This document shows, one piece after another, positions 1 to 64,000 of a DNA stretch of 64,000 nt. The DNA is from Verrucomicrobiota bacterium (GTDB lineage Bacteria; Verrucomicrobiota; Verrucomicrobiia; Limisphaerales; PALSA-1396). Every line of letters starts with the position of its first letter. Position 1 is the stretch's first letter. The notes beneath the pieces are model-generated. The model had not been told where the DNA came from. It searched no databases and saw only the letters and a program-made list of their open reading frames with translations. The DNA is taken from contig JACQFP010000050.1 in the NCBI GenBank assembly GCA_016200005.1, positions 1 through 64,000 on the forward strand. Reading direction: 5' to 3'. A program made the translations under genes and the position numbers.

Positions 1-319
1 CCCGGACGTGGCAGGCGACGGATGCCTGCGGCAACAGTTCACAATGCAGCCAGAAGGTGACCATCGTGGATACGACCGCGCCGGTGATTGATTGCAGCGC
101 CAGTCCCAACAAGACTGTGCAACAGGGGACGGCCTGGACCTTTGATCCGCCGACGGCGACCGACAACAGCGGCGGCAACGTGATCACGATCGTCAGCACG
201 GTGACCAACACCAGCGGTCATTGCGGGACGACCTTTGACGCGACCCGGACGTGGCAGGCGACGGATGCCTGCGGCAACAGTTCACAATGCAGCCAGAAGG
301 TGACCATCGTGGATACGAC
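1..319 (+). repeat. 243-bp tandem repeat within HYR-domain coding region
   Basis: Bases 1-76 are identical to 244-319, a period of 243 bp or exactly 81 codons. The identity at DNA level indicates recent duplication or gene conversion of one HYR-like domain; repeat number upstream cannot be seen. Confidence 0.9.
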
Positions 320-1169
320 TCCGCCCACCGTAACTATCACTAGTCCGACCAATGGTACCATTTTCATCGCGCCGGCCAGTTTTACGGTACTGGCCGAGGC
401 GCACGACCCGGACGGCGTGATTGCCAAGGTCGAGTTTTTTGCTAATGCAAGCAAAGTGGGTGAAGCGACGAATGGCGAGCCTTACTTTATCGTTCTGACC
501 AATGTGCAGGCGGGCAATCACACGTTGGTTGCAATCGCCATAGACGGTTGCGGGCTGGCGGCCACGTCGGCGCCGGTGAGCATTACCGTGCTCGAGCGTC
601 CACCGTTGAGCTTTGTCAGTGAAATCCATTTCAACCCGCAAACTGGCCTGTATGAGCAGACCGTGCGGGTGAGCAATCCGACGTATTCCACGTTTGATGC
701 CGTGCGGCTTTATGTTTACGGACTGACGAACAATACGACTGTTTACAACGCCTCTGGTAACACGAACGGGGTGCCCTTCATTGAATCGCACACTGCGGTC
801 GCACCGGGCAGCTACATCGATCTGCTCATCGAATACTACGTGCCCTCGGACATCATCCCGGACCCAACCTTGCTCGCTGCCCTGGTGCCGCCGCCCGAAG
901 GCGGTGGTGCGGTCGCCCAAGGGGTAGGCCAGCACATCAACCGCGGATTCATGCGGCCGGACCAGACGTTCCTGGTTGAGTTTGCTTCCGTATCCAACCG
1001 CGTGTATTCCGTGCAGTACACCAGTGACTTGAAGGAGTGGAAGGCGGTGCAGCCAGCCATCACCGGCAACGGTACCTGGATCCAGTGGATCGACAATGGC
1101 CAACCAAAGACCGATAGCGCGCCCGCAACCCAAAAGCAGCGCTTCTACCGCGTGATCCTGTTGCCATAA
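1..1169 (+). CDS. Secreted HYR/Ig-repeat protein, C-terminal part (5' end outside window)
   Basis: The reading frame is open to the left edge (frame beginning at base 3), so this is the C-terminal ~388 residues of a larger protein. What is visible, in order: an HYR-like repeat of 81 residues (TIVDTT...ATDACGNSSQCSQK), the end of a preceding copy, an Ig-like domain starting at VTITSPTNGT, a domain of unknown type (roughly 665-950), and a C-terminal segment with VYSVQYTSDLKEW and RFYRVILLP. The same C-terminal pattern recurs in the PQQ-dehydrogenase protein (6503-9211) and the subtilase (46461-47972). The repeats suggest an adhesive or structural extracellular protein; the enzymatic function, if any, lies outside the window. 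A probable outer-membrane protein follows 27 bp downstream. Confidence 0.8.
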   Translation, partial: RTWQATDACGNSSQCSQKVTIVDTTAPVIDCSASPNKTVQQGTAWTFDPPTATDNSGGNVITIVSTVTNTSGHCGTTFDATRTWQATDACGNSSQCSQKVTIVDTTPPTVTITSPTNGTIFIAPASFTVLAEAHDPDGVIAKVEFFANASKVGEATNGEPYFIVLTNVQAGNHTLVAIAIDGCGLAATSAPVSITVLERPPLSFVSEIHFNPQTGLYEQTVRVSNPTYSTFDAVRLYVYGLTNNTTVYNASGNTNGVPFIESHTAVAPGSYIDLLIEYYVPSDIIPDPTLLAALVPPPEGGGAVAQGVGQHINRGFMRPDQTFLVEFASVSNRVYSVQYTSDLKEWKAVQPAITGNGTWIQWIDNGQPKTDSAPATQKQRFYRVILLP

Positions 1170-1196
1170 CCTATCAAATCAATCAGAGTGCCGCGC

Positions 1197-2309
1197 ATGA
1201 AAAACCATAGTCTCAGGCAGTGCATCATCCCTTCGATGGTGTTTGTGGCTCAGTTGTCTTGGGCACAAACCTCAACTACGAACGTCCCTGCCCCCGCTGA
1301 ATCATCGCGTGCAGCGACCTTGGAATCCGCAGTGCCGCTGGCGCGCAACCGGATCAGCGTCAGTTACCGGATGGGTCTCAACATCACGGCGGACTTCAAG
1401 CGGCTCGGCGGTTTCGCAGCATTGAGCGATCCCGGCCCGGCGACGGGCGGCGCGGAAACCCGCAATTACGATGACGGCTACAACCGCGTGGACATCTCCG
1501 GAAATAATCATGGCCCCGGTTTTGAAAACACAACCTGGTATTGGGGTTACCAGAATTCCGGTTCCCTTCAAGGGAACAACATAGTCCTCAACAGCTCCTC
1601 CTCGCCGGCCAATGCCGTTTCAAAAAACCGGGACGACGGCCCCGAGCACGGCGTTGAGATCAGCTACAGTCGTGAATTGTATCGCGAGAAGAAGTGGCGG
1701 TTCGGCCTGGAGGCGGCCTTAGGATACACCCCGCTCAGCATCAGCGATGGCCGGACGTTGATGAACCGCGTGGACCGCATCACTGACTCGTTCGTTCTCC
1801 CGAGCGGCGTTGTGGCGCCCCCCGCCCCCTACAATGGCACATTTCAAGGGCCAGGCGCGGTCATCAGTTCCACTCCGGTGCGCAACACAACCGTCGTCTC
1901 CCAGACCGCGACCATCACCGGTGAGCGGAACCTGGATGCCGATGTATTTGCCATCCGGCTTGGCCCGTACGTGGAGGTGCCGCTCAGTGAAAAGTTTTCA
2001 TTGATTTTCAATGGCGGTCTGGCCTTGGTGGTGGGTCACACTGATTTCAGCTTTCGTGAGACTGTGACGATTGCCGACGCCGGCCTGGTTACGCCGCTCC
2101 GCTCCGATTCCGGTACCCAGACTGATTTCCTTGTCGGCGGTTACGTCGGCGCCAACCTCGCCTACGCGCTGACGAAGGAAGTCAGCTTGTTCAGCGGCGT
2201 GCAATTTCAAGCCGCAGGCCGTTCGGTCAACCGTGAGGCCGGCAAGGTATCGATCCTCAACCTCGGCGAATCGGTCATCGTGTCCTTCGGCGTGAGCTAC
2301 TCCTTCTGA
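1197..2309 (+). CDS. Probable outer-membrane beta-barrel protein
   Basis: I chose ATG 1197 over GTG 1188 because it starts a clean signal peptide (MKNHSLRQC..., cleavage near QLSWAQ) giving 370 residues. The body alternates polar and hydrophobic residues, is rich in Gly/Asn/aromatics, and ends in the aromatic-terminated strand VSFGVSYSF, all typical of outer-membrane barrels recognised by the BAM machinery. No specific family is recognised. The gene lies 27 bp after the HYR protein on the same strand, so the two may be co-transcribed and act together at the cell surface; that is inference. Confidence 0.6.
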   Translation: MKNHSLRQCIIPSMVFVAQLSWAQTSTTNVPAPAESSRAATLESAVPLARNRISVSYRMGLNITADFKRLGGFAALSDPGPATGGAETRNYDDGYNRVDISGNNHGPGFENTTWYWGYQNSGSLQGNNIVLNSSSSPANAVSKNRDDGPEHGVEISYSRELYREKKWRFGLEAALGYTPLSISDGRTLMNRVDRITDSFVLPSGVVAPPAPYNGTFQGPGAVISSTPVRNTTVVSQTATITGERNLDADVFAIRLGPYVEVPLSEKFSLIFNGGLALVVGHTDFSFRETVTIADAGLVTPLRSDSGTQTDFLVGGYVGANLAYALTKEVSLFSGVQFQAAGRSVNREAGKVSILNLGESVIVSFGVSYSF

Positions 2310-2602
2310 GTCGGCCGAATCAGAAGTGGCTGGAGAAACTGTCAGGGTGCTTCGTTCTGCTGCGATGGTTTAAGTTGGCGTCCACCTTGGACGTTTTGCT
2401 TTCCGGTAAACAACCCGCCCGGCTTTCGATCAAGAAACGCCGACATCTTTTCCCGTCCGTCGCGAGCCTTGACTTCGCGCGCCCACGCTTCCAAGATGCC
2501 GATGGTATGGGCCGGAAATCCTTTTTCCTAAAACATCGCCCGGGCGGGCTCCGGGAGGAAAGGCTGTTTCCTGTTTCCATTCCAGAAAGTGAAGGGTTTT
2601 AT

Positions 2603-3097
2603 ATGGAAAGTAAGATGTGGCGGTCGTGTTTGGTGGCAGCGTTGGTCGGGGTTTCTTTGTTCCTCCGGGTAACACCGGTCTGGAGTCAGGATCGCGACGA
2701 ACCTGGCGCGCGGCTTGAGCGCTTGGAACGACGCGTTAATGAAATGGCCGAACGCCAGGAACAACTCCTGCGCCGGCTTGGTGCTCAAATGGAACACCAA
2801 AGGGCGATGATCCCGCCAGGAGCCGAAAACTTCCGCGCGCCGCTGCCGCCCCCCGGCGTGCCGGCACGGGGGCCGCAAAACCCACACGCCGCGAGGGTGG
2901 CGAAGGGCTTGCATGATGCGTTGGGACTGCTCTTCCTCATCGGAATTATCTGCAACATCCTGCTCACGATCTGGATTTTCACCGATATCCGGAAGCGCGG
3001 CGAAGGCTCGGGCATCTTCGTAGCGCTGGCGCTGGTCGCGGGGATTCCGGCGGCAATCATTTACTCGCTGGTGCGACTCGGCGACAAGAAAACCTGA
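2603..3097 (+). CDS. Small membrane protein with N-terminal coiled coil
   Basis: The open frame extends back to 2375, but ATG 2603, preceded by a gaagg ribosome-binding site, begins a convincing signal sequence (MESKMWRSCLVAALVGVSLF), giving 164 residues. After the signal there is a short heptad-like coiled coil (LERLERRVNEMAERQEQLLR), a Pro-rich linker, then two membrane helices (LLFLIGIICNILLTIWIF and IFVALALVAGIPAAIIYSLV) separated by a charged turn. The last segment resembles the PLDc_N-type membrane module found alone in many bacteria. Function unknown. The preceding ~290 bp (2310-2602) holds no gene I can support. Confidence 0.6.
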   Translation: MESKMWRSCLVAALVGVSLFLRVTPVWSQDRDEPGARLERLERRVNEMAERQEQLLRRLGAQMEHQRAMIPPGAENFRAPLPPPGVPARGPQNPHAARVAKGLHDALGLLFLIGIICNILLTIWIFTDIRKRGEGSGIFVALALVAGIPAAIIYSLVRLGDKKT

Positions 3098-3218
3098 CGG
3101 TCACACTGCTGCGAGTGGAGGGGATGCCGGGTGGCGCGGAACGTGACCCCGCGCAAAGGACGATGCTCCGAACTTGTCTCGGGCGACGAGACGACCGAAA
3201 CTGCCGCCACGCTTCGAT

Positions 3219-4130
3219 TCAAGGAATCAAGACCCGCAACGTCCGTGGCACGGCTTCAAAATGAACGGGCGTGTGGCCGACGAATTCACCGTCCGCCTCG
3301 ACGTCCAGCGGCAGGTCTGGTTCCACCATCAGCGTTCGCGCGGTGAGATAGCGCACCTTGCGATGGGTAACGTGGCGACCCCGGCAGACGCGCCAGAGCA
3401 GTCCGACGGCAGCCCAACGGCCCACGGTCTCGCACACGTTCACGTTCAACAGGCCGTCGTCCATCCGCGCGCCGGGCGACAGCCTGATGCCGCCGCCCGA
3501 CAGTTCGCCGTTGCTCGCACACACCAGCAGAAAACGGTTTTCCCAAGTCTGACCGTCACAGGTCACGCGCATTCGCGGCGCCGTGCAGCTCCAGATGGCG
3601 CGGAGCGCTCCCACGGGATAGGCAAGGCGCTGGCCGAAGATGCGTTTGACGCGCGGCGTGGTCCGCTTCACCACTTCACCGACGATGCCAACGCCCCCGT
3701 AAAGCAGAGCGTGACGCGTCACCGACATCCCTCGCCCCTGACACTGGATCCGGATCACGTCCAGGGCTTTGGTGCGTTCGCCACGCAGAGCCAGTCGCGC
3801 CTGCTCCGCATCGTTGATGCCGCACAAGCGGGCAGTGTCGTTTCCGGTGCCCAAGGGAATTACGCCCAGAAGCGTGTTCGTTGCGCCGGAGAGCAAAAGT
3901 CCGCTGGCCACCTCGAAAAGCGTTCCGTCGCCGCCGACCGCCACGACGACGTCGCATTCACGATTCAGGTCATGCGCCAAGCGCACGGCGTCGCCGGGCC
4001 GCGCTGTGAACAGCAACTTCTCCGGAACGCCGTCTTGACGAAACTGGTCTCGCAATCCCGTCCACCGCGCCTGGCCACGACCGGCACCCGCCACTGGGTT
4101 GACGATGAACCCGATTCGCTTGCGCATCAT
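3219..4130 (-). CDS. Diacylglycerol kinase-family lipid kinase (YegS/DgkB-like)
   Basis: A 303-residue protein with the family's nucleotide-binding signature VAVGGDGTLFEVASGLL at about residues 80-97, followed by VIPLGTGNDTARLCGI, and an N-terminal IGFIVNPVAGAGRG loop. These define the DAGK catalytic domain (ATP-dependent phosphorylation of diacylglycerol, sphingoid bases or related lipids); the substrate cannot be read from sequence. Two ATGs occur (4130, 4127). The first overlaps the uvrB stop as ATGA, so translation is probably coupled to uvrB. There is no obvious functional link to DNA repair. Confidence 0.88.
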   Translation of the reverse strand: MMRKRIGFIVNPVAGAGRGQARWTGLRDQFRQDGVPEKLLFTARPGDAVRLAHDLNRECDVVVAVGGDGTLFEVASGLLLSGATNTLLGVIPLGTGNDTARLCGINDAEQARLALRGERTKALDVIRIQCQGRGMSVTRHALLYGGVGIVGEVVKRTTPRVKRIFGQRLAYPVGALRAIWSCTAPRMRVTCDGQTWENRFLLVCASNGELSGGGIRLSPGARMDDGLLNVNVCETVGRWAAVGLLWRVCRGRHVTHRKVRYLTARTLMVEPDLPLDVEADGEFVGHTPVHFEAVPRTLRVLIP

Positions 4131-6349
4131 GAATGTTTGAATCGCCCCGCGGCGCCTTTGACTTTCCGATAACTTACGCCCTTCGCCGATTTCGCATCCT
4201 TCGCCGGTTGTGAATCGTCAATCGCGCGTTTCAACTCCTTGATCTGATCGCGCAACAAAGCGGCTTTCTCGAACTCCAGATTATTCGCGGCGGCGAGCAT
4301 TTCATGTTCGAGCTCATTGATCGTCTCAGTGATGTCCACGTCCATCCCCGCGTCGCGCAACACGCTGCTGGCTTCCCTGCGCTTCGATTCGTACGTGGCC
4401 AGACTTTCCTCCACGGCGCGGCTGACGCTGCGGGGCGTGATGTTGTGTTCTTTGTTATAAGCGACCTGCTTGGTGCGACGATACTCCGTGACTGCCAGGA
4501 ATCTTTTGATGCTGTCCGTCATCACATCGGCGTAGAGGATGACTTCGCCATTGAGATGACGCGCGGCGCGTCCCGCCGTTTGAATCAAACTCGTCTCGCT
4601 GCGGAGGAAACCCTCCTTGTCCGCGTCCAGAATGGCGACGAGCGAAACTTCCGGCAAATCGAGTCCCTCGCGCAGCAGGTTGATGCCGACGAGCACGTCG
4701 AACTCGCCCTTGCGTAGTGCGCGCAAAATCTCGACGCGCTCAATCGCATCAATCTCGCTGTGCAGATAGCGCACGTTCACGCCGATGTCGCGCAGGTAAT
4801 CTGTCAATTCTTCCGCCGTCCGCTTTGTGAGCGTCGTGACGAGAATGCGTTCCTTCAGGTCCGCGCGCTTGCGGGCTTCCTCGATGAGATCGTCAATCTG
4901 TCCTTTGAGCGGCTTGAGCGTGACTTTGGGATCGATGAGTCCGGTCGGGCGCACGACGAGTTCCACAACGCCCGGACTTCCTCTCGCCCGGCTTTCGGCC
5001 ACCCTCTCCCCATCGGAAGGGGAGAGGGACGGGGTGAGGGGCGCTCGTTTCATATCCGTAGCCGCCGACGTGAGTCGGCTCTGATCACATTCCAAGGAAG
5101 AATGAGCGGACTCACGTCCGCTGTTACGATCTTGGATTACACTCTCCCGCGCCCACTCGATCTCCCGCTTCGCCGGCGTGGCGCTCACGTAAATCGTCTG
5201 CTTCTGCATCCCTTGAAATTCCTCGAAGCGCAGCGGGCGATTATCCAGCGCGCTGGGCAACCGAAATCCGTGCTCGACCAACACCGTCTTGCGCGAACGG
5301 TCGCCCTCGAACATGCCGCCGATCTGCGGCACGGTGGCGTGCGACTCATCAATCACCGTCAGAAAGTCGCTCGGGAAGAAATCAATCACCGTCGCCGGTC
5401 GCGAACCCGCCGGGCGGGCCGCGATGTGGCGTGAATAGTTTTCAATACCCGAGCAGACGCCCATTTCCTCCATCATTTCCAGGTCGTATTCGGTGCGCAT
5501 CTTGATGCGCTGCGCTTCGAGCAGCTTGCCGTGCTGCTCAAACCACGCGATGCGCTCGCCCAATTCCTCGCGGATGCTGAGGATGGCGCGCTTCAGTTTT
5601 TCCGGCTGCGTCACGAACTGTTTGCCGGGATAAATCGTCACCGCGTCGAGTGTTTCAATTATGTTTGCCGTCAATGGCTCAAAGCGTGTGATGCGCTCAA
5701 TCTGCTCGCCAAACAATTCGATCCGCAACGCGTCCTCCGTGTAACCCGGGCACAATTCGACGGTGTCGCCGCGGACACGAAAATTGCCGCGCTCGAAAGT
5801 GATGTCGTTCCGGTCATATTGCAAATCCACGAGGCGGCTGAGGAGTTGTTCACGCGTGAGTTCCTGGCCGACGCGAATCGGAATCACCATCGCCTCGTAA
5901 TCCTCCTTGCTGCCAATGCCGTAAATGCACGATACGCTGGCGACGACAATCACGTCGCGCCGCGCAAAGAGGCTGCTCATCGTCGAAAGCCGCAACCGTT
6001 CGATTTCTTCGTTCCGGCTCGAATCCTTCTCGATGAAAGTGTCCGTTCGCGGGATGTACGCCTCTGGCTGGTAATAATCAAAATAGCTGACGAAGTATTC
6101 AACTGCGTTGCGTGGGAAGAAACTCTTGAACTCCGCGTAAAGCTGTGCCGCGAGCGTCTTGTTATGCGAGATGACCAGCGTAGGCTTGTCCACGTTCCTG
6201 ATCACGTTTGCAATCGTGAAGGTCTTGCCCGACCCCGTGACACCGAGCAGCACCTGGTGTTGCGCGCCGGACAACACGCCTTCCGTCAGCTTCGCAATCG
6301 CTTGCGGCTGATCCCCGGCGGGCGCGTAGTTGGAGACGAGTTCATACAT
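4127..6349 (-). CDS. uvrB: Excinuclease ABC subunit B, with an in-frame repeat insertion
   Basis: UvrB is the damage-verifying helicase of nucleotide excision repair; it is loaded by UvrA and recruits UvrC. The protein shows Walker A (GVTGSGKTFTIAN), the beta-hairpin region (YYQPEAYIPRTDTFIEKDSS), VIDESH, IYVSATP, the helicase core (LREGLDLPEVSLVAILDAD) and a C-terminal UVR domain near INELEHEMLAAANNLEFEKA. At 740 residues it is about 60-70 longer than usual. The excess lies at about residues 400-458, between YVSATPAKREIEWAR and VVRPTGLIDP, where normal UvrBs have a few residues. That stretch is encoded by two palindromic repeats (see 4997-5127). All other motifs are intact, so the protein is likely functional. 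It is translationally coupled to the downstream lipid kinase. Confidence 0.97.
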   Translation of the reverse strand: MYELVSNYAPAGDQPQAIAKLTEGVLSGAQHQVLLGVTGSGKTFTIANVIRNVDKPTLVISHNKTLAAQLYAEFKSFFPRNAVEYFVSYFDYYQPEAYIPRTDTFIEKDSSRNEEIERLRLSTMSSLFARRDVIVVASVSCIYGIGSKEDYEAMVIPIRVGQELTREQLLSRLVDLQYDRNDITFERGNFRVRGDTVELCPGYTEDALRIELFGEQIERITRFEPLTANIIETLDAVTIYPGKQFVTQPEKLKRAILSIREELGERIAWFEQHGKLLEAQRIKMRTEYDLEMMEEMGVCSGIENYSRHIAARPAGSRPATVIDFFPSDFLTVIDESHATVPQIGGMFEGDRSRKTVLVEHGFRLPSALDNRPLRFEEFQGMQKQTIYVSATPAKREIEWARESVIQDRNSGRESAHSSLECDQSRLTSAATDMKRAPLTPSLSPSDGERVAESRARGSPGVVELVVRPTGLIDPKVTLKPLKGQIDDLIEEARKRADLKERILVTTLTKRTAEELTDYLRDIGVNVRYLHSEIDAIERVEILRALRKGEFDVLVGINLLREGLDLPEVSLVAILDADKEGFLRSETSLIQTAGRAARHLNGEVILYADVMTDSIKRFLAVTEYRRTKQVAYNKEHNITPRSVSRAVEESLATYESKRREASSVLRDAGMDVDITETINELEHEMLAAANNLEFEKAALLRDQIKELKRAIDDSQPAKDAKSAKGVSYRKVKGAAGRFKHS
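4997..5127. repeat. Two palindromic repeats inserted in frame in uvrB
   Basis: Element 1 (4997-5042) has the form ggccaccctctccccatc..ggggagagggacgggg and matches an intergenic copy at 49661-49712 at 44 of 46 bases by hand alignment. Element 2 has arms at 5058-5081 and 5104-5127 (20 of 24 complementary), and its first 17 bases are identical to the arm at 25343-25359. Both lie inside the uvrB frame and add about 58 residues without a stop codon. Confidence 0.9.
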
Positions 6350-6502
6350 GGTGATGCGAAACTAATGGCGGCAAAATCGGGTGTCAACCAACCGGACTGG
6401 AACTCGGGTGCATCGCGATTCATCGCTTTCCAAATTGCCAGGCTCAACATCGGCCTTGCGAAAGAACAAAGCTGCCCTACTGTTCAATCAACGTTGTATC
6501 TA

Positions 6503-9211
6503 ATGAAAACGGCTTTGTTGTTCGCGAGGTCTTGGCCCGGTCTTGGGTTTCTGCTGTTGGGCTTAGTCCTGACAATCATCAACGTCCCGAATTGCACGGC
6601 CAATAATCCACCGGCGACACCGACGATCACCGAACCCAATCAAGACGGAAAAATTCTCAACCCCGCCGATGTCCACATGGAGACGGCGGCCTTTTCCGAT
6701 GCCGATCCCGGCGATACGCACGTTTGCAGCGACTGGGAAATCTGGAGCATATTTCCCGACGAACTGGTCTGGGTGACGTATTGCATCGGCGGCATCGAGA
6801 AGATTCACACGCACCTGGGCGACGGAGTGTTCACGAATTCGCTGCTCGGCAGGAGTCAATTGCTCTACGACACGGGCTACAAACTTCGCGTGCGCCACAA
6901 GGACAGCAGCGGCGATCCGGGCACGGAATGGAGCGCTTGGGCGGAACGGCCGTTTCACACTGCTTCGCCGGTTCAACCGTCACCTGGCCAACCCGGTTGG
7001 ACGGTGCGCCAACCCGGTTACAAAGTGGAGCTCGTCGCCACCAATTTTCAACTGCCGGTCAACCTCGCGTTTGTGCCAAATCCGACCGGCCATCCCGACG
7101 ATCCCAATTTCTACGTCACCGAGCTTTACGGAACGATCAAGGTGGTCACGGGCGACGGCACGGTCCTGAATTACGCCACGAACCTTCTGAACTATGATCC
7201 CGGTGGGGCATTTCCCGGCTCCGGTGAGCAGGGGTTGGCCGGAATCGTCGTTGATCCGATCACCGGCGATGTGATCGCCGACATGCTTTACAATTCCGGC
7301 GGCAATCATTATCCGAAGATCGTCCGTTTTCACAGCGACGATGGCGGGCTGACCGCCGCCACGCAGACGACGATTCTCAACATGCCGGGTGAAACCCAGG
7401 GGCAATCTCACCAGATTTCCAATCTCTCGTTCGGGCCGGACGGCAAGCTCTACGTGCACATGGGCGACGGGTTCGATGCGACGCGAGGCCAGAACACGAA
7501 TTCATTTCGTGGCAAAATTCTCCGCATGAACCTGGACGGCTCTCCGGCCACGGACAATCCGTTCTACAATGCTGCCAACGGCATCACGGCCACGGATTAC
7601 ATTTACGCCTACGGCCTGCGCAATCCCTTCGGCGGCGCGTGGCGTACGGCGGACACCAACCATTATGAAGTGGAGAACGGGCCGAGTTGGGATCGCTTCG
7701 CCAAGATTTTGCGCGGGCGCAATTACCTCTACGACGGCTCGGACACGAGCATGACAAATTACGCCCTTTACAACTGGATTCCCGCCGTTGGCCCAGTCAA
7801 CCTCGCGTTCATCCAGTCGGAAACCTTCAACGGCAGCGGTTTCCCATCGGACAAATTGGGACATGCATTTGTTTCCGAATCCGGTGGCACCTACGCGTCG
7901 GGTCCGCAGAACAATGGCAAACGCATCACGGAATTTGTATTGGATGCGAACGGCAATCTGTTGAGCGGGCCGACGAAGCTGGTGGAGTATAATGGTTCAG
8001 GCAAAAGCACAGTGGTGGGACTGACCGCGGGTCCGGACGGTTTATATTTCACGGACCTCTACAAAGAAAGCGACACCGTTGCGACCAACCGTGGGGCCAA
8101 CGTTCTGCGCGTTCATTTTATCGGTCTGCCGCCGGCCGGAAGCGGCGACGGGTTGAGCGGCGAGTATTACGACAATGTGGATTTAACGAGCATGAAGTTC
8201 GTTCGTACGAACGCCACGATCGATTTCAATTGGGGCAGCGGCTCGCCCGATCCCGCCATTGGACCGGATACGTTTTCGGTGCGCTGGACAGGTCAGGTTC
8301 AGCCGCAGTTCTCCGAGACTTACACGTTTTATACGCGGACGGACGATGGCGTGCGGCTTTGGGTCGATAACCAATTGCTGGTGGATCGCTGGGTGAACCA
8401 GGGCGCAACGGAGTGGGGTGGCAGCCTCGCGCTCATCGCCTACAAACGCTACGACATCAAAATGGAGTACTACGAAAACGGCGGCAGCGCGGTCGCCCAA
8501 CTTTCCTGGAGCAGCCCGTCCACACCCAAGACCGTCGTTCCGCAATCGCAGCTTTATTCCGGCACCAACCAACCCTTGCCGTTCCGGCTTCAATCCATCG
8601 AGCAACCCACCAATGGTGTCGCGCAAATCAAACTCACCGGCTTGCCGGGTGACATTCAACAAATCGAAACGTCCACCAACCTGCTGAACTGGGCGTTGCT
8701 GAGTTCGTTTACGAATATCACCGGCTTGGTGACCTTCGATGTGCCGATCACCGACAGCTCACCGCAACGCTTCTTCCGTTCGGTCATCAACCAGCAGGCT
8801 TCGACGGAAATCATCCTCGACAATTCCACCGCGACCACCGTCGGCCCGTGGACCGGCGCGAACACAGACGTGGATAAATACGGCGGCAATTATTTCTTCA
8901 AAACGAACGGCACCGGGGCAGCTTCTGTGCAGTTCACGCCGAACCTTCCCGTGGTCGGGAATTACCAGGTTTACGAGTGGCACACGCAGGGGAGCGACCA
9001 CACCACCAACGCGCCCGTGGTGATCACGTTCAATAGCGGGTCGCAAACCAACTTCGTCAATCAACAGGTTGGGGGCGGATATTGGAACTTGCTCGGCGCG
9101 TTCAATTTTGCGGCGGGCACTGCTGGCAGCGTCCGGATCACGGACGCCGCCTCCGACGCCGGGAAAAAAGTTGTGGCCGACGCCATCAAGTTCATTTACC
9201 TCGGACCTTGA
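6503..9211 (+). CDS. Secreted PQQ-type sugar dehydrogenase with PA14 and golvesin-like domains
   Basis: ATG 6503 starts a signal peptide (MKTALLFARSWPGLGFLLLG...); the open frame upstream to 5531 is antisense to uvrB and is rejected. The 902-residue product contains an N-terminal Fn3-like region (TPTITEPNQDG..), a glucose/sorbosone-dehydrogenase-type beta-propeller (about residues 170-530, e.g. FYVTELYGTIKVV, GEQGLAGIVVDP, YAYGLRNPFGGAW), a PA14 domain (LSGEYYDNVDL ... TYTFYTRTDDGVRLWVD), the verrucomicrobial ETSTNLLNWALL...RFFRSV module, and a C-terminal golvesin/Xly-like carbohydrate-binding domain. It probably oxidises or binds an extracellular sugar; PQQ dependence is inferred from the fold. 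The 3' end overlaps the convergent nagA by 16 bp. Confidence 0.85.
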   Translation: MKTALLFARSWPGLGFLLLGLVLTIINVPNCTANNPPATPTITEPNQDGKILNPADVHMETAAFSDADPGDTHVCSDWEIWSIFPDELVWVTYCIGGIEKIHTHLGDGVFTNSLLGRSQLLYDTGYKLRVRHKDSSGDPGTEWSAWAERPFHTASPVQPSPGQPGWTVRQPGYKVELVATNFQLPVNLAFVPNPTGHPDDPNFYVTELYGTIKVVTGDGTVLNYATNLLNYDPGGAFPGSGEQGLAGIVVDPITGDVIADMLYNSGGNHYPKIVRFHSDDGGLTAATQTTILNMPGETQGQSHQISNLSFGPDGKLYVHMGDGFDATRGQNTNSFRGKILRMNLDGSPATDNPFYNAANGITATDYIYAYGLRNPFGGAWRTADTNHYEVENGPSWDRFAKILRGRNYLYDGSDTSMTNYALYNWIPAVGPVNLAFIQSETFNGSGFPSDKLGHAFVSESGGTYASGPQNNGKRITEFVLDANGNLLSGPTKLVEYNGSGKSTVVGLTAGPDGLYFTDLYKESDTVATNRGANVLRVHFIGLPPAGSGDGLSGEYYDNVDLTSMKFVRTNATIDFNWGSGSPDPAIGPDTFSVRWTGQVQPQFSETYTFYTRTDDGVRLWVDNQLLVDRWVNQGATEWGGSLALIAYKRYDIKMEYYENGGSAVAQLSWSSPSTPKTVVPQSQLYSGTNQPLPFRLQSIEQPTNGVAQIKLTGLPGDIQQIETSTNLLNWALLSSFTNITGLVTFDVPITDSSPQRFFRSVINQQASTEIILDNSTATTVGPWTGANTDVDKYGGNYFFKTNGTGAASVQFTPNLPVVGNYQVYEWHTQGSDHTTNAPVVITFNSGSQTNFVNQQVGGGYWNLLGAFNFAAGTAGSVRITDAASDAGKKVVADAIKFIYLGP

Positions 9212-10362
9212 GCGCCCCAGGAAGTGAATTCACCTCGCGAACAGACCTTCAACTCCACCAACTGATTTTCTCCGGCCAGCTTCAACAAACAGAAATCCGC
9301 GCACTGCTGAACCTGCAACTCATAACTCAGATCCATCAGCTTTGCCGGTGTTGCTGAGAAGTGCGGCCAGACTTCCTGCCAGTCGCAGCCGAACATTTGC
9401 GCCGCGCGGAAGATGCCGTCGATGGGGCGCAGCGCTGACCCCGCGAAATTCGTTTTGCCCGGCTGACGAACGATCTGGTCGGCACCCACTTCGAGCTGCA
9501 ATGTGCCCAGCGGATATCGTCCGGGCGGCGCGCCCGCGGCGGCCATGGCATCGGTCGTGTAGTAAATCGAAACTGGATCAAGCGCCCGATGAACCAGACG
9601 AAACAGCGCGGGCGAGACGTGAATCCGATCTGGAATCAAACTCACCGTCAACCCCGGGGTGTCGAGCACGCGCCAGATGATGTTGTCATGGCGATCGAGT
9701 TCGCGCGGACAGGCATTGCCAAGGTGCGTGAATCCGGTCGCACCCGCCTGAACCGCGCGTTGCAGTACTTCCGCGCTCGCGTTTGTGTGACCAAGGCTGA
9801 CTTTCATCCCCAACGAAACGGCAAGGGCGATCACTTCGAGCGCGCCCGGTCGTTCCGGAGCAAGTGTTAACAGCAGGGGATCGTCGCCGGCGACAGCACG
9901 CAGTTCTTGAATGTGTTTTGCGGTTGGGTCCAGCATCACCGTCGGATCATGCGCGCCACAGAAGCCCGGTTCAGCAGACAAGAACGGCCCTTCGATGTGC
10001 CAGCCGGCAATGGCGGATTGCAGTTCGTCAGATTGCGAACGCAAGGCTCGGACGTGCCGCAAACGATTCGTGAGCTTCGACCATTCGTCGGTGATCAGCG
10101 TCAGGAGAAACCGGCCGCAGCCGGCGGCGCGCAGTTGGCGCGTGGCGGAGAGCAAATTATCCAGCGTCAGCCCGTCAGTTTGAAAGTCGATGCCGCCATA
10201 GCCGTTGACCTGCAAATCGAATAGAGACGGCGCAATCCACAAATCTTCAGACGGCTGCTTCGTCGTCGGCTCGACGTGCGTGATGACTCCCGAGCGCCAG
10301 CGCACCCAGATCGGCTGCCGGCTCGCGAAATGCCGGGCACAGATTTCACCGTTGTTCATCAT
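9196..10362 (-). CDS. nagA: N-acetylglucosamine-6-phosphate deacetylase
   Basis: The 388-residue protein belongs to the NagA branch of the amidohydrolase superfamily, which removes acetate from GlcNAc-6-P in amino-sugar catabolism and cell-wall recycling. Visible are the metal/substrate motifs HIEGPFLS, SLGHTNA, FTHLGNA and the catalytic-Asp region YYTTDAMAAAG. The usual HLYNAM segment reads HLGNACPREL here, a moderate divergence, so a related substrate is possible. No nagB or nagE is nearby. The gene is convergent with and slightly overlaps the PQQ-dehydrogenase gene, and lies 49 bp downstream of the permease gene on the same strand. Confidence 0.85.
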   Translation of the reverse strand: MMNNGEICARHFASRQPIWVRWRSGVITHVEPTTKQPSEDLWIAPSLFDLQVNGYGGIDFQTDGLTLDNLLSATRQLRAAGCGRFLLTLITDEWSKLTNRLRHVRALRSQSDELQSAIAGWHIEGPFLSAEPGFCGAHDPTVMLDPTAKHIQELRAVAGDDPLLLTLAPERPGALEVIALAVSLGMKVSLGHTNASAEVLQRAVQAGATGFTHLGNACPRELDRHDNIIWRVLDTPGLTVSLIPDRIHVSPALFRLVHRALDPVSIYYTTDAMAAAGAPPGRYPLGTLQLEVGADQIVRQPGKTNFAGSALRPIDGIFRAAQMFGCDWQEVWPHFSATPAKLMDLSYELQVQQCADFCLLKLAGENQLVELKVCSRGEFTSWGAQGPR

Positions 10363-10411
10363 GAGTTGTGGGTTGAATGTGGCGCTTTCGCACGCGATGC
10401 AGCAAGGGTCG

Positions 10412-11227
10412 TCATGGTTGTGCCGGGACGGGGAGATTTAGCGGCTTCCAATAAGAATCGTAAAGCAGTTTCAACGTGAGGGCCACGACGACAGAAATAA
10501 AAATTGGACGGATGAACCGCGTCCCCTTTGTGACCACCATCTGCGACCCAAGGCGCGCGCCAAGCAACTGGCCGCCGCCCATCGCCAGTCCGGCAGCAAA
10601 AAGAATCTGCCCGGCGAGCAGAAAGAACAGCAGCGAAGCAAGGTTGCTCGCGAAGTTCATCACTTTGGTGTAGCCCGTCGCTTTGGTGAGATTAAAGCCG
10701 AGGCCAAGCATGAAGGCCATCGCCCAGAACGTGCCCGTGCCCGGACCAAAGAAGCCGTCGTAAAAACCGATCAGCAGCCCGATTGCGACATCGAAGCGCC
10801 AACGCGTCATGCGCGGGTGAATGTCGCTCTCACCGAGTTTTGGTTTGAACACGGTGTAGAGCGCCACCGCCAGCAGCAAGATCGGGATGCACCGTCTGAG
10901 AAATCCCGGGTCGAGTCGCTGCACCAGAATTGTCCCCAGCGCCGCGCCGACGAATGAAAACACAAATCCGCGCGGGCAATCTCTCAAATCGACGGCTTTC
11001 GCCCGCGCGTAATGCCACGACGCACTGCCCGAACCAAATGTGGCTTGAAGTTTGTTCGTGCCGAGCGCGTATCTGGGATCGAAACCAAAACCGAGCAGGA
11101 CGGGCAAAGTGATGAGTCCGCCGCCGCCAGCAATGGAGTCCACAAACCCAGCCACCATGCCGGTTCCAAACAGCAGCGGGAGTTGCCAGAGTTCGAGCAC
11201 GCACCGCAGGGTACATAGCGCCACCAT
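10412..11227 (-). CDS. TauE/SafE-family membrane permease
   Basis: ATG 11227 gives a 271-residue multi-helix protein of normal family length; the frame stays open to 11377 but that extension is hydrophilic and overlaps the divergent gene's promoter region. Family signatures are the Gly-rich first helix (GMVAGFVDSIAGGGGLITLP), ALGTNKLQATFGS, and the internal repeat GFYDGFFGPGTGTFWAMAF ... TKATGYTKVMNFASN. Members export sulfite, sulfoacetate or other organic anions; substrate not determinable here. No clear Shine-Dalgarno precedes 11227, so the start is moderately certain. It is divergently transcribed from the M48 protease gene. Confidence 0.85.
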   Translation of the reverse strand: MVALCTLRCVLELWQLPLLFGTGMVAGFVDSIAGGGGLITLPVLLGFGFDPRYALGTNKLQATFGSGSASWHYARAKAVDLRDCPRGFVFSFVGAALGTILVQRLDPGFLRRCIPILLLAVALYTVFKPKLGESDIHPRMTRWRFDVAIGLLIGFYDGFFGPGTGTFWAMAFMLGLGFNLTKATGYTKVMNFASNLASLLFFLLAGQILFAAGLAMGGGQLLGARLGSQMVVTKGTRFIRPIFISVVVALTLKLLYDSYWKPLNLPVPAQP

Positions 11228-11338
11228 CCAGCTAAAGGAGAAAGGAAGCGGATGCAGAAAGTTTGGCACAACTCTCGAACTGCCAAATTGAAAATCATTT
11301 CGTTTGCCGGGCCTTCTGCTACGTTTCAATTGAAATCC

Positions 11339-13339
11339 ATGGACTTCTTCGACCAGCAGCAACGCGCGCGGCGGCAATCCAAATTGTTGAAGTGGTACTT
11401 TGCCGTTGCCGTGCTCGCGAAGGTCATCGCATACACGTTGGTCTTTGGGACACTCGTTCAGTTACTGCTCGGCCTGCGATCATCCGTCATCCTGTCACTG
11501 GCGGATGCGTTGAATGCTTTGGCGCTGTTGATCGTGAATCCTCCGGGGTTTTGGAAATGGTTCTGGCATCCCGAGGTGCTTTGCGTCGTGGCCGCGCTGT
11601 CCGCCTTGTCGGTCATTCTTGGCAGCGCGTGGAAAATTCGCGCGTTGTCGCGGCGAGGTGGAAGTTCGGTGGCGGAATTGCTCGGTGGCCGGCGGTTGGC
11701 GTCGCGACCCGGCAATCCCGACGAACTGAAGTTGCGCCAAGTGGTGGAGGAGATGGCCATCGCCGCGGGCCTGCCCGCCCCGGAGATCTATCTGCTCGAT
11801 GCCGAGCCCGGCATCAACGCCTTCGCCGCGGGGTTTACCCCAAACGACATCGTCATTGGCGTGACCCGCGGCGCCGTGCAGTTGCTCGACCGCGACGAAC
11901 TACAGGGCATGGTCGCGCACGAGTTCAGCCACATCCTCAATGGCGACACACGACTGAACATGGAAATAATGGGCCTTGTGCATGGACTGCTCTGGCCAGC
12001 CATCGTGGGTCGCGTGATGGTGCACGGCGATTGCGCGGAGACGCTCATGGACGACCGCTCCATCATCGACGAGGACACGCTCAAACGTCTGCCGGCAATT
12101 CTGCTCGGGTATCCGATGATCTGGCTGGGCCTGCTTGGGCTTCCGTTCGTGCGCGCGGTCAAGAGCGCACTCTGTCGCAAGCGCGAATTTTTAGCCGACG
12201 CGGCGGCGGTGCAGTTCACGCGTTACGATGGCATCGCGAGCGCTTTGAAAAAGGTGGGCGGCCTTTACCGGCACGGCCGGCTCGACACGCCTTACGCCGA
12301 GGTCGCCAGCCATCTTTATTTTGTCACCTGCCACATGGAGTTGTTCATCACGTTGCTCGCCACGCATCCGCCGCTGGAGCAACGCATCCGCGCGATTGAT
12401 CCGGGCTTCGACGGAAAGTTCACGCGAGTCAGTCCCTTGCGACCCAATGCGCGTGGATTGCTATACGAACCCGAACAAATCTCAGCGCCCGTCGCTGTGG
12501 CTCCTGAGCAACTGATCACGGGCATCGGCAACATCACACCGGAAGGTTTTTGGGTTGCGGCTTCGCTTCGCGAGGCGCTGCCGAAGTCGGTTCAATCCGC
12601 CGTGAATTCGAAATTGGGCGCGATGGGTGTCCTCTACGCGCTGTTGCTCAGTTCGGAAGACGATGTGCGTACGGCGCAACTCAATTTGCTCAAGGCGAAC
12701 GGTGACCCGGCCGCTTACACGGCAACACTCGATTTGATGGACGATGTGCAAAACCTGGATGTTGCCTTCCGTCTGCCGTTGATGGATTTGACCGTGCCCA
12801 CACTGCGCGGGCTTGATTTGGAAACCCAGCAGGAGTTCATGCAATGCGTGCAGGACTTGATTGAAGCCGACAGCGCCATCGAACTCTTTGAATACACTTT
12901 GCAGAAAGCGCTGCTGCGCCGTCTGCATTTGGAACGCGAGGTCGCTCCCAAGGTGCGCATCGAGTTTGAAACGGAGAAACCGGTGTTGACTGAATGCGCC
13001 GTCCTGCTTTCGGCGCTGGCGCAGATGACTCGCGAAACGCCAGGCCAGCCCGAAGCCGCGTTTGCCCGTGGTGTCCACGCGCTTATGTCTCACGCACAAG
13101 ATCTGAAACTACTTCCTCGCGATCAGTGCAACCTGGCGCAAGTCGATGCTGCGCTGGAAACGCTGGCCAAGGTTGCGCCGACTGTTAAGCGGAGGATTCT
13201 CCTTGCTTGCGGCCTCACGGTGACCACGGACGGAAAAGTGGAACGGCGTGAGATCGAACTGCTGCGCGCCATCGCCAACAGTCTCGACTGCCCCATTCCG
13301 CCCTTCGTGGAAGCGATGGAGGTTTCGCCGCAGAGTTGA
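11339..13339 (+). CDS. M48-family membrane metalloprotease with long C-terminal extension
   Basis: ATG 11339 starts MDFFDQQQRARRQSKLL, a typical beginning for this family, and yields 666 residues. Two or three N-terminal membrane helices precede a peptidase M48 domain: zinc motif VAHEFSHILNGD (H194-E-x-x-H198) and third ligand in KREFLADAAAV at about residue 282. HtpX-type enzymes are about 290 residues; this one carries about 330 extra residues. Its last ~100 (RRILLACGLTVTTDGKVERREIELLRAIA) resemble a TerB-like helical metal-binding domain. Probable role: quality control of membrane proteins. The 3' end lies 2 bp from the convergent HEAT/NodB gene. Confidence 0.88.
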   Translation: MDFFDQQQRARRQSKLLKWYFAVAVLAKVIAYTLVFGTLVQLLLGLRSSVILSLADALNALALLIVNPPGFWKWFWHPEVLCVVAALSALSVILGSAWKIRALSRRGGSSVAELLGGRRLASRPGNPDELKLRQVVEEMAIAAGLPAPEIYLLDAEPGINAFAAGFTPNDIVIGVTRGAVQLLDRDELQGMVAHEFSHILNGDTRLNMEIMGLVHGLLWPAIVGRVMVHGDCAETLMDDRSIIDEDTLKRLPAILLGYPMIWLGLLGLPFVRAVKSALCRKREFLADAAAVQFTRYDGIASALKKVGGLYRHGRLDTPYAEVASHLYFVTCHMELFITLLATHPPLEQRIRAIDPGFDGKFTRVSPLRPNARGLLYEPEQISAPVAVAPEQLITGIGNITPEGFWVAASLREALPKSVQSAVNSKLGAMGVLYALLLSSEDDVRTAQLNLLKANGDPAAYTATLDLMDDVQNLDVAFRLPLMDLTVPTLRGLDLETQQEFMQCVQDLIEADSAIELFEYTLQKALLRRLHLEREVAPKVRIEFETEKPVLTECAVLLSALAQMTRETPGQPEAAFARGVHALMSHAQDLKLLPRDQCNLAQVDAALETLAKVAPTVKRRILLACGLTVTTDGKVERREIELLRAIANSLDCPIPPFVEAMEVSPQS

Positions 13340-13341
13340 TC

Positions 13342-14991
13342 TCATTCATTCTGCTTTTCCTGTTTTGGCTCCAACAATTCATCGATGCGGACGAATTGGT
13401 AGCCTTTGCCGGTAAGATAATCGAGCAGTTCACCGAAGTGGGTATGGAATTTGTCGGCTCGGCTCGCCCCGGCGCCGAAATGAAAGGACAACAAGAATCC
13501 GTTCAGGCCGTTCGGGTCCTGTTGCTCTTTGGCGACGATGCTGTCGAAGATGGCTTGTGATGAAACGAAATTCGTGTCGGCCTCGCCGGTGTAGTCCGCG
13601 TGCGAGAGTGTGCCTGCGGTGGGGTTGACGATTGTCATGTCATGATCGCAAGTCCAGTCTGCAATTTCTCGATTGTAATGTTCGTAGGGTGGCAAAAGAT
13701 ACTTTGACCGGAAGCGATAACTCCAGCGATCAATGGAATCATCGGCCCGCCAAATCTTATAACGATTTTCGTACAGGTCCCGCGTGAACTTTTTACGTGA
13801 AACCAAAGTTGTTTTCGAATCGCCCCATGAGCAATAAAGCAGGTGCTTATCGGAATGCACTCCGAGGTCGTGCCCATCTTCAACAATCTGGTGAACCAAG
13901 TTCGTAAATTTGGGATTGTCGAGAAAGTCGCCCGTGAGGAAAAACAAAGCCTTGGCCTTGTGCGTCGCCAGTGCCGTTAATATGGTTTCTCCGCCTTCGG
14001 CAAATTCGTGTCCGGCAAGCAAGAGGGCAATCTTCTTGTCGCCTTTCGGTCCACGGATGATCGCCCCATCACATGTCTCGCATTGAATTCTGATTACCGC
14101 TTCCGCGGCATGCTTGCGCACCCACTCATCGTTGTCTTTTACAGCATTTTGAAGAAAGGGTAGTGCACGGCTTGCATCGTCTCCGAATAAACCGAGTGAC
14201 TGGACGGCATTTCCTCGCACGCGCGCATCCGAGTCGGACGTTCTTTTCATCAACAATGGCACTACGACCTTTGGCTCCAGTGTAATTTTTCCCAGAGAAT
14301 AAGCCGCTGGCCCGCGAACATCCGGGCTGGCGTCGTCAAGCGCCTGCATCAACGCAGGCACCGCGTCTCGTGCTTTGCTCCTCAATTTACCTAAACAGCG
14401 TATCGCTAACTCACGGACCTCAATGTCGGCATTAGTCATGGCGTTGATAAATATTGGCACGGCTCTGTCGCTGTCTGTACCCAGTAAAGCGTGCAATGAA
14501 TACCTGACGACTTCAGAATGCCCGCTTCTGATTAACTCCTGGCTGTTGATTATTTCGCGCAATGCCGGAATAGCTGGCTCTGCGGACTGGCCCAACGCCT
14601 CAAACGCATACACTGCCCTTTCTCTCTGGAACCAAGCGAAATTATGTGGAACGTGAATGTAAGACGGAATGCGAAAGTAAATTTTATTCCAGAATTCCCA
14701 CAGTTTCATTTCGAACGCAGTATCCTTTGATTGTAGATCCTTCAACAGAAATGGAATTGCGTTGGTTCCAATCTGCCTGATGGCCTCGGCAGCTTTCTCG
14801 TCCTGCTCAGATTCGTGATATTTACTTGTGCGAATTTGAAAATCCCTGAGCCACGCACTCAATCGTCTTCCCTGATAAACCGGCTCGAGAGGTTGCCTGA
14901 GGTAAACCGCAACACCCGCAATTGCGATTGCCAGCAGAATAACAAAGATGATACGACGGCGCGTGCTCACGGTGAGTAAGAGTTCGCCCAT
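13342..14991 (-). CDS. Membrane-anchored HEAT-repeat / polysaccharide deacetylase-like fusion
   Basis: 549 residues. An N-terminal membrane anchor ([20 protein letters not shown]) is followed by four to six HEAT repeats (about residues 65-305; e.g. [34 protein letters not shown]) and then a NodB-like domain (about 315-540). In the NodB part the zinc motif HSDKH is present ([13 protein letters not shown]), and [10 protein letters not shown]-type and HADYTGEAD motifs match a divergent deacetylase subfamily, but motif 1, usually a TFDDG or GDEF-like sequence, reads AGHEFAEGG. Whether it deacetylates glycan is therefore uncertain. GTG 14970 is an alternative start. Anchor plus HEAT scaffold suggests a periplasmic complex. 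Confidence 0.75.
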
Positions 14992-15079
14992 TTCTGTTGG
15001 GCGCTAATAGAAATCTGTCAGAATTATGACCAGAATCAACGCTTGACCGGCAGGGGATTGAGGAATTATTCTGCTTCCC

Positions 15080-15157
15080 GTGAATTTGAATGTGGCATTA
15101 CAAGTAGTTACTCTGGTCGTCGTAGTCGGCGAAGCCGGGGGTGCTTGTCGCGCCTAA
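15080..15157 (+). CDS. Valine/leucine-rich leader peptide of the ilvB attenuator
   Basis: A 25-codon frame (GTG 15080; alternative GTG 15092) encodes a peptide containing [11 protein letters not shown] and ends at TAA 15155-15157. Seven of ten consecutive codons (15104-15133) specify Val or Leu. The frame is open from 15062 and the part upstream of 15080 is also Ile/Leu-rich (IILLP), with a gagg sequence at 15060-15063, so a non-canonical start such as CTG 15071 is possible. The peptide resembles IvbL/IlvL leaders of enterobacteria in composition and position. It is followed by mutually exclusive hairpins and then ilvB. The start codon is the uncertain part; the reading frame and context are strong. 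Confidence 0.75.
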
Positions 15158-15205
15158 GTAGAATTTCGACAAGAACCCACGGCTGGCAACGGCTGTGGGT
15201 TTTTT
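15133..15205 (+). promoter_or_regulatory. Transcription attenuator upstream of ilvB
   Basis: Segment 15133-15150 (region 2) can pair with 15167-15184 (region 3) at 16 of 18 positions, forming an antiterminator; region 3 can instead pair with 15192-15201 to form the terminator. Region 2 overlaps the last codons of the leader peptide, and the stop codon lies in the loop between regions 2 and 3. Ribosome stalling at the Val run (15104-15127) would leave region 2 free and favour read-through; completion of the leader would cover region 2 and favour termination. This is the classical trp/ilv attenuation geometry. Confidence 0.8.
15174..15205 (+). terminator. Rho-independent terminator of the ilvB leader
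   Basis: A 10-bp stem (15174-15183 with 15192-15201, one G-U pair), an 8-nt loop and six T residues (15200-15205). It lies 35 bp before the ilvB ATG, inside the leader rather than at a gene end. Confidence 0.88.
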
Positions 15206-15240
15206 ATTGCCCGCACCACCAGCCAAAACACTGGAACGTT

Positions 15241-17118
15241 ATGAGCAAAACAACTGCGATTGCTGAAAAGAAGAAACCTGCCGCCCGCGAGCGCGCCGAG
15301 GTCGGTCCGCCGATGTTGGGGAGCGAAATCCTGGTGGCTGCGCTGGAACGCGAAGGCGTCGATACGATTTTCGCCTATCCCGGCGGCGCGAGCATGGAGT
15401 TCCATCAGGCGCTGACCAAGTCGAAGAAAATCCGCACGATTCTTCCGCGTCACGAGCAGGGCGGCGCGTTTGCGGCCGAGGGTTATGCCCGCGCGACCGG
15501 CCGCGCCGGCGTCTGCATGGCCACCAGCGGGCCGGGCGCGACCAATCTCGTCACCGGCATCGCCGACGCGTACATGGATTCGATTCCGCTTGTGGCCATC
15601 ACCGGTCAAGTGCCGCAGGCGATGATCGGCAAAGGCGGTTTTCAGGAAACGGATTTCTTCGGGTTGACGCTGCCTATCGTGAAGCACAGTTATTTGGTGA
15701 CCGACGTGAACGACATTCCACGCGTCATCAAGGAGGCGTTTTACATTGCGCAGACGGGTCGGCCGGGGCCGGTCGTCGTGGATGTGCCCAAGAACGTGCA
15801 ACAGACCAAGGCGCAACCGGTGTTTCCGCGCGAGGTCCATCTGCGCGGTTACAATCCGATGAAGAAGGCGGATGATCTTGCACTGAACGAAATCATCGGG
15901 TTGATCGAGAAGGCCGAGCGGCCGGTGCTGTATTGCGGCGGCGGGATCATCAGCGGCAACGCGAGCGAGGAATTGCGGCAGTTTGCCGAGGCGACGCAGA
16001 TTCCGGTGACGACGACGATCATGGGTTGCGGCGCGTTTCCGGAGACGCATCCGCTGTCGTTGCGCTGGCTGGGCATGCACGGGACCGCGTACGCGAATTG
16101 GGCGGTGAGCGGCGAGTTCAAATATAGGGAGAAGCTGACCGACCCGATGATCAAGGTGAAGGATGGCGCGGATTTGCTGCTGGCGTTTGGCGTGCGCTTC
16201 GACGACCGCGTCACGGGCAAGGTGGACAAGTTTTGTGAGACGGGCACGATTGTGCACATCGACATCGACACGTCCGAGCACAACAAGAACCGAAAAGTGC
16301 AACTGGCCATTGAGAGCGACATCAAATACGCACTCGGTCGCCTGGCGGAAATGGTGAGGAAGCGGCCGATTCAAAAGAAGTTCACCGCGTGGCACCAGCA
16401 AGTTGCCGAGTGGAAGGAACGGGCGCCGTTTCAGTACCGCGTCACTGACGAAGTGATCAAGTCGCAACACATGCGTGATCATCTGGAGGGCAAAGCCGGC
16501 GAGGTGATTCTGCCGCAGATGGTGATCGAGATGTTGTACGAGATGACGAAGGGCGAAGCGATTCTCACCACAGGCGTCGGCCAGCATCAGATGTGGGCGG
16601 GGCAGTACTACAAATACAAATTTCCTCGTCAATTCTTGACGAGCGCAGGGCTGGGTGCAATGGGCTACGGCTACCCGGCCGCGTTGGGAGCGAAGGTGGC
16701 GTGTCCGGATCGACAGGTCATTGACGTGGACGGCGACGGTTCGTTCCTGATGAACATCCAGGAACTGGCGACGGCGCACATTGAAAAGATTGCGGCGAAG
16801 GCAATCATCCTGAACAACCAGCATCTCGGCATGGTGGTGCAATGGGAGGACCGTTTCTACGCCGGCAATCGCGGTCACACTTATCTCGGCGATCCGGAAA
16901 ACATGAAACAGATTTATCCGGATTACGTTGCGATGGCCAAGAGTTTCAATGTGCCGGCGGAACGGGTCATGTACAAGCGAGACTTGCGCGCTGCACTGCA
17001 GCGGATGCTCGATTCAGACCAGCCGTATGTGCTTGATGTCATCACGCCTTACACGGAACATGTGTTGCCGTTCATTCCTGCCGGCAAAACAGTGGCGGAC
17101 ATGATCTGGAAGCCGTAA
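15241..17118 (+). CDS. ilvB: Acetolactate synthase large subunit
   Basis: AHAS catalyses the first common step of branched-chain amino-acid synthesis (2 pyruvate to acetolactate) using thiamine diphosphate. ATG 15241 gives 625 residues; the frame extends to 15043 but that part crosses the attenuator. Motifs: [16 protein letters not shown] with the catalytic Glu in [36 protein letters not shown], the central FAD-fold region ([15 protein letters not shown]), and the ThDP/Mg motif [13 protein letters not shown] ... [16 protein letters not shown]. About 30 N-terminal residues are a basic extension. No ilvN regulatory subunit or ilvC follows; the next gene is an unrelated secreted protein, so the holoenzyme partner must be elsewhere. 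Confidence 0.97.
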
Positions 17119-17138
17119 TGCGATCGATGCTCAACCCA

Positions 17139-17161
17139 GCAAGCTGAAGCTTGAACGCCAA
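17139..17161 (+). repeat. Half copy of the AAGCTGAAGCTTG repeat family
   Basis: The sequence gcaagctgaagcttgaac.. just after ilvB matches the right arm of the palindromic repeat at 39845-39917. Only one arm is present. Confidence 0.6.
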
Positions 17162-17203
17162 CAACGCTTGCCGCCGGGTTTCCTTTTGTTACGCTGGAGC
17201 GCG

Positions 17204-18259
17204 ATGCGAAACCTATTTCTTTGGCTGGGGCTGGTAGTCTGTGCGTGGCCGACTCTCGCCGCCGAACGCAAGTTTGATTTCAACGAACTGGCATTGAACA
17301 AACCACCGCCCGGCTTCCGCAGCACGGTTTCCGGCGAAGGCGGGCCGGGAGACTGGAAGGTCATTCAGGATGAGGTGCCGCCGTTGCTGCCGCCGCTCTC
17401 GCCCAATGCCCCCGGTGTCACCAAGCGGGCGGTGCTGGCGCAACTGGCGCAAGACCCCACGGACGAGCATTTCCCGATGTTGATTCTTGATGGAGAAACG
17501 TACGGAGATTTTACATTGACGACCCGTTTCAAGACAATGGATGGGAAAGTGGAACAGATGGCGGGCGTGGCGTTTCGGATCCAGGATGAAAAGAATTACT
17601 ATGTCGTGCGCGCCAGTTCGGCAGGGAATACCTTCCGATTCTACAAGGTGGTCAACGGTCAGCGCGGTCAGATCATCGGCCCGGCCGTGCAGATATCCAG
17701 GGGCGTCTGGCACGAATTGACCGTGGAATGCAAAGGCAACCAAATCCGCTGCCTGCTCAACGGCAAGGAACTGATTCCGACGCTGACCGACAATTCGTTC
17801 AGCAGCGGCAAGGTCGGCTTCTGGACCAAGTCAGACTCCGTGTGTTATTTCACGGATACGAAGGTGACCTTCACACCGCGCGAGGTCTTTGCTCAGGTGC
17901 TGGTGCGCGAGACGTGCAAGAAATATCCCCGGCTGCTCGGGCTGGAGATTTACGCCCAGGCCGGCGCGCCAACCCAGTTGCGCCTCATTGCCAGCAAGAA
18001 GGAAAAGGAAGTTGGTCGACCGGGCGGGAAAACGGAACAGGACGTCATCGAGCGCGGGATCATTTACTATGGCAAGGAACAGGCCTCCTGTTCGGTCGTC
18101 ATGCCATTGCGCGATCAGAACGGGGACGCCATGGCGGCGGCGCGCGTGACCATGAAGTCGTTTCCCGGTCAGACTGAGGAAAGTGCCATTATCCGGGCCG
18201 TGCCGATCATCAAGGAGATGCAGGCCAGACTTACTTCGGCCAAAGAATTAGCCGAATAA
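17204..18259 (+). CDS. Secreted concanavalin-like (DUF1080/LamG-type) protein
   Basis: ATG 17204 begins a signal peptide (MRNLFLWLGLVVCAWPTLAA) and gives 351 residues; the frame upstream to 17168 is not needed. Residues ~20-230 have the jelly-roll pattern of DUF1080/3-keto-disaccharide-hydrolase-like or LamG domains (ILDGETYGDFTLTTRFK, GVAFRIQDEKNYYVVRAS, GVWHELTVECKGNQIRCLLN, GKVGFWTKSDSVCYFTD). The C-terminal ~120 residues are alpha/beta and unrecognised. It probably binds or acts on glycans in the periplasm; no catalytic residues could be assigned. It stands alone between ilvB and a HAD protein on the same strand. Confidence 0.7.
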   Translation: MRNLFLWLGLVVCAWPTLAAERKFDFNELALNKPPPGFRSTVSGEGGPGDWKVIQDEVPPLLPPLSPNAPGVTKRAVLAQLAQDPTDEHFPMLILDGETYGDFTLTTRFKTMDGKVEQMAGVAFRIQDEKNYYVVRASSAGNTFRFYKVVNGQRGQIIGPAVQISRGVWHELTVECKGNQIRCLLNGKELIPTLTDNSFSSGKVGFWTKSDSVCYFTDTKVTFTPREVFAQVLVRETCKKYPRLLGLEIYAQAGAPTQLRLIASKKEKEVGRPGGKTEQDVIERGIIYYGKEQASCSVVMPLRDQNGDAMAAARVTMKSFPGQTEESAIIRAVPIIKEMQARLTSAKELAE

Positions 18260-18399
18260 TCTTTTGCTTCCGCCGCAGATCAAGCGGTATTCGTTCTCAA
18301 GAGTGCGATGGCAAGAAACGAAGCGCGTTGATCCGATTGAATAATCTGGCTTTGGACCAGCGCGACCTTTCGCGGCAGACTTCCTGCTCTATCGAAAGT

Positions 18400-18945
18400 A
18401 TGAAGCTGGGTGTTTTCATAGAGCGGGACGGGGTTCTGAACCGAGTCCGTGTGGAACGCCAACATCAGGTCACGCCACTGACGTTGGACGACTATCACAT
18501 CAATGTGGTCGCGCGCAGCTTGCTCGAAAAGTTGAAGGCGGCTGGCTTTGTTCTCATCGTGACGACCAACCAGCCTGGCCTCTCCCGCGGCTACCAATCC
18601 CGCCGCGAGTTGGACTTGATGCACGAACGTCTGCGTCACACTCTCCCGCTGGATGACATCCTGGTCTGCGCTCACGACGAAACCGACCGTTGTCCCTGTC
18701 GCAAACCCAAACCGGGGCTGCTCATCGAAGCCGGCTTCAAGTGGCATCTGGATCTGGATCGCTCGCTGGTCATCAGCGACAAGTGGCAGGACGCCGAAGC
18801 CGCCCGGACCGCAGGTTGCACCTCATTCCTGATCAAATCACCCTGGGTGGGATCTGGACACCACGATTTCGTGCTCCCCGATTTGACGAGCGTTGTGGAC
18901 AAGATTCTCCATCTCCACACCAGCAAGCGCGCATTGGTCGGTTAG
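18400..18945 (+). CDS. HAD-IIIA phosphatase homologue (GmhB-like) with substituted nucleophile
   Basis: ATG 18400 gives 181 residues, normal for GmhB/HisB-N phosphatases that dephosphorylate heptose bisphosphate or histidinol phosphate. Family marks: VTTNQPGLSRGY, the zinc-binding CAHDETDRCPCRKPKPG loop, and ISDKWQDAEAARTAG. HAD motif I should read DRDG; here it is FIERDGVLN (codon GAG), so the phospho-accepting Asp is Glu. All other motifs are kept, including the second (acid/base) Asp. A real replacement would abolish or greatly reduce phosphatase activity; sequence error cannot be excluded. GmhB activity would fit the nearby GT9 heptosyltransferase-type gene. Confidence 0.75.
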   Translation: MKLGVFIERDGVLNRVRVERQHQVTPLTLDDYHINVVARSLLEKLKAAGFVLIVTTNQPGLSRGYQSRRELDLMHERLRHTLPLDDILVCAHDETDRCPCRKPKPGLLIEAGFKWHLDLDRSLVISDKWQDAEAARTAGCTSFLIKSPWVGSGHHDFVLPDLTSVVDKILHLHTSKRALVG

Positions 18946-19072
18946 CACAGTGGTCAGCATCCACTGACTGAATTCTTCAGAAAAATGATTCCCGTGCCGC
19001 GATCTTCGTTGCTCACCTGCACAAGGACGGTCTGTGCTCGCGTTGTTTCGTGAGTGGTGGAAGCGGAGAGCG

Positions 19073-19948
19073 TCAAGGTTTGGATGGTTTGTCGCTTTCA
19101 GACGGCGTCGCAGCGTCTGTCGCCGGTAGGTCATTGGGCGCCGGACGACGCATTCCGCCAACCACGATAAAATCCCCGTCCCCTCCCGGCTGCAACCTGG
19201 GCCGTGTGTTCGCGATCTCATGTGTCTGCCGCACTATGATGTCGCCATCCGGATTGATCACTGTGTAACTGAATGCGCGGGGTCCGGTCTGATACAAAAT
19301 GTGGAGATTGCTGAATTTGTCCACCTGCGGCTCCGGCCGGGCGAACGAAACAATCGGGCCGATGGCGATCACCTTGAACACCTTGCCCTCGGAAGCGTCG
19401 GTGAGACGGAGGTAAAGCCGCAACTGCTTCAGGTAATTGGCTTGTTGCAGGATGTATTTCCGCACCTCGGGTTGCTGATTGTTGGCGCCGACGGCCAGCG
19501 GTAGCCCAAATTCCTGCTCCCACAACTTGGCGCCACGAATGATGTCGAACGACTTCGGCTTGCTGACGTATTGTTTGTCCCACTGCTTGATCCTCACCGT
19601 CGCGATCACCGTATATCGTCCGGCCTTGGTCAGGTTGAAGTAGGGGGTCAAATCCACGCGCTTGGTCGCCATCTTGGAAGAGTCCAAAGCGAATTCCCCG
19701 GTCACTGGAATTTCTCCACTCTTGGAAACCACGAAGCCGTCCCGCGCCTCCACCGAAAACGTCAGCCAGTCCCCATCCTCTCCCAGATGCAAGGTCTGTC
19801 CGGAGCGATTGGTGATGCGGACGGCCACTCGCAACGTTTCACTGGCCAGGAACTGATCCTGATCCAGTGCAACTTCCACACTCACCTGCGCGCTCAAGCG
19901 CCAGACCGAAGCCAGCAAAGCAACAAGCCATAATCTATAAAATCTCAT
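19073..19948 (-). CDS. Secreted protein of unknown function
   Basis: A 291-residue protein with a clear signal peptide (MRFYRLWLVALLASVWRLSA). The first ~130 residues look like an Ig/CARDB-type beta-sandwich (VAVRITNRSGQTLHLGEDGD, AGRYTVIATVRIKQWDKQYV), as in intracellular-proteinase-inhibitor or macroglobulin-like modules. The rest has LYQTGPRAFSYTVINPDGDI and a Pro/Ser-rich tail. I do not recognise a named family and see no catalytic motif. It is isolated: 127 bp follow it before the convergent HAD gene, and 212 bp precede it without a supported feature. Confidence 0.65.
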   Translation of the reverse strand: MRFYRLWLVALLASVWRLSAQVSVEVALDQDQFLASETLRVAVRITNRSGQTLHLGEDGDWLTFSVEARDGFVVSKSGEIPVTGEFALDSSKMATKRVDLTPYFNLTKAGRYTVIATVRIKQWDKQYVSKPKSFDIIRGAKLWEQEFGLPLAVGANNQQPEVRKYILQQANYLKQLRLYLRLTDASEGKVFKVIAIGPIVSFARPEPQVDKFSNLHILYQTGPRAFSYTVINPDGDIIVRQTHEIANTRPRLQPGGDGDFIVVGGMRRPAPNDLPATDAATPSESDKPSKP

Positions 19949-20160
19949 CGAACCAGTCTAGGTTGGTTCAACAGACAGGCAAGCCGCAAAAAAACCCAAA
20001 ATCCCGTTACGTCTGATCCTGGTCCAACTCCGTTCAGCTCCGTCCATTTATCAACCGACCAGTCAAAGCGACGTGAGCCAGCGCTCCCTTATTCAACTCT
20101 CAAATAGTTTGTCGAACCCTCGCTCCCATCGGGTCTCGAGGAGTTCCGAGCAACGTGACT

Positions 20161-21186
20161 TCAATTCGCCGGCGACGCCAGCCGCTGTTGCACGTGCGCC
20201 AAGACGGTGGCGGGAGAAAGCCCGCGCAGACATTCAAACGGTTTCTCGTACGTGCACGTGGACTTGAGACACGGCACGCACGGCAGATTCAGTTGCAATG
20301 CCTGATCAGTTTGACGGTACGGTCCGGTCCGGCGGGGTTCCGTCGGGCCGAAGATTGGCACCACGGGCTTGCCGAGCGCCGCCGCAACGTGCATCGGCCC
20401 GGTATCGTTGGTCACCATCAACACGCTCAACCGGATCCACTCGACCATTTCGGGCAGCGTCAACTCGCCGGCCAGAGCCAGACAACGTGTCGGCGCGGCG
20501 CGGGCGATGAGCGTGCCCAAAGACCGGTCCTCCTCCGCGCCCAGAATGGCAAATCGAAGCTCTGGATGCTGCGCGGTCAGCTGCCGCACCAACTCCGCGA
20601 AATACTCCGCCGGCCAGCGTTTGTTCAACCACCGCGCTCCCGGTTGAACAATGAGCCAGCGTGCACTTCCCGGATTCCACTTTTGTTGGACTGCGACGGC
20701 AACGTCCGCTCGTTCCGGTAGCCAGTTGAAATTCCAATGCACCGGCACTTCCAGAAATGGCAAGACGCGCAGATACCAGTCCACCGCGTGAGTGTGAAAG
20801 GTAGGGCGCGCCACGATGATATCATAAAATCCTCGGGCGCCTTCGCGCGGCTCGTCCAGGCCGATTGTGCATTTCCCATTGGCCAGCCAGGCCAGCGATC
20901 CGCTGCGCGCCAGACCCTGCAAATCTATGACCCAGTCGAACGCTTGTGCCCGCATCCACCGGACGTTTTGCCACAGCTTTTTCCAGCGCTTCGGCCCGGC
21001 CCAGCCGTTGCGTTCAAATGAAATTACTCCGGTGAGGTCCGGGTCGGCTTCGAGCAGCGGCGACAAATTGGAATTCACCCACCAGTAAATCTCACTCCCG
21101 GGATACCGCAGTTTGATGAGCCGCAAAACCGGCAACGCCTGCACCACGTCACCGAGCGCACTGGGTTTAAGAATCAGAATTTTCAA
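20161..21186 (-). CDS. Glycosyltransferase family 9 (heptosyltransferase-like)
   Basis: 341 residues in the GT9 fold, whose members transfer ADP-heptose to lipopolysaccharide inner core. Evidence: N-terminal MKILILKPSALGDVVQALPV (the family's SxLGDxxxxxP signature), IQPGARWLNKRWPAEYFAEL, and the C-terminal donor-binding stretch VTNDTGPMHVAAALGKPVVP with FGPTEPRRTGPY. Location is cytoplasmic face of the inner membrane. It follows the metallophosphoesterase gene by 76 bp on the same strand. Acceptor specificity cannot be determined. Confidence 0.9.
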   Translation of the reverse strand: MKILILKPSALGDVVQALPVLRLIKLRYPGSEIYWWVNSNLSPLLEADPDLTGVISFERNGWAGPKRWKKLWQNVRWMRAQAFDWVIDLQGLARSGSLAWLANGKCTIGLDEPREGARGFYDIIVARPTFHTHAVDWYLRVLPFLEVPVHWNFNWLPERADVAVAVQQKWNPGSARWLIVQPGARWLNKRWPAEYFAELVRQLTAQHPELRFAILGAEEDRSLGTLIARAAPTRCLALAGELTLPEMVEWIRLSVLMVTNDTGPMHVAAALGKPVVPIFGPTEPRRTGPYRQTDQALQLNLPCVPCLKSTCTYEKPFECLRGLSPATVLAHVQQRLASPAN

Positions 21187-21262
21187 GGGCAGGCCGTTCG
21201 CACCACATTGCGGTTACTTGGGCGGACATTTGATTCCGACGTAGAAAAACGGCGGGCGGCGG

Positions 21263-21985
21263 TCAGCGCCCCAAGGCCAGTCGCTCTGCCAGTCGCGCCG
21301 GCAATCCCGCTTCCAAAATCTTCTTCTGGGCCTTTGGGATATCGTAATCCAGACGGCGTAATTCGATCGTGCCTTCGTCCACGTCATAAACCACGTAACC
21401 CGCCTTCGGATTTCCATCGCGCGGCTGGCCGACGGCGCCGACGTTCACAAAATATTTTTTGCCCGGCTCAACCTTGAATTTGGAATAAGTTCCGCCGCGC
21501 ACCATGCTGTCGCGGATGAACGCCACCGGCACATGCGTATGCCCAAAAAAACAAACCGCCGTGTTCTGGTACGTGAAACTGGCCGCCGCCGCCAGTTTGT
21601 CGAACACATAACCCCAGCGCTGCGGGCCATCGAGTGTGGCGTGCACCATGGAGAAACTGGCCACCATTCGCAGATACTTGAGGTCTCGCAACCACTGGCG
21701 GTCTTCCTCGTTCAATTGCCGACGCGTCCAGTTGACCGCCTCCGCCGCATGCGGATTAAATCCTTCCAGCGGATCTTCAGAGGAGCAGTATTCGTCATGA
21801 TTGCCTTTGACACACGGCATGCCCATGTCGCGAATAATATCCAGGCATTCTTTGGGATTGGCGTTGTAACCCACCACGTCACCCACACAGGCGTAATGAG
21901 TGCACTTCTGTTCCTTGATGTCCTCCAGAACAACCTGCAACGCTTCCAGATTGGCGTGAATATCGGCTATGATTGCGTACCGCAT
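21263..21985 (-). CDS. Calcineurin-like metallophosphoesterase (YfcE/MJ0936-type)
   Basis: 240 residues with the complete dimetal set: ADIHANLEAL (D-x-H), CVGDVVGYNANP (GD), KGNHDEYCS (GNHD) and FFGHTHVPVAF (GHTH). Cytoplasmic, no signal peptide. Members hydrolyse phosphodiesters or di-nucleotide substrates; specific substrate unknown. It begins 10 bp after the acylphosphatase stop, so the two are probably co-transcribed, possibly together with the GT9 gene. Confidence 0.9.
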   Translation of the reverse strand: MRYAIIADIHANLEALQVVLEDIKEQKCTHYACVGDVVGYNANPKECLDIIRDMGMPCVKGNHDEYCSSEDPLEGFNPHAAEAVNWTRRQLNEEDRQWLRDLKYLRMVASFSMVHATLDGPQRWGYVFDKLAAAASFTYQNTAVCFFGHTHVPVAFIRDSMVRGGTYSKFKVEPGKKYFVNVGAVGQPRDGNPKAGYVVYDVDEGTIELRRLDYDIPKAQKKILEAGLPARLAERLALGR

Positions 21986-21995
21986 GTCAATTTTG

Positions 21996-22274
21996 TTATC
22001 TCACGATTTCAAACCCGCGAAATTCATTCTGCGCTTCTGCCCAACTCGTTTTTTCGTCCTGTATAAAATGTCCCAATTCCGACTCGCGAATCGCCCGGCG
22101 AAACGCTTCCAACTCTTCTTTGGTCCCTTCCGCAACCAGTTCCACCCGTCCATCCGGCAGGTTGCGAACCGTTCCCGTCACCTCGAATCCGCTCACCAAC
22201 GCCCTTACCGTATATCGAAACCCCACACCTTGCACGCGTCCCGAATAAAATATGTGCAATCGACATCGCTTCAT
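21996..22274 (-). CDS. acyP: Acylphosphatase
   Basis: 92 residues, the normal length for this small enzyme that hydrolyses acyl phosphates. The catalytic signature [19 protein letters not shown] contains the essential Arg, and [17 protein letters not shown] supplies the second motif with the catalytic Asn. The C-terminal ~20 residues ([17 protein letters not shown]) are slightly variant. It is the first gene of a probable three-gene minus-strand group with the phosphoesterase and GT9. Confidence 0.93.
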
Positions 22275-22450
22275 AACACGCCATCAGGGCAGTCAATTGC
22301 CCGACTTGGTGTCTCTTCGGGTCAAAACCAGCATCAATGCTCGCGTCAACCTGCCATGATAAAGCCACAATCACGCCGCTGGGCGCAATGATTTTGTTCT
22401 TTCTCCTTTGTTTTAACCCGTCATCCGCCCGTTTCTCGCCACGGGCAACC

Positions 22451-25333
22451 TCATTCTCGCTCCTTCCTCTGTTGCGCGCGCCGCTTCGCTTCGAGCAAAC
22501 GACTGGTTGTGCTGGTCCGCTCTTCCGGCGTTTCCAGCATCGTTTCGCCCGCCGAGTGTTCCTCGATCTTTTCGGTCGAGGTTTGCTCCCCGGCCGCCGG
22601 GAGGCTCACGGGCTTTTGCGGCTGGAACAACTCCGCTTTGACTTGAACCGCTGGCGCCGTTTGTGTCGAGCGCACCTGTTCACGTCGCGCCAGCAAAGCC
22701 GCCAGTGACTCGTCCGCCTCGGGCGTCCTGGGAACCCCGTGCCAGAAAAAGAGCCAGCGACGCAAAGTCCGTGTGGCGCGCAGCCACTCCTCCCGGTCGA
22801 TTTGAATCCGCCGCAGCGCCACATCGAGCGGGAACAAAATCACTGCCAGCTTCAGGAGCCATTCCCACAAATCGCGCGGCTGAAAAGTCTTTTGCCGGTC
22901 GTGCAAAAAGGGATTCTCGGTGAGGTTGGCGGGATTCAGCGCCTTGCCGCCGCCGCTCTCAGCCAGGCGCCGCAACAGATTCAAGTTCGGCTCCGGCGCA
23001 TTGAACTCCGGCGAATAATTCACACTGGCGCCCACCACCTGCGACCCGCGCAATTGCCCCTCCTTCAAGTCCATGAGATTGAGCAGATACGCCCCCACTT
23101 CCCGCGTCGGGAAACGCGCCTCGTAATGACCCGGCCCGGTTTGTTCGAGTTTTACCGTCTGCCGCTCGCCTTTCGGACTGACCACCACCGTCTGCAAATT
23201 CAAAAAGTTCCGGTAGTCGCCTTTTTCGTCCACGGCTTCGACGCTGATGTGGCCCTCGCCTTTTTCAACGGACACTTCCGTTGTGAAGTCCGCATTCTCC
23301 AGCCGCCGCAAATTCCATTGCGCAATCTGCGACCAGAACTGTCGATACTTCTCCCACCCCAACCAGTTCTTGGCCCACTTTGCTTTCGCGTCTGAGGTAA
23401 ACGCCGCCGCGCGCCCTAATCCGTACTGCCAATGCGCCAGCAGTGGGTCACCCTTGTCCGTCAACAACGGCACTTCCGCGCGCGGTTTGGGTGTCGTCGC
23501 CACATACCCGAGCAAGCGGGGATATTCATCCGCGCCGATGCCCCGCACCAGTTCGCTCGCCGCCGCGTATTGCGGCTTGAATGGTTCTTCAAAGATCGCC
23601 GACTTCAAAATCACCGCTGCTTCCTTGATGAAAATCTGCGGCAGGTCGTTCGGCGAAGTGACATTGTAGAAGCGCCCGTGCCCCTGATCGGCGATGGCGA
23701 TCATGGTGTCCGGGCCTGCGTGACCGGCGATCAACACCGTGCTCACCGTGATCCGGTCGCCGACGATCGCCTGCATCAATTCCTTCGATGGCGCGTTGGG
23801 ATCGCCGTCGCTGAAGACGATCATGTGTTTGAGATTGGCCGTCGATTTTCTCAAACCTTCATGCGCCATCGCCATCACTCCTTGAAACGACGGCAAATCG
23901 CCTTGATTCATTCCGGCAATTTTTCGTCCCAGTTCCTGTTTGTCGCCCACGGTCGTCATCGGAAACAGCCAGCGCTCCGAGCCATCCCACAACACCACGC
24001 CCATTTCGTCCTGCGGCCCAAGGGCATTCAATGCGCCGATTGCCGTATCGCGCGCCACCTGGTTGCCGTTGTTGAATTCCATCCCGTGCATCACCAGCGC
24101 GAGCGCGCCTTTCGGCAAAACCTTCTTGCTGTCCAGTTCCATGTTCACTGGCAGCGTCGCTTCCAGCGGCGTGCCGCGATACCCGCCCGCCGCGTACGTC
24201 TGATCTCCGCCCACGCAAACCAGACCCACGCCAAAATCCCGCACGGCGCTCTCCAGCAACTTTTGTGAATCCGCGCCCAAATCCCCGGCCGCCACATTGC
24301 TCAGGAAAATCGCGTCGTAACTCTGCATCTCCGCCAGCGTGCTGGGAAAACCGCCCACACTCTTCGCGACGACCTCCAGCCGCGAGGTTTGCAGCGCAGC
24401 CACGAGCGGCTTGTCGGTTTCAGGGTCGGCGGAAATCACCAGCACGCGTGGCTCGCCGCGCACGCTCGCAAAGGCGCTGGCGCGATTGTTCTGCGGCAGC
24501 GAATCACCCGCCGCTTCCACCCGCACATCGTAACTGTAGAAGCCCGGCTCGGAGAGCACCTGCGGAAACGTGAACAGATTTTTGCCCGCGGAAAGCTCGA
24601 CCTTTTGTTCGCCTAGATATTGTTCGTTGCGATACAACCGCACCGTCGCCGACTGCGGTAGATCGGACTGCACAAAAATCTTGGCCTCGAATGCCTGCCC
24701 CTTCTTGATTTTAGGCGGCACGCTCAATTTCTGCACGGCCACATCGTTGCTGCGCGCGATGCCCAGCGGCACGACATCCACCGTTACGCCCAGCGGTTTG
24801 GCCGCCAGCACCGCCGCCAGCGCGTCACCGATGTTTTCATTACCGTCCGACAACACCACGAGCCGCTTCTGGCCCGTTTCCGGGAATGCCGCCGTGCCCA
24901 GGCGGATCGATGCCGCCAGGTCCGTCCGTTCCGTGCCCACGACCGCCTGGATTTTCTGCACATCCAGCGCGGCGTTGGGCATCGACTCGATGTTCGCCTC
25001 GGTGCCAAACACGATCACGCCCGCCTTGTCCACGGATTTCTTTTGAGTTGCGATTTTGTTGACATACAACCGCGCCGCCTCCTGTTGCGGGGAAGGAATG
25101 CTGTCCGAGCGGTCGAGAATGAAGAAAGCGTTCATGCCTTCCAACGGCCGCAGCCATTGCAACCCGGCCAGTGCGAAAATCACGGCCAGAACGATCAACA
25201 GCCGCATGGCCAAAACCATCCGGCGACGCCACGCGCTGAGTTGCGCGTCGGACTTCCATCCCAGCCAGAACACCCACGGCGCCGCCGCCAACAGCGTCAG
25301 CAACCACCAGGGATTTGTGAATTGGAAATTCAT
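22451..25333 (-). CDS. Membrane VWA / glutamine-amidotransferase-like protein
   Basis: 960 residues. Two N-terminal helices (WWLLTLLAAAPWVFWLGW, VLAMRLLIVLAVIFALAGL) precede a VWA domain (FFILDRSDSIPS, VVLSDGNENIGDAL), a class I GATase-like fold (RVLVISADPETDKPLVAAL, VCVGGDQTYAAGGYRGTPLE) without a visible catalytic Cys triad, a second VWA-like region (HMIVFSDGDPNAP), and a C-terminal helix (WEWLLKLAVILFPLDVALR) before a charged, probably coiled tail. This architecture accompanies MoxR/BatA-type operons of Verrucomicrobia and Planctomycetes; function unknown, probably envelope chaperone or complex assembly. The start overlaps the upstream gene's stop as ATGA, placing it last in the long operon. 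Confidence 0.85.
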   Translation of the reverse strand: MNFQFTNPWWLLTLLAAAPWVFWLGWKSDAQLSAWRRRMVLAMRLLIVLAVIFALAGLQWLRPLEGMNAFFILDRSDSIPSPQQEAARLYVNKIATQKKSVDKAGVIVFGTEANIESMPNAALDVQKIQAVVGTERTDLAASIRLGTAAFPETGQKRLVVLSDGNENIGDALAAVLAAKPLGVTVDVVPLGIARSNDVAVQKLSVPPKIKKGQAFEAKIFVQSDLPQSATVRLYRNEQYLGEQKVELSAGKNLFTFPQVLSEPGFYSYDVRVEAAGDSLPQNNRASAFASVRGEPRVLVISADPETDKPLVAALQTSRLEVVAKSVGGFPSTLAEMQSYDAIFLSNVAAGDLGADSQKLLESAVRDFGVGLVCVGGDQTYAAGGYRGTPLEATLPVNMELDSKKVLPKGALALVMHGMEFNNGNQVARDTAIGALNALGPQDEMGVVLWDGSERWLFPMTTVGDKQELGRKIAGMNQGDLPSFQGVMAMAHEGLRKSTANLKHMIVFSDGDPNAPSKELMQAIVGDRITVSTVLIAGHAGPDTMIAIADQGHGRFYNVTSPNDLPQIFIKEAAVILKSAIFEEPFKPQYAAASELVRGIGADEYPRLLGYVATTPKPRAEVPLLTDKGDPLLAHWQYGLGRAAAFTSDAKAKWAKNWLGWEKYRQFWSQIAQWNLRRLENADFTTEVSVEKGEGHISVEAVDEKGDYRNFLNLQTVVVSPKGERQTVKLEQTGPGHYEARFPTREVGAYLLNLMDLKEGQLRGSQVVGASVNYSPEFNAPEPNLNLLRRLAESGGGKALNPANLTENPFLHDRQKTFQPRDLWEWLLKLAVILFPLDVALRRIQIDREEWLRATRTLRRWLFFWHGVPRTPEADESLAALLARREQVRSTQTAPAVQVKAELFQPQKPVSLPAAGEQTSTEKIEEHSAGETMLETPEERTSTTSRLLEAKRRAQQRKERE

Positions 25334-28176
25334 TCTGATTTCGTAGCCGCCGACGTGAGGAGGCGGTCAGACTTTTCTCGGGCCATGGCAATCGCCGAAA
25401 TTCCCAACCGCCTTCTAACGTCGGCGGCTACAGTCGCGCGTCGGAAAAATTTCTGCACCCGATGATTTCCCGCGTCCGCCACGTAAAGGTTTCCACGGGA
25501 ATCCAGCGCAATTGCCCACGGATTGCTGAATTCACCCGGTGCGCTTCCCGGCCTACCTAGAATTTCCACCGGCCGATCGTGCGCATCGAAAACCTGGATG
25601 CGACTGTTCCCGAACTCGCAGACAAATTGATTTCCAGCCGCGTCCACGCGGACATCGTAGGGATAACTCAATTCGCCCTTCCCGCTGCCCGCCCGGCCGT
25701 AACTGCGCAGCCATTTTCCGTCTGGCGAAAAAATCTGGATGCGATGGTTACACGAATCCGCGAGATAAATCCGGTCGTCTGGTCCGATGCCCAACCCTTC
25801 GGGCCGATTGAACTCACCGTTGCCCGTCCCGGCTTGCCCGAAGCTGCCCAGCCATTCCACTGGAGTCGGCGATGTGTTCTCCCTGTCCTGGGGGAGAGAG
25901 ACAGGTTGAGACTTCCCTGAAAAAGAATTTCGCGCGCTGACCCCATGAACCCACCCCTCGCCCCTCCCAGGAGGGGAGCGGCGCAATGTTGGATGGTTCC
26001 CCTCCTGGGAGGGGTCAGGGGTGGGCTGGTTCGTGGCAGGCTCAAGGTGAGGGCGAGCGTTTTCTTCTAATTTCTGACCTCCGCCCTCCGCCCTCTGCAG
26101 TCGAAACCGCTGCACCCGATCCACCACGGTATATTCGCTGACAAGAATTTCACCCCGCGAATTGACCGCGACCGAGCGCGGCAACGTAAACTGGCCCTCG
26201 TTTGTGCCGTGCGTTCCCCATTGCGCCACGAGTTTGCCGTCCGGCGAAAAATGGTTGATGCGCTGGTAATGCGGCTCGACGACGATGATGTTCCCGTCGC
26301 GATCGCAGCCCATGCCCTTCGGCTTGCCCAAATCCGTCTGTGGCATCTGCCACGACAGGATGAACTTGCCGTCCGGCGAAAATTTCTGCACGCGTCCGGT
26401 CATATCGACGACGTAGAGATTGTCCTGCTTGTCCACCGCCACCGAGCGTGGTTTGTTGAACTGCCCGACGCCTACGCCGCGCGAGCCGATGATTTGCACA
26501 CGCTCGAAATATTTGCTCTGCAACGTGGACTCATTCTTTGATGCTGACGGAGTGCAACCCAGACAAAAGCACCAAGCACCAAGCAACAACATCCAGGGAA
26601 ACTTCAAATACCAAACACCAAGGGATGCCGCCACCCTTAGGGTTTGAAACTTGGAGCTTGGAACTTCTCTGGTGCTTGGATGTTGGTGCTTGGAGCTTTC
26701 TTGGATGTCGGATGTTCGCCTTGTGATCCGAGTTACTGCGTGCCAGATCAACAACGGTGCCATTGCCAGCCCGAGCAGCGTCAGACATAGCGCATTGACC
26801 TGCGCATTGTGTCCGTAATGAAGCAGATTGAAAATCCGCAGCGCCAGCGTCTCGCTACCAGGCGGATAAACCAAAATCATCGACTCCACATCCCACAGGC
26901 ACAACAGATAAACCACATACCACGCTGCGAGAACCTGCGGCGCAATTTGCGGCCAAAGCACATGCCGCATCATCTGCCAACGCGTCGCGCCTTCCAGTAT
27001 CGCCGCGTCCGTCAAATCGCGATCCACCGTCCGTACCGCCTGCCGGGCACCGCTCCACCCCAGCGCGAAGTAGCGAATGCCAAACGCCAGCACGACAATT
27101 CCCACGCTCTGATAGAATGCCGTCAGCACCCCGTTATTGAACAAGTGAATCAACGCGATCCCGAGCAGTACGCCGGGAATGAGGAACGGCAACCAGACAA
27201 GACCCAAACGCAGAGACACGAAGAACGCAGAGGAAGCGCCGAGAAGGGAGTTCTCTCTGCGACCCTCTGCGTTCTCCGCGTCTCTGCGTTGAGAATGACT
27301 TGTTGCGACCATCAGCGCCACGGCAATCACCACGGTGGCCGCCAGCGCTGCGAACCAGAACGAATTCCTGATCGCGTCCGTTCCCGCCATTACCGCGCCG
27401 CCAAGCTCCGTCCAAGTTCGTCGCGCTGACGCGATCTCCGCGATTGGCAACCCAACCGAGACAGCGCAAAGCGCAAACGAAAATGTGCCGCAAGCCCAGG
27501 ACCAGCCGGCACCAAGTTGTCGCTTGAAAATTCTTGCAGGCACCGTGCCCTGTAACCGCGGCCACTCGACCTCGCGTCGCCGGAGCAACGCCAGCAAGAC
27601 TATTGGCGCCATGACGAGCGGCAGACTCGCCTTCAACGCGCCCGCCGTGTCGAACGCCGTGTTGAAGCGAATCCAGATCTCGTCAGGCAAAACCTTCGTC
27701 TGCAGAATGGCGGGCACGGCAAAGTTGTTCAGCGCCAGAACGAACGTCAGGACCGCCGCCAACGCCACTTCGCCGCGCGCCACTGGCAGCAGCAATCCGT
27801 GCAGCAACGCCCAACCCGTGACAGCGGGATCAGCTTCCAACTGCGCCGCTTCCAGTCGCCGCCAGCCGCTCAACACCAGCAGCGTCGCGACCGGCCACAA
27901 CATCAGCGACAGAACCCACACCGACCCGGCCAGCGAATAGATTTTGAATGGAAACCATCCTTGCCAGACACCGGCTTCACCCAGCAAATCCAGCCAGCAA
28001 TTCGTGACCAAGAACGGCGGTAGCGCCAACGCCACGACCGCCAGCGCAAGAAACACATTTCGCCAACGCGCCGCCAACGTCGCCAGCCAGAGTGCTGCGA
28101 CGAAGCCAAGGCCCGCCGCCAGCGCCGTTGTTGTTCCGGCGACCAGCAGACTGTTTTGGAGCAAAGGCCAGTTCAC
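25330..28176 (-). CDS. Iron-type ABC permease fused in frame to an NHL-repeat lipoprotein-like domain
   Basis: GTG 28176 overlaps the binding-protein stop (GTGA), giving 948 residues. Residues 1 to ~515 form a two-module FbpB-type permease with many helices; the EAA-like loop is seen at ILEGATRWQMMRHVLWPQIAP. Residues ~530-930 form an NHL beta-propeller (FNKPRSVAVDKQDNLYVVD, repeated several times). Between them is repeat DNA (26565-26717), and MLLLGAWCFCLGCTPS at about 529 looks like a lipoprotein signal with an LGC lipobox. So two formerly separate genes seem joined. Further repeats lie inside the permease (~296-323), inside the propeller (~714-742) and at the extreme C-terminus. No ABC ATPase gene is adjacent. 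Confidence 0.8.
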   Translation of the reverse strand: MNWPLLQNSLLVAGTTTALAAGLGFVAALWLATLAARWRNVFLALAVVALALPPFLVTNCWLDLLGEAGVWQGWFPFKIYSLAGSVWVLSLMLWPVATLLVLSGWRRLEAAQLEADPAVTGWALLHGLLLPVARGEVALAAVLTFVLALNNFAVPAILQTKVLPDEIWIRFNTAFDTAGALKASLPLVMAPIVLLALLRRREVEWPRLQGTVPARIFKRQLGAGWSWACGTFSFALCAVSVGLPIAEIASARRTWTELGGAVMAGTDAIRNSFWFAALAATVVIAVALMVATSHSQRRDAENAEGRRENSLLGASSAFFVSLRLGLVWLPFLIPGVLLGIALIHLFNNGVLTAFYQSVGIVVLAFGIRYFALGWSGARQAVRTVDRDLTDAAILEGATRWQMMRHVLWPQIAPQVLAAWYVVYLLCLWDVESMILVYPPGSETLALRIFNLLHYGHNAQVNALCLTLLGLAMAPLLIWHAVTRITRRTSDIQESSKHQHPSTREVPSSKFQTLRVAASLGVWYLKFPWMLLLGAWCFCLGCTPSASKNESTLQSKYFERVQIIGSRGVGVGQFNKPRSVAVDKQDNLYVVDMTGRVQKFSPDGKFILSWQMPQTDLGKPKGMGCDRDGNIIVVEPHYQRINHFSPDGKLVAQWGTHGTNEGQFTLPRSVAVNSRGEILVSEYTVVDRVQRFRLQRAEGGGQKLEENARPHLEPATNQPTPDPSQEGNHPTLRRSPPGRGEGWVHGVSARNSFSGKSQPVSLPQDRENTSPTPVEWLGSFGQAGTGNGEFNRPEGLGIGPDDRIYLADSCNHRIQIFSPDGKWLRSYGRAGSGKGELSYPYDVRVDAAGNQFVCEFGNSRIQVFDAHDRPVEILGRPGSAPGEFSNPWAIALDSRGNLYVADAGNHRVQKFFRRATVAADVRRRLGISAIAMAREKSDRLLTSAATKSE
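25343..25431. repeat. Palindromic repeat (GTAGCCGCCGACGTGAG family) at the 3' end of the permease/NHL gene
   Basis: Arms 25343-25367 and 25407-25431 are complementary at 23 of 25 positions. They encode the last ~30 residues of the fusion protein (VAADVRRRLG ... RLLTSAATKSE). The first 17 bases equal those at 5058-5074 in uvrB. Confidence 0.92.
25951..26025. repeat. Palindromic repeat inside the NHL propeller coding region
   Basis: Left arm 25951-25976 (ccacccctcgcccctcccag..) and right arm 25999-26025 (..ctgggaggggtcaggggtgg) are near-perfect inverted repeats. Translated on the minus strand they give TPDPSQEGN, interrupting the NHL repeats at about residue 715-740 of the fusion. Confidence 0.88.
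26565..26717. repeat. CCAAGCACC-type palindromic repeat at the permease/lipoprotein junction
   Basis: Tandem gcaccaagcaccaagc units on the left are mirrored by ggtgcttgg...ggtgcttgg units on the right (26671-26692), ending with two TTGGATG-like heptamers. The region links the permease to the NHL part. Its left arm encodes the hydrophobic LLGAWCF core of the lipoprotein-like signal. A similar motif family occurs at 42197-42288. Confidence 0.8.
27209..27288. repeat. CGCAGAGACGCG-type palindromic repeat in the ABC permease gene
   Basis: Arms 27209-27233 and 27264-27288 match as inverted repeats at 23 of 25 positions, with a 30-nt loop. The insertion encodes a hydrophilic stretch (SHSQRRDAENAEGRREN) at about residues 296-323 between two membrane helices, and keeps the frame. 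Confidence 0.92.
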
Positions 28177-29372
28177 CTTAGAAAAATCTCGTTCAGTTGT
28201 TTGGTCGTTGTTTCCAAATCGCGCAGCAGCAAATCCCAATCAGGTTGCAACGCGGGCGATTCAATCTCTCCGTAGGAGACGACGTGAGGAGTCTCTGATC
28301 TCTTTTCAGTTTGAGACTCGTCACCTCGTCTCCTACCAGCCTCAGTGCTTTCGAGGGCGTGCGCGGCGACGAGTTGTCCCACGACATCGCGGCGTTGCAG
28401 GAATTGGAAAAGCTTTTCCGCGTTGTTCGGATGCGGCGCATTTCGAACCACGGCCACGGTGTTCGGAATCAGCAATACTTCTCCCGTCAGCGGCAAGGCA
28501 AGGATGGGAGCGCCTTCCCGTTGCTCGGCGGCGATGTCGTCGGAATCCGTCAACCCAATCCACCCCTCGCCGCGGGCGACGAGTTTTACGACGACGGAAT
28601 TGCCGTCCACGATAAACGGTTTGTTTGCCGCGAGGGCGCGACACCACGCGAGCCACCGCTCCTCGCCCCAAAGCTGTCGCAGCGCATGGAAGTGCGTGGT
28701 CGTCGTGCCGAATTGGGGGAAGGCCAGGGCAACTTTGCCGCGCCAGGTTTCGTTGGTGAGTTCGAGCAAGGATTGGGGAGCACGCGCGCCCTCGCGCGTT
28801 CTGGCGGACGCCCCGTCCACCAGCGGAATGACGTGGTTCGCCGATTGATTTGTTTCGGTCGCACCCGTCGCGAAGGTTTCGCGCGGGGCCCGCGAAACTG
28901 CGCCCGAGGCGGGCGCGCTCTCCAACGAAACAAAGTTGGTGTTGATCACAATCCGGCGGCTGCGATAGCCGAACGCAGCCCAACCGTTGGTTTCGCGGAA
29001 CACGCCTTGCGCGGCGAGTTGGCGTGTGCGCATCTCCTCATTGCCCCAGAACACGTCGCACTGTGGATGGCTCCGCTCGGCGAGCAGCCGATTCGCGAGC
29101 CCGACGGTCTTCACCGCTTCACTGTCGTAAATCGCGCGGACGTTGATGCCGGTTTCCTTCTCGAACTCGCGCAGAATCGGCTCGGCATAGACTTGATCTT
29201 GGGCGGCGTAAACGATGACTCGATTTTTGGCTTTCGCTTTGGCCTTTGAAAGCGCCGGGAGAAGTAGCGCTGCTAGAATTCCTATTACAAGAACCGGGAG
29301 CAGTCCGGTCATGGGACCATAGATCAGCATGTCACGAAACCAATGGTCCTTTTCTTTCGGCGGTTCGCTCAT
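28173..29372 (-). CDS. Iron/thiamine-type ABC substrate-binding protein with pseudopilin-like anchor
   Basis: ATG 29372 overlaps the upstream BatA stop by one base (TAATG), giving 399 residues. The body matches periplasmic Fe(III)-type binding proteins: VIVYAAQDQVYAEPILREFE, QCDVFWGNEEMRT, WRGKVALAFPQFGTT, GWIGLTDSDDIAAEQ. Instead of a cleavable signal it has a membrane helix, VLVIGILAALLLPALSKAKA, which strongly resembles the N-terminal helix of verrucomicrobial pseudopilins but lacks the prepilin peptidase site. Two repeat-derived insertions occur at about residues 150-199 and 345-367. It pairs with the permease that follows (GTGA overlap). No ATPase is adjacent, so it may borrow one. Confidence 0.82.
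   Translation of the reverse strand: MSEPPKEKDHWFRDMLIYGPMTGLLPVLVIGILAALLLPALSKAKAKAKNRVIVYAAQDQVYAEPILREFEKETGINVRAIYDSEAVKTVGLANRLLAERSHPQCDVFWGNEEMRTRQLAAQGVFRETNGWAAFGYRSRRIVINTNFVSLESAPASGAVSRAPRETFATGATETNQSANHVIPLVDGASARTREGARAPQSLLELTNETWRGKVALAFPQFGTTTTHFHALRQLWGEERWLAWCRALAANKPFIVDGNSVVVKLVARGEGWIGLTDSDDIAAEQREGAPILALPLTGEVLLIPNTVAVVRNAPHPNNAEKLFQFLQRRDVVGQLVAAHALESTEAGRRRGDESQTEKRSETPHVVSYGEIESPALQPDWDLLLRDLETTTKQLNEIFLR
28272..28336. repeat. Palindromic repeat (GTAGGAGACGACGTGAGG) in the binding-protein gene
   Basis: Arms 28272-28295 and 28313-28336 are complementary at 22 of 24 positions. It is related in layout and sequence to the repeats at 5058, 25343 and 39335, and is translated in frame near the C-terminus of the binding protein. 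Confidence 0.88.
28777..28923. repeat. GC-rich imperfect palindrome in the binding-protein gene
   Basis: Outer ends ggagcacgcgcgccctcgcg and the complement of ..cgggcgcgctctcc form an imperfect inverted repeat. It encodes about 50 residues between INTNFVS and PQSLLEL, where homologous binding proteins have no such stretch. Confidence 0.6.
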
Positions 29373-31207
29373 TAAACCGTCCTCCGATGGTAATACCACC
29401 ACTCGAACAGCAGCACGAGCAGAGCGAGCGCGGCTATCGTCCGCCACAACTCCATGTTAGCGCGCTGCAATGTCGTCGCGCTCACTTTTGCGTATTGGCC
29501 GAACTGTAATTCGTCGCGCGGCTTGATGTTGCTCTCCGCCGCGTCGAGCAGGTTCACGCAAAAGACGGTTTCATTCGTGTCGGTGCGCAACCGATAGGTC
29601 CCTTGCTTGAACGTGTCGCCAAAAACAATCTCCTTCGCGCCTGTGTCCACGGTCAGCGATTTCGTCGAGCCATCAGGCAGCGTGACAACCGCGCTCGTCA
29701 CGGGCTGAGGCAAACTGAGCCGGAACGGGTCGCTGGCCTTGACCATGAGCTGGCTGCTCTTCGTGCTCGCAGGGTTCAGCCATTCCACCGCGTTGGCGAT
29801 GAAAATGGGAAACGAGACGCGCAACGGCCACGTGCTCTGGAGCGTGTCGAACCCGATCCACAAGATGCGCTGCCGTCCCAACTCACCCGCCAGCAGCAAC
29901 GGCGTTTGCGGCGCGTCCACCAGCGACACGGCCCAGGTGGGTGACTTCGTGGCGAGACTTTCTGCGATCTGCACGTTATCGAAGCTGACGTAGCGGAGCA
30001 GTGGATGCGCGGATTTCCAGTCCACAATCGCAGGCCCCTCCACCTTGGTGACGCTGTCAAACCAGTTCGTGTTTGAGACGTGAATCGCCAGCACGTTGCC
30101 TTTCGGCCAGAACGCCGGCGTCACGTCGTCAAGCACCACGAGATCGAATCCGGCGGCGGCATCGATCAAATCGTTCGCCGTTGTGAGTTGCACGTTCGCC
30201 GTCGCGCCAAACGCTTTCTCAAGAAACCGATTCCCGCGCGTTACCAGCAACACCTTCACTGGTTGCGGGAGCAAGCTGACGATGGACGCCTGGTTGTCCG
30301 CCACCAGATCATCTTTGGCGGTCACTCGCACGGTGAACACGCCGTCTTTCGATTGCGACGCGAGAAAAACCTGCGGCGAAGTTTCTGCCGGCGGAATCGA
30401 GAGCGGGCGGCTCTCCAACAATTGATCGCCGAACCGCAACTCCAATTCCGTCTGCATTGCGTTGGTTGAAAAGTTGACCAGGCTCGCATAAATGGCGCGT
30501 TGTTTGGGGTCTTCGGGATTCGCGCGCACGTCGAGCGTCGTGACGCCGAGATTGTTCGCGCCCTTGCCGACGCGGTGATAGATGAGCGGCAGGGCTTTGT
30601 TCTCAAACTCGCTCAAGTCCGAAACCGCACCGTCGCTGAAGAGATGAATCTCCGCGCTGCCTCGGTCGCGCACGAGCGACTCGGCCATCTTGAGCGCCGG
30701 CACGAGACGCGTCGGAGAATCGACGGCGGCGCACGATTGCAAGGCGCGACGCAGAGCTGCTTTTTCGCTGGTTTCGGATTGTTTGACCTCGGTGTTGGCC
30801 GCGACTTGCAACACGACCATCTTGTCGTTGTCCGCCAAAGCGTCCACCCACTTGAGTGCCTCGGTGCGCGCCTTTTCAAACCGCGACGGCGTTTCATCGG
30901 TGCTTTGCATCGACGCCGACGCATCGAGAATGACCACGCGCAACTGACTGCTCTTGGCCTTCGTGGCAAAGTACGGTCGCGAGAGCGCAAGCACGGCGAG
31001 CAGCAACAAAAGGATTTGCAGAATCAGCAGCCAGTTGTGACGGAGTCTTTGAAACGGCGCGCTGGCTTGCGTCTCCGCCAGAAACTTTTGCCACAGCACC
31101 GTGCTCGAAACCAATTTCACGACCCGCTTGCGCTTGAGCAGGTAGAAAACGATTACCACCGGGATGGCGGCAGCAAAGGCAAAGGCGACTGGTGCGAGGA
31201 AGTTCAT
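29372..31207 (-). CDS. BatA-like VWA membrane protein
   Basis: ATG 31207 forms an ATGA overlap with the DUF58 stop and starts the typical BatA N-terminus (MNFLAPVAFAFAAAIPVVIV FYLLK...), giving 611 residues; the open frame upstream to 31324 is rejected. Two N-terminal helices (residues 5-23 and ~55-75), a VWA domain with the MIDAS-like VVILDASASMQS and IHLFSDGAVSDL, then several Ig-like/GATase-like segments (VLLVTRGNRFLEKAF, RILWIGFDTLQSTWPLRVSF), and a C-terminal helix (ELWRTIAALALLVLLFEWWYY). It acts at the inner membrane with MoxR and DUF58 proteins encoded immediately upstream. Confidence 0.88.
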   Translation of the reverse strand: MNFLAPVAFAFAAAIPVVIVFYLLKRKRVVKLVSSTVLWQKFLAETQASAPFQRLRHNWLLILQILLLLLAVLALSRPYFATKAKSSQLRVVILDASASMQSTDETPSRFEKARTEALKWVDALADNDKMVVLQVAANTEVKQSETSEKAALRRALQSCAAVDSPTRLVPALKMAESLVRDRGSAEIHLFSDGAVSDLSEFENKALPLIYHRVGKGANNLGVTTLDVRANPEDPKQRAIYASLVNFSTNAMQTELELRFGDQLLESRPLSIPPAETSPQVFLASQSKDGVFTVRVTAKDDLVADNQASIVSLLPQPVKVLLVTRGNRFLEKAFGATANVQLTTANDLIDAAAGFDLVVLDDVTPAFWPKGNVLAIHVSNTNWFDSVTKVEGPAIVDWKSAHPLLRYVSFDNVQIAESLATKSPTWAVSLVDAPQTPLLLAGELGRQRILWIGFDTLQSTWPLRVSFPIFIANAVEWLNPASTKSSQLMVKASDPFRLSLPQPVTSAVVTLPDGSTKSLTVDTGAKEIVFGDTFKQGTYRLRTDTNETVFCVNLLDAAESNIKPRDELQFGQYAKVSATTLQRANMELWRTIAALALLVLLFEWWYYHRRTV

Positions 31208-32133
31208 CCCCACACCTCCGCTTGGCGGAGTTGTTTCAACAAAAGCTCTTGCAGGTCCATGTTGGAAGGGGCCACGAAGAAGTTGATGCCCCGGCCCTGG
31301 CAAAACTCCCGCAGGCGCTGACAAAAGTTTTGCACTGTTTGCTGATACGTTCTCATCCGATAGCGGCCGAACGTGACTTCCTGCATCGCGCCAGTTTCGG
31401 CATCAACCAGACGGAGATCGCCAAAACTAGTGGGCGCGAGTTCCTCAGGCGACAGGATTTGAACGGCGTTCACCTGAAATCCGCGCCCCACCAGCGCATT
31501 AAGCCCGGCTTCATAACCGGCGGGATCAAGGAAATCAGTGAGCACCACGGCCATGCCTGCCTGTCGCGCTTCCAACGCGCCACGCCGCAGCGACTCGTTG
31601 AGATTCGCCGCACCACCGGCGGTAAGTTGACCCAGATTTTGAAAGAATTGCATGGCCGACTTTCTGCCGCGCACAGAACGGAGTGCGCCGCGCGTCGCCA
31701 ATTCGGGGTTGGATGTTGGATGTTGGATGTTGGATGTTTGCTCCGCATTGGGAAATGGAATCACGCTGACACGATCAAACCCGCACAGCGCCACGTAGCC
31801 GACTGCCGCCGCGATCTGCCGGGCGAAATCAAACTTGCGCGGCTCACCGAATGTCATCGATTCGCTGGAGTCGAGAAAAATACGGACGGGCAGTTCGCGT
31901 TCCTCCTCGTACAGTTTCAGGAACAGCCGTTCGAGCCGTCCGTAAAGATTCCAGTCGAGGTAACGGAAATCATCACCGGCGACGTAATTGCGGTAATCGG
32001 CAAACTCGACCGATTGCCCGCGCGCGCGGCTGCGGCGCTCGCCCTTGGCGCTGCTCTTGGCGCGCCGCGCCGCGAGCAATTGGAATTGCTCAAGGCGGCG
32101 CAGGAGTTCGGGGGTCAGGAGGGCGCTAGGCAT
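31204..32133 (-). CDS. DUF58 protein of a MoxR-VWA operon
   Basis: 309 residues. DUF58 hallmarks are RRSRARGQSVEFADYRNYVA GDD-type sequence early in the protein and a VWA-like core (VRIFLDSSESMTFGEPRKFD, AVVLTDFLDPAGYEAGL). Such proteins work with MoxR AAA+ ATPases and BatA/B-type VWA proteins in envelope stress or metal insertion. At residues ~132-142 a four-copy heptamer array (31709-31736) adds TSNIQHPTSN to an otherwise conserved loop just before ALRSVRGRKSAMQF. Overlaps BatA by ATGA; 65 bp downstream of MoxR. Confidence 0.9.
   Translation of the reverse strand: MPSALLTPELLRRLEQFQLLAARRAKSSAKGERRSRARGQSVEFADYRNYVAGDDFRYLDWNLYGRLERLFLKLYEEERELPVRIFLDSSESMTFGEPRKFDFARQIAAAVGYVALCGFDRVSVIPFPNAEQTSNIQHPTSNPELATRGALRSVRGRKSAMQFFQNLGQLTAGGAANLNESLRRGALEARQAGMAVVLTDFLDPAGYEAGLNALVGRGFQVNAVQILSPEELAPTSFGDLRLVDAETGAMQEVTFGRYRMRTYQQTVQNFCQRLREFCQGRGINFFVAPSNMDLQELLLKQLRQAEVWG
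31709..31736. repeat. Four perfect TTGGATG heptamers inside the DUF58 gene
   Basis: Four head-to-tail 7-bp units. A gain or loss of one unit would shift the DUF58 reading frame. The complementary unit CATCCAA recurs three times (one variant) at 32150-32170 just upstream of the gene. Confidence 0.95.
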
Positions 32134-32149
32134 GGTGGAAAATGGAAAT

Positions 32150-32170
32150 CATCCAACATCCGACATCCAA
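32150..32170. repeat. Three CATCCAA-type heptamers between moxR and the DUF58 gene
   Basis: Units CATCCAA, CATCCGA, CATCCAA, in inverted orientation relative to the array at 31709-31736. Intergenic, in the 65-bp gap. Confidence 0.85.
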
Positions 32171-32198
32171 TTGTCGCGCGCCTCTGTCTCTGCGCGCT

Positions 32199-33200
32199 TC
32201 ATGCATTCACCGCCACCGCATCCCTCGGCACATCCTTCAAAACCTGATCAATGATGTGGTCGGTGGTGATGCCTTCGGCTTCGGCTTCAAAATTCAGGAT
32301 GAGCCGATGGCGCAAAGCAGCGGGCGCCATGGTTTGAATGTCTTCGAAGCTGACGTTGAAGCGGCTCTGAGTAAGCGCACGAACTTTGCCGGCGAGCATG
32401 AGCGTCTGTCCGCCGCGCGGGCTGCTGCCAAATCGCAGGTATTGATTGGAGATCGGCGCAGCGGTGTCGGTCTTGGGATGCGTGGCCAGAATCAAGCGGA
32501 CGGCGTAATCCTTGACGTGTGACGCCACGGGAACTTCGCGGACAAGCTTTTGCAATTCCAACAGGCCGGCGGCGTCGAGCACTTTGTTGACTTGAGGTTT
32601 CGCGCCTTCGGTTGTGCGGTTGAGCACCTCGGTCAGTTCATCAGCGGAGGGATACCCGACAATCAATTTGAAAAAGAAACGGTCCAGTTGCGCTTCGGGC
32701 AACGGGTACGTTCCTTCCTGGTCGATGGGATTCTGCGTGGCGAGGACGAAGAACAGTTCGCCCAGTTTGCGGATTTCACCGGCGGCGGTGACCTGGTGTT
32801 CCTGCATCGCTTCGAGCAAGGCGGATTGCGTCTTGGGCGTGGCACGATTGATTTCGTCAGCGAGAATGAGGTTGGCGAAGATCGGTCCTTTCTGAAATTG
32901 AAACTCGCGGCGGCCATCGGGTGCTTCCATAACGAGGTTCGTTCCGAGAATGTCGGCGGGCATGAGGTCGGGCGTGAACTGGATGCGATTGAACGGCAGG
33001 TCGAGCACTTCACTAAGTGTGCGGACAAGAAGCGTCTTGCCGAGACCGGGCACGCCCTCAAGCAACACGTGGCCGCCGGAGAGCAGGGCGATCAACGTGC
33101 CCTCGACAATGGCTTCATGACCGACGATGACTTTGCCGATCTCGGCGCGGAGCGCGGCGTAGGTTTCGCGGAAGGATTGGATTTGGGATTCAGTACTCAT
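32199..33200 (-). CDS. MoxR-family AAA+ ATPase
   Basis: 333 residues, full family length. Walker A LEGVPGLGKTLLVRTL (about residues 49-64), Walker B LILADEINRATPKTQSALLE, sensor FVLATQNPIDQEGTYPLPEA, and arginine-finger region RFGSSPRGGQTLML. MoxR proteins act as chaperone-like ATPases with DUF58 and VWA partners, which follow in the same operon. A long inverted repeat (33212-33349) separates it from the upstream coiled-coil gene, so it may have its own promoter or be a site of RNA processing. Confidence 0.95.
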   Translation of the reverse strand: MSTESQIQSFRETYAALRAEIGKVIVGHEAIVEGTLIALLSGGHVLLEGVPGLGKTLLVRTLSEVLDLPFNRIQFTPDLMPADILGTNLVMEAPDGRREFQFQKGPIFANLILADEINRATPKTQSALLEAMQEHQVTAAGEIRKLGELFFVLATQNPIDQEGTYPLPEAQLDRFFFKLIVGYPSADELTEVLNRTTEGAKPQVNKVLDAAGLLELQKLVREVPVASHVKDYAVRLILATHPKTDTAAPISNQYLRFGSSPRGGQTLMLAGKVRALTQSRFNVSFEDIQTMAPAALRHRLILNFEAEAEGITTDHIIDQVLKDVPRDAVAVNA

Positions 33201-33211
33201 AATTATTCAAA

Positions 33212-33349
33212 ACCGCAGATGGACGCAAATCAACGCAGATAAAATACCGAAACATCGGAAACAATAAGTACCGCACTCCAGTTTCTGATCAATGCAGATT
33301 ACGGTCTCTTTTTCCTTCCTATCTGCGTGTATCTGCGCCCATCTGCGGT
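33212..33349. repeat. Inverted repeat ACCGCAGATGG...CCATCTGCGGT between operon genes
   Basis: Arms 33212-33240 and 33321-33349 match at about 25 of 29 positions with an ~80-nt loop. It fills nearly the whole gap between the coiled-coil gene (stop at 33354) and moxR. Confidence 0.88.
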
Positions 33350-33353
33350 CAAA

Positions 33354-35291
33354 TCATTTCTTCAGATCATCAAAATAATCCCGCACCGCGCCTTGATAGG
33401 CGCGCGGCACCTGGTCTTGATTGAGCGCGCTCTGGGCCTCGGTCTGGGCGGCGGTTGCGGCTTCTTCGTAAGCGACTTTGCTCGTGCCTTTGACGCTGAC
33501 GCCTTTTAAGGTGATGCTTGGCATCGGACCGCCGGGTGTGATCTGGCCTTTGACCTTGGTCGGCACGAGCGCGTCGCTCAATTGGCCGTCGCCCCGATCT
33601 GTTTGTCCGCGCGGATCCTGGTCCGGACGTTTCAAACCGGAGTTGTCCCAGCGATCCGTCAATTCAGGATATTGAATCCAATCGGAACTATTATCGTCCG
33701 CCCAGGTGCCGACGCCGCTGCCCGGTTTGCCACCTTTGCCGAGGCCGGGTTTATTGCATTGTCCCCAGCTCTTACAATTACCGACGCACATCTGGGCGAT
33801 CTTCAAATTCTCCAACGCGGCCATCAGCGATTGGGCATCGCCCATTTCGTCCATAAGCCTTTGCAATTCTTTGGCGGCATCAGCCAGCGATTGCGCGGCA
33901 TCGCTCTTTTGGCCCTGCTGTAATTGTTTGCCGGCCTGTTTTAGAAAATCGCCGACCTTGGCGTATTGACTGCCGGGTTTGATTGCTTTGGACACTTCGT
34001 CCATGATTTTCTTGAGCTGTTCCGGCGAAAGATCGGCGGCCTTCAACTGATCAATCATTTTCTTGAGCGTGGATTGCGCCATCGTCGCTTGACCTTTCTC
34101 CAACTGTTCAGCGAGGTCTTTGCCCATCTGGGCCAGCTCCATCTGGAGTTGCTGCAACGCCTTGGCCATCGCCTGCATTTTTTCCAGATCAATCTCCGCC
34201 GTCTTCAAATCTTTCAGGAACTGGTCGATCTGGCCGGCTTCCAGCGCTTTGATGGCTTCGTCGAGATTCGGCAGCGAGAGGCCGAGGTCTTGGGCTTTCT
34301 TGGCGAGGTCCGCGAGCGACTTGGCGATCTGCTCTTTGACCGCCTTGCTGGCCGCCGAATCCTTGCCCGGTAAGCCGGCGGCGGCCCGCTCAAGCTTTTG
34401 CAAATCGTTTTTCAACTTGTCCATTGCTTCGGGATTCGCCGACTTGTCACCAAGCGATTTTTGCATGTTGTCGATCTGCTTCTGCAAATCGGCGGAGGTG
34501 GGAGAACTTTGTCCGCTCGGTGTGCGCGCCGCCTGCTCCAATCGCTGGATGGCCGGGTCTTTGCCGAGTTCCTTGGTCTGGTCTTTGAGTTTCTCCGTGA
34601 CACTCGCAAGATCGCGCAACGCGTCTGACCGCGTGAGCTTGGCCTTGGTCATTTGATCGCCCAGTTCCTTTACGGAAGCGAGCGATTTCTGAGTTGTTTC
34701 CAAAAGCGGCTTGCGGCCTTCCAGACTTCGCTTGGTGAATTCAGAAAGTTGTTTGCCGGTATCCCGGATGATTTCCGCTTCGCGCTGCGCTTGGAGAAAA
34801 CTCTTGCTGCGGTATTCCGGGACAAATCCCAGTCCAGCCGCCAGTGCCAGGACGAGCAATGCCCAGCGGCTGGCACGCGGGAGATGAAACGGCAGAAACT
34901 TTCGCGGGTCGATCTTGCCGGCGAGCCGGGCTGCATCCGCGACCAACAATTCCCGCCACTCGCCCGACGCAGGTTTGGTGTTCAGTTCCCAGGCGGTGCT
35001 GAGTCGTTCCTGTAAATGTTGCCGGCCATCGACGAAGCGGGCGGTTTCGATCAACGAAGGTTTCCGCCACCAGCCGAAGACGAATCCAACGAGCATCAAA
35101 GTTCCCGCGACCGCCGCGGCTGTGGGCAAGATCACCACGGGAAAGGGAAGTACTTTGAACAGGGCGAGCGCCAGCAACCAAACCAAGCCGCCCGCGAGCA
35201 GGCCGCGCCAGAGACCGCGTATCGCCCGTTGCCAACGTTGACGTCGCGCCGCGCGTTTGAGCGTGGTCTCGATGATTTGAAGTTCGCTCAT
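33354..35291 (-). CDS. Large coiled-coil membrane protein (DUF4175-like)
   Basis: 645 residues. Two or three N-terminal helices (GLWRGLLAGGLVWLLALALF, LPTAAAVAGTLMLVGFVFGW, WALLVLALAAGLGF) are followed by ~370 residues rich in Lys, Glu, Gln and Leu with strong heptad character (KSLASVKELGDQMTKAKLT, LKNDLQKLERAAAGLPGKD), then a Gly-rich segment and a polar tail. This is the layout of the DUF4175-type membrane proteins encoded beside MoxR/BatA genes in several phyla. It is the first gene of the minus-strand operon; its likely job is to scaffold the envelope complex. Confidence 0.75.
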   Translation of the reverse strand: MSELQIIETTLKRAARRQRWQRAIRGLWRGLLAGGLVWLLALALFKVLPFPVVILPTAAAVAGTLMLVGFVFGWWRKPSLIETARFVDGRQHLQERLSTAWELNTKPASGEWRELLVADAARLAGKIDPRKFLPFHLPRASRWALLVLALAAGLGFVPEYRSKSFLQAQREAEIIRDTGKQLSEFTKRSLEGRKPLLETTQKSLASVKELGDQMTKAKLTRSDALRDLASVTEKLKDQTKELGKDPAIQRLEQAARTPSGQSSPTSADLQKQIDNMQKSLGDKSANPEAMDKLKNDLQKLERAAAGLPGKDSAASKAVKEQIAKSLADLAKKAQDLGLSLPNLDEAIKALEAGQIDQFLKDLKTAEIDLEKMQAMAKALQQLQMELAQMGKDLAEQLEKGQATMAQSTLKKMIDQLKAADLSPEQLKKIMDEVSKAIKPGSQYAKVGDFLKQAGKQLQQGQKSDAAQSLADAAKELQRLMDEMGDAQSLMAALENLKIAQMCVGNCKSWGQCNKPGLGKGGKPGSGVGTWADDNSSDWIQYPELTDRWDNSGLKRPDQDPRGQTDRGDGQLSDALVPTKVKGQITPGGPMPSITLKGVSVKGTSKVAYEEAATAAQTEAQSALNQDQVPRAYQGAVRDYFDDLKK

Positions 35292-35413
35292 GGCTTTGGC
35301 CTAAATTGACGCATATCCTCGAAATTGGCTAGTGAATTAAATCACAAATCAGACAGGCGCGCGCGCTGGCTGTTCAGGGAAATAGACACCGCCAGGCGGG
35401 AAACGTTTCACGG

Positions 35414-35486
35414 CGTAGCGGCTCTCGGCAGAGCGCCGTAGTTCTCAGAAAGTGAATCAGCGGCGCTCTGCCGAGACGCCGCTACG
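35414..35486. repeat. Palindromic repeat CGTAGCGGC..CTCGGCAGAGCGCCG
   Basis: Arms 35414-35438 and 35461-35486 agree at 25 of 26 positions (one gap). The repeat ends exactly one base before the stop codon of the FmdB-type gene, so it could act as its terminator or 3' stabiliser. Confidence 0.93.
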
Positions 35487-35732
35487 TTACTGCCGCTCAT
35501 ATTCGCCCTTGCCGGTCTTCTTCAGGATGGTGAAGCCGGCTTTTTTGGCGTCGGAGAAGGAGAGCGGCTTGAGTTTGATCGGCGAATTAAAGGTGGAAAT
35601 GATTTTGCGCACCGGTTTTTTGCAGGCCGGGCAGTGGGTCAACTCCGCTGCGCTCAACGGCCGGCGCAAAGTAAACTTCCCCCCGCAGACTTTACAGTCG
35701 CCTTCGCACAGTTCGTATTCGTAAATCGGCAT
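35487..35732 (-). CDS. FmdB-family zinc-ribbon protein
   Basis: 81 residues beginning MPIYEYELCEGDC, the typical FmdB/CxxC_CxxC_SSSS regulator start, with two Cys pairs (CEGDCKVCGG and CPACKK) that would bind one zinc. The family is widespread but poorly characterised; it was first linked to the formamidase operon. The C-terminal half (SFSDAKKAGFTILKKTGKGE) is basic. Start ATG 35732 fits the family. Its stop codon abuts a palindromic repeat. Confidence 0.88.
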   Translation of the reverse strand: MPIYEYELCEGDCKVCGGKFTLRRPLSAAELTHCPACKKPVRKIISTFNSPIKLKPLSFSDAKKAGFTILKKTGKGEYERQ

Positions 35733-35768
35733 CGTCTTGCTTCAAACATTAGGGTTCACCGCTCAAAG

Positions 35769-36122
35769 TCAATAGAGTTTGTGCGAGTCGGTGTCCGGGT
35801 TGTCTTCCAGAAAAACTTCTTCGTGAGGTTGTTCGGTAAGATGAAAGCGAACAGCCAGCGCCACGAAGACCACATGCACCAGGATCAAGGCGATACCAAC
35901 CCATTGCTCGAAGGCGATGCCGCCGAGCTTCCCGGACAGAGTTGGCGGGTCGATCCAACGGGAGGAATCTCGGAACACGATGAACAGCGCCGGCGCTGAA
36001 ACCACGATCCAACCCACCGACAGAAAGGTGAACAGACGCGTGCGCGGTCGGCCATAGAATTTGCGCTTTACCCAGCCGCCATTCGCCACGAATCGATCAC
36101 CGACTTTCTTGGTTTCGCTCAT
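35769..36122 (-). CDS. Small membrane protein, unknown function
   Basis: ATG 36122 (MSETKKVGDRFVANGG) yields 117 residues; ATG 36152 would add ten. Two membrane helices (FTFLSVGWIVVSAPALFIVF and WVGIALILVHVVFVALAVRF) are separated by a short loop; N- and C-termini are polar, the latter acidic (EEVFLEDNPDTDSHKLY). No family recognised. It lies 36 bp upstream of the FmdB-type gene on the same strand and divergent from the NYN gene. Confidence 0.65.
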   Translation of the reverse strand: MSETKKVGDRFVANGGWVKRKFYGRPRTRLFTFLSVGWIVVSAPALFIVFRDSSRWIDPPTLSGKLGGIAFEQWVGIALILVHVVFVALAVRFHLTEQPHEEVFLEDNPDTDSHKLY

Positions 36123-36285
36123 GCGAGTTTGGTTGACGACCCATTCTATCACAAACCGCTGCTAAACAGCTTTTTTATTTGGAGACGAAAAAGGCAGAGA
36201 TTGGCGTAACCAATTCCCGGTCTCCTGCGAAATTATGCCCAACTAAATCCTGTGATATTTGCCAATCCCGTCTATTATTGCCGGT

Positions 36286-36762
36286 ATGGCCCTGGTACGG
36301 ATACTGGTGGATGGCTACAGCCTGTTGCACAACTGGCCGGAGTTGGCGCCGGGCAGACCGCGTCATTCGGCTGCCGCGCGCGAGGCGCTGATTCATCGGC
36401 TGATGCTTTATCGCGACGCCATCAGTACGCCGATCACGATTTTTTTTGACGGTGCAAACACCGAACGGCGCAAGGCCGTGAAGCCTTCGCCGTCGGAACT
36501 GGAGGTTCTTTATTCCCGCTCCGGTCAGACGGCCGACCAAATGATCGAGCGCGCCGCGCATCGTTTTCGGGAGTTTGGCGAAGTCCTGGCCGTCACCGAT
36601 GACTACGCCGAGCGGGACACCGTCGCGGCCATGGGCGGCATGACGTCGAGTTGCTTGAACTTCATCCAGAGCGTGGAAAGCACGTTGACCGATATGAAAC
36701 GGGAGATTAAGAATCACAATATGCACGAGCGAAGTAAATTCAATCGTCGTCACTCCAAATGA
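36286..36762 (+). CDS. NYN-domain (YacP-like) ribonuclease
   Basis: ATG 36286 starts MALVRILVDGYSLLHNWPEL; 158 residues. NYN/PIN-like acidic residues are in VDGYSLL, TIFFDGANTERR, GQTADQMIERAAHRF and AVTDDYAERDTVAAMGG, matching the YacP/Rae1 (DUF901) family of RNA endonucleases that act on translated mRNA or ribosome-associated targets. The basic C-terminus (KREIKNHNMHERSKFNRRHS) could bind RNA. Its stop overlaps the start of the following VWA gene (ATGA), so both are translated together. Confidence 0.82.
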   Translation: MALVRILVDGYSLLHNWPELAPGRPRHSAAAREALIHRLMLYRDAISTPITIFFDGANTERRKAVKPSPSELEVLYSRSGQTADQMIERAAHRFREFGEVLAVTDDYAERDTVAAMGGMTSSCLNFIQSVESTLTDMKREIKNHNMHERSKFNRRHSK

Positions 36763-38117
36763 ACTTGGACCAACACGGCAGACGAAGCCTCGGAAGATGT
36801 CGGCGGCTTTCCCAACAGTACGGTCGTGCCGCGGTCATTCTTCTGCTCTTCCTTTGCTTCGGCAACGGCGTTTTCTTGAAGGCGCACGCGGCACCGCAAC
36901 CGGCACCGCTCGCGTTGTCCTCCAACCGATTTCTATTCGTGGTGGAAACGTCGGCGGCCATGCAGAGCCGCGCACCCGGTGTCTTGCAAATGGTGGTGAA
37001 ATTGCTTGCGTCCGACTTGAACGGCAACTTGCGGCGAGGCGACACCCTGGGAGTGTGGACCTTCAACGAGGAACTTTATGCCGGGCGTTTTCCGCTGCAA
37101 GTGTGGTCGGCGGACCGGCGGCAGATCATCGCCCAACGTGTTACCGAGTTTCTGAGAAAACAGCCATTGGAAAGGAAAACGAACCTCGGCGCAACGCTCA
37201 CGCAGATATTTCAAGTGATCAAGAATTCCGACAACATTACGGTCATCCTGTTTACGGATGGCGCGGAAAAAATTCAAGGAACGCCGTTCGACGACGAGAT
37301 CAACGCCGTGTATAAGGAGCAGCAGCGTAACATGCAGAAAGCCGCCATGCCGTTTGTAACCGTACTCCGGGCGCAAGGCGGGCAAATCGTTACTCGTTCG
37401 GTTAACTTTGCGCCCTGGCCGGTCGATATCCCCATCGTCCCGACCCCATACGAAGCGGCTCAAATCGCCGCCGCCCAGACGCCGCCAACCAATCCGCCGC
37501 CCGCTGCGAGCACGGCAACCAACGCAATTGCGTTGGCCGTGACGGAAAAGAAGCGCGCGTTTGCTGCCGAAAGCAAGGACGAGAAACCATCAGCATCAGC
37601 GCCAGTCGCACCTGCAAAAGCCAATGAACCGACACTTGTGAAGACCGAACAGCCAGTCGAACCTCCTCCTCCTGTGAAACCGGACGTGTTGCCTACTGCT
37701 GCCGTTCCCAAACCGGTCGCAACTCCTCCGATTGAAACTCCGAAGAAGGAATCCGCCGAGCCGCAACCTTCGCCGAAGCCTGCAGCTCCAGATGCTGCGC
37801 CGACGGTCGCGAAATCAGAAACGCCGGTGTCGCCAAATCCCCAGCCTGAAATAAAGCCTGTGCCTGCGCCAACGGCTTCATCCACCGTTGAAGCCACCGA
37901 AACCCAATCCACCAACCTGTCGGCTTCGTCTTCACCTCCCGTCCAAACCGCGGTCGCTGTTCCACCGCAATCCTTCTTCAGCGGCAAAAAACTTCTGTTC
38001 GCTGCCATTGCCCTTTTGGTGGCGGCGGTGTTTCTGGTGATCTTGCTCGTTCGCCGCGCCCGACCGCAGGAAAAGATCAGCCTGATCACGCGCTCGATGG
38101 ACCGGGACAAATGGTGA
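36759..38117 (+). CDS. Secreted VWA protein with Pro-rich stalk and C-terminal anchor
   Basis: 452 residues, ATGA overlap with the NYN gene. A signal peptide (about residues 20-45, VILLLFLCFGNGVFLKAHAA) leads into a VWA-like domain (FLFVVETSAAMQSR, ITVILFTDGAEKIQG) to about residue 225, then a ~160-residue Pro/Ala/Thr/Lys-rich linker, then a membrane helix (LLFAAIALLVAAVFLVILLV) near the C-terminus. The MIDAS DxSxS reads ETSAA, so metal binding may be lost. Role unknown; topology suggests a periplasmic domain on a long stalk. Confidence 0.75.
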   Translation: MNLDQHGRRSLGRCRRLSQQYGRAAVILLLFLCFGNGVFLKAHAAPQPAPLALSSNRFLFVVETSAAMQSRAPGVLQMVVKLLASDLNGNLRRGDTLGVWTFNEELYAGRFPLQVWSADRRQIIAQRVTEFLRKQPLERKTNLGATLTQIFQVIKNSDNITVILFTDGAEKIQGTPFDDEINAVYKEQQRNMQKAAMPFVTVLRAQGGQIVTRSVNFAPWPVDIPIVPTPYEAAQIAAAQTPPTNPPPAASTATNAIALAVTEKKRAFAAESKDEKPSASAPVAPAKANEPTLVKTEQPVEPPPPVKPDVLPTAAVPKPVATPPIETPKKESAEPQPSPKPAAPDAAPTVAKSETPVSPNPQPEIKPVPAPTASSTVEATETQSTNLSASSSPPVQTAVAVPPQSFFSGKKLLFAAIALLVAAVFLVILLVRRARPQEKISLITRSMDRDKW

Positions 38118-38146
38118 TCCGTCACGTTGGCCGATTGATGGCGCGC

Positions 38147-39814
38147 TCAATCCACGCGCAGCCAGAGCGTTTTCAGATAAGCGGGTTCACTTCGGTTCAC
38201 GGGAAAGTCCGGTGGTTGTGGCGCGTAATATCGTTGAGCGATGCTTCGCTTTCCGGCGCGCACGGAAGCTTCCACGGTGGCGACAAAATGTTCGGCAGAC
38301 CAGCCCGCATCATTGGTTGAAGTGAATAAGACACCGCCGGTTTTAGTGAGCGGCAAGGCCAGCGACACCAGTTTGCCAAAATCCTTTTCCGCACGAAACG
38401 CACCGTGCTCCTTTGATCGCGAGAACGTCGGCGGATCGAGCACAACCACATCGAACTTGCGCCCCTTCTTGGACAGCCGCTTCAGCCAGTCGAAAACGTC
38501 ACCGTAAATAAAGTCATGGTCAGCGGGATTCAGTTTGTTCAGGGCAAAGTTCCGCTTGCCCCATTCGAGATACTTTTTGGAGAGATCAAGGCTCGTCGTG
38601 CGCGCCCCGGCTCTAGCTGCACAAACGGAGAAGCCGCAGGTGTAGGCGAAGGTGTTCAGGACCGAGATTTGCGATTTTCGATTTGCGACTTCCGGTTGAA
38701 AGAGTGAGAGGTTCGCGGCCACATGTCCTGTCAGAAATCTTCGCCGATTGTCCCGTTGATCGAGAAACAAACCAACCGAGTAGCCTTCGTTGAAGCTGAG
38801 TTCGAGTCGAACGTCGTTCTCTTGAATCAGAAATGTCGGCGGTGCCGGTTCGCCCAGTGTCAGTTGCGGCGAAGCTTGGGCGAGGTTCGCCTTGCGGACG
38901 TGGCGGGAGAGAATCTTGTGGTAAGCGCCGCGCAGCGAAAAGGTTTCAAGCAATTGTGCCAGTTGTTTTCGCCGATCGTCGTTCAACGGTTCTTCCGCTT
39001 GCGACAAAAGAAAGTCCCCGAGCCGATCCACATACCATCCGGGCCAACCATCGCTCGCGCCGTGAATCAAACGATACGCGTTCGTGAATTCCGGCTCGAT
39101 CACGGCCTGGCGCAACGCCAGCCGTGTATCGAAGGAGAAATCCACCGGCGCTTTGAACACCAACTCCTCGCCGGATGCGGGGTGCCGCACTTGCAACTCT
39201 GCCGCGTGCAGACAAACCCGTTGGAAAGCCGTGCCGCCGTAAAGTGTGTCGCCGAGAATGGGGAAACCGCTCGCGGCGGCATGAACGCGGATTTGATGTG
39301 TTCGACCGGTGAGCGGCGATGCCTCGATCAAGGTGTAGGAGCCGACCTGAGGAGGCTCGACTCTAAAATCCGAAATCCGAAATCCGAAATCCGAATCTGG
39401 AATAAGTTTCCTTAGGTCGGCTGTTGCGGGAATTGTGAATCGCGTTTCTGCGAGATCGCCTTGAGCGCTGCTGACGTAGCGCTCGCCTGAGCGGACGATT
39501 CTCGATTTCACCAGGAATTCCTTGCGGTCAACCGCGCGATCCGTCAGCAACAAATACTTTTTCTGCACCGTGCGCGACGCAAATTGTTCCGTGAGCGAGT
39601 GGTTCGCGAGGGGAGTTTTGCCGAAGACGATCACGCCGCTCGTCTCCTTGTCGAGCCGGTGAATGATCGCCAGCTTCGCCCATCGCGGCTCACGGTGTTT
39701 GAGCCAGTCGTAAATTCCCTCGCCGGCGAATGGACTCGGCGCGTGCGTGTTCCAACCGGCGGGCTTGTTCACCACCAGCAAATGTTCGTTTTCAAAAAGC
39801 AAACTCGGAAGCAT
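38147..39814 (-). CDS. RluA-type pseudouridine synthase fused to RlmI-type methyltransferase
   Basis: 555 residues. Residues 1 to ~230: RluA-like pseudouridine synthase, with VVNKPAGWNTHAPS, the catalytic-Asp motif AIIHRLDKETSGVIVFGKT and LTGRTHQIRVHAAASGFPI. Residues ~240-555: RlmI/RlmK-type SAM-dependent rRNA methyltransferase, with NAYRLIHGASDGWPGWYVD, GLFLDQRDNRR, LNTFAYTCGFSVCAARAGA, and DVVVLDPPTFSRSKEHG. Each half is near normal length except that the PUA domain of RlmI is missing. The likely meaning is one protein making two rRNA modifications. Repeat-derived inserts occur at ~129-160 and ~373-383. Confidence 0.88.
   Translation of the reverse strand: MLPSLLFENEHLLVVNKPAGWNTHAPSPFAGEGIYDWLKHREPRWAKLAIIHRLDKETSGVIVFGKTPLANHSLTEQFASRTVQKKYLLLTDRAVDRKEFLVKSRIVRSGERYVSSAQGDLAETRFTIPATADLRKLIPDSDFGFRISDFRVEPPQVGSYTLIEASPLTGRTHQIRVHAAASGFPILGDTLYGGTAFQRVCLHAAELQVRHPASGEELVFKAPVDFSFDTRLALRQAVIEPEFTNAYRLIHGASDGWPGWYVDRLGDFLLSQAEEPLNDDRRKQLAQLLETFSLRGAYHKILSRHVRKANLAQASPQLTLGEPAPPTFLIQENDVRLELSFNEGYSVGLFLDQRDNRRRFLTGHVAANLSLFQPEVANRKSQISVLNTFAYTCGFSVCAARAGARTTSLDLSKKYLEWGKRNFALNKLNPADHDFIYGDVFDWLKRLSKKGRKFDVVVLDPPTFSRSKEHGAFRAEKDFGKLVSLALPLTKTGGVLFTSTNDAGWSAEHFVATVEASVRAGKRSIAQRYYAPQPPDFPVNRSEPAYLKTLWLRVD
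38666..38693. repeat. Four GATTTGC-type heptamers in the RluA/RlmI fusion gene
   Basis: Units GATTTGC, GATTTTC, GATTTGC, GACTTCC. They encode the NRKSQIS insert immediately before the SAM-binding motif LNTFAYTCGF. Confidence 0.8.
39335..39427. repeat. Palindrome with four AAATCCG heptamers in its loop, in the RluA/RlmI fusion gene
   Basis: The left arm 39335-39358 (gtaggagccgacctgagg..) is partly complementary to the right end near 39406-39427. Between them lie four perfect AAATCCG units (39366-39393). The element adds about 30 residues (including SDFGFRISDFRVEPPQ) before IEASPLTGRTHQIR. Confidence 0.82.
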
Positions 39815-39844
39815 GCAGAGATGAAATCATGAAAACGCAGACCG

Positions 39845-39917
39845 TTGGAGTTCAAACTTCAGTTTGTCCGAGCGCGTTGGTCGCGGCCACTCTGACAAGC
39901 TGAAGCTTGGACTCCAA
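39845..39917. repeat. Palindromic repeat TTGGAGTTCAAACTTCAG... at the CPBP gene end
   Basis: Arms 39845-39868 and 39894-39917 are complementary at 21 of 24 positions. It lies just past the stop codon of the CPBP gene. One arm is repeated at 17139-17161. Confidence 0.9.
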
Positions 39918-39918
39918 C

Positions 39919-40656
39919 TTACCAGAAATTCCACGCTCCTTTCCACACGACCCAGATGCCCAGTAAACAATTAGTGATCGCGTGCGCGGTCATCGCGTCG
40001 CCGAGCCGATTCTTCCAACAAACCAATCCTTGGTAGGCGAACGCGCAGAGAATGCCCGCCAGCCATTCGTGATGGGAAAATCCAAAAATGAGGGCGGTGA
40101 TGAGAAACGGTTTCCAATGGAAAAGGCCCAACGGCACTGACTTAAAATCCGGCCTCGCAATCCAGCGATACAGAAAGGAACGATAAAACACTTCTTCTAA
40201 CGGCGGCACAACCAGTGACGAGCCGACAATGCGCACGACGATGAATAGCCACGCGAACGCGGTGTTTTGGCCGAATTGGACATGAGGATTCCACGGATGT
40301 AATGCGGTTGGTTTGGGGCACAAGAAATCGAGACCAATGGACTTCAATATCGGGCAAACGTAGCTCTGAATGATTTCCGCGACGCTCGGATAAAGTCCAT
40401 CCAATCCCACCCAAAGCGCAAACACGGCCACGCCCACTACCCCGGCCTCCCAACTGATTTTCCAACGCATCTCCTCGACCAGCGGCCACACGCTCCAGAT
40501 CAACCATGCGCCGACGACTGTCTTGGCCAGATAAAACCAGTAGCGCGATGCTTCGCCGAATGGTCCCTGGCAGAAGGTCAGTCCGAGAAAAACCACAAAC
40601 GGCAACACGCGGGCGAGCGCCGGGGAGGTCGCCAGTTTTGTTTGCAGCAGGTTCAT
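39919..40656 (-). CDS. CPBP-family intramembrane protease
   Basis: ATG 40656 (MNLLQTKLATSPALARV) gives 245 residues; the extension to 40743 overlaps the gspB end region and lacks support. Several helices and the CPBP/Abi motifs are visible: the Glu-Glu motif PPLEEVFYRSFLYRW, IFGFSHHEWLAGILCAFAYQ with conserved His, and MTAHAITNCLLGIWVV. The arrangement is like the 'CAAX prenyl protease-related' proteins that accompany exosortase/PEP-CTERM systems, but no exosortase is seen here. It follows the gspAB pair on the same strand by ~50 bp. Confidence 0.83.
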   Translation of the reverse strand: MNLLQTKLATSPALARVLPFVVFLGLTFCQGPFGEASRYWFYLAKTVVGAWLIWSVWPLVEEMRWKISWEAGVVGVAVFALWVGLDGLYPSVAEIIQSYVCPILKSIGLDFLCPKPTALHPWNPHVQFGQNTAFAWLFIVVRIVGSSLVVPPLEEVFYRSFLYRWIARPDFKSVPLGLFHWKPFLITALIFGFSHHEWLAGILCAFAYQGLVCWKNRLGDAMTAHAITNCLLGIWVVWKGAWNFW

Positions 40657-40705
40657 TACGAATCGAGCGGGAGATGCGCTTTCTCGGCCAATCACCAACT
40701 CCACC

Positions 40706-41326
40706 TCACGGCAAAACCATCTCGTTGGTTTTGCCGCCGACAATCACCGTGACGCTTTCCGGACCGATCGCCACCAATCGCGCTTCGCCAATGCGATCGC
40801 CGACCCTCCGGATTTTTCCATTGATCACCGCCGATGGATTCTTGCGGGTGTAAAAAATGCCTTGCAGTTTCAGCGGTGGAGGAGCAGGCGGTTCGACGAC
40901 GGCAGCGGTCGTGTTGGAAATCGCGTTGATGGTTCCCGCCGGAGTTGGGTTCGTCGTCGCCGGCTGCACGCCGCCGGCGGAAGCCGGTGGCGCGGAAGTT
41001 GACGAACTCGGCCCTGGAGTTGTCTGGGCGGTGGCCGGTTTTGGATTGGAGGTGACGATCTTGTTTGCGGCCGGCGGCTTTGCTTCAAGCTCAGGTTTCT
41101 TCGCCATTTGTGCCTGTTGCAGTTTGGCTTGATCAATCCAACGCCAGAGAAAGATCCCGGCCAGCGCCAGAACGACAGCGAGCGCCAAAGGTAAAACCAG
41201 GAAGGGCCAGAGACTTGGCTGATACGACGGCTCGGTGGGCCGCAACGGCGGCGCTTCCGCGGCCGCGGGCGGTTGCTCTTGCTTGGCCTGCTTCGCCCGT
41301 TTCAAGGCGTCGTTGATCAGACTCAT
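40706..41326 (-). CDS. GspB-like type II secretion assembly protein
   Basis: 206 residues. The N-terminus MSLINDALKRAKQAKQE is the family's cytoplasmic signature; one helix follows (LWPFLVLPLALAVVLALAGI), then a Pro/Ala/Thr linker and a C-terminal GspB domain (LKLQGIFYTRKNPSAVINGK, RRVGDRIGEARLVAIGPESV). GspB with GspA inserts the secretin or links it to peptidoglycan. Its ATG overlaps the stop of the upstream GspA gene (ATGA). A GspE-type ATPase gene lies ~10 kb away at 51016. Confidence 0.85.
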   Translation of the reverse strand: MSLINDALKRAKQAKQEQPPAAAEAPPLRPTEPSYQPSLWPFLVLPLALAVVLALAGIFLWRWIDQAKLQQAQMAKKPELEAKPPAANKIVTSNPKPATAQTTPGPSSSTSAPPASAGGVQPATTNPTPAGTINAISNTTAAVVEPPAPPPLKLQGIFYTRKNPSAVINGKIRRVGDRIGEARLVAIGPESVTVIVGGKTNEMVLP

Positions 41327-42138
41327 ACGTTAATTTCTCCTTCCAGTTCACGCAGCGCCCGGCCCACCATGCGATAATCAATCCGGTCGCTCTGTTGCAC
41401 GAAGCCGGCCAGCAGCGCCTTGTCGCACACCGCATTCACCAAGCGTGGCACCCCGTGACTGTAATTGTAAACTCGCCACATCGCGGGTCGCGTGAAATAC
41501 GGTCCGTTCTTTGCCCCGGAAACCTCCAAACGATGTTGCACGTAATGGCTCACTTCATATCGACTCAGCGGACGCAAATGATAGCGCACGGTGATACGCT
41601 GACGCAACTGTCGCAGCCGATGATTGTTGAGCCGGTCGCGCAACTCCGGCTGACCGAGCAGCACGATCTGCAGAAGTTTGTGGTCGTCCGTTTCGAGATT
41701 GGAAAGCAAGCGGACCTGTTCGAGCAATTCATCGGTCAAATCCTGTGCTTCGTCGATGATCAGGACGGCGTCCTTGCCCTGTTCCGCCTGCGACAGCAAG
41801 AAATTGTTGAGCAGCCACAAGATTTCCAACCCATCCATTCCATGCGCGTCCAGACCGAACTCCATCGCAATGGCCTTCATCAAATGATCGGCATCGAGCA
41901 CGGGATTCAAGATCAACGCCGTGGCGTAATGATGGTCAAGCTGTTCCAGCATCGCGCGGCAAAGCGTCGTTTTGCCCGCACCGACTTCGCCGGTCAATTG
42001 GACAAAACCTTTCCGCTCGCGAATCCCGTAAAGCAGGTGATTGAACGCTTCCCGGTGTTTCGCGCTGAAAAACAGAAAGCGCGGATTGGGCGTGATGGTG
42101 AACGGCGGCTCCGTCAGCCCGTAATATTCCAAATACAC
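41323..42138 (-). CDS. GspA/ExeA-like AAA ATPase
   Basis: 271 residues beginning MYLEYYGLTEPPFTITPNPR, diagnostic of ExeA/GspA ATPases. Walker A TGEVGAGKTTLCRAML, Walker B AVLIIDEAQDLTDELLEQ, and LLGQPELRDRLNNHRLRQLR follow. Full GspA proteins carry a membrane helix and peptidoglycan-binding domain after the ATPase; this one stops after the ATPase part, so it is a short form. It is translationally coupled to the gspB-like gene. Confidence 0.88.
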   Translation of the reverse strand: MYLEYYGLTEPPFTITPNPRFLFFSAKHREAFNHLLYGIRERKGFVQLTGEVGAGKTTLCRAMLEQLDHHYATALILNPVLDADHLMKAIAMEFGLDAHGMDGLEILWLLNNFLLSQAEQGKDAVLIIDEAQDLTDELLEQVRLLSNLETDDHKLLQIVLLGQPELRDRLNNHRLRQLRQRITVRYHLRPLSRYEVSHYVQHRLEVSGAKNGPYFTRPAMWRVYNYSHGVPRLVNAVCDKALLAGFVQQSDRIDYRMVGRALRELEGEINV

Positions 42139-42196
42139 GCGGTTTATTTAACAAAAATCAGACCGAAAGGAAGCGAAAGAAAACCCGGGCGAAAAT

Positions 42197-42288
42197 ACCC
42201 AAGTACCCAAGCACCCAAACACCCAAGTACCCAAACTTGGAACACTCGCCGAGCGTTCGTGGTGCCTTTGGGCACTTGGGTGCTTGGT
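42197..42288. repeat. CCCAAGTACCCAAGCACC inverted repeat
   Basis: Tandem aagtacccaagcacccaa units on the left face complementary ttgggcacttgggtgcttgg on the right (42269-42287). It fills most of the 154-bp gap between the gspA-like gene start and hisC stop. Confidence 0.85.
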
Positions 42289-42292
42289 TATT

Positions 42293-43402
42293 TTACATCG
42301 CCCCGCGCACCGCCCTCAACAATGCCTCCGCCTCCGCCGGCGTGCCGATCGTGATGCGCAAATAATCCCTCACCTCCGGCTGGTCGAACCAGCGCACCAG
42401 AATCTTCCGGGCGCGCAATTTCTCCAGCCACACTTTGGCTGGAAAACGCGGTGGGCGCACCAGCAGGAAATTTGTCTGGCTCGGCAACACTTTGAAACCA
42501 AGTGACTCCAATTGGCCGGCGAGACGCCCGCGTGTTTTCCGGACACGACGGAAGATCACGCGGTAGTAAGGTAGATCGTCCAATGTCGCTTCAGCGGCAA
42601 TCTGGCCAAGCCCGTTCACGTTATAGCTGTCGCGAATTTTTTGCAGGGCAGCGATGAGTTCGGGATGTCCGACGAAATAACCGACACGCTGGAAGCAAAG
42701 TGAATACGCCTTTGAGAACGTGCGGGCCACAAGCACGTGCGAATGTTTCAGTGCAAGCGACATAGCGTTCTCGTCGCCGAAATCCACGTAGGCTTCGTCC
42801 AGCACGACAACGCCGCGTTGCGCATTGCAAAGCGCGTCGAGTTCCTTCGTCGAATAACCGCGACCGCTCGGCGCATTCGGTGTGGTGACGAACGTGAGCG
42901 CCGCTCCGAAATTCCATTGCTCGCCGCGTTTCAGCTCCGCGTTGCTCGGCAAACCAAAATCCGGCTTGAGCGGTACGGCGTTCCTCACCGCGCCATGCAT
43001 GTCCGCCAGCACCGGATAAAGCGAGTAACTCGGTGTGAAATACTGCACCGTTGCTTTCGGCAATTTTGAATTTTGAATTTTGAATTTTGAAATCGGTTCA
43101 ACAAAGCATCTCACTGCCAGCGCCAGCAATTCATCCGAGCCGTTGCCCACGATGATGTTCTCCGGCTTGCAACGATGCAGCCGGGCCAGCTTCTCGCGCA
43201 ACCGCTCTGCCGTCGGGTTCGGATACAGCCGCAACCGCCCGTCCACCGCCGCCCGCACCGCCCGCAACGCGCGCGGCGACGGCGGATACGGATTCTCGTT
43301 CGTGTTGAGCTTGATCAGTCCTTTGATCTTCGGCTGCTCGCCCGGCACATAGGCGTGCAGGTCGCGCACGAGCGGGCGGATAAACGAGCCAAGAGTTTTC
43401 AT
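42293..43402 (-). CDS. hisC: Histidinol-phosphate aminotransferase
   Basis: PLP-dependent aminotransferase of histidine biosynthesis. ATG 43402 gives 369 residues. Motifs: IKLNTNENPYPPSPRAL, IIVGNGSDELLALAVRCF, VTTPNAPSGRGYS, VVLDEAYVDFGDENAM, and the PLP-Lys region ARTFSKAYSLCFQRVGYFVG. At residues ~103-113 a four-copy TTTTGAA array adds SKFKIQNSKLPK between CFVEP and ATVQYFTPSYSLYPV. The His operon is unusual here: hisC lies 3 bp after an unknown gene, which itself follows a toxin-antitoxin pair and a hisD fragment. Confidence 0.93.
   Translation of the reverse strand: MKTLGSFIRPLVRDLHAYVPGEQPKIKGLIKLNTNENPYPPSPRALRAVRAAVDGRLRLYPNPTAERLREKLARLHRCKPENIIVGNGSDELLALAVRCFVEPISKFKIQNSKLPKATVQYFTPSYSLYPVLADMHGAVRNAVPLKPDFGLPSNAELKRGEQWNFGAALTFVTTPNAPSGRGYSTKELDALCNAQRGVVVLDEAYVDFGDENAMSLALKHSHVLVARTFSKAYSLCFQRVGYFVGHPELIAALQKIRDSYNVNGLGQIAAEATLDDLPYYRVIFRRVRKTRGRLAGQLESLGFKVLPSQTNFLLVRPPRFPAKVWLEKLRARKILVRWFDQPEVRDYLRITIGTPAEAEALLRAVRGAM
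43064..43091. repeat. Four perfect TTTTGAA heptamers inside hisC
   Basis: Four head-to-tail units. As 28 bp is not a multiple of three, changes in copy number would shift the hisC frame. Confidence 0.95.
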
Positions 43403-43405
43403 CAA

Positions 43406-44116
43406 TCAATAATCTAATTTCATCGGCAGCCGGTGCTGAACTGACTTCTCGGCATGGTGGAGAAACATGGCTAAACCAAATCGTGCGCCTTGGTCGAAAG
43501 AATCTTGTCGTCCAGCGCCGTCATATCTCCATTTTTCAAAATCAGACGCATTACCATTGTAGCTCTCGGCATTCAGTTGCTTCAGTTGGTTGAGAAGCAA
43601 AACAGAAGACCCGAAAACGACTTCGTTTCCAACAACGTCTGGAGCTTTGAAAGTAAATGCGAAGTCGCACGGCAACCAAATCTCGACGTTGAATAGCTGG
43701 TAAAACCGGCTCTTGAATTCAGGCAAAGTTGATGCTTGGAATGCTTCGTCCTTATCCCAATCTGTTACTGCTTTTTCAGGTCTTTTGAAACGAGGGTGTT
43801 CCGTGTGTGCTGCTAGAAGAACGACACACGCGTAGCCAATCCAATCTGGCTTGTCAGTAAAATATGCGGCATCTGCTCGTTCATCCCACGAAAGACCTAA
43901 AGGCAGATGCGGTTTCAATCCGGCCTCTAACGAACATCGCCAACCATCCACAGCCTGATGGATAACGACTGGATCTGTGATTTTGTCCGCGGGCTCAGGG
44001 TTTGTGCGGATCGTTTTGAAAGCCACGCCTTGCTCGCGCGCGGTTTTTTGAATGATTGTTTCCCAATCGCCTGAGCAGTATCGAGTGAATGGTCCAACAT
44101 AAATGTCGAGTCCCAT
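43406..44116 (-). CDS. Unknown protein (MGLDIYVG-type) between hisC and the hisD remnant
   Basis: 236 residues starting MGLDIYVGPFTRYCSGDWET after a good ggaagaaact ribosome-binding site. The product looks cytosolic, with no signal or membrane helix, and is rich in Trp, Asp and Lys (e.g. LGLSWDERADAAYFTDKPDW, FNVEIWLPCDFAFTFKAPD). I recognise the start as belonging to a scattered family of uncharacterised bacterial proteins but cannot assign a function; an immunity-protein-like role is only a guess. The TGA stop lies 3 bp before the hisC ATG. Base composition seems more AT-rich than the neighbours, fitting an acquired gene. Confidence 0.7.
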   Translation of the reverse strand: MGLDIYVGPFTRYCSGDWETIIQKTAREQGVAFKTIRTNPEPADKITDPVVIHQAVDGWRCSLEAGLKPHLPLGLSWDERADAAYFTDKPDWIGYACVVLLAAHTEHPRFKRPEKAVTDWDKDEAFQASTLPEFKSRFYQLFNVEIWLPCDFAFTFKAPDVVGNEVVFGSSVLLLNQLKQLNAESYNGNASDFEKWRYDGAGRQDSFDQGARFGLAMFLHHAEKSVQHRLPMKLDY

Positions 44117-44128
44117 AGTTTCTTCCTG

Positions 44129-44258
44129 TTATTTTGTTCGCACTTCTGCCGACTTGCCATGCGCGTCCAAACCTTCGAGTTCCGCAAACTTTTTCACAGC
44201 GGGCAGCGCTTGCTTGAGCGAGGCGCGATTGTATTCCACCACGCTCGTGCGGCGTTCA
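44129..44258 (-). pseudogene. Duplicated hisD 3' end (fragment)
   Basis: On the minus strand this encodes RRTSVVEYNRASLKQALPAV and continues to KSAEVRTK and a TAA stop. It matches the intact hisD C-terminus (44922-45048) at about 32 of 41 residues. No start codon or upstream hisD sequence is present; the fragment begins at the stop codon of the antitoxin gene. The toxin-antitoxin pair thus lies between two hisD tails, as expected for an insertion that brought a replacement 3' end. Confidence 0.88.
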
Positions 44259-44552
44259 GGCGGCTTTGTCCAGAGCGACGGAAACACGCAAACCCAGCGG
44301 CTCCAGTATTTCCTGTAATGTTTCCAAAGTCGGATTGCCGTTCCTGGAAAGAATCTTGTAAAGGCTGGGACGCTTCAGTCCGACGCGTCCGGCCAGATTT
44401 CCCACGCCGCCGCCCGCCTCGACCACGTCTTTTAGCGCAATCAGGAAGGCCGCGCTGTCCTTTTCCGCCAGCACTTGCGCGAGATATTCCGCGGCGTATT
44501 TGGGATCGCGCAGCCGCTTTTTCAGGTCAGCCTTGTAATTTTTCAGACGCAT
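44256..44552 (-). CDS. HigA-like antitoxin (addiction-module antidote, HTH)
   Basis: ATG 44552 (MRLKNYKADLKKRLRDPKYA) gives 98 residues; the open frame to 44714 is antisense-like and rejected. The sequence AAEYLAQVLAEKDSAAFLIALKDVV followed by an XRE-type helix-turn-helix (VGNLAGRVGLKRPSLYKILS RNGNPTLETL-like) matches the 'probable addiction module antidote' family paired with phage-type RelE toxins. It should bind its own promoter and neutralise the toxin. It overlaps the toxin gene by 26 bp (toxin first), and its TGA stop adjoins the hisD fragment. Confidence 0.87.
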   Translation of the reverse strand: MRLKNYKADLKKRLRDPKYAAEYLAQVLAEKDSAAFLIALKDVVEAGGGVGNLAGRVGLKRPSLYKILSRNGNPTLETLQEILEPLGLRVSVALDKAA

Positions 44553-44871
44553 ATTTTGTGAATCGTTGCCACAGTTGTTGCGCGCGGCGGATGTCGCGCG
44601 GCTGGCTGCGTTTGTCGCCGCCGCCGACCAGCACGACAACTTTCTGGCCGTGCAATCCGTAATAAACGCGGAGTCCCGGCCCAACGCTGATCCGCAGCTC
44701 AAACACGCCGCCACCGACGGACTTGCAATCGCCGAAATTTCCGGCGCGCACGCGAGTCAGACGCGCATCCACCGCCGCCTGCATTCGTTTGTCGCGAAGG
44801 GAATCGAACCACTCATCAAACGGGACGAGCCCATTCTGAAGCTCCAGCTTCTTGATTTCCTTCTCAACCAT
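44527..44871 (-). CDS. RelE/HigB-type toxin (Gp49-like)
   Basis: 114 residues. FDEWFDSLRDKRMQAAVDARLTRV, the strand-rich VFELRISVGPGLRVYYGLHG and VVVLVGGGDKRSQPRDIRRAQQLWQ are typical of the phage-derived Gp49-like RelE-superfamily toxins, which cleave ribosome-bound mRNA. The order toxin-antitoxin with a short overlap is the HigBA order. A palindromic operator-like site and a promoter candidate lie just upstream. Confidence 0.9.
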   Translation of the reverse strand: MVEKEIKKLELQNGLVPFDEWFDSLRDKRMQAAVDARLTRVRAGNFGDCKSVGGGVFELRISVGPGLRVYYGLHGQKVVVLVGGGDKRSQPRDIRRAQQLWQRFTKYASEKLQG

Positions 44872-44877
44872 TTTGAG

Positions 44878-44908
44878 TGTAATCTATAGGTGACAGACCT
44901 GTCAACCT
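44878..44908 (-). promoter_or_regulatory. Candidate promoter and operator of the toxin-antitoxin pair
   Basis: On the minus strand TTGACA (44900-44905) is followed after 16 bp by ATTACA (44878-44883). The -35 lies in an imperfect palindrome AGGTGACAG-ACCTGTCAACCT (44888-44908), a plausible antitoxin-binding site. Transcription would begin close to the toxin ATG (44871). Confidence 0.5.
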
Positions 44909-44921
44909 ACCGATGGAGAAA

Positions 44922-46211
44922 TTATTCCCTTATCTCCGCACTTTTCCCATGCGCGCCCAAGCCTTCCAGTCCCGCGAATGTTTTCACGGCTGACAGCGCT
45001 TTCTTGAGCGAGGCGCGGGTGTATTCGACGACGCTGGTGCGGCGTTGGAATTGGTCCACAGTCAGACCGGCGAACGACACGCCCGCGCCGCCGGTCGGAA
45101 GGGTGTGGCTCGGGCCGGCCACGTAATCGCCCAGTACCGTCGGCGACCATGGGCCGAGGAAAATCGCACCTGCCGTCAGAATGCCTTCGGAAACTCTGCG
45201 TGGATTGCGCGTCATCACTTCGCAATGCTCCGGCGCGAGTTGGTTCGCCAGCGTCACTGCGTTGTCGAGTGTCTTGACCTGAATCAGCCACGCGTTGTCG
45301 TCCAGCACACGTTGGATGAATTCGCGACGCGCCAGCTTGGGCAACTGCTCCGCGATTTCCCTTTCAACAGCTTTGAGAATCGTTGCCGAGGTTGTGATCA
45401 GCCACACGCGTTCGTGACCTGAACCGTGTTCGGCCTGCGCCAGCAGATCGGCGGCGGCGAACTTCGGATTCGCCGTGTCATCCGCCAGCACGAGCACTTC
45501 ACTAGGACCAGGCAACAGATCAATCGCCACGTGGCCAAAGAGCAATCGCTTGGCGATGACGACGTAGGCGTTGCCCGGGCCAAAAACTTTCTGGACGCTA
45601 TGGATTGTTTTCGTGCCGTAAGCCATTGCCGCAATCGCCTGCGCGCCGCCGACGCGGTAAATCTCCGTTGCCCCCGCCGCGCGCGCGGCAAACAGGAGCG
45701 CGGAGTGGATTCCGCCATCCTTGCCGCAGGGAGTGCAGATGACGATTTCCGGGCAGCCCGTCACCTTCGCGAGCGTGATGGTCATCAGCGCCGTTGAAAC
45801 CAGCGGCGCGGTTCCACCGGGAATGTAAATGCCGACGCGCTGGAACGGATCGAACTTCTCGCCCACGGTCGCACCGTGCGAATTCTTCATCCACCAGTCC
45901 TTGCGCCTGGATTTGTTCGCGAAGCTGGCGATGTTCTTCTCCGCCTCGGCCACCGCCTGTCTCAGACCTTCGTCCGCCTTGACCGAGGCGCTCACCAGCT
46001 CCGCCTTCGTCACGGCCAGTTGATCGGTGGTCAGTTTCGCGCGGTCGAATCGTTCGGTCAGTTCCAAGAGAGCATCGTCGCCGCGCACCTGCACTTCGTT
46101 GAGAATGGCGAGCGTGCGTTGTTCGATTTGCGGATCGAAAAGGCTGGACGACGCAGTCACCAGCTTGAGCTTGGCGGCGTAATCGCGGTCGGTGAAACGA
46201 ATGACGTTCAT
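44922..46211 (-). CDS. hisD: Histidinol dehydrogenase
   Basis: Final enzyme of histidine biosynthesis (histidinol to histidine, NAD- and zinc-dependent). ATG 46211 (MNVIRFTDRDYAAKLKLVT) gives 429 residues, normal for HisD. Motifs: YIPGGTAPLVSTALMTITLA, GVQKVFGPGN-type VQKVFGPGNAYVVIAKRLL, IDLLPGPSEVLVLADDTANP, LAQAEHGSGHERVWLIT, and APEHCEVMTRNPRRVSEGI with VAGPSHTLPTGGAG. The C-terminal ~42 codons are duplicated as a fragment 800 bp downstream, so the present tail may have been replaced during insertion of the toxin-antitoxin pair. Confidence 0.95.
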   Translation of the reverse strand: MNVIRFTDRDYAAKLKLVTASSSLFDPQIEQRTLAILNEVQVRGDDALLELTERFDRAKLTTDQLAVTKAELVSASVKADEGLRQAVAEAEKNIASFANKSRRKDWWMKNSHGATVGEKFDPFQRVGIYIPGGTAPLVSTALMTITLAKVTGCPEIVICTPCGKDGGIHSALLFAARAAGATEIYRVGGAQAIAAMAYGTKTIHSVQKVFGPGNAYVVIAKRLLFGHVAIDLLPGPSEVLVLADDTANPKFAAADLLAQAEHGSGHERVWLITTSATILKAVEREIAEQLPKLARREFIQRVLDDNAWLIQVKTLDNAVTLANQLAPEHCEVMTRNPRRVSEGILTAGAIFLGPWSPTVLGDYVAGPSHTLPTGGAGVSFAGLTVDQFQRRTSVVEYTRASLKKALSAVKTFAGLEGLGAHGKSAEIRE

Positions 46212-46460
46212 GCGGCTCGAAACTAGGAGAATGCGCTGCAAAAGTCAAAAGGTGGACTTCAAGCGCGACAGAAAGTTTGTTCCGACTGCGCCTGCGGCCA
46301 GACTGGATTTGATTTTCGGGGGAGGGTGTGGGAAGCTCGGGCACCGCGAGCGCACGGCATAACTGGTTTGAAAACGTCACATTGCCATTCACCCACAGCG
46401 ACTCGGATATTATTTCTCCGCTGCTTCACTTGCGTGACGCGTCATCGCCCGGCCACAATT

Positions 46461-47972
46461 GTGAAATGCGCAGTCCTTGGTTTGTTGACGCTTTTTGGTT
46501 CAGGCGATGTGCGGAGTGCCCCGGCCACTGTGCCGCCTCCGACCGCGCCTCGTTTCAGTTCGAATCAGATTTTGATCAAGCCCAAGGCCGGAATCAGCCT
46601 GGGCACGCTCGCCAGCTTTCACGCGCTTCAAAAGGGCGAAGCAACGCGCACGTTCGCGGGCATCGGCAACATACAAGTCGTCCGTCTGCCAAAAGGCGAA
46701 ACCGTTCCAAACTTCATCCGAAAGTACGAACAAAGCGGCCTGGTCGAATACGCCGAACCGGATTACATCGTGCATCTGGCCGCCGCCGCGCCGAATGATC
46801 CGAAGTATCTCGATGGCACGCTGTGGGGTTTGAACAACACCGGACAATTCAGTGGCACGGTGGACGCGGACATCGACGCGCCGGAGGGTTGGGAGGTGTT
46901 GCATTCAGCCAGCAATATTGTCGTGGCGGTGATCGACACGGGCGTTCGTTACACGCACGAAGACTTGGCGGCCAACATGTGGGTGAACCCCAACGATGGC
47001 AGTCATGGCCTGTGCGTGGTGACAAACGCGAACACCGGGATGTTGGATCCCAAGGACCCCAACGACGATTACGGGCACGGTACGCTCGTCGCCGGCATTC
47101 TCGGTGGCGTGGGCAACAACGGCAAAGGTGTCACGGGCGTGGCGTGGCGCGTGCAAATCATGGCTTGCAAATTCATCGACAACTTGGGCAACGGCACCTA
47201 CTCCGACGCGATTGCCTGCATTGATTACGCGCGAACCAATGGCGCGAAAATCATCAATGCAAGCTGGGGTGACTATGGTTTCTCGATGTCGTTGTCCAAT
47301 GCGATTTACAGCGCGCGCAATGCCGACATCATTTTTGTCGCCGCTGCCGGCAATAACGCTACCGACGTTGACATCAGCCCATACTATCCCGCGGGCTACG
47401 ACATCGACAACATCGTATCGGTCGCCGCCAGCACCCGGTATGACTCGATGGCCGGTTTCTCCAACTATGGCGTCACGAATGTTGATCTCGCCGCGCCCGG
47501 CGAAAACATTTGTTCCACCTATTTTAATTCCGACAGTGACTACCTCGACCAGTTCAGTGTGCTTGCCAAGGGGACTTCCTTTGCCGCGCCCTATGTCTCC
47601 GGCACCTTCGCGCTGATGCTGGTCAAATACCCCACGGAAACACCACAACAAATCATCAGCCGCCTGCTGGCGGCCACTGACCCATTGCCGGCGTTCACCG
47701 GCAAATGTGTCACCGGCGGACGGCTGAACTTTCAAAAGGCGATCGGCCCGCCCATCCGCTTGACTGCCGTTCCGACTGTGAGCAACGGCCCGTTCCAGTT
47801 GCATCTCTCCGGCGACCCGAATCGCACTTATGTCATCCAGGTCACGACAAATTTCCTGAGTTGGACGCCGGTCTTCACCAACATCACCTCGACCAACGGC
47901 GCATTTGACTTCAGCGACGACCAGTCCACGAACTCCAGTTCGCGCATCTACCGCGCCGTGTCCGCGCCCTAA
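46461..47972 (+). CDS. Secreted subtilisin-family (S8) serine protease
   Basis: GTG 46461 begins a short signal peptide (VKCAVLGLLTLFGSGDVRSA), giving 503 residues; the open frame upstream to 46326 lacks a signal, so this start is preferred though its ribosome site is weak. An inhibitor-like propeptide (NQILIKPKAGISLGTLASFH ... LVEYAEPDYIV) precedes the catalytic domain: Asp in VVAVIDTGVRYTHEDL, His in DDYGHGTLVAGILGG, oxyanion Asn in FVAAAGNNATD, Ser in KGTSFAAPYVSGTFALM. The last ~70 residues (TYVIQVTTNFLSWTPVFTN ... SSRIYRAVSAP) are the recurring verrucomicrobial C-terminal module. Confidence 0.92.
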   Translation: MKCAVLGLLTLFGSGDVRSAPATVPPPTAPRFSSNQILIKPKAGISLGTLASFHALQKGEATRTFAGIGNIQVVRLPKGETVPNFIRKYEQSGLVEYAEPDYIVHLAAAAPNDPKYLDGTLWGLNNTGQFSGTVDADIDAPEGWEVLHSASNIVVAVIDTGVRYTHEDLAANMWVNPNDGSHGLCVVTNANTGMLDPKDPNDDYGHGTLVAGILGGVGNNGKGVTGVAWRVQIMACKFIDNLGNGTYSDAIACIDYARTNGAKIINASWGDYGFSMSLSNAIYSARNADIIFVAAAGNNATDVDISPYYPAGYDIDNIVSVAASTRYDSMAGFSNYGVTNVDLAAPGENICSTYFNSDSDYLDQFSVLAKGTSFAAPYVSGTFALMLVKYPTETPQQIISRLLAATDPLPAFTGKCVTGGRLNFQKAIGPPIRLTAVPTVSNGPFQLHLSGDPNRTYVIQVTTNFLSWTPVFTNITSTNGAFDFSDDQSTNSSSRIYRAVSAP

Positions 47973-48028
47973 TTCCGCCATCAAATCGCGCTTGGCGAAG
48001 ATGTGGGAAATAGGCTTCAATCCACCAA

Positions 48029-48733
48029 ATGCAAAACGCGATCATCGTGGCGCTGGACGTTCCGGAACTTGAAACCGCCTTGCGCCTGGCGGACGCACTC
48101 GCTCCCGTCGTCGGCGCTTTCAAAATCGGCAGCGAATTGTTCACCAGCGACGGGCCGGAAATCGTTCGCCGGATCCGCGGCACCGGCGCCGACGTCTTTC
48201 TTGACCTGAAGTTTCACGACATCCCCAATACCGTCGCCAAAGCTGTGGCTGCCGCCACTCGACTTGACGTGCAGATGCTCACCGTGCACGCGGGCGGCGG
48301 ACTCGAAATGATGCGCGCGGCAGAACATTCGGCGCAACAAACCGCGTTGCAATCCGGCCGTAACGCGCCACTCGTCCTCGGCGTTACGGTGCTGACCAGC
48401 CTCGAAAGCCATGAGTTAAGCGAAGTCGGCTTGGATGGAAACGTTGGTCGGCAGGTGGAACGACTGGCCACGTTGGCCGCCAAAGCTGGATTGCGTGGAT
48501 TGGTTTGTTCGCCCTTGGAAATCACGGCGCTGCGGCAATTCCTGCCGGCGAAGATGCAGTTGGTCACTCCCGGCATCCGCACTGGCACTGAAAAAGCCGA
48601 CGACCAGAAACGCACGCTCAGTGCGCGTGAAGCCATCGACGCCGGCGCCGACTGGCTGGTCATTGGCCGGCCAATTTACGCGGCGGAAAATCCGCGCGCC
48701 GCCGCGGAAAAGATTTTGGCGTCTCTGAAGTGA
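48029..48733 (+). CDS. pyrF: Orotidine 5'-phosphate decarboxylase
   Basis: Last step of UMP synthesis. 234 residues, normal length. Motifs: IIVALDVPELETALRLADAL, VGAFKIGSELFTSDGPE, the catalytic DLKFHDIPNTVAKAV (Lys-Asp tetrad region), and the phosphate-binding VTPGIRTGTEK with DWLVIGRPIYAAENPRAAAE. It sits alone on the plus strand, 56 bp after the subtilase and convergent with eboC. Confidence 0.95.
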   Translation: MQNAIIVALDVPELETALRLADALAPVVGAFKIGSELFTSDGPEIVRRIRGTGADVFLDLKFHDIPNTVAKAVAAATRLDVQMLTVHAGGGLEMMRAAEHSAQQTALQSGRNAPLVLGVTVLTSLESHELSEVGLDGNVGRQVERLATLAAKAGLRGLVCSPLEITALRQFLPAKMQLVTPGIRTGTEKADDQKRTLSAREAIDAGADWLVIGRPIYAAENPRAAAEKILASLK

Positions 48734-48737
48734 AAGC

Positions 48738-49619
48738 TCACGTCGCCGGCACAAAACGCTGAAAAAGCAACGCGGCGATAAACAACAGGAAGAACACCAG
48801 ACTCTGTTCGCGCGTGCAATCCGCCACGGCCAGCAAATCCACCAGCGGTATCCCGGCAAGCAGCCCGCTCACGGTGCGACCGATGTTGCGTTCGCTGTTC
48901 CAGAACGTGAACCGCAACGAGCGGATGACCCACAGGCCAAAGATCGCGGAGACCAGCAACGCGGCACGTTGATATTCACGCGGGTTCATCAGCAGCGCGA
49001 GAAAGACAGCCGTCGCGAGAAGGAGACACGGCCAGTAACGAAAAGGCGCGTGGGTGCTTTCCTTGCGGGCGAGATAGCTCAGGCCGATGATGTAGGCTGC
49101 CAACGCCAGTCCGCACCAGATCGCCCAGCCAGTGACGCCATTCAGTCCGACGGACGCCGCTACCAAGTAGAGCAGAAACCGGCACATCGCCATCAACAAC
49201 GGCGAAAAAGTGATGAGCTTGTGAATCGCGTCGTAAACGAGAATGCAAACCAACAGAATCACGGCAAGGGTGCCCGTGGTGTTGCCCAGTAGAATCAACA
49301 CTGCCGCGCCACCAGCCAGCAACGCCAATCCTAATTGCCACACCGTTTTCAACTCAATGGCGCCGGAGGGAATGGGCCGTTCGCGCCGATGTTGAGCGTC
49401 AAAATCGGCGTCGAACGCGTCATTGAGAAACATGCCGCCGGTGTAAAGCAGCGTCGCGCCCAGCATCATCCACCAGAATTCTCGTGACCTGCCTCCGTCG
49501 CTCAGCAACCAGCCAGCCAGGCAATTCGACCAGACGGTGGGCAGGTTGGAGACGCGACCCAAAATGAGGAGCGTTCGCCAGAACGGAGGTTGGGTCAGTT
49601 GGATCATGTGAACAAACAT
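48738..49619 (-). CDS. eboC: UbiA-family prenyltransferase, EboC
   Basis: ATG 49619 gives 293 residues (49607 is an alternative); starts further upstream fall in repeat DNA. About eight membrane helices and the two Asp-rich prenyl-diphosphate motifs: NDAFDADFDAQHRRERPIPS and the less typical second loop at YLARKESTHAPFRYWP. The Mg-binding NDxxDxxxD is kept. Its place directly after eboE points to EboC, the UbiA-like member of the ebo cluster, thought to work in export or modification of isoprenoid-linked metabolites to the periplasm. The other ebo genes (A, B, D, F) are not in the window. Confidence 0.8.
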   Translation of the reverse strand: MFVHMIQLTQPPFWRTLLILGRVSNLPTVWSNCLAGWLLSDGGRSREFWWMMLGATLLYTGGMFLNDAFDADFDAQHRRERPIPSGAIELKTVWQLGLALLAGGAAVLILLGNTTGTLAVILLVCILVYDAIHKLITFSPLLMAMCRFLLYLVAASVGLNGVTGWAIWCGLALAAYIIGLSYLARKESTHAPFRYWPCLLLATAVFLALLMNPREYQRAALLVSAIFGLWVIRSLRFTFWNSERNIGRTVSGLLAGIPLVDLLAVADCTREQSLVFFLLFIAALLFQRFVPAT

Positions 49620-49660
49620 TGAAGGGAAGGTCGGAAACGAATCCGCCTCACCCGTCCTAA

Positions 49661-49712
49661 CGGCCACCCTCTCCCCATCCGATGGGGAGAGGGACGGGGT
49701 GAGGGGCTTCGG
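49661..49712. repeat. Palindromic repeat CCCTCTCCCCATCCGATGGGG between eboE and eboC
   Basis: A 27-bp near-perfect palindrome at 49667-49693 within a 46-bp unit that matches the repeat inside uvrB (4997-5042) at 44 of 46 positions. A looser relative is at 62220-62320. Confidence 0.95.
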
Positions 49713-49743
49713 TAAATGACTTTCGTTGTGCCGCGCGGTCTAG

Positions 49744-50919
49744 TCATTGGTTGGCCAGTCCCCGCTCGGCGAGACGTTGTAATGTCCATTCGTATTCCGC
49801 CACGAGTTGATCGACCACGCTGCGGTCCTTCAATTCCGGCGGTAGCACTTCCCAGGTGTAAGTTTCCATTTCGAGATGCGAGCACAGCGCCGGGTTCCAC
49901 TGCAACAAATCAAGGATGCCTAGAACGTGATCCGATGTGGTTTCGTACCACGTCGATGCTGGCGCGTGCAGAGGAATGTGAAAATGAATCCGCCACTCGG
50001 TCGCTTCCGGATTTTCAATTTCATATTGCGGACTGAGCGCGTCGCCGAGGTCGCGAAAAATATTCAACGTCCCGTCCGGATTGCACACGACGACCTGGTG
50101 CAGATAAATGTCGTCGGCAAAGGCGGCGAGCGCCTGACGGACTTCCTGCGTGGGGCGCACCTTCAACGCCGAACTGAGATGGAGTTTGCTGATCTTGATG
50201 TTGTGTTGTCGGAACAATGCGATGGCATTACGCGGCTCTTCAAATTCAACGGCGAGATGACAGGTGTCGTAGTTGACGCCGAGATGTTCATCAATTCGCG
50301 GATCGTGTCGATGCTCGGCGCGCAGTCGGTCGAAGAACTGAACGGTTTCACCGCTGGTTTCCAGCAGACAAAGGGGTTCCGGCTCCAGACCGAGATGCAA
50401 TTTGCGTCCGGTTTGTTTGCTGACGCGGGCGATGTGCTCGATACAGTGCCAGAGATTGTCCCGAATCATCTTCAACTCTTCGGGAATCGTGACGAACCCT
50501 TTGAACGACGCAGGCACGGTGCTGACGCTGCCTTCGACGCCCATCGGCACCAATTGAGACAGCAGGTCAAACAGCAGCTTCGTGTAATCCAATCTTTCCG
50601 GCGTCGTCCAGTCCGGCTTATAGACCTGTTCCTTGACGCGCGTCCCATGAAACCGGCCAAAAGGAAATCCGTTGATGGTGAAAACGTAGCAACGGTTCTG
50701 GTCGAGCCATTTTTTGAACGCCAGCAACGTGGCGCGTTCGCTCAACTCCTGCGCCGCCTGGTTGCTCAAGCGCAGCCCGATGGCATACGGCTGGTCGGGA
50801 CAAACCCTTTGCTTCACGGCCAGCGTGTGCGTCTGGAGCGATTCAAATGTCTCCTGCCAGGTCTCGCCACGATGAATGTTCGTGCAATAGGCGAGATGCA
50901 GGCCGTGGTTCAGTTTCAT
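49744..50919 (-). CDS. eboE: Metabolite traffic protein EboE (TIM-barrel)
   Basis: 391 residues, the usual length of EboE. The N-terminus MKLNHGLHLAYCTNIHRGET is highly typical, followed by a xylose-isomerase-like TIM barrel: VFTINGFPFGRFHGTRVKEQ, HLGLEPEPLCLLETSGETVQ, LGVNYDTCHLAVEFEEP and HFHIPLHAPASTWYETTSDH with several His/Glu/Asp metal ligands. Ebo proteins are linked to movement of secondary metabolites such as scytonemin precursors to the periplasm; the substrate here is unknown. Followed 124 bp later by eboC, with a palindromic repeat in the gap. Confidence 0.85.
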   Translation of the reverse strand: MKLNHGLHLAYCTNIHRGETWQETFESLQTHTLAVKQRVCPDQPYAIGLRLSNQAAQELSERATLLAFKKWLDQNRCYVFTINGFPFGRFHGTRVKEQVYKPDWTTPERLDYTKLLFDLLSQLVPMGVEGSVSTVPASFKGFVTIPEELKMIRDNLWHCIEHIARVSKQTGRKLHLGLEPEPLCLLETSGETVQFFDRLRAEHRHDPRIDEHLGVNYDTCHLAVEFEEPRNAIALFRQHNIKISKLHLSSALKVRPTQEVRQALAAFADDIYLHQVVVCNPDGTLNIFRDLGDALSPQYEIENPEATEWRIHFHIPLHAPASTWYETTSDHVLGILDLLQWNPALCSHLEMETYTWEVLPPELKDRSVVDQLVAEYEWTLQRLAERGLANQ

Positions 50920-51015
50920 CGGATGCCACGCAATATAACGCGCCGCCGTCGAAACTGGAAAGCGGGAAAAATGCGTTGGGAAGATTGAGCATCCAGATGA
51001 AGCCGGTGCTTCCCG

Positions 51016-52233
51016 TCAAAGCTGATCAATCGCCAGCACGCGCAGCATTTCTTCGAGGGTAGTCTGGCCTTTGATTACGCGGCGCAGGCCGTTTTGCCAG
51101 AGCGTTTGCATGCCTTGGGCGGTAATGACTTCCTGGAGAGAGCGCGTCGGCAATTTTTTCAAGATGGCGTCACGCACGACTTCGTTGACGACGAGCAGTT
51201 CCGTCACCGCAATGCGCCCGGAGTAACCGGTTTGCAGACATTGGTCGCAGCCGGCGCCGCGACTGAACTGCGCCGATTCGATAACCTCCGCTGGTAACAC
51301 GGCCAGCGAACTTGGCTCAGGCTGATACGGCTGGGCGCAGTTCGGACAGTTCATGCGTACCAGACGCAAGCCGAGCACCCCGGCAATGCTCGAAGCAAGC
51401 AGGAACGGTTCGATGTCCATGTTGATTAACCGCGCAAACACGCCGGCGGCAATGCCGCTGTGAATGGTGCTGATGACAAGATGGCCGGTCAGTCCGGCTT
51501 GCACCGCGATGGCGGCGGTTTCCGCGTCGCGGATTTCACCGACCATGATGACTTGCGGGTCTTGTCGCATCAACGAGCGGAGCGCGACGGGATAAGTGAA
51601 ATTCTGCGCGGGTTTCACCTGCGCCTGACTGATCATCGGCAGGTTGAATTCCACCGGGTCTTCCACGGTGGCGATGCTGATGGTGGAGCCGTGCTTTTGA
51701 ACGAGGTGGTAAAGCGCTGCATAGATCGACGTGGTTTTTCCCGAACCGGTCGGCCCGGTCAACAGGATCAATCCGCTTGGTCGCGAGAGCAGTTGCAACA
51801 ACGTTTTCAACGTCTCTTCCTCAAAGCCGAGGGCGTGGAGGTCGAAACTCCGATTGCTGGGATCAAAAATCCGCACGACAATTTTCTCACCACGCACGGT
51901 CGGGAACACCGAGATGCGCAACTCCACGCCGCCGAGGTCGGGGTCGGCGGGCGCGTGACCTTCCTGCGGCAAACCAGTTTGGTAGGTCACGAGGTTGGCC
52001 ATGACCTTGAAGCGACCGGCGACTTTTTCCATTAGATCAAGCGGCAGATGAATCAGTTCGCTGAGCACGCCGTTGAGCCGGATGCGCACGCAGAGCGACG
52101 TTTCCCACGGCTCAATGTGGATGTCGCTGGCTCCGGCTTTGATGGCGTCGGCCACGATGTGGTTGACGAGCGTGCCGATTTCGATGCTCTCAACTGTTTC
52201 GCTGGCCTGGAGATATGATGCGGTTTGGCTCAC
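51016..52233 (-). CDS. GspE/PilB-type secretion ATPase
   Basis: 405 residues: the C-terminal two-thirds of a typical GspE (N1 domain absent), similar to short PilT/GspE hybrids. Motifs: GASDIHIEPWE (Asp box), Walker A LLTGPTGSGKTTSIYAALYH (~157-176), ATVEDPVEFNLPMISQAQV, Walker B VIMVGEIRDAETAAIAVQAG, His box TGHLVISTIHS, and a tetracysteine zinc site CPNC (~290) plus CDQC (~325). It energises pseudopilus assembly in type II secretion or a type IV pilus. The gspAB-like pair ~9 kb away supports the T2SS reading. Confidence 0.9.
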   Translation of the reverse strand: MSQTASYLQASETVESIEIGTLVNHIVADAIKAGASDIHIEPWETSLCVRIRLNGVLSELIHLPLDLMEKVAGRFKVMANLVTYQTGLPQEGHAPADPDLGGVELRISVFPTVRGEKIVVRIFDPSNRSFDLHALGFEEETLKTLLQLLSRPSGLILLTGPTGSGKTTSIYAALYHLVQKHGSTISIATVEDPVEFNLPMISQAQVKPAQNFTYPVALRSLMRQDPQVIMVGEIRDAETAAIAVQAGLTGHLVISTIHSGIAAGVFARLINMDIEPFLLASSIAGVLGLRLVRMNCPNCAQPYQPEPSSLAVLPAEVIESAQFSRGAGCDQCLQTGYSGRIAVTELLVVNEVVRDAILKKLPTRSLQEVITAQGMQTLWQNGLRRVIKGQTTLEEMLRVLAIDQL

Positions 52234-52429
52234 GATATTGCGCTATGACTGATTGATTGCCTGATTGGTAGGTTTTCTCCCGCGTCTTGTCAGCAAGAAA
52301 CTGCCGGTTTCTTGGCTAAAAACAGGTGTTTTGCCAGGAAAACGGGTCAAAAACCACTTCCCGATTGACCCGGTGGAAAATGTCCGATATGAACCGGGCA
52401 ACGAGTTTCCCACTAAACGCACAGTCAAC

Positions 52430-53485
52430 ATGCCTTCAACACTTCGTTGCGCGGTCATCGGCACGGGCGCTATTGGCCTCGATCACTTGAACAGTTTTCT
52501 GCACTGTCGTCGCGCCACGGTGGCCGCCATCGCCGAGAGCAGTCCGGAGCGGGCCAAAGAAGCCTCCGAACGTTACAAAATCCCCCGCAGCTATGCCGAT
52601 TACCGGGAACTGCTCGACCAGCCGGACATCGACGCCGTCACCATCGCGCTGCCGAACCATCTGCACGCGCCGGTTGCCATCGAAGCCTTGAAGGCGCGCA
52701 AGCACGTCTTGCTGGAAAAGCCGATGGCGATGAATGCTACCGAAGCTGCCAAGATCATCGACACCGCAAAGAAGATGCGACGCACCCTCATGGTCGGGCA
52801 GAATTTCCGGTTCGATCGCCAGACGCAGATTGCAAAACAATTCATCCAACGTGGCGACTTGGGAGAAATCTATCATGCCCGCGCCTTTTGGATGAGGCGC
52901 AGTGGCATCCCGCGAACGGGTTCCTGGTTTACGCAAAAGAAACTGGCCGGTGGCGGATGCACGGTCGATCTCGGCGTGCACATGCTCGACGCCTGCCTGC
53001 ATCTGATGGAGGATTTCGAGGTGACACGCGTCTCGGCGCAGACCTTCGCCAAGTTCGGCCCGCGCGGTCTCGGAGAATTGGACTGGGGACGGAGTGAAAT
53101 CAATCCCCAAAAACCGTTCGACGTGGACGATTACAGCATCGCCTTGCTCAGATTCAAGAGTGGCAAGACGGTGACGCTCGAAACGAGTTGGGCCGCCAAC
53201 CATCCCAGCGAGGCGCGCGAATACGGTGTTGATTTGCTCGGCACGACCGCCGGGCTTTCTCTCTATCCGGCGCGGCTGTTTCGCAGCGGGCCGTGCGGTT
53301 ATGAGACCATCCAGCTCGCCACGCCGAAAGTGTTGCCGCACGAAGACCGCATCCAGCATTTCATCAACTGCGCGCTCGACGGCAAAAAGCCGCTCGTTCC
53401 AGTCGAGGAATCTTTGAAGGTGCAGGAAATCCTTGATGCGATTTACGAATCGGCGGCCAGCGGTAAAGAGGTAAAGATCGGCTGA
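52430..53485 (+). CDS. Gfo/Idh/MocA-family oxidoreductase
   Basis: ATG 52430 (MPSTLRCAVIGTGAIGLDHL) gives 351 residues; the frame back to 52265 is rejected as it precedes the Rossmann start. NAD(P)-binding GTGAIG, DAVTIALPNHLHAPVAIEAL and the EKP motif HVLLEKPMAMNATEA are clear, then the substrate domain with GGGCTVDLGVHMLDACLHLM containing the catalytic His. Members interconvert sugars, inositols or act on anhydro-sugars; substrate unknown. It stands alone, divergent from the GspE gene. Confidence 0.92.
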   Translation: MPSTLRCAVIGTGAIGLDHLNSFLHCRRATVAAIAESSPERAKEASERYKIPRSYADYRELLDQPDIDAVTIALPNHLHAPVAIEALKARKHVLLEKPMAMNATEAAKIIDTAKKMRRTLMVGQNFRFDRQTQIAKQFIQRGDLGEIYHARAFWMRRSGIPRTGSWFTQKKLAGGGCTVDLGVHMLDACLHLMEDFEVTRVSAQTFAKFGPRGLGELDWGRSEINPQKPFDVDDYSIALLRFKSGKTVTLETSWAANHPSEAREYGVDLLGTTAGLSLYPARLFRSGPCGYETIQLATPKVLPHEDRIQHFINCALDGKKPLVPVEESLKVQEILDAIYESAASGKEVKIG

Positions 53486-53585
53486 TACTTTGCGCCGGCG
53501 ACGTCGGCGAACCGAGATGCGCATTCGCAGTGTTCCTAGCAATGCGGAGGTTGACCCTTCCGCATCGCGTAATAGAATAGTACGT

Positions 53586-53819
53586 ATGACAGAGACTCTG
53601 ACCATTCGATTGCCGAAATCTTTGGCGCGGGATTTTCGAGCCAAGGCCCGTGCCGCCAAGACCAATCCAACCGCCGTCCTGAGACGGGCCGCGGCGGAAT
53701 TCGTGAATACCAAAGGCACGTTGGGGCGAAACGCCATGCAGGAGCACATCCGCGCCCGGGCCGGGACCTGGAACGGCCATTGTCCGGGCGCAGAATTGTT
53801 GCGGAGAACGCGACCATGA
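53586..53819 (+). CDS. Ribbon-helix-helix antitoxin (VapB-like)
   Basis: ATG 53586 gives 77 residues beginning MTETLTIRLPKSLARDFRAK, a ribbon-helix-helix DNA-binding pattern followed by a basic toxin-binding tail (NAMQEHIRARAGTWNGHCPG). The open frame upstream (from 53490) is not used. The TGA stop overlaps the next ATG (ATGA), the usual arrangement for VapBC pairs, so both are made together and the complex should repress its own promoter. Confidence 0.85.
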   Translation: MTETLTIRLPKSLARDFRAKARAAKTNPTAVLRRAAAEFVNTKGTLGRNAMQEHIRARAGTWNGHCPGAELLRRTRP

Positions 53820-54205
53820 TTCTGGTGGACACTTCGGTGATCGTGGCCTGGTTGGACGGGACACATAAGCACCATAAAGCCTGCACCGACGCGTTGGACA
53901 CGTGCGCGGCGCGGGACACGCTCGCGGTGAGCAGCGTCACCTATTCGGAATTGGCGTCCGGCGCGCGCACGCGCGAAAGCGTGGACGAGGCATTGCAAGG
54001 TTTTGAGCAGATTGATCTGGATTTCGCTTCTGCCTGGCGCGCTGGTATAGCGTTTCGACAATACCGTTCGGGCAGTGAGGTGAAATCCGTGCTGCCTGAC
54101 TTTTTCATCCGCGCACAGGCAGCGGTTTTGAACCTCCCGCATTTGACCAACGACCGCCGCCGAGTCAAATCCTTCCCGGACGTGGATTTTGAATTCGTTG
54201 ATTAA
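53816..54205 (+). CDS. vapC: PIN-domain toxin VapC
   Basis: 129 residues from ATG 53816 (MILVDTSVIVAWLDGTHKHH). The four acidic PIN positions are visible: D5, E in VTYSELASGAR, D in SVLPDFFIRAQAAV, D in NLPHLTNDRRRVKSFPDVDF. VapC toxins cleave specific tRNA or rRNA. Coupled to the antitoxin by an ATGA overlap. It is the second toxin-antitoxin module in the window. Confidence 0.92.
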   Translation: MILVDTSVIVAWLDGTHKHHKACTDALDTCAARDTLAVSSVTYSELASGARTRESVDEALQGFEQIDLDFASAWRAGIAFRQYRSGSEVKSVLPDFFIRAQAAVLNLPHLTNDRRRVKSFPDVDFEFVD

Positions 54206-54314
54206 ACTGGTGTCGTCGCAACAAACGATCTTCCCGCTAATTGCTCCGCCTCTAAACAAGCCACGTCAAAAGTGATGGATTTTTCCCCCGTCTCATCGGT
54301 TAATCAACCTTGCC

Positions 54315-56414
54315 ATGATTTCCGTCGTTGAACCTCAACCCGCCGGCATCGAGCTTGTCTCGCAGGTCGAGGAGATTTTTTCGCCCACAGGCTTGCTTTC
54401 CAAAGCGAGCAACTTTGAGTATCGGCCGCAACAACAGCAGATGGCGGTGGCCGTCGCCAAGGCGCTCGAAAATGGGGAGCATCTGGCCGTTGAAGCCGGC
54501 ACGGGCGTCGGCAAGAGCCTCGCCTATCTCGTGCCAGCCATTTTGTTTGCGGTCGCTCGCAACAAAAAGGCGGTCGTCTCCACGCACACCATCAATCTCC
54601 AGGAGCAACTGACGGAAAAAGACCTGCCGATGCTGGCGCAAATCCTGCCGGTCAAATTCAACTTCACCATGCTGAAAGGACGAGCGAATTATCTTTGCTC
54701 GCGCCGGCTGCTCAAGGCCATGCAGCAGGCGGACAACCTGTTCACTTCGCCCGAAGCGCAGGAGCTTCAGCGCATTTACGAATGGTCCAAAACGACCACC
54801 GACGGAAGTCTCTCCGATTTCGAGATTGAGCCGGACGTGAAAGTGTGGACGCACGTTTGTTCCGAGCGCGGGCTGTGTTCGCCGAAAATCTGCGGTCACC
54901 AGTCCGACTTCGGCAAACAGAACGGCGTCTGCTTTTTTCAGCGCGCGCGCAGCCGGATTCTCGCCGCCAACGTGGTGGTACTCAACCACACGCTGTTTTT
55001 TACGCTGCTGGGCGGCATCGAGGAGGAAGTGGACGGCGGCATCTTGTTCAAGAATGACTTTGTGATCTTCGACGAGGCGCATACGGTGGAGAGCGTCGCC
55101 TCCCGTCACATCGGCCTGAGCGTTTCCAACGCCCAACTGCGCTACACGCTGCAACGGCTCTGGAATCCGCGCACCGAAAAGGGCCTGCTCTCGCTGCTTC
55201 GCAAAGGCGCGGCCGTGAATCTCGTCGCCGATCTTTTGCACGAGGCGGATAATTTTTTTTCGGAGGTCGAAAGCGCTTGCGAGGGGCTGATAAAAATCCG
55301 TCAAGAGAATATCATAGCAGACGAAACGAAATACGCCGCTTCGAAAAAGAACCGTGACTGGAGCGAACTCCGCATCCGCCGACCGGAACTCGTCAAGGAC
55401 AACGTCACGCTGCCGATTCAACGGTTGCGCGAGGCCGTGAGTCAGTTGATCAAGATGAGCGAAGACAAGGACACCGGCCAGGAACTGGTGGAATGCAACC
55501 GCCGGCTGGCCGAGTTGCGTGAAGAAGTGGCTCTGTTTCTCTCTCAGAGCGCGAAGGAACACGTTTACTGGGTCGAGCGCAGCGGCAAAGCGCAAAAAAA
55601 TCTCACGCTCAACGCCGCGCCGATTGATGTTGCTGATTTTTTGCGCCGACGGCTCTTCGGTGCGGACACGTCGATCGTCATGACCAGCGCCACTCTGGCG
55701 ACATCCGCCAATCTCAAATCAGCTTCTCCAAAGGCGCAGGGAGGATTGAACTACTTCGCCCATCGCGTCGGCGCGGAAGCGGCCACGCTGCTCCAGGTCG
55801 GCTCGCCGTTCGATTACGAGCGGCAGATGAAAGTGTTTGTGGCGAATAAGATGCCCGACCCGCGCGATGCCGGTTATCGCGATGCGCTCGTCCATTGGAT
55901 CAAGCATTTCGTGAAGACGACCCACGGCAAGGCCTTTGTGCTTTTTACGAATTTCAAGTTGATGCAGGAAGTCGGCGAGCGGATGCAGCCGTTCTTCGAC
56001 GAGCTGGGCCTGAAATGTTTTGTGCAAGGCACCGGCACGCCCCGTTCGTTGATGCTGGAAAAATTCAAAGACGACGTGGACTCCGTACTCTTCGGCACCG
56101 CGAGCTTCTGGCAGGGCGTCGATGTGCCCGGGGAGGCGTTGTCGAATGTGATCATCACGCGACTGCCGTTTGCCGTGCCCGATCATCCATTGATCGAAGC
56201 GCGCATCGAGAGTATCGAGGCGCACGGTGGCAACTCGTTCAACGATTTCTCGCTGCCCGAAGCCATCTTGAAATTTCGTCAAGGCGTCGGGCGACTCATT
56301 CGCACCAAAAGCGACACCGGCATCGTCGTGGTACTGGACAACCGGGTGCTCACCAAAAAATACGGACAGGCGTTCCTCGACGCCTTGCCGAGGTGTCCGT
56401 TGGAAATTGTTTGA
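54315..56414 (+). CDS. DinG/XPD-type ATP-dependent helicase
   Basis: 699 residues. Superfamily 2 helicase of the DinG/YoaA type: Q-motif [16 protein letters not shown], Walker [20 protein letters not shown] (~residues 60-78), four iron-sulfur Cys candidates ([32 protein letters not shown]), DEAH box [20 protein letters not shown], and C-terminal motifs [48 protein letters not shown]. It unwinds damaged or R-loop DNA. ATG 54315 follows an rbs-poor region; the neighbouring genes are unrelated. Confidence 0.92.
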
Positions 56415-56489
56415 GCAGTTGAGGAAGCATCCCTGTGGATGCGAATCGGACGAAGACTCTCGCAGATTCCGTGAGCTGCGTGCGACGTT

Positions 56490-57686
56490 TCACCACACTT
56501 CTACAGGCCCTTTCGGCACGGGGATTTGTTCTCGTTGAACAACGCCCGACTCTTGCATGAAGGAAGCCACCATGGGCGCAGGACGATAGTTTGGTTTCAG
56601 CTCGCCATTGTCGTCGAGGAACTGCTGGCGCCAGCGGAGATAGTTTTCAAGGAGGCCGTGGAACTCAGCTTTCGTTGAAACCTGCACCGCGCGTTTGTTG
56701 AATTCGTTGGCCGGGCCGAACCGCTTCGCGTACCACGGCGCGACTTTGCGGAACATCCGGCAACCGAGTTCTTCCCCGAACACTTCGACCATGAGGTCAA
56801 GATGCCGGCACATCACACGCACGCGCTCATCGAAACTCGGCTCCGGCAAGACTTCGCCGGTTGTGGTGGTAGGGCGCGTCACTCCGTGCGCGCCGTCATT
56901 GGCGCTTGGACGAGCGGCGGGCAACGGAGTGCCCGCCCTACCAGTTCCGCTCGCCTGCAAGTAATGCAGCGTCCGTTTGAAAATCCACGGATCATAAAAC
57001 GCGCCACGTCCGATGCTCACGCCCGCGCAGCCCGTCTCGTCCAACATCCGCTTGGCCGCTTGCGGCGTCGTCACGTCGCCGTTGCCGATGACCGGAATTC
57101 CTTTCACGACCTGCACCACGGCGCGAATGCCCGCCAGGTTCACGCGACCGCCAAATCCCTGTTCGCGCGTCCGGCCATGAACAAAGATTGCCGCCACGCC
57201 GACATCTTCCAATGTGCGAGCCAGATCAGGCGCTGTCAGATTCTGCTCATCCCAGCCGAGCCGCATCTTGGCGGTCACAGGAATTTTGACCGCCTCCACC
57301 ATGCCGCGCACCAGTCTGGCGGTTTTCTCCAGTTCCGTCATCATCGCCGAGCCGCCGCCGACCCGGCAGACTTTGCGGACCGGACAACCCATGTTGATGT
57401 CCACCGCCGCCAGGCCGATGGATTCGAGGTACACCGCGGCATCCCGCATTTCTTCAGGAACAGAGCCGAACAATTGCACCGCCAATGGCCGGTCCGCCGG
57501 AGAACTTTCAATCAGCTTCAGCGCCTTGGCTTTCTTTTCGAGCAACGACCGCGCGTTTACCAGATCGGTTGTCGCCAGGTCCAATCCGCCAATCTCACGA
57601 AGCGTGAGGCGAAATGGCAAATTCGTGTAACCCGCCAGTGGCGACAGGAACAAATTCGATTTCAATGTCAGCGATCCGATTTGCAT
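56490..57686 (-). CDS. dusB: tRNA-dihydrouridine synthase with an in-frame repeat insertion
   Basis: FMN-dependent reduction of tRNA uridines. 398 residues versus ~330-350 normally. Motifs: FLSPLAGYTNLPFRLTLREI, VDINMGCPVRKVCRVGGGSA with catalytic Cys, VTAKMRLGWDEQ, IFVHGRTREQGFGG, VIGNGDVTTPQAAKRMLDET, and GVSIGRGAFYDPWIFKRTLH. Part of the excess is a 71-bp palindromic repeat (56873-56943) encoding ~25 residues (TGRAGTPLPAARPSANDGAH) just after the FMN-phosphate region at residues ~248-271, followed by the normal helical domain. The assignment to the DusB type over other Dus types is tentative. Confidence 0.9.
   Translation of the reverse strand: MQIGSLTLKSNLFLSPLAGYTNLPFRLTLREIGGLDLATTDLVNARSLLEKKAKALKLIESSPADRPLAVQLFGSVPEEMRDAAVYLESIGLAAVDINMGCPVRKVCRVGGGSAMMTELEKTARLVRGMVEAVKIPVTAKMRLGWDEQNLTAPDLARTLEDVGVAAIFVHGRTREQGFGGRVNLAGIRAVVQVVKGIPVIGNGDVTTPQAAKRMLDETGCAGVSIGRGAFYDPWIFKRTLHYLQASGTGRAGTPLPAARPSANDGAHGVTRPTTTTGEVLPEPSFDERVRVMCRHLDLMVEVFGEELGCRMFRKVAPWYAKRFGPANEFNKRAVQVSTKAEFHGLLENYLRWRQQFLDDNGELKPNYRPAPMVASFMQESGVVQREQIPVPKGPVEVW
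56873..56943. repeat. GGTAGGGCG..CACTCCGT palindromic repeat inside dusB
   Basis: Arms 56873-56892 and 56925-56943 are complementary at about 19 of 20 positions. The element is read through in frame in the tRNA-dihydrouridine synthase gene. Confidence 0.93.
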
Positions 57687-58055
57687 TCAGTCACAAACCA
57701 TAGCAGAACGCTCAAACTCAACAAACAGGAATAACTTGGTGACCAGTCAGCCTCTCGACGGAAGGTCAGCCATTTGCGGGCTGGAGCGGGGCAAGCTACC
57801 GCCGCTGGCCCGTCTGTGCTGAACCCAAGCCGCGGGCGGCCCGGTGAGTCGCAGCCCGGCGAGGAGGGCAGAGGCGAAACTTGTGAAAGAGTGTGGTGCG
57901 GGGCTGACGGAGAGGCCGGTTTGTTGAATCGATATCGCTAACTGGGCTGCTGTCCGTCGCGAAGCCAAGCTCCTGTGGCGTTCATCAGCAGTCGAAAGAA
58001 GTTGCGCTTCTCCGCGTGGATATGAACTCGGTTTATTGGAGCCCCACCCTCCCAC
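57687..58055. other. Intergenic region without a supported gene
   Basis: About 370 bp between dusB and the esterase. A 102-codon minus-strand frame (57747-58055) exists but its Ser/Pro/Arg-rich product has no domain, signal or ribosome-binding site. I see no tRNA, terminator or strong palindrome; dusB and the esterase gene are both on the minus strand, so a dusB promoter should lie near 57690-57750. Confidence 0.5.
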
Positions 58056-59039
58056 TCAAATCGATCTCCGCAGATTCTTGTCAAAGAAATCGGCAATCAT
58101 CTGGATGAGTTCGGGGTGACTCGGACTCAACTCGCCGCCCGCTGGAACGAAACCGTGTCCCGCGTTTTTCACGACGACGAGCGTGGCCGGCACGCCCGCC
58201 TCCTTCAGCCGTTCGAGAAGTCGTTTCGACTGATCCAGCGCCACGACCTTGTCCTGGTCGCCGTGCAGAATCAGAAACGGCGGGTCGTCCCTGGAAACAT
58301 AACTCACCGGGCTGGCGCGCTTCAGCATCTCATCCTTGTCCGAAGTGGCTCCGAAAACTTCCTGGGCAATCTTCGGGTTTCCGCGACCAACGCCAATCGT
58401 CAAGTCCGCCGGGCCGAACATGTCCACGACCGCCTGGACGCGGCTGGATTGATCGGCATGACCGCTGTTGCCCTCGAAGCCGGCACTGGCATCCGCAGTT
58501 CCGAGCAGCGCGACCAAATGTCCTCCCGCGCTGCCACCCCAAACTCCGATGCGTTTGGGATCGAGATGATATTTGTCGGCATTGGCGCGCAGAAAACGAA
58601 CGGCGCATTTGGCATCTTCAATCTGCGCCGGGAACTTGAATTCCGGTGCAAGCCGATAGTTAATGGACGCCACGAGATAGCCACGCTTCACTAACTCGGG
58701 AATTGCCATTGCACCGGCGCCAGCGGCTTTGTCGCCCGCCCGCCAACCGCCGCCGTGGACATACATCGCGACCGGCAAGGCTTTGCCATCGGTTTTCTTC
58801 GGGAAGTAAAGATCCATTTTCAATTCCACTGCTCCCGCTCTACCGTACGTGACATCACGGTCGATTGTTTCCGCGGCGTCACTCAGGCCGGGAAGCACGG
58901 GAGCGGCCCTGACCGGTTGTGGTCTTCTCGTCGGGGCGGCGTCGGGAGTTTTGGGTGGATCTGCACCAACGGCGACCGACGTCAACGCGAGCGTTGTCAG
59001 TAGGCCGACGAGCTTCAACACCAGCTTGAGGATTTTCAT
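58056..59039 (-). CDS. Secreted alpha/beta-hydrolase (esterase/lipase-like)
   Basis: ATG 59039 gives 327 residues with a signal peptide (MKILKLVLKLVGLLTTLALT SVAVGA-type); the open frame to 59123 is not used. Hormone-sensitive-lipase-like motifs: oxyanion YVHGGGWRAGD, nucleophile GVWGGSAGGHLVALLG, acid LILHGDQDKVVALDQSK and His VVKNAGHGFVPAGGE. Such proteins hydrolyse acetyl- or feruloyl-esters of plant polysaccharides, or small esters. Extracytoplasmic by its signal peptide. Confidence 0.88.
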   Translation of the reverse strand: MKILKLVLKLVGLLTTLALTSVAVGADPPKTPDAAPTRRPQPVRAAPVLPGLSDAAETIDRDVTYGRAGAVELKMDLYFPKKTDGKALPVAMYVHGGGWRAGDKAAGAGAMAIPELVKRGYLVASINYRLAPEFKFPAQIEDAKCAVRFLRANADKYHLDPKRIGVWGGSAGGHLVALLGTADASAGFEGNSGHADQSSRVQAVVDMFGPADLTIGVGRGNPKIAQEVFGATSDKDEMLKRASPVSYVSRDDPPFLILHGDQDKVVALDQSKRLLERLKEAGVPATLVVVKNAGHGFVPAGGELSPSHPELIQMIADFFDKNLRRSI

Positions 59040-59163
59040 AGGGAGTGTTCCAGTTGAATTATTTCGCACGAGCGTTGGTTCGGTTAGAAAGACGGTTGGT
59101 GCCCAGACGACATTACAAATCATATCCGTAGGTGCAAGGGAATACTGCTATCACCAAAGGCGG

Positions 59164-59796
59164 TCAGTCTTGCTGGAGGAATAGTTGAATGGCGCGTTGA
59201 TAATCCTCAGGTTGATCAATGTCGAGGTCGAGACCGGGGTCATCCAGATTGCAAAGCCTCAAATCCTCCTGCTCAAGAAACTGCTTGAGGTCCTGCGCCG
59301 TTGAATCTTGCAGCCGGTGAAAAGCAGCCGCCGACAACAACACCGGATGGCGACGATGACCGCCTTGAAATGGCAGGCAAATCTCTTGAGGATGAGCGGT
59401 GGCGAATTCAATCAGCGCGCGCAACGTTTTGGACTGCAAGTGTGGTTGGTCGCCGAGCACCAATACCCAATGGGTCAAGCCAGCCCGCCAACCCGTCCAG
59501 CCAGCCGCGCATTGGATGGAACTGAACATTCCGCGCTGCGGTGCGGGATTCAGAATTCGATCTTCTCTTGGAAAGCGGAGTCGATCCAGTTCACTCGTCA
59601 TATCCTGATCATCCGCCGCGCAGACCATGGCGATTTGTCCCGCACCGAGTTTTTTCCACTGCTCAACCAGGTGACCGATCACGGACGTGCCGCCCCAAGG
59701 CAAAAGCATTTTGGGCCGCCCCATCCGCGAAGAAGCTCCGGCGGCAAGGAGAACGACTCCGAGCGAGAACAGATTTGAAGTCGCTGGCGAAGGCAT
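59164..59796 (-). CDS. MobA/MocA-like nucleotidyltransferase
   Basis: 210 residues. NTP-binding LGVVLLAAGASSRMGRPKML with PWGGTSVIGHLVEQW, the metal-binding WVLVLGDQPHLQSKTLRALI and GHRRHPVLLSAAAF, and the C-terminal DLDIDQPEDYQRAI are characteristic of CTP:molybdopterin cytidylyltransferase (MocA) proteins, which mature the cofactor for xanthine-dehydrogenase-type enzymes. No molybdoenzyme is in the window, so the exact nucleotide and acceptor are inferred only from family resemblance. Confidence 0.88.
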   Translation of the reverse strand: MPSPATSNLFSLGVVLLAAGASSRMGRPKMLLPWGGTSVIGHLVEQWKKLGAGQIAMVCAADDQDMTSELDRLRFPREDRILNPAPQRGMFSSIQCAAGWTGWRAGLTHWVLVLGDQPHLQSKTLRALIEFATAHPQEICLPFQGGHRRHPVLLSAAAFHRLQDSTAQDLKQFLEQEDLRLCNLDDPGLDLDIDQPEDYQRAIQLFLQQD

Positions 59797-59844
59797 GAAT
59801 TTGTTTTGATCAGAACTTTAATCAAGCGTTCGGCAAACGGTAAT

Positions 59845-61125
59845 TCATTTTTGTTCCGTTCCGTCCAACCGGCCGTATTTCCGGATCTCCGGCCAGATAA
59901 GGGCCGTGGCGACGACGACGAGGACGGTTCCCATTCCACCTGACACCACCGCGAACACGGGACCAAGCAAGTGCGCCACGAAACCCGATTCAAACCCGCC
60001 GAGTTCGTTGGAAGTGCCGATGAACAAGCTGTTAACCGCGGAAACGCGCCCCCGCTTCGCGTCGGGTGTGAGCAATTGCACCAGCGTGTGGCGCACCACC
60101 ACGCTGATGTTGTCCACCGCACCGCAGACAAAAAGCATGACCATGGCAAACCAGAATGAGGTTGAAAAACCAAAGGCCACCGTGGCCACTCCAAAAATCG
60201 CCACCGCCCAGAGCATCGCGCGCCCGGCTTTTTCCATGGGTGGACGGTGGGCCAGAATCATCGCTGAAAGCAGCGAACCCAAGGGCAACGCGGCCTGCAG
60301 CCAGCCCAGTCCCGTCGGGCCGACGCGTAAAATGTCCTTGGCATAAACCGGCAGCAGCGCCGTGGCGCCACCCAGCAACACGGCAAACATATCGAGTGAA
60401 ATGATGCCGAACAGAATCCGGGTGTCGAAGACGAATCTGAAACCGGCGATCAAACTCTTGATCGTCATGTCTTCCCTGGCGGCGACAACCCGGCGGCTGC
60501 GGACAAACCACATCAACCCAACACAAATCAGCACCGCCCCAGTGTTGATTGCATAAACCGAGGCCGCGCTCCGGCTCAACGCAATCAGCATTCCACCCAA
60601 AGCCGGTCCGGCGACCGAGGATAGATGAAAGCTGCCGCTGTTCCACGTCACGGCTTTTGGAAAATTGCTGCGCGACACCAGTTGCGGCATCAAGGCGGCG
60701 CTGGCGGGCCAGAGAAAAGTGCGGGCCGCGCCCGCGGTGAACAAACAAAGATAGATCCAGATTACATCTGCGCGCAGCGTGGAAACCAAAGTCAGCCCCA
60801 GGCTGCACAGCGCGCTGACCGCGATCATCATGAGAACCACGCGCTTGCGGTTGTAATTGTCAGCCACGTGGCCGGCCGGAAGCGTCAGGAACACCATCGG
60901 CACCATTTGCGTCAGACCGACCAGCCCTAGTGCCAGGGCGGAATGCGTTCGTTCGTAAAGCTCCCAGCCCACCGCCACCGTCAGCATCTGCTGTCCGAGC
61001 GACGCGATGAAACGCGCGATCAGATAAAGCAGAAAATCCCGATTCCGCAAAACGGAATAGGGATCATGTGTGGCTGCCAGAGCAGGCAAATTCACCGCTT
61101 CACGGAACGACTCGGGATCATTCAT
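59845..61125 (-). CDS. MFS transporter (enterobactin-exporter/MFS_3 type)
   Basis: ATG 61125 gives 426 residues; the frame to 61164 adds 13. Twelve probable helices with the MFS loop signature GHVADNYNRKRVVLMMIAVS between helices 2 and 3, and ALGLVGLTQMVPMVFLTLPA before it. The N-terminal PYSVLRNRDFLLYLIARFIA and FLWPASAALMPQLVSRSNFP fit the MFS_3/EntS group that exports siderophores or drugs. No siderophore genes are nearby, so the substrate is unknown. Confidence 0.88.
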   Translation of the reverse strand: MNDPESFREAVNLPALAATHDPYSVLRNRDFLLYLIARFIASLGQQMLTVAVGWELYERTHSALALGLVGLTQMVPMVFLTLPAGHVADNYNRKRVVLMMIAVSALCSLGLTLVSTLRADVIWIYLCLFTAGAARTFLWPASAALMPQLVSRSNFPKAVTWNSGSFHLSSVAGPALGGMLIALSRSAASVYAINTGAVLICVGLMWFVRSRRVVAAREDMTIKSLIAGFRFVFDTRILFGIISLDMFAVLLGGATALLPVYAKDILRVGPTGLGWLQAALPLGSLLSAMILAHRPPMEKAGRAMLWAVAIFGVATVAFGFSTSFWFAMVMLFVCGAVDNISVVVRHTLVQLLTPDAKRGRVSAVNSLFIGTSNELGGFESGFVAHLLGPVFAVVSGGMGTVLVVVATALIWPEIRKYGRLDGTEQK

Positions 61126-61187
61126 CGCCTCAATGATTGTCCCGCAAGAAGTTGCCGCGCTCAATAAAACTTTTTACTTCGGCCGAC

Positions 61188-62366
61188 TTAATGGCTTTCC
61201 TCCCGCCAACCCGTCTGGTCAATCCGGCGAAACTCCGCCTGAACGTCCGTGCCCTCGTAAAACGACAGCCAGCCGCGCAACCGCTTGGTCTCGCCGGGCG
61301 CGCAGTCGGGAAATTTCGGGTCGGAATGAAGACACGGACACTTCGCGTTGGCCCACGGATGATGACAGGGATCCCAGGCGGTAATGATCCAGCGTTTGCC
61401 ATCGCTTGACCGGCAGGCCACATAAGGATTGGAAAGAACCTTGTTGTCGTTGGTCTGTTGTTCAAAGCCGCGCGCGCCTTTCAGCATCACGCAATTCTGC
61501 ACGCGCAAATCGCTCAAGGTTTCCTTCGCGCCGTTCTTCAACCAGAGTTCCATGCGCACGGCTTCGCGCGTGGGCACGACCTTCGCGCCAAAGACAATTC
61601 CGTTCGGCAACTTTCGTTCGATGTCGAATGTCCCATCCGCGCGGCGATTCCATTCCAACGGTTCGAGTTTGATGTTTTGTTTCGTCCAGACCGTGGGAAC
61701 GTGTGTGTGCGCCAGATAAGTCAGCCCGAGATTCGACCAGATGGCTTCCGGCACATCAACCACCACGTAACTGTTTTCATCCCACGGCGTGAAGACGCTC
61801 ACCTTGGTTTCACGCTGCGGGTTGACTGCGCCATCGAGAAAGCCGATGCGCGGATGGCGCCCGCCGGGATAAGCCAGAACCAGCAACGGCGCATTGGCGG
61901 GTCGCTTGGGCCGATGGTCAGGAGTGATATTGAATGTTTTCAGCGCGGTGGAAATCTCATTGTCCCCGAGTCCGGTTGCAGACTTGATTTCGTCGGTGGT
62001 GAAGTGATGATACCAAACCATGTTCTGCAACCAGTAACGCAGCTCGGCTTCACCGGCAGGCTTTCGATAATTAGCCGCAGCGTCCTCCGCTCCTTGGAGA
62101 GGCCCAAGGCAGACCGAGGACGCAATCAGAAAACTAAAGAGGAAAAAACAACGGCACTTGGATGTACTCCTCAGAGATTTTTGCAAAACCTGGGCTTTGT
62201 TTCTTCCTCGCCCCGCGACGCAGGAGTGGGGAGAGGACCGAGGAGAGGGGAAATCCCAACAAAAACGCACCTCCTCTCCCCGGCCCTCTCCTCCATCCGA
62301 TGGAGGAGAGGGAGAAAAATCATCGTGCCACTCTCTGTTTCGCGCGTTCTGCAAAAGTCTCTTCAT
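61188..62366 (-). CDS. Secreted protein of unknown function with repeat inserted in signal-peptide region
   Basis: 392 residues if ATG 62366 is used. Removing a 168-bp repeat insertion (62182-62356) would give MKRLLQ joined to KSLRSTSKCRCFFLFSFLIA, a normal signal peptide; without the ATG, TTG 62186 is the nearest in-frame start (332 residues). The mature part is beta-rich (LLVLAYPGGRHPRIGFLDGA, VSVFTPWDENSYVVVDVPEA, THVPTVWTKQNIKLEPLEW) and has two Cys clusters near the end (CHHPWANAKCPCLHSDPKF). It resembles uncharacterised Verrucomicrobia/Planctomycetes proteins; no function can be assigned. Start confidence is low. Confidence 0.6.
   Translation of the reverse strand: MKRLLQNARNREWHDDFSPSPPSDGGEGRGEEVRFCWDFPSPRSSPHSCVAGRGRNKAQVLQKSLRSTSKCRCFFLFSFLIASSVCLGPLQGAEDAAANYRKPAGEAELRYWLQNMVWYHHFTTDEIKSATGLGDNEISTALKTFNITPDHRPKRPANAPLLVLAYPGGRHPRIGFLDGAVNPQRETKVSVFTPWDENSYVVVDVPEAIWSNLGLTYLAHTHVPTVWTKQNIKLEPLEWNRRADGTFDIERKLPNGIVFGAKVVPTREAVRMELWLKNGAKETLSDLRVQNCVMLKGARGFEQQTNDNKVLSNPYVACRSSDGKRWIITAWDPCHHPWANAKCPCLHSDPKFPDCAPGETKRLRGWLSFYEGTDVQAEFRRIDQTGWREESH
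62182..62356. repeat. Repeat element flanked by TGCAAAA in a signal-peptide region
   Basis: TGCAAAA occurs at 62182-62188 and 62350-62356, exactly 168 bp (56 codons) apart. Between them is a GC-rich palindrome set (ctcctccatccgatggagga.. and relatives) of the same style as 49661 and 4997. The flanking copies look like a target-site duplication, although a 7-bp match could be chance. Confidence 0.7.
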
Positions 62367-62423
62367 ACATTGAGAGGTGACTGATGGTTGATTGCATTCT
62401 GGCCGGTTTCGGGCACTGGGGCC

Positions 62424-63200
62424 TTACGGTTTGTCGGCGGGTTTCGGACCGCCAGCAACATGGCGAATTCGGATCTCGCGCAACGCGGCCGTGGTTTGCC
62501 ACGAAGCCAGGCCAAAGGGTTTGGAAAGCTCAATCTCGCCGGCGCGAAGTGAAATCCTGCGTCCTTCAGTGGGCAGGTCCACCAGTTTTTCGTCGTCAAT
62601 CCACGCTTCGATCTTCGCGGTCGTCACGCGCACACGAATGCGATACCAGCGTCCCCGATCGGCTTTGAAGTAATGGGTCGTTTCATTTTCCGATGCGTCC
62701 ATGCCGTCAATGCTCGACAACCCCACCACCGCCCCACCCCAACCGCCAACGATGAAACTGCAAAAGGCGTCGCCCACCGGAAACGTCAGCCCGCAGAAAA
62801 AGTCTGATCCCTCGGCCCGCATAGCTTCGAGTGAGACCTCGTAATTGACCTTCGGAAGTTCATTGGTCCAGACGACGCCTGTCAACGCGGCGCCGGTTCC
62901 CAGCACGAGAGTGCCCGCCTCGCAGTATGCATCACCGTGTCCGCCGAAATCTGTAACGCTCCAGCCCGTCAAAGTCTTGCCGTCGAACAGTGACTTCCAC
63001 CCCTCGCCCACAACCGGCGCGGGCGGTGTGGCTGCCGCCTGCCTGATGATTTCGTCGGCGGCAGTTCGCTCGGCGACCATCCGCTTCTGGTAGTCCGATT
63101 GGGTTTCGATCATGAGTTTGTCTGCTTTGGAAGCACACCCAACCAGCAACACGGCGACCAGGGCGGAACCCCACAAGGTCTGAAACGAGTTTTTGATCAT
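62424..63200 (-). CDS. DUF1080-like lipoprotein
   Basis: ATG 63200 (MIKNSFQTLWGSALVAVLLV) gives 258 residues with lipobox LVGC, so it should be a lipid-anchored periplasmic or surface protein. A helical segment (QSDYQKRMVAERTAADEIIR) precedes a DUF1080/3-keto-disaccharide-hydrolase jelly roll: GWKSLFDGKTLTGWSVTDFG, VNYEVSLEAMRAEGSDFFCG, WYRIRVRVTTAKIEAWIDDE. It probably acts on or binds carbohydrate. It follows the propeller gene by 46 bp on the same strand and is likely co-transcribed. Confidence 0.8.
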   Translation of the reverse strand: MIKNSFQTLWGSALVAVLLVGCASKADKLMIETQSDYQKRMVAERTAADEIIRQAAATPPAPVVGEGWKSLFDGKTLTGWSVTDFGGHGDAYCEAGTLVLGTGAALTGVVWTNELPKVNYEVSLEAMRAEGSDFFCGLTFPVGDAFCSFIVGGWGGAVVGLSSIDGMDASENETTHYFKADRGRWYRIRVRVTTAKIEAWIDDEKLVDLPTEGRRISLRAGEIELSKPFGLASWQTTAALREIRIRHVAGGPKPADKP

Positions 63201-63246
63201 TGAGCAACGATCTGGTTGTTTCTCGTAATTCTTCATTTGCGACTGC

Positions 63247-64000
63247 TTATCGGTGTCCCGCTTTGACCGGTTTGCCGTTCAGGAAATCAATCTCGATCAG
63301 TTTTTCGCTGGTCGGAATTCGGGCCACAACCTTTTTCGTTTGCGTGTTGATGACCGCCCCGGCGTCGGGATAGGCATATTTGCCATCCAGACTGAACGAA
63401 ATCCAGCCGGGCTTGGGTTGCTCGTCCGGGTTGGCGAAGATCGGAACGTCGGCAAGGTGTTTGGGCGGCATGACCGTGGCGTCATAAACAAACACGTAGC
63501 CGTGGACGCCATCGACGACCCAGATTTCCTTTTGATCAGGCCGCAAGTTGATGCCATGACTTGGCGTGCTGTGCGGTTTGCGCGCCGTGGGATTCTTGAT
63601 TTGCGGTATTCGATCCGATGGCGTTTGCGCCTCAACTCGATGAATCACCTTGCCGCTTTTGATATCGCCCACTTCAAACCCCAGCAATCCATCCACGTTG
63701 GCAAAGAGGTATTTCTCATCATCGGTTACGGTAAACGGACGGACGCCCCGGCTGAACGGACCGACCTTGCGGACGATCTTGTGGGTGGCGGTGTCCGCAA
63801 TGAAAACGTAGGGCATCGTCAAGACTTCCAGATACATTCTTGTCCCGGCAGGGTTGCACCAGGTGTTGTGCGGACCGAAGTCGCCAATGGGATTCTCGTC
63901 GTATTGTTTGCCGCGACCGGTTTCAATTCTCGCCCACACCTCGCCATCGGCGGCGTTGAGCACCCACCAGTTCCCATCGTAACGGCACGGCAGATAAATG
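63247..64000 (-). CDS. Beta-propeller (YVTN/PQQ-like) protein, 5' end outside window
   Basis: The frame is open to the right edge, so the N-terminus and any signal are missing; about 250 residues are visible. Repeated blade-like patterns (VFIADTATHKIVRKVGPFSR, YLFANVDGLLGFEVGDIKSG, EIWVVDGVHGYVFVYDATVM) are typical of YVTN/cytochrome-D1-like propellers. The sequence upstream of GTG 63963 continues in frame with LPCRYDGNWWVLNAADG, another blade. Co-oriented with the DUF1080-like lipoprotein, which suggests a shared extracytoplasmic role in carbohydrate or electron transfer; this is inference. Confidence 0.8.
   Translation of the reverse strand, partial: IYLPCRYDGNWWVLNAADGEVWARIETGRGKQYDENPIGDFGPHNTWCNPAGTRMYLEVLTMPYVFIADTATHKIVRKVGPFSRGVRPFTVTDDEKYLFANVDGLLGFEVGDIKSGKVIHRVEAQTPSDRIPQIKNPTARKPHSTPSHGINLRPDQKEIWVVDGVHGYVFVYDATVMPPKHLADVPIFANPDEQPKPGWISFSLDGKYAYPDAGAVINTQTKKVVARIPTSEKLIEIDFLNGKPVKAGHR

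Follow-up and report, generated by a model that had tools for sequence, protein, structure and literature searches.

Most documented cases of transcription regulation by attenuation within a translated leader come from Proteobacteria and Actinobacteria and from some Firmicutes, and a 2010 survey stated that leader-peptide attenuation was known only in the first two of these before its own Firmicutes cases (PMC2965389). The ilvB leaders described in Actinobacteria (C. glutamicum ilvBNC, ilvB-II motif; Streptomyces ilvL; M. tuberculosis ilvB1) consist of a short BCAA-rich uORF, a terminator and an antiterminator (PMC10272879, PMC11857589, PMC13236596). Leaderless BCAA leaders have been reported for both ilvB and leuA in Streptomyces (PMC8079986), and a report known to us by its title (Morbach 2000, cited in PMC4046766) describes a C. 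glutamicum Val leader peptide that is formed without a ribosome binding site. The ilvB-OMG and Leptospira ilvB motifs are ilvB leaders that are structured and probably contain BCAA uORFs (PMC10272879). In Sinorhizobium meliloti the attenuator RNA of trpL (rnTrpL) starts directly at the AUG codon of its leader peptide and has functions in trans (PMC7298713).

An initial annotation of the window (the whole stretch of 64,000 nucleotides analyzed here) had placed a classical ilv-type attenuator before ilvB and had called such control little documented in Verrucomicrobiota. A literature search that covered few subscription journals found no description of leader-peptide attenuation from this phylum. 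The attenuator itself is supported by its anatomy, conservation and covariation, and the picture is refined by a probable leaderless or near-leaderless start and by a twin before leuA. Judging from the sequence, we regard it as very probable that ilvB is controlled here by ribosome-mediated transcription attenuation, with the leader sensing charged tRNA-Val and perhaps charged tRNA-Leu as well.

Layout of the ilvB leader

The coordinates of the leader and its flanking features are given in Table 1. The short frame with a Val/Leu run was found where it had been annotated, and in the window sequence it has internal Val codons at 15092, 15104, 15107, 15116, 15119, 15122 and 15125 (7 of 25 codons) and Leu codons at 15086, 15098 and 15113. 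Also confirmed were the 18-nt antiterminator pairing and the overlapping 10-bp terminator with its six Ts, the terminator being formed by a core stem (15175-15184 with 15190-15199) plus an A-U extension. The stop codon, described as lying between regions 2 and 3, sits in the antiterminator loop. Among 300 dinucleotide-preserving shuffles of 15000-15240, none gave a short ORF with at least seven internal Val codons (best, six) and none gave an 18-nt pairing of at least 16 (best, 14).

Table 1. Features of the ilvB leader region in the window, and the leuA leader of the same genome
Feature	Position	Strand	Notes
-35 hexamer TTGACC	15043-15048	+	Promoter scan; all 56 aligned sequences have TTGAC, partly by construction since a TTGA[CT] anchor was used to find leader regions
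-10 hexamer TATTCT	15067-15072	+	Promoter scan; 18-bp spacer; predicted +1 near 15079-15080
Leader peptide ORF	15080-15157	+	25 codons, GTG start, TAA stop 15155-15157; probably leaderless; Val-rich ORFs at the equivalent site in relatives
Region 1	15100-15122	+	In the untranslated leader, forms a pause / anti-antiterminator hairpin with 15127-15148
Control codons GTA GTT ACT CTG GTC GTC GTA GTC	15104-15127	+	Six Val, one Leu
Region 2, antiterminator 5' arm	15133-15150	+	16 of 18 Watson-Crick pairs with region 3
Region 3	15167-15184	+	Antiterminator 3' arm and terminator 5' arm at once
Intrinsic terminator 3:4	15171-15205	+	GC-rich core 15175-15199, T6 15200-15205
ilvB, acetohydroxyacid (acetolactate) synthase large subunit	15241-17118	+	ATG 15241; TIGR00118, 684 bits (cut-off 538)
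leuA leader	L208 (own genome C18), about 1251-1380	reverse complement	Predicted near-leaderless, Leu-rich VNRNLNIRLLLLNALLLGRAAVGF*

The T6 ends 35 bp before the ilvB ATG. The upstream gene (13342-14991) is on the minus strand and diverges from ilvB, so the terminator does not end that gene but acts on a transcript begun in the intergenic gap. A simple terminator scanner did not call the ilvB leader terminator, probably because the stem runs into the T tract, and folds show the terminator clearly. The whole leader folded with a z of -2.3. The 1:2 hairpin, whose lower stem is imperfect, is the MFE structure of the untranslated window leader; in staged folds, masking the Val run before region 4 was made gave 2:3, and masking region 2 gave 3:4.

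The +1 of the window leader was placed from the usual distance between a -10 hexamer and +1. Relatives mostly have a TAnnnT -10 with a 17-bp spacer, and the start codon, sought 3-25 nt after the -10, lay 6-12 nt after it in 72 of 76 leaders, with the predicted +1 zero to six bases upstream of the start. No plausible Shine-Dalgarno precedes GTG 15080, and a core Shine-Dalgarno within 15 nt of the leader start was present in only 2 of 76 leaders. This lack is not distinctive, since ilvB itself has a Shine-Dalgarno in just 3 of 52 relatives. Because the conserved promoter places +1 so close to the start codon, the mRNA on which the leader is translated is probably leaderless or nearly so. A classical attenuator on a leadered mRNA, with translation starting upstream of 15080 (for example at a CTG or ATT near 15065-15071 behind GAGGA), seems unlikely. 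The GAGGA at 15060-15064 is indeed in place 6 nt before an in-frame CTG at 15071, but this stretch sits in the predicted spacer from -35 to -10 and shows no conservation, and relatives have an ATG or GTG at the spacing given above, rarely with a Shine-Dalgarno.

Conservation and covariation in relatives

Using the window IlvB as query we obtained 80 named loci; almost all come from Verrucomicrobiota, and many carry the label Limisphaerales or Pedosphaera. The initial annotation had proposed looking in relatives for conserved Val codons upstream of ilvB and for covariation among the pairing segments, and had held that a lack of leader or hairpin conservation in close relatives would speak against an attenuator. 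A script found the promoter, Val-rich leader ORF and terminator in 75 of the 80 relatives, in addition to the window. Conservation of promoter, leader, antiterminator and terminator extends throughout the order, clearly the opposite of the refuting outcome. In three others (L010, L011 and L016) the element was visible by eye, two of these being partial at contig ends, and the sequence of L042 begins inside the ilvB gene. L064, a complete chromosome, has no leader before ilvB (2601-3000) and is a natural loss of the leader. Leader sequences differ greatly among relatives yet keep the Val run: 62 of 76 leaders have at least three consecutive Val, all four Val codons are used, and the residue shares over the 76 leaders are Val 26%, Leu 9% and Ile 3%.

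Two groups of loci stood out. Nine contigs that carry a Limisphaerales-type ilvB and leader (L007, L009, L024, L031, L032, L036, L047, L054 and L057) are titled Akkermansia muciniphila, Klebsiella pneumoniae or Proteobacteria and are probably mislabelled metagenome bins. Ten loci (L037, L040, L043, L045, L046, L048, L049, L070, L072 and L078) form a subgroup whose terminator is distinct (CCCACGACC...GGTCGTGGG) and whose leaders end in CCG or CCE.

A covariance model spanning the Val run to the T-run matched 240 of 249 genomes of the order (E up to 0.01), including 151 of the 154 of good quality. When 388 genomes sampled evenly from the phylum were searched with it, only the two of them that belong to the order gave strong matches, and the next match (2.3e-7) had an unrelated context. 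Two weak matches outside the order were checked and rejected, one (G088) being surrounded by genes for ribosomal proteins and RNA polymerase and the other (G174) resembling an ordinary gene-end terminator. A scan of 59 regions upstream of ilvB, taken from other families in the class and the phylum, showed the combined architecture in none. Among these 59 regions, G335 has a terminator and a Leu/Val ORF upstream of ilvB, and G365 has a Val-rich ORF. The element looks like an old, stable trait of the order.

The sequence elements, their conservation, their complementarity and their covariation were observed directly. In the 56-sequence alignment, 97% of cells were paired for the terminator pairs and 82% for the 1:2 hairpin, in which 9 of 13 pairs had changed on both sides. 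The antiterminator pairs were paired in 74.9% of cells versus 34-55% in slid versions. The number of 2:3 pairs changed on both sides was unexceptional, 112 of 500 redealt shuffles being as high, whereas the number of both-side-changed cells and the covariation score were exceptional (0 of 500 as high). A count of antiterminator pairs in MFE folds (76 of 76) was dropped because a lax control reached 53%, and a duplex-energy test was used instead; the region 2:3 duplex had an energy of -21.8 kcal/mol versus -11.1 kcal/mol with shuffled region 2 (mean z -4.7).

At one pair of the antiterminator, 42 sequences have C-G and 10 have U-A, and the U-A label requires five changes on the IlvB tree, all five being forced by well-supported branches. 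The change from C-G to U-A arose several times independently, and the covariation that had been proposed as a check is present in the antiterminator. One of these changes separates the window (C-G) from its nearest relative, L004 (U-A), whose IlvB is 97% identical. At the DNA level these two are 90% identical in ilvB, 95% in region 3 plus the terminator, 60% in the leader codons and 50% in region 2, and both retain the 2:3 pairing despite the divergence of region 2. Across 15040-15166 as a whole, promoter and leader are just 50-60% identical to L004, while the terminator and ilvB are 90-95% identical; the cause may be either rapid drift or recombination with a breakpoint in the leader.

Proposed mechanism and the leuA leader

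We infer the transcription start, translation, stalling and direction of the response as follows. RNA polymerase would start at about 15079-15080, and a ribosome would initiate on GUG 15080, right at the 5' end of the RNA or close to it and with no Shine-Dalgarno to guide it. When Val-tRNA is short, the ribosome would stall in the Val run (15104-15127), keeping region 1 unpaired and leaving region 2 free; 2:3 would then pair before region 4 is made, no terminator would form and ilvB would be transcribed. When Val-tRNA is plentiful, the ribosome would reach the UAA at 15155 and cover region 2, so that 3:4 would form and transcription would terminate at T6. If the leader is not translated, 1:2 would form and termination would be allowed again.

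The anatomy of an attenuator is no proof of regulation, since a Streptomyces coelicolor ilvB leader similar to that of the window is, as cited in PMC1262725, unresponsive to codon mutations. It is thus conceivable, though quite improbable, that the leader and terminator set a constant read-through, or give rise to a trans-acting small RNA or peptide like the S. meliloti trpL RNA and peptide with their trans roles (PMC7298713), with no regulation by valine. The antiterminator pairing, however, is retained, and outside the Val run the peptide changes rapidly (DNA identity with the nearest relative is 60%, versus 90% for ilvB), which argues against a peptide that acts through its own sequence. 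A switch that works without translation (riboswitch, T-box or RNA-binding protein) and has its Val codons by accident is also very improbable: competing structures are present, as with any terminator switch, but the 5' half retains a Val-rich coding frame while its sequence drifts, the leuA leader has Leu in place of Val, and a search of Rfam up to E 5 gave no match to the leader, ilvB-linked families and T-box included, the best scores being far under the cut-off (NsiR1, 19.9 bits with a cut-off of 39; His_leader, 19.3 bits with a cut-off of 49).

Attenuation through amino acid sensing is argued for by leuA, where the control codon shifts from Val to Leu with the gene. The leuA of the window's own genome is preceded by TTGACG-17-TACTTT-7-GTG and the Leu-rich leader listed in Table 1, followed by antiterminator and terminator hairpins. 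A strict pattern, in which the start had to lie 4-13 nt after the -10, recovered the same design at 17 of 30 leuA loci of the order (own included); the start lies 6-7 nt after the -10 in 14 of these 17, and the start codon is GTG in 14 of 17. A leuA leader of matching design is also carried by G297. The own-genome leuA (G000:C18:3966-5165) has an open frame of 435 codons versus about 550-600 in relatives, possibly a frameshift or assembly error. The ilvN gene (G000:C65:9766-10236) adjoins ilvC on another contig, away from ilvB, and the two acetohydroxyacid synthase subunits are therefore encoded apart. With the pattern used, no leaderless leader was found at ilvN-ilvC or at two trpE-like genes of this genome.

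Comparison with known systems

We lean towards the view that attenuation through near-leaderless leaders, with Val for ilvB and Leu for leuA, is order-wide and order-specific in the Limisphaerales and arose independently of its proteobacterial and actinobacterial counterparts. If the ilvB leader is the attenuator proposed here, a textbook mechanism of other phyla would extend to the little-studied Verrucomicrobiota and to nearly every sampled member of this order. It would imply that these uncultured hosts couple transcription and translation closely enough for attenuation, and that translation in these bacteria starts on leaderless or near-leaderless RNA. The order-wide occurrence and the natural compensatory changes provide a ready comparative test set, and the leaders should guide annotators of many metagenome-assembled genomes to the site of ilvB and leuA regulation.

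The ivbL of E. coli (ilvBN) may be considered, by analogy, the functional counterpart of the window leader. Both have a Val-rich leader (MTTSMLNAKLLPTAPSAAVVVVRVVVVVGNAP* in ivbL) with the Val run just before the stop and a GC-rich terminator directly before ilvB, and no sequence likeness was seen outside the Val run. The ivbL of E. coli has a 5' leader before its start codon, whereas the start codon in the window lies at or near the predicted +1; ivbL precedes ilvBN, whereas ilvN does not adjoin ilvB in the window genome. The window leader had no match to the ilvB-linked Rfam families (up to E 5), which sets it apart from ilvB-OMG and Leptospira ilvB. The S. meliloti trpL is leaderless, as is predicted for the window leader, but has Trp in place of Val and known functions in trans. 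The initial annotation had assigned the geometry to that of proteobacterial attenuators, and this holds for E. coli ivbL, but the predicted leaderless layout is nearer to that of Actinobacteria (PMC8079986, PMC4046766). With the actinobacterial ilvB leaders the window leader shares the uORF, terminator and antiterminator and, by prediction, a leaderless or near-leaderless layout, and it differs from them in phylum, in its longer, mostly Val peptide and in having its own hairpin sequences. Actinobacteria thus offer precedents for leaderless leader peptides at both ilvB and leuA, and what is new is the host group, the Verrucomicrobiota.
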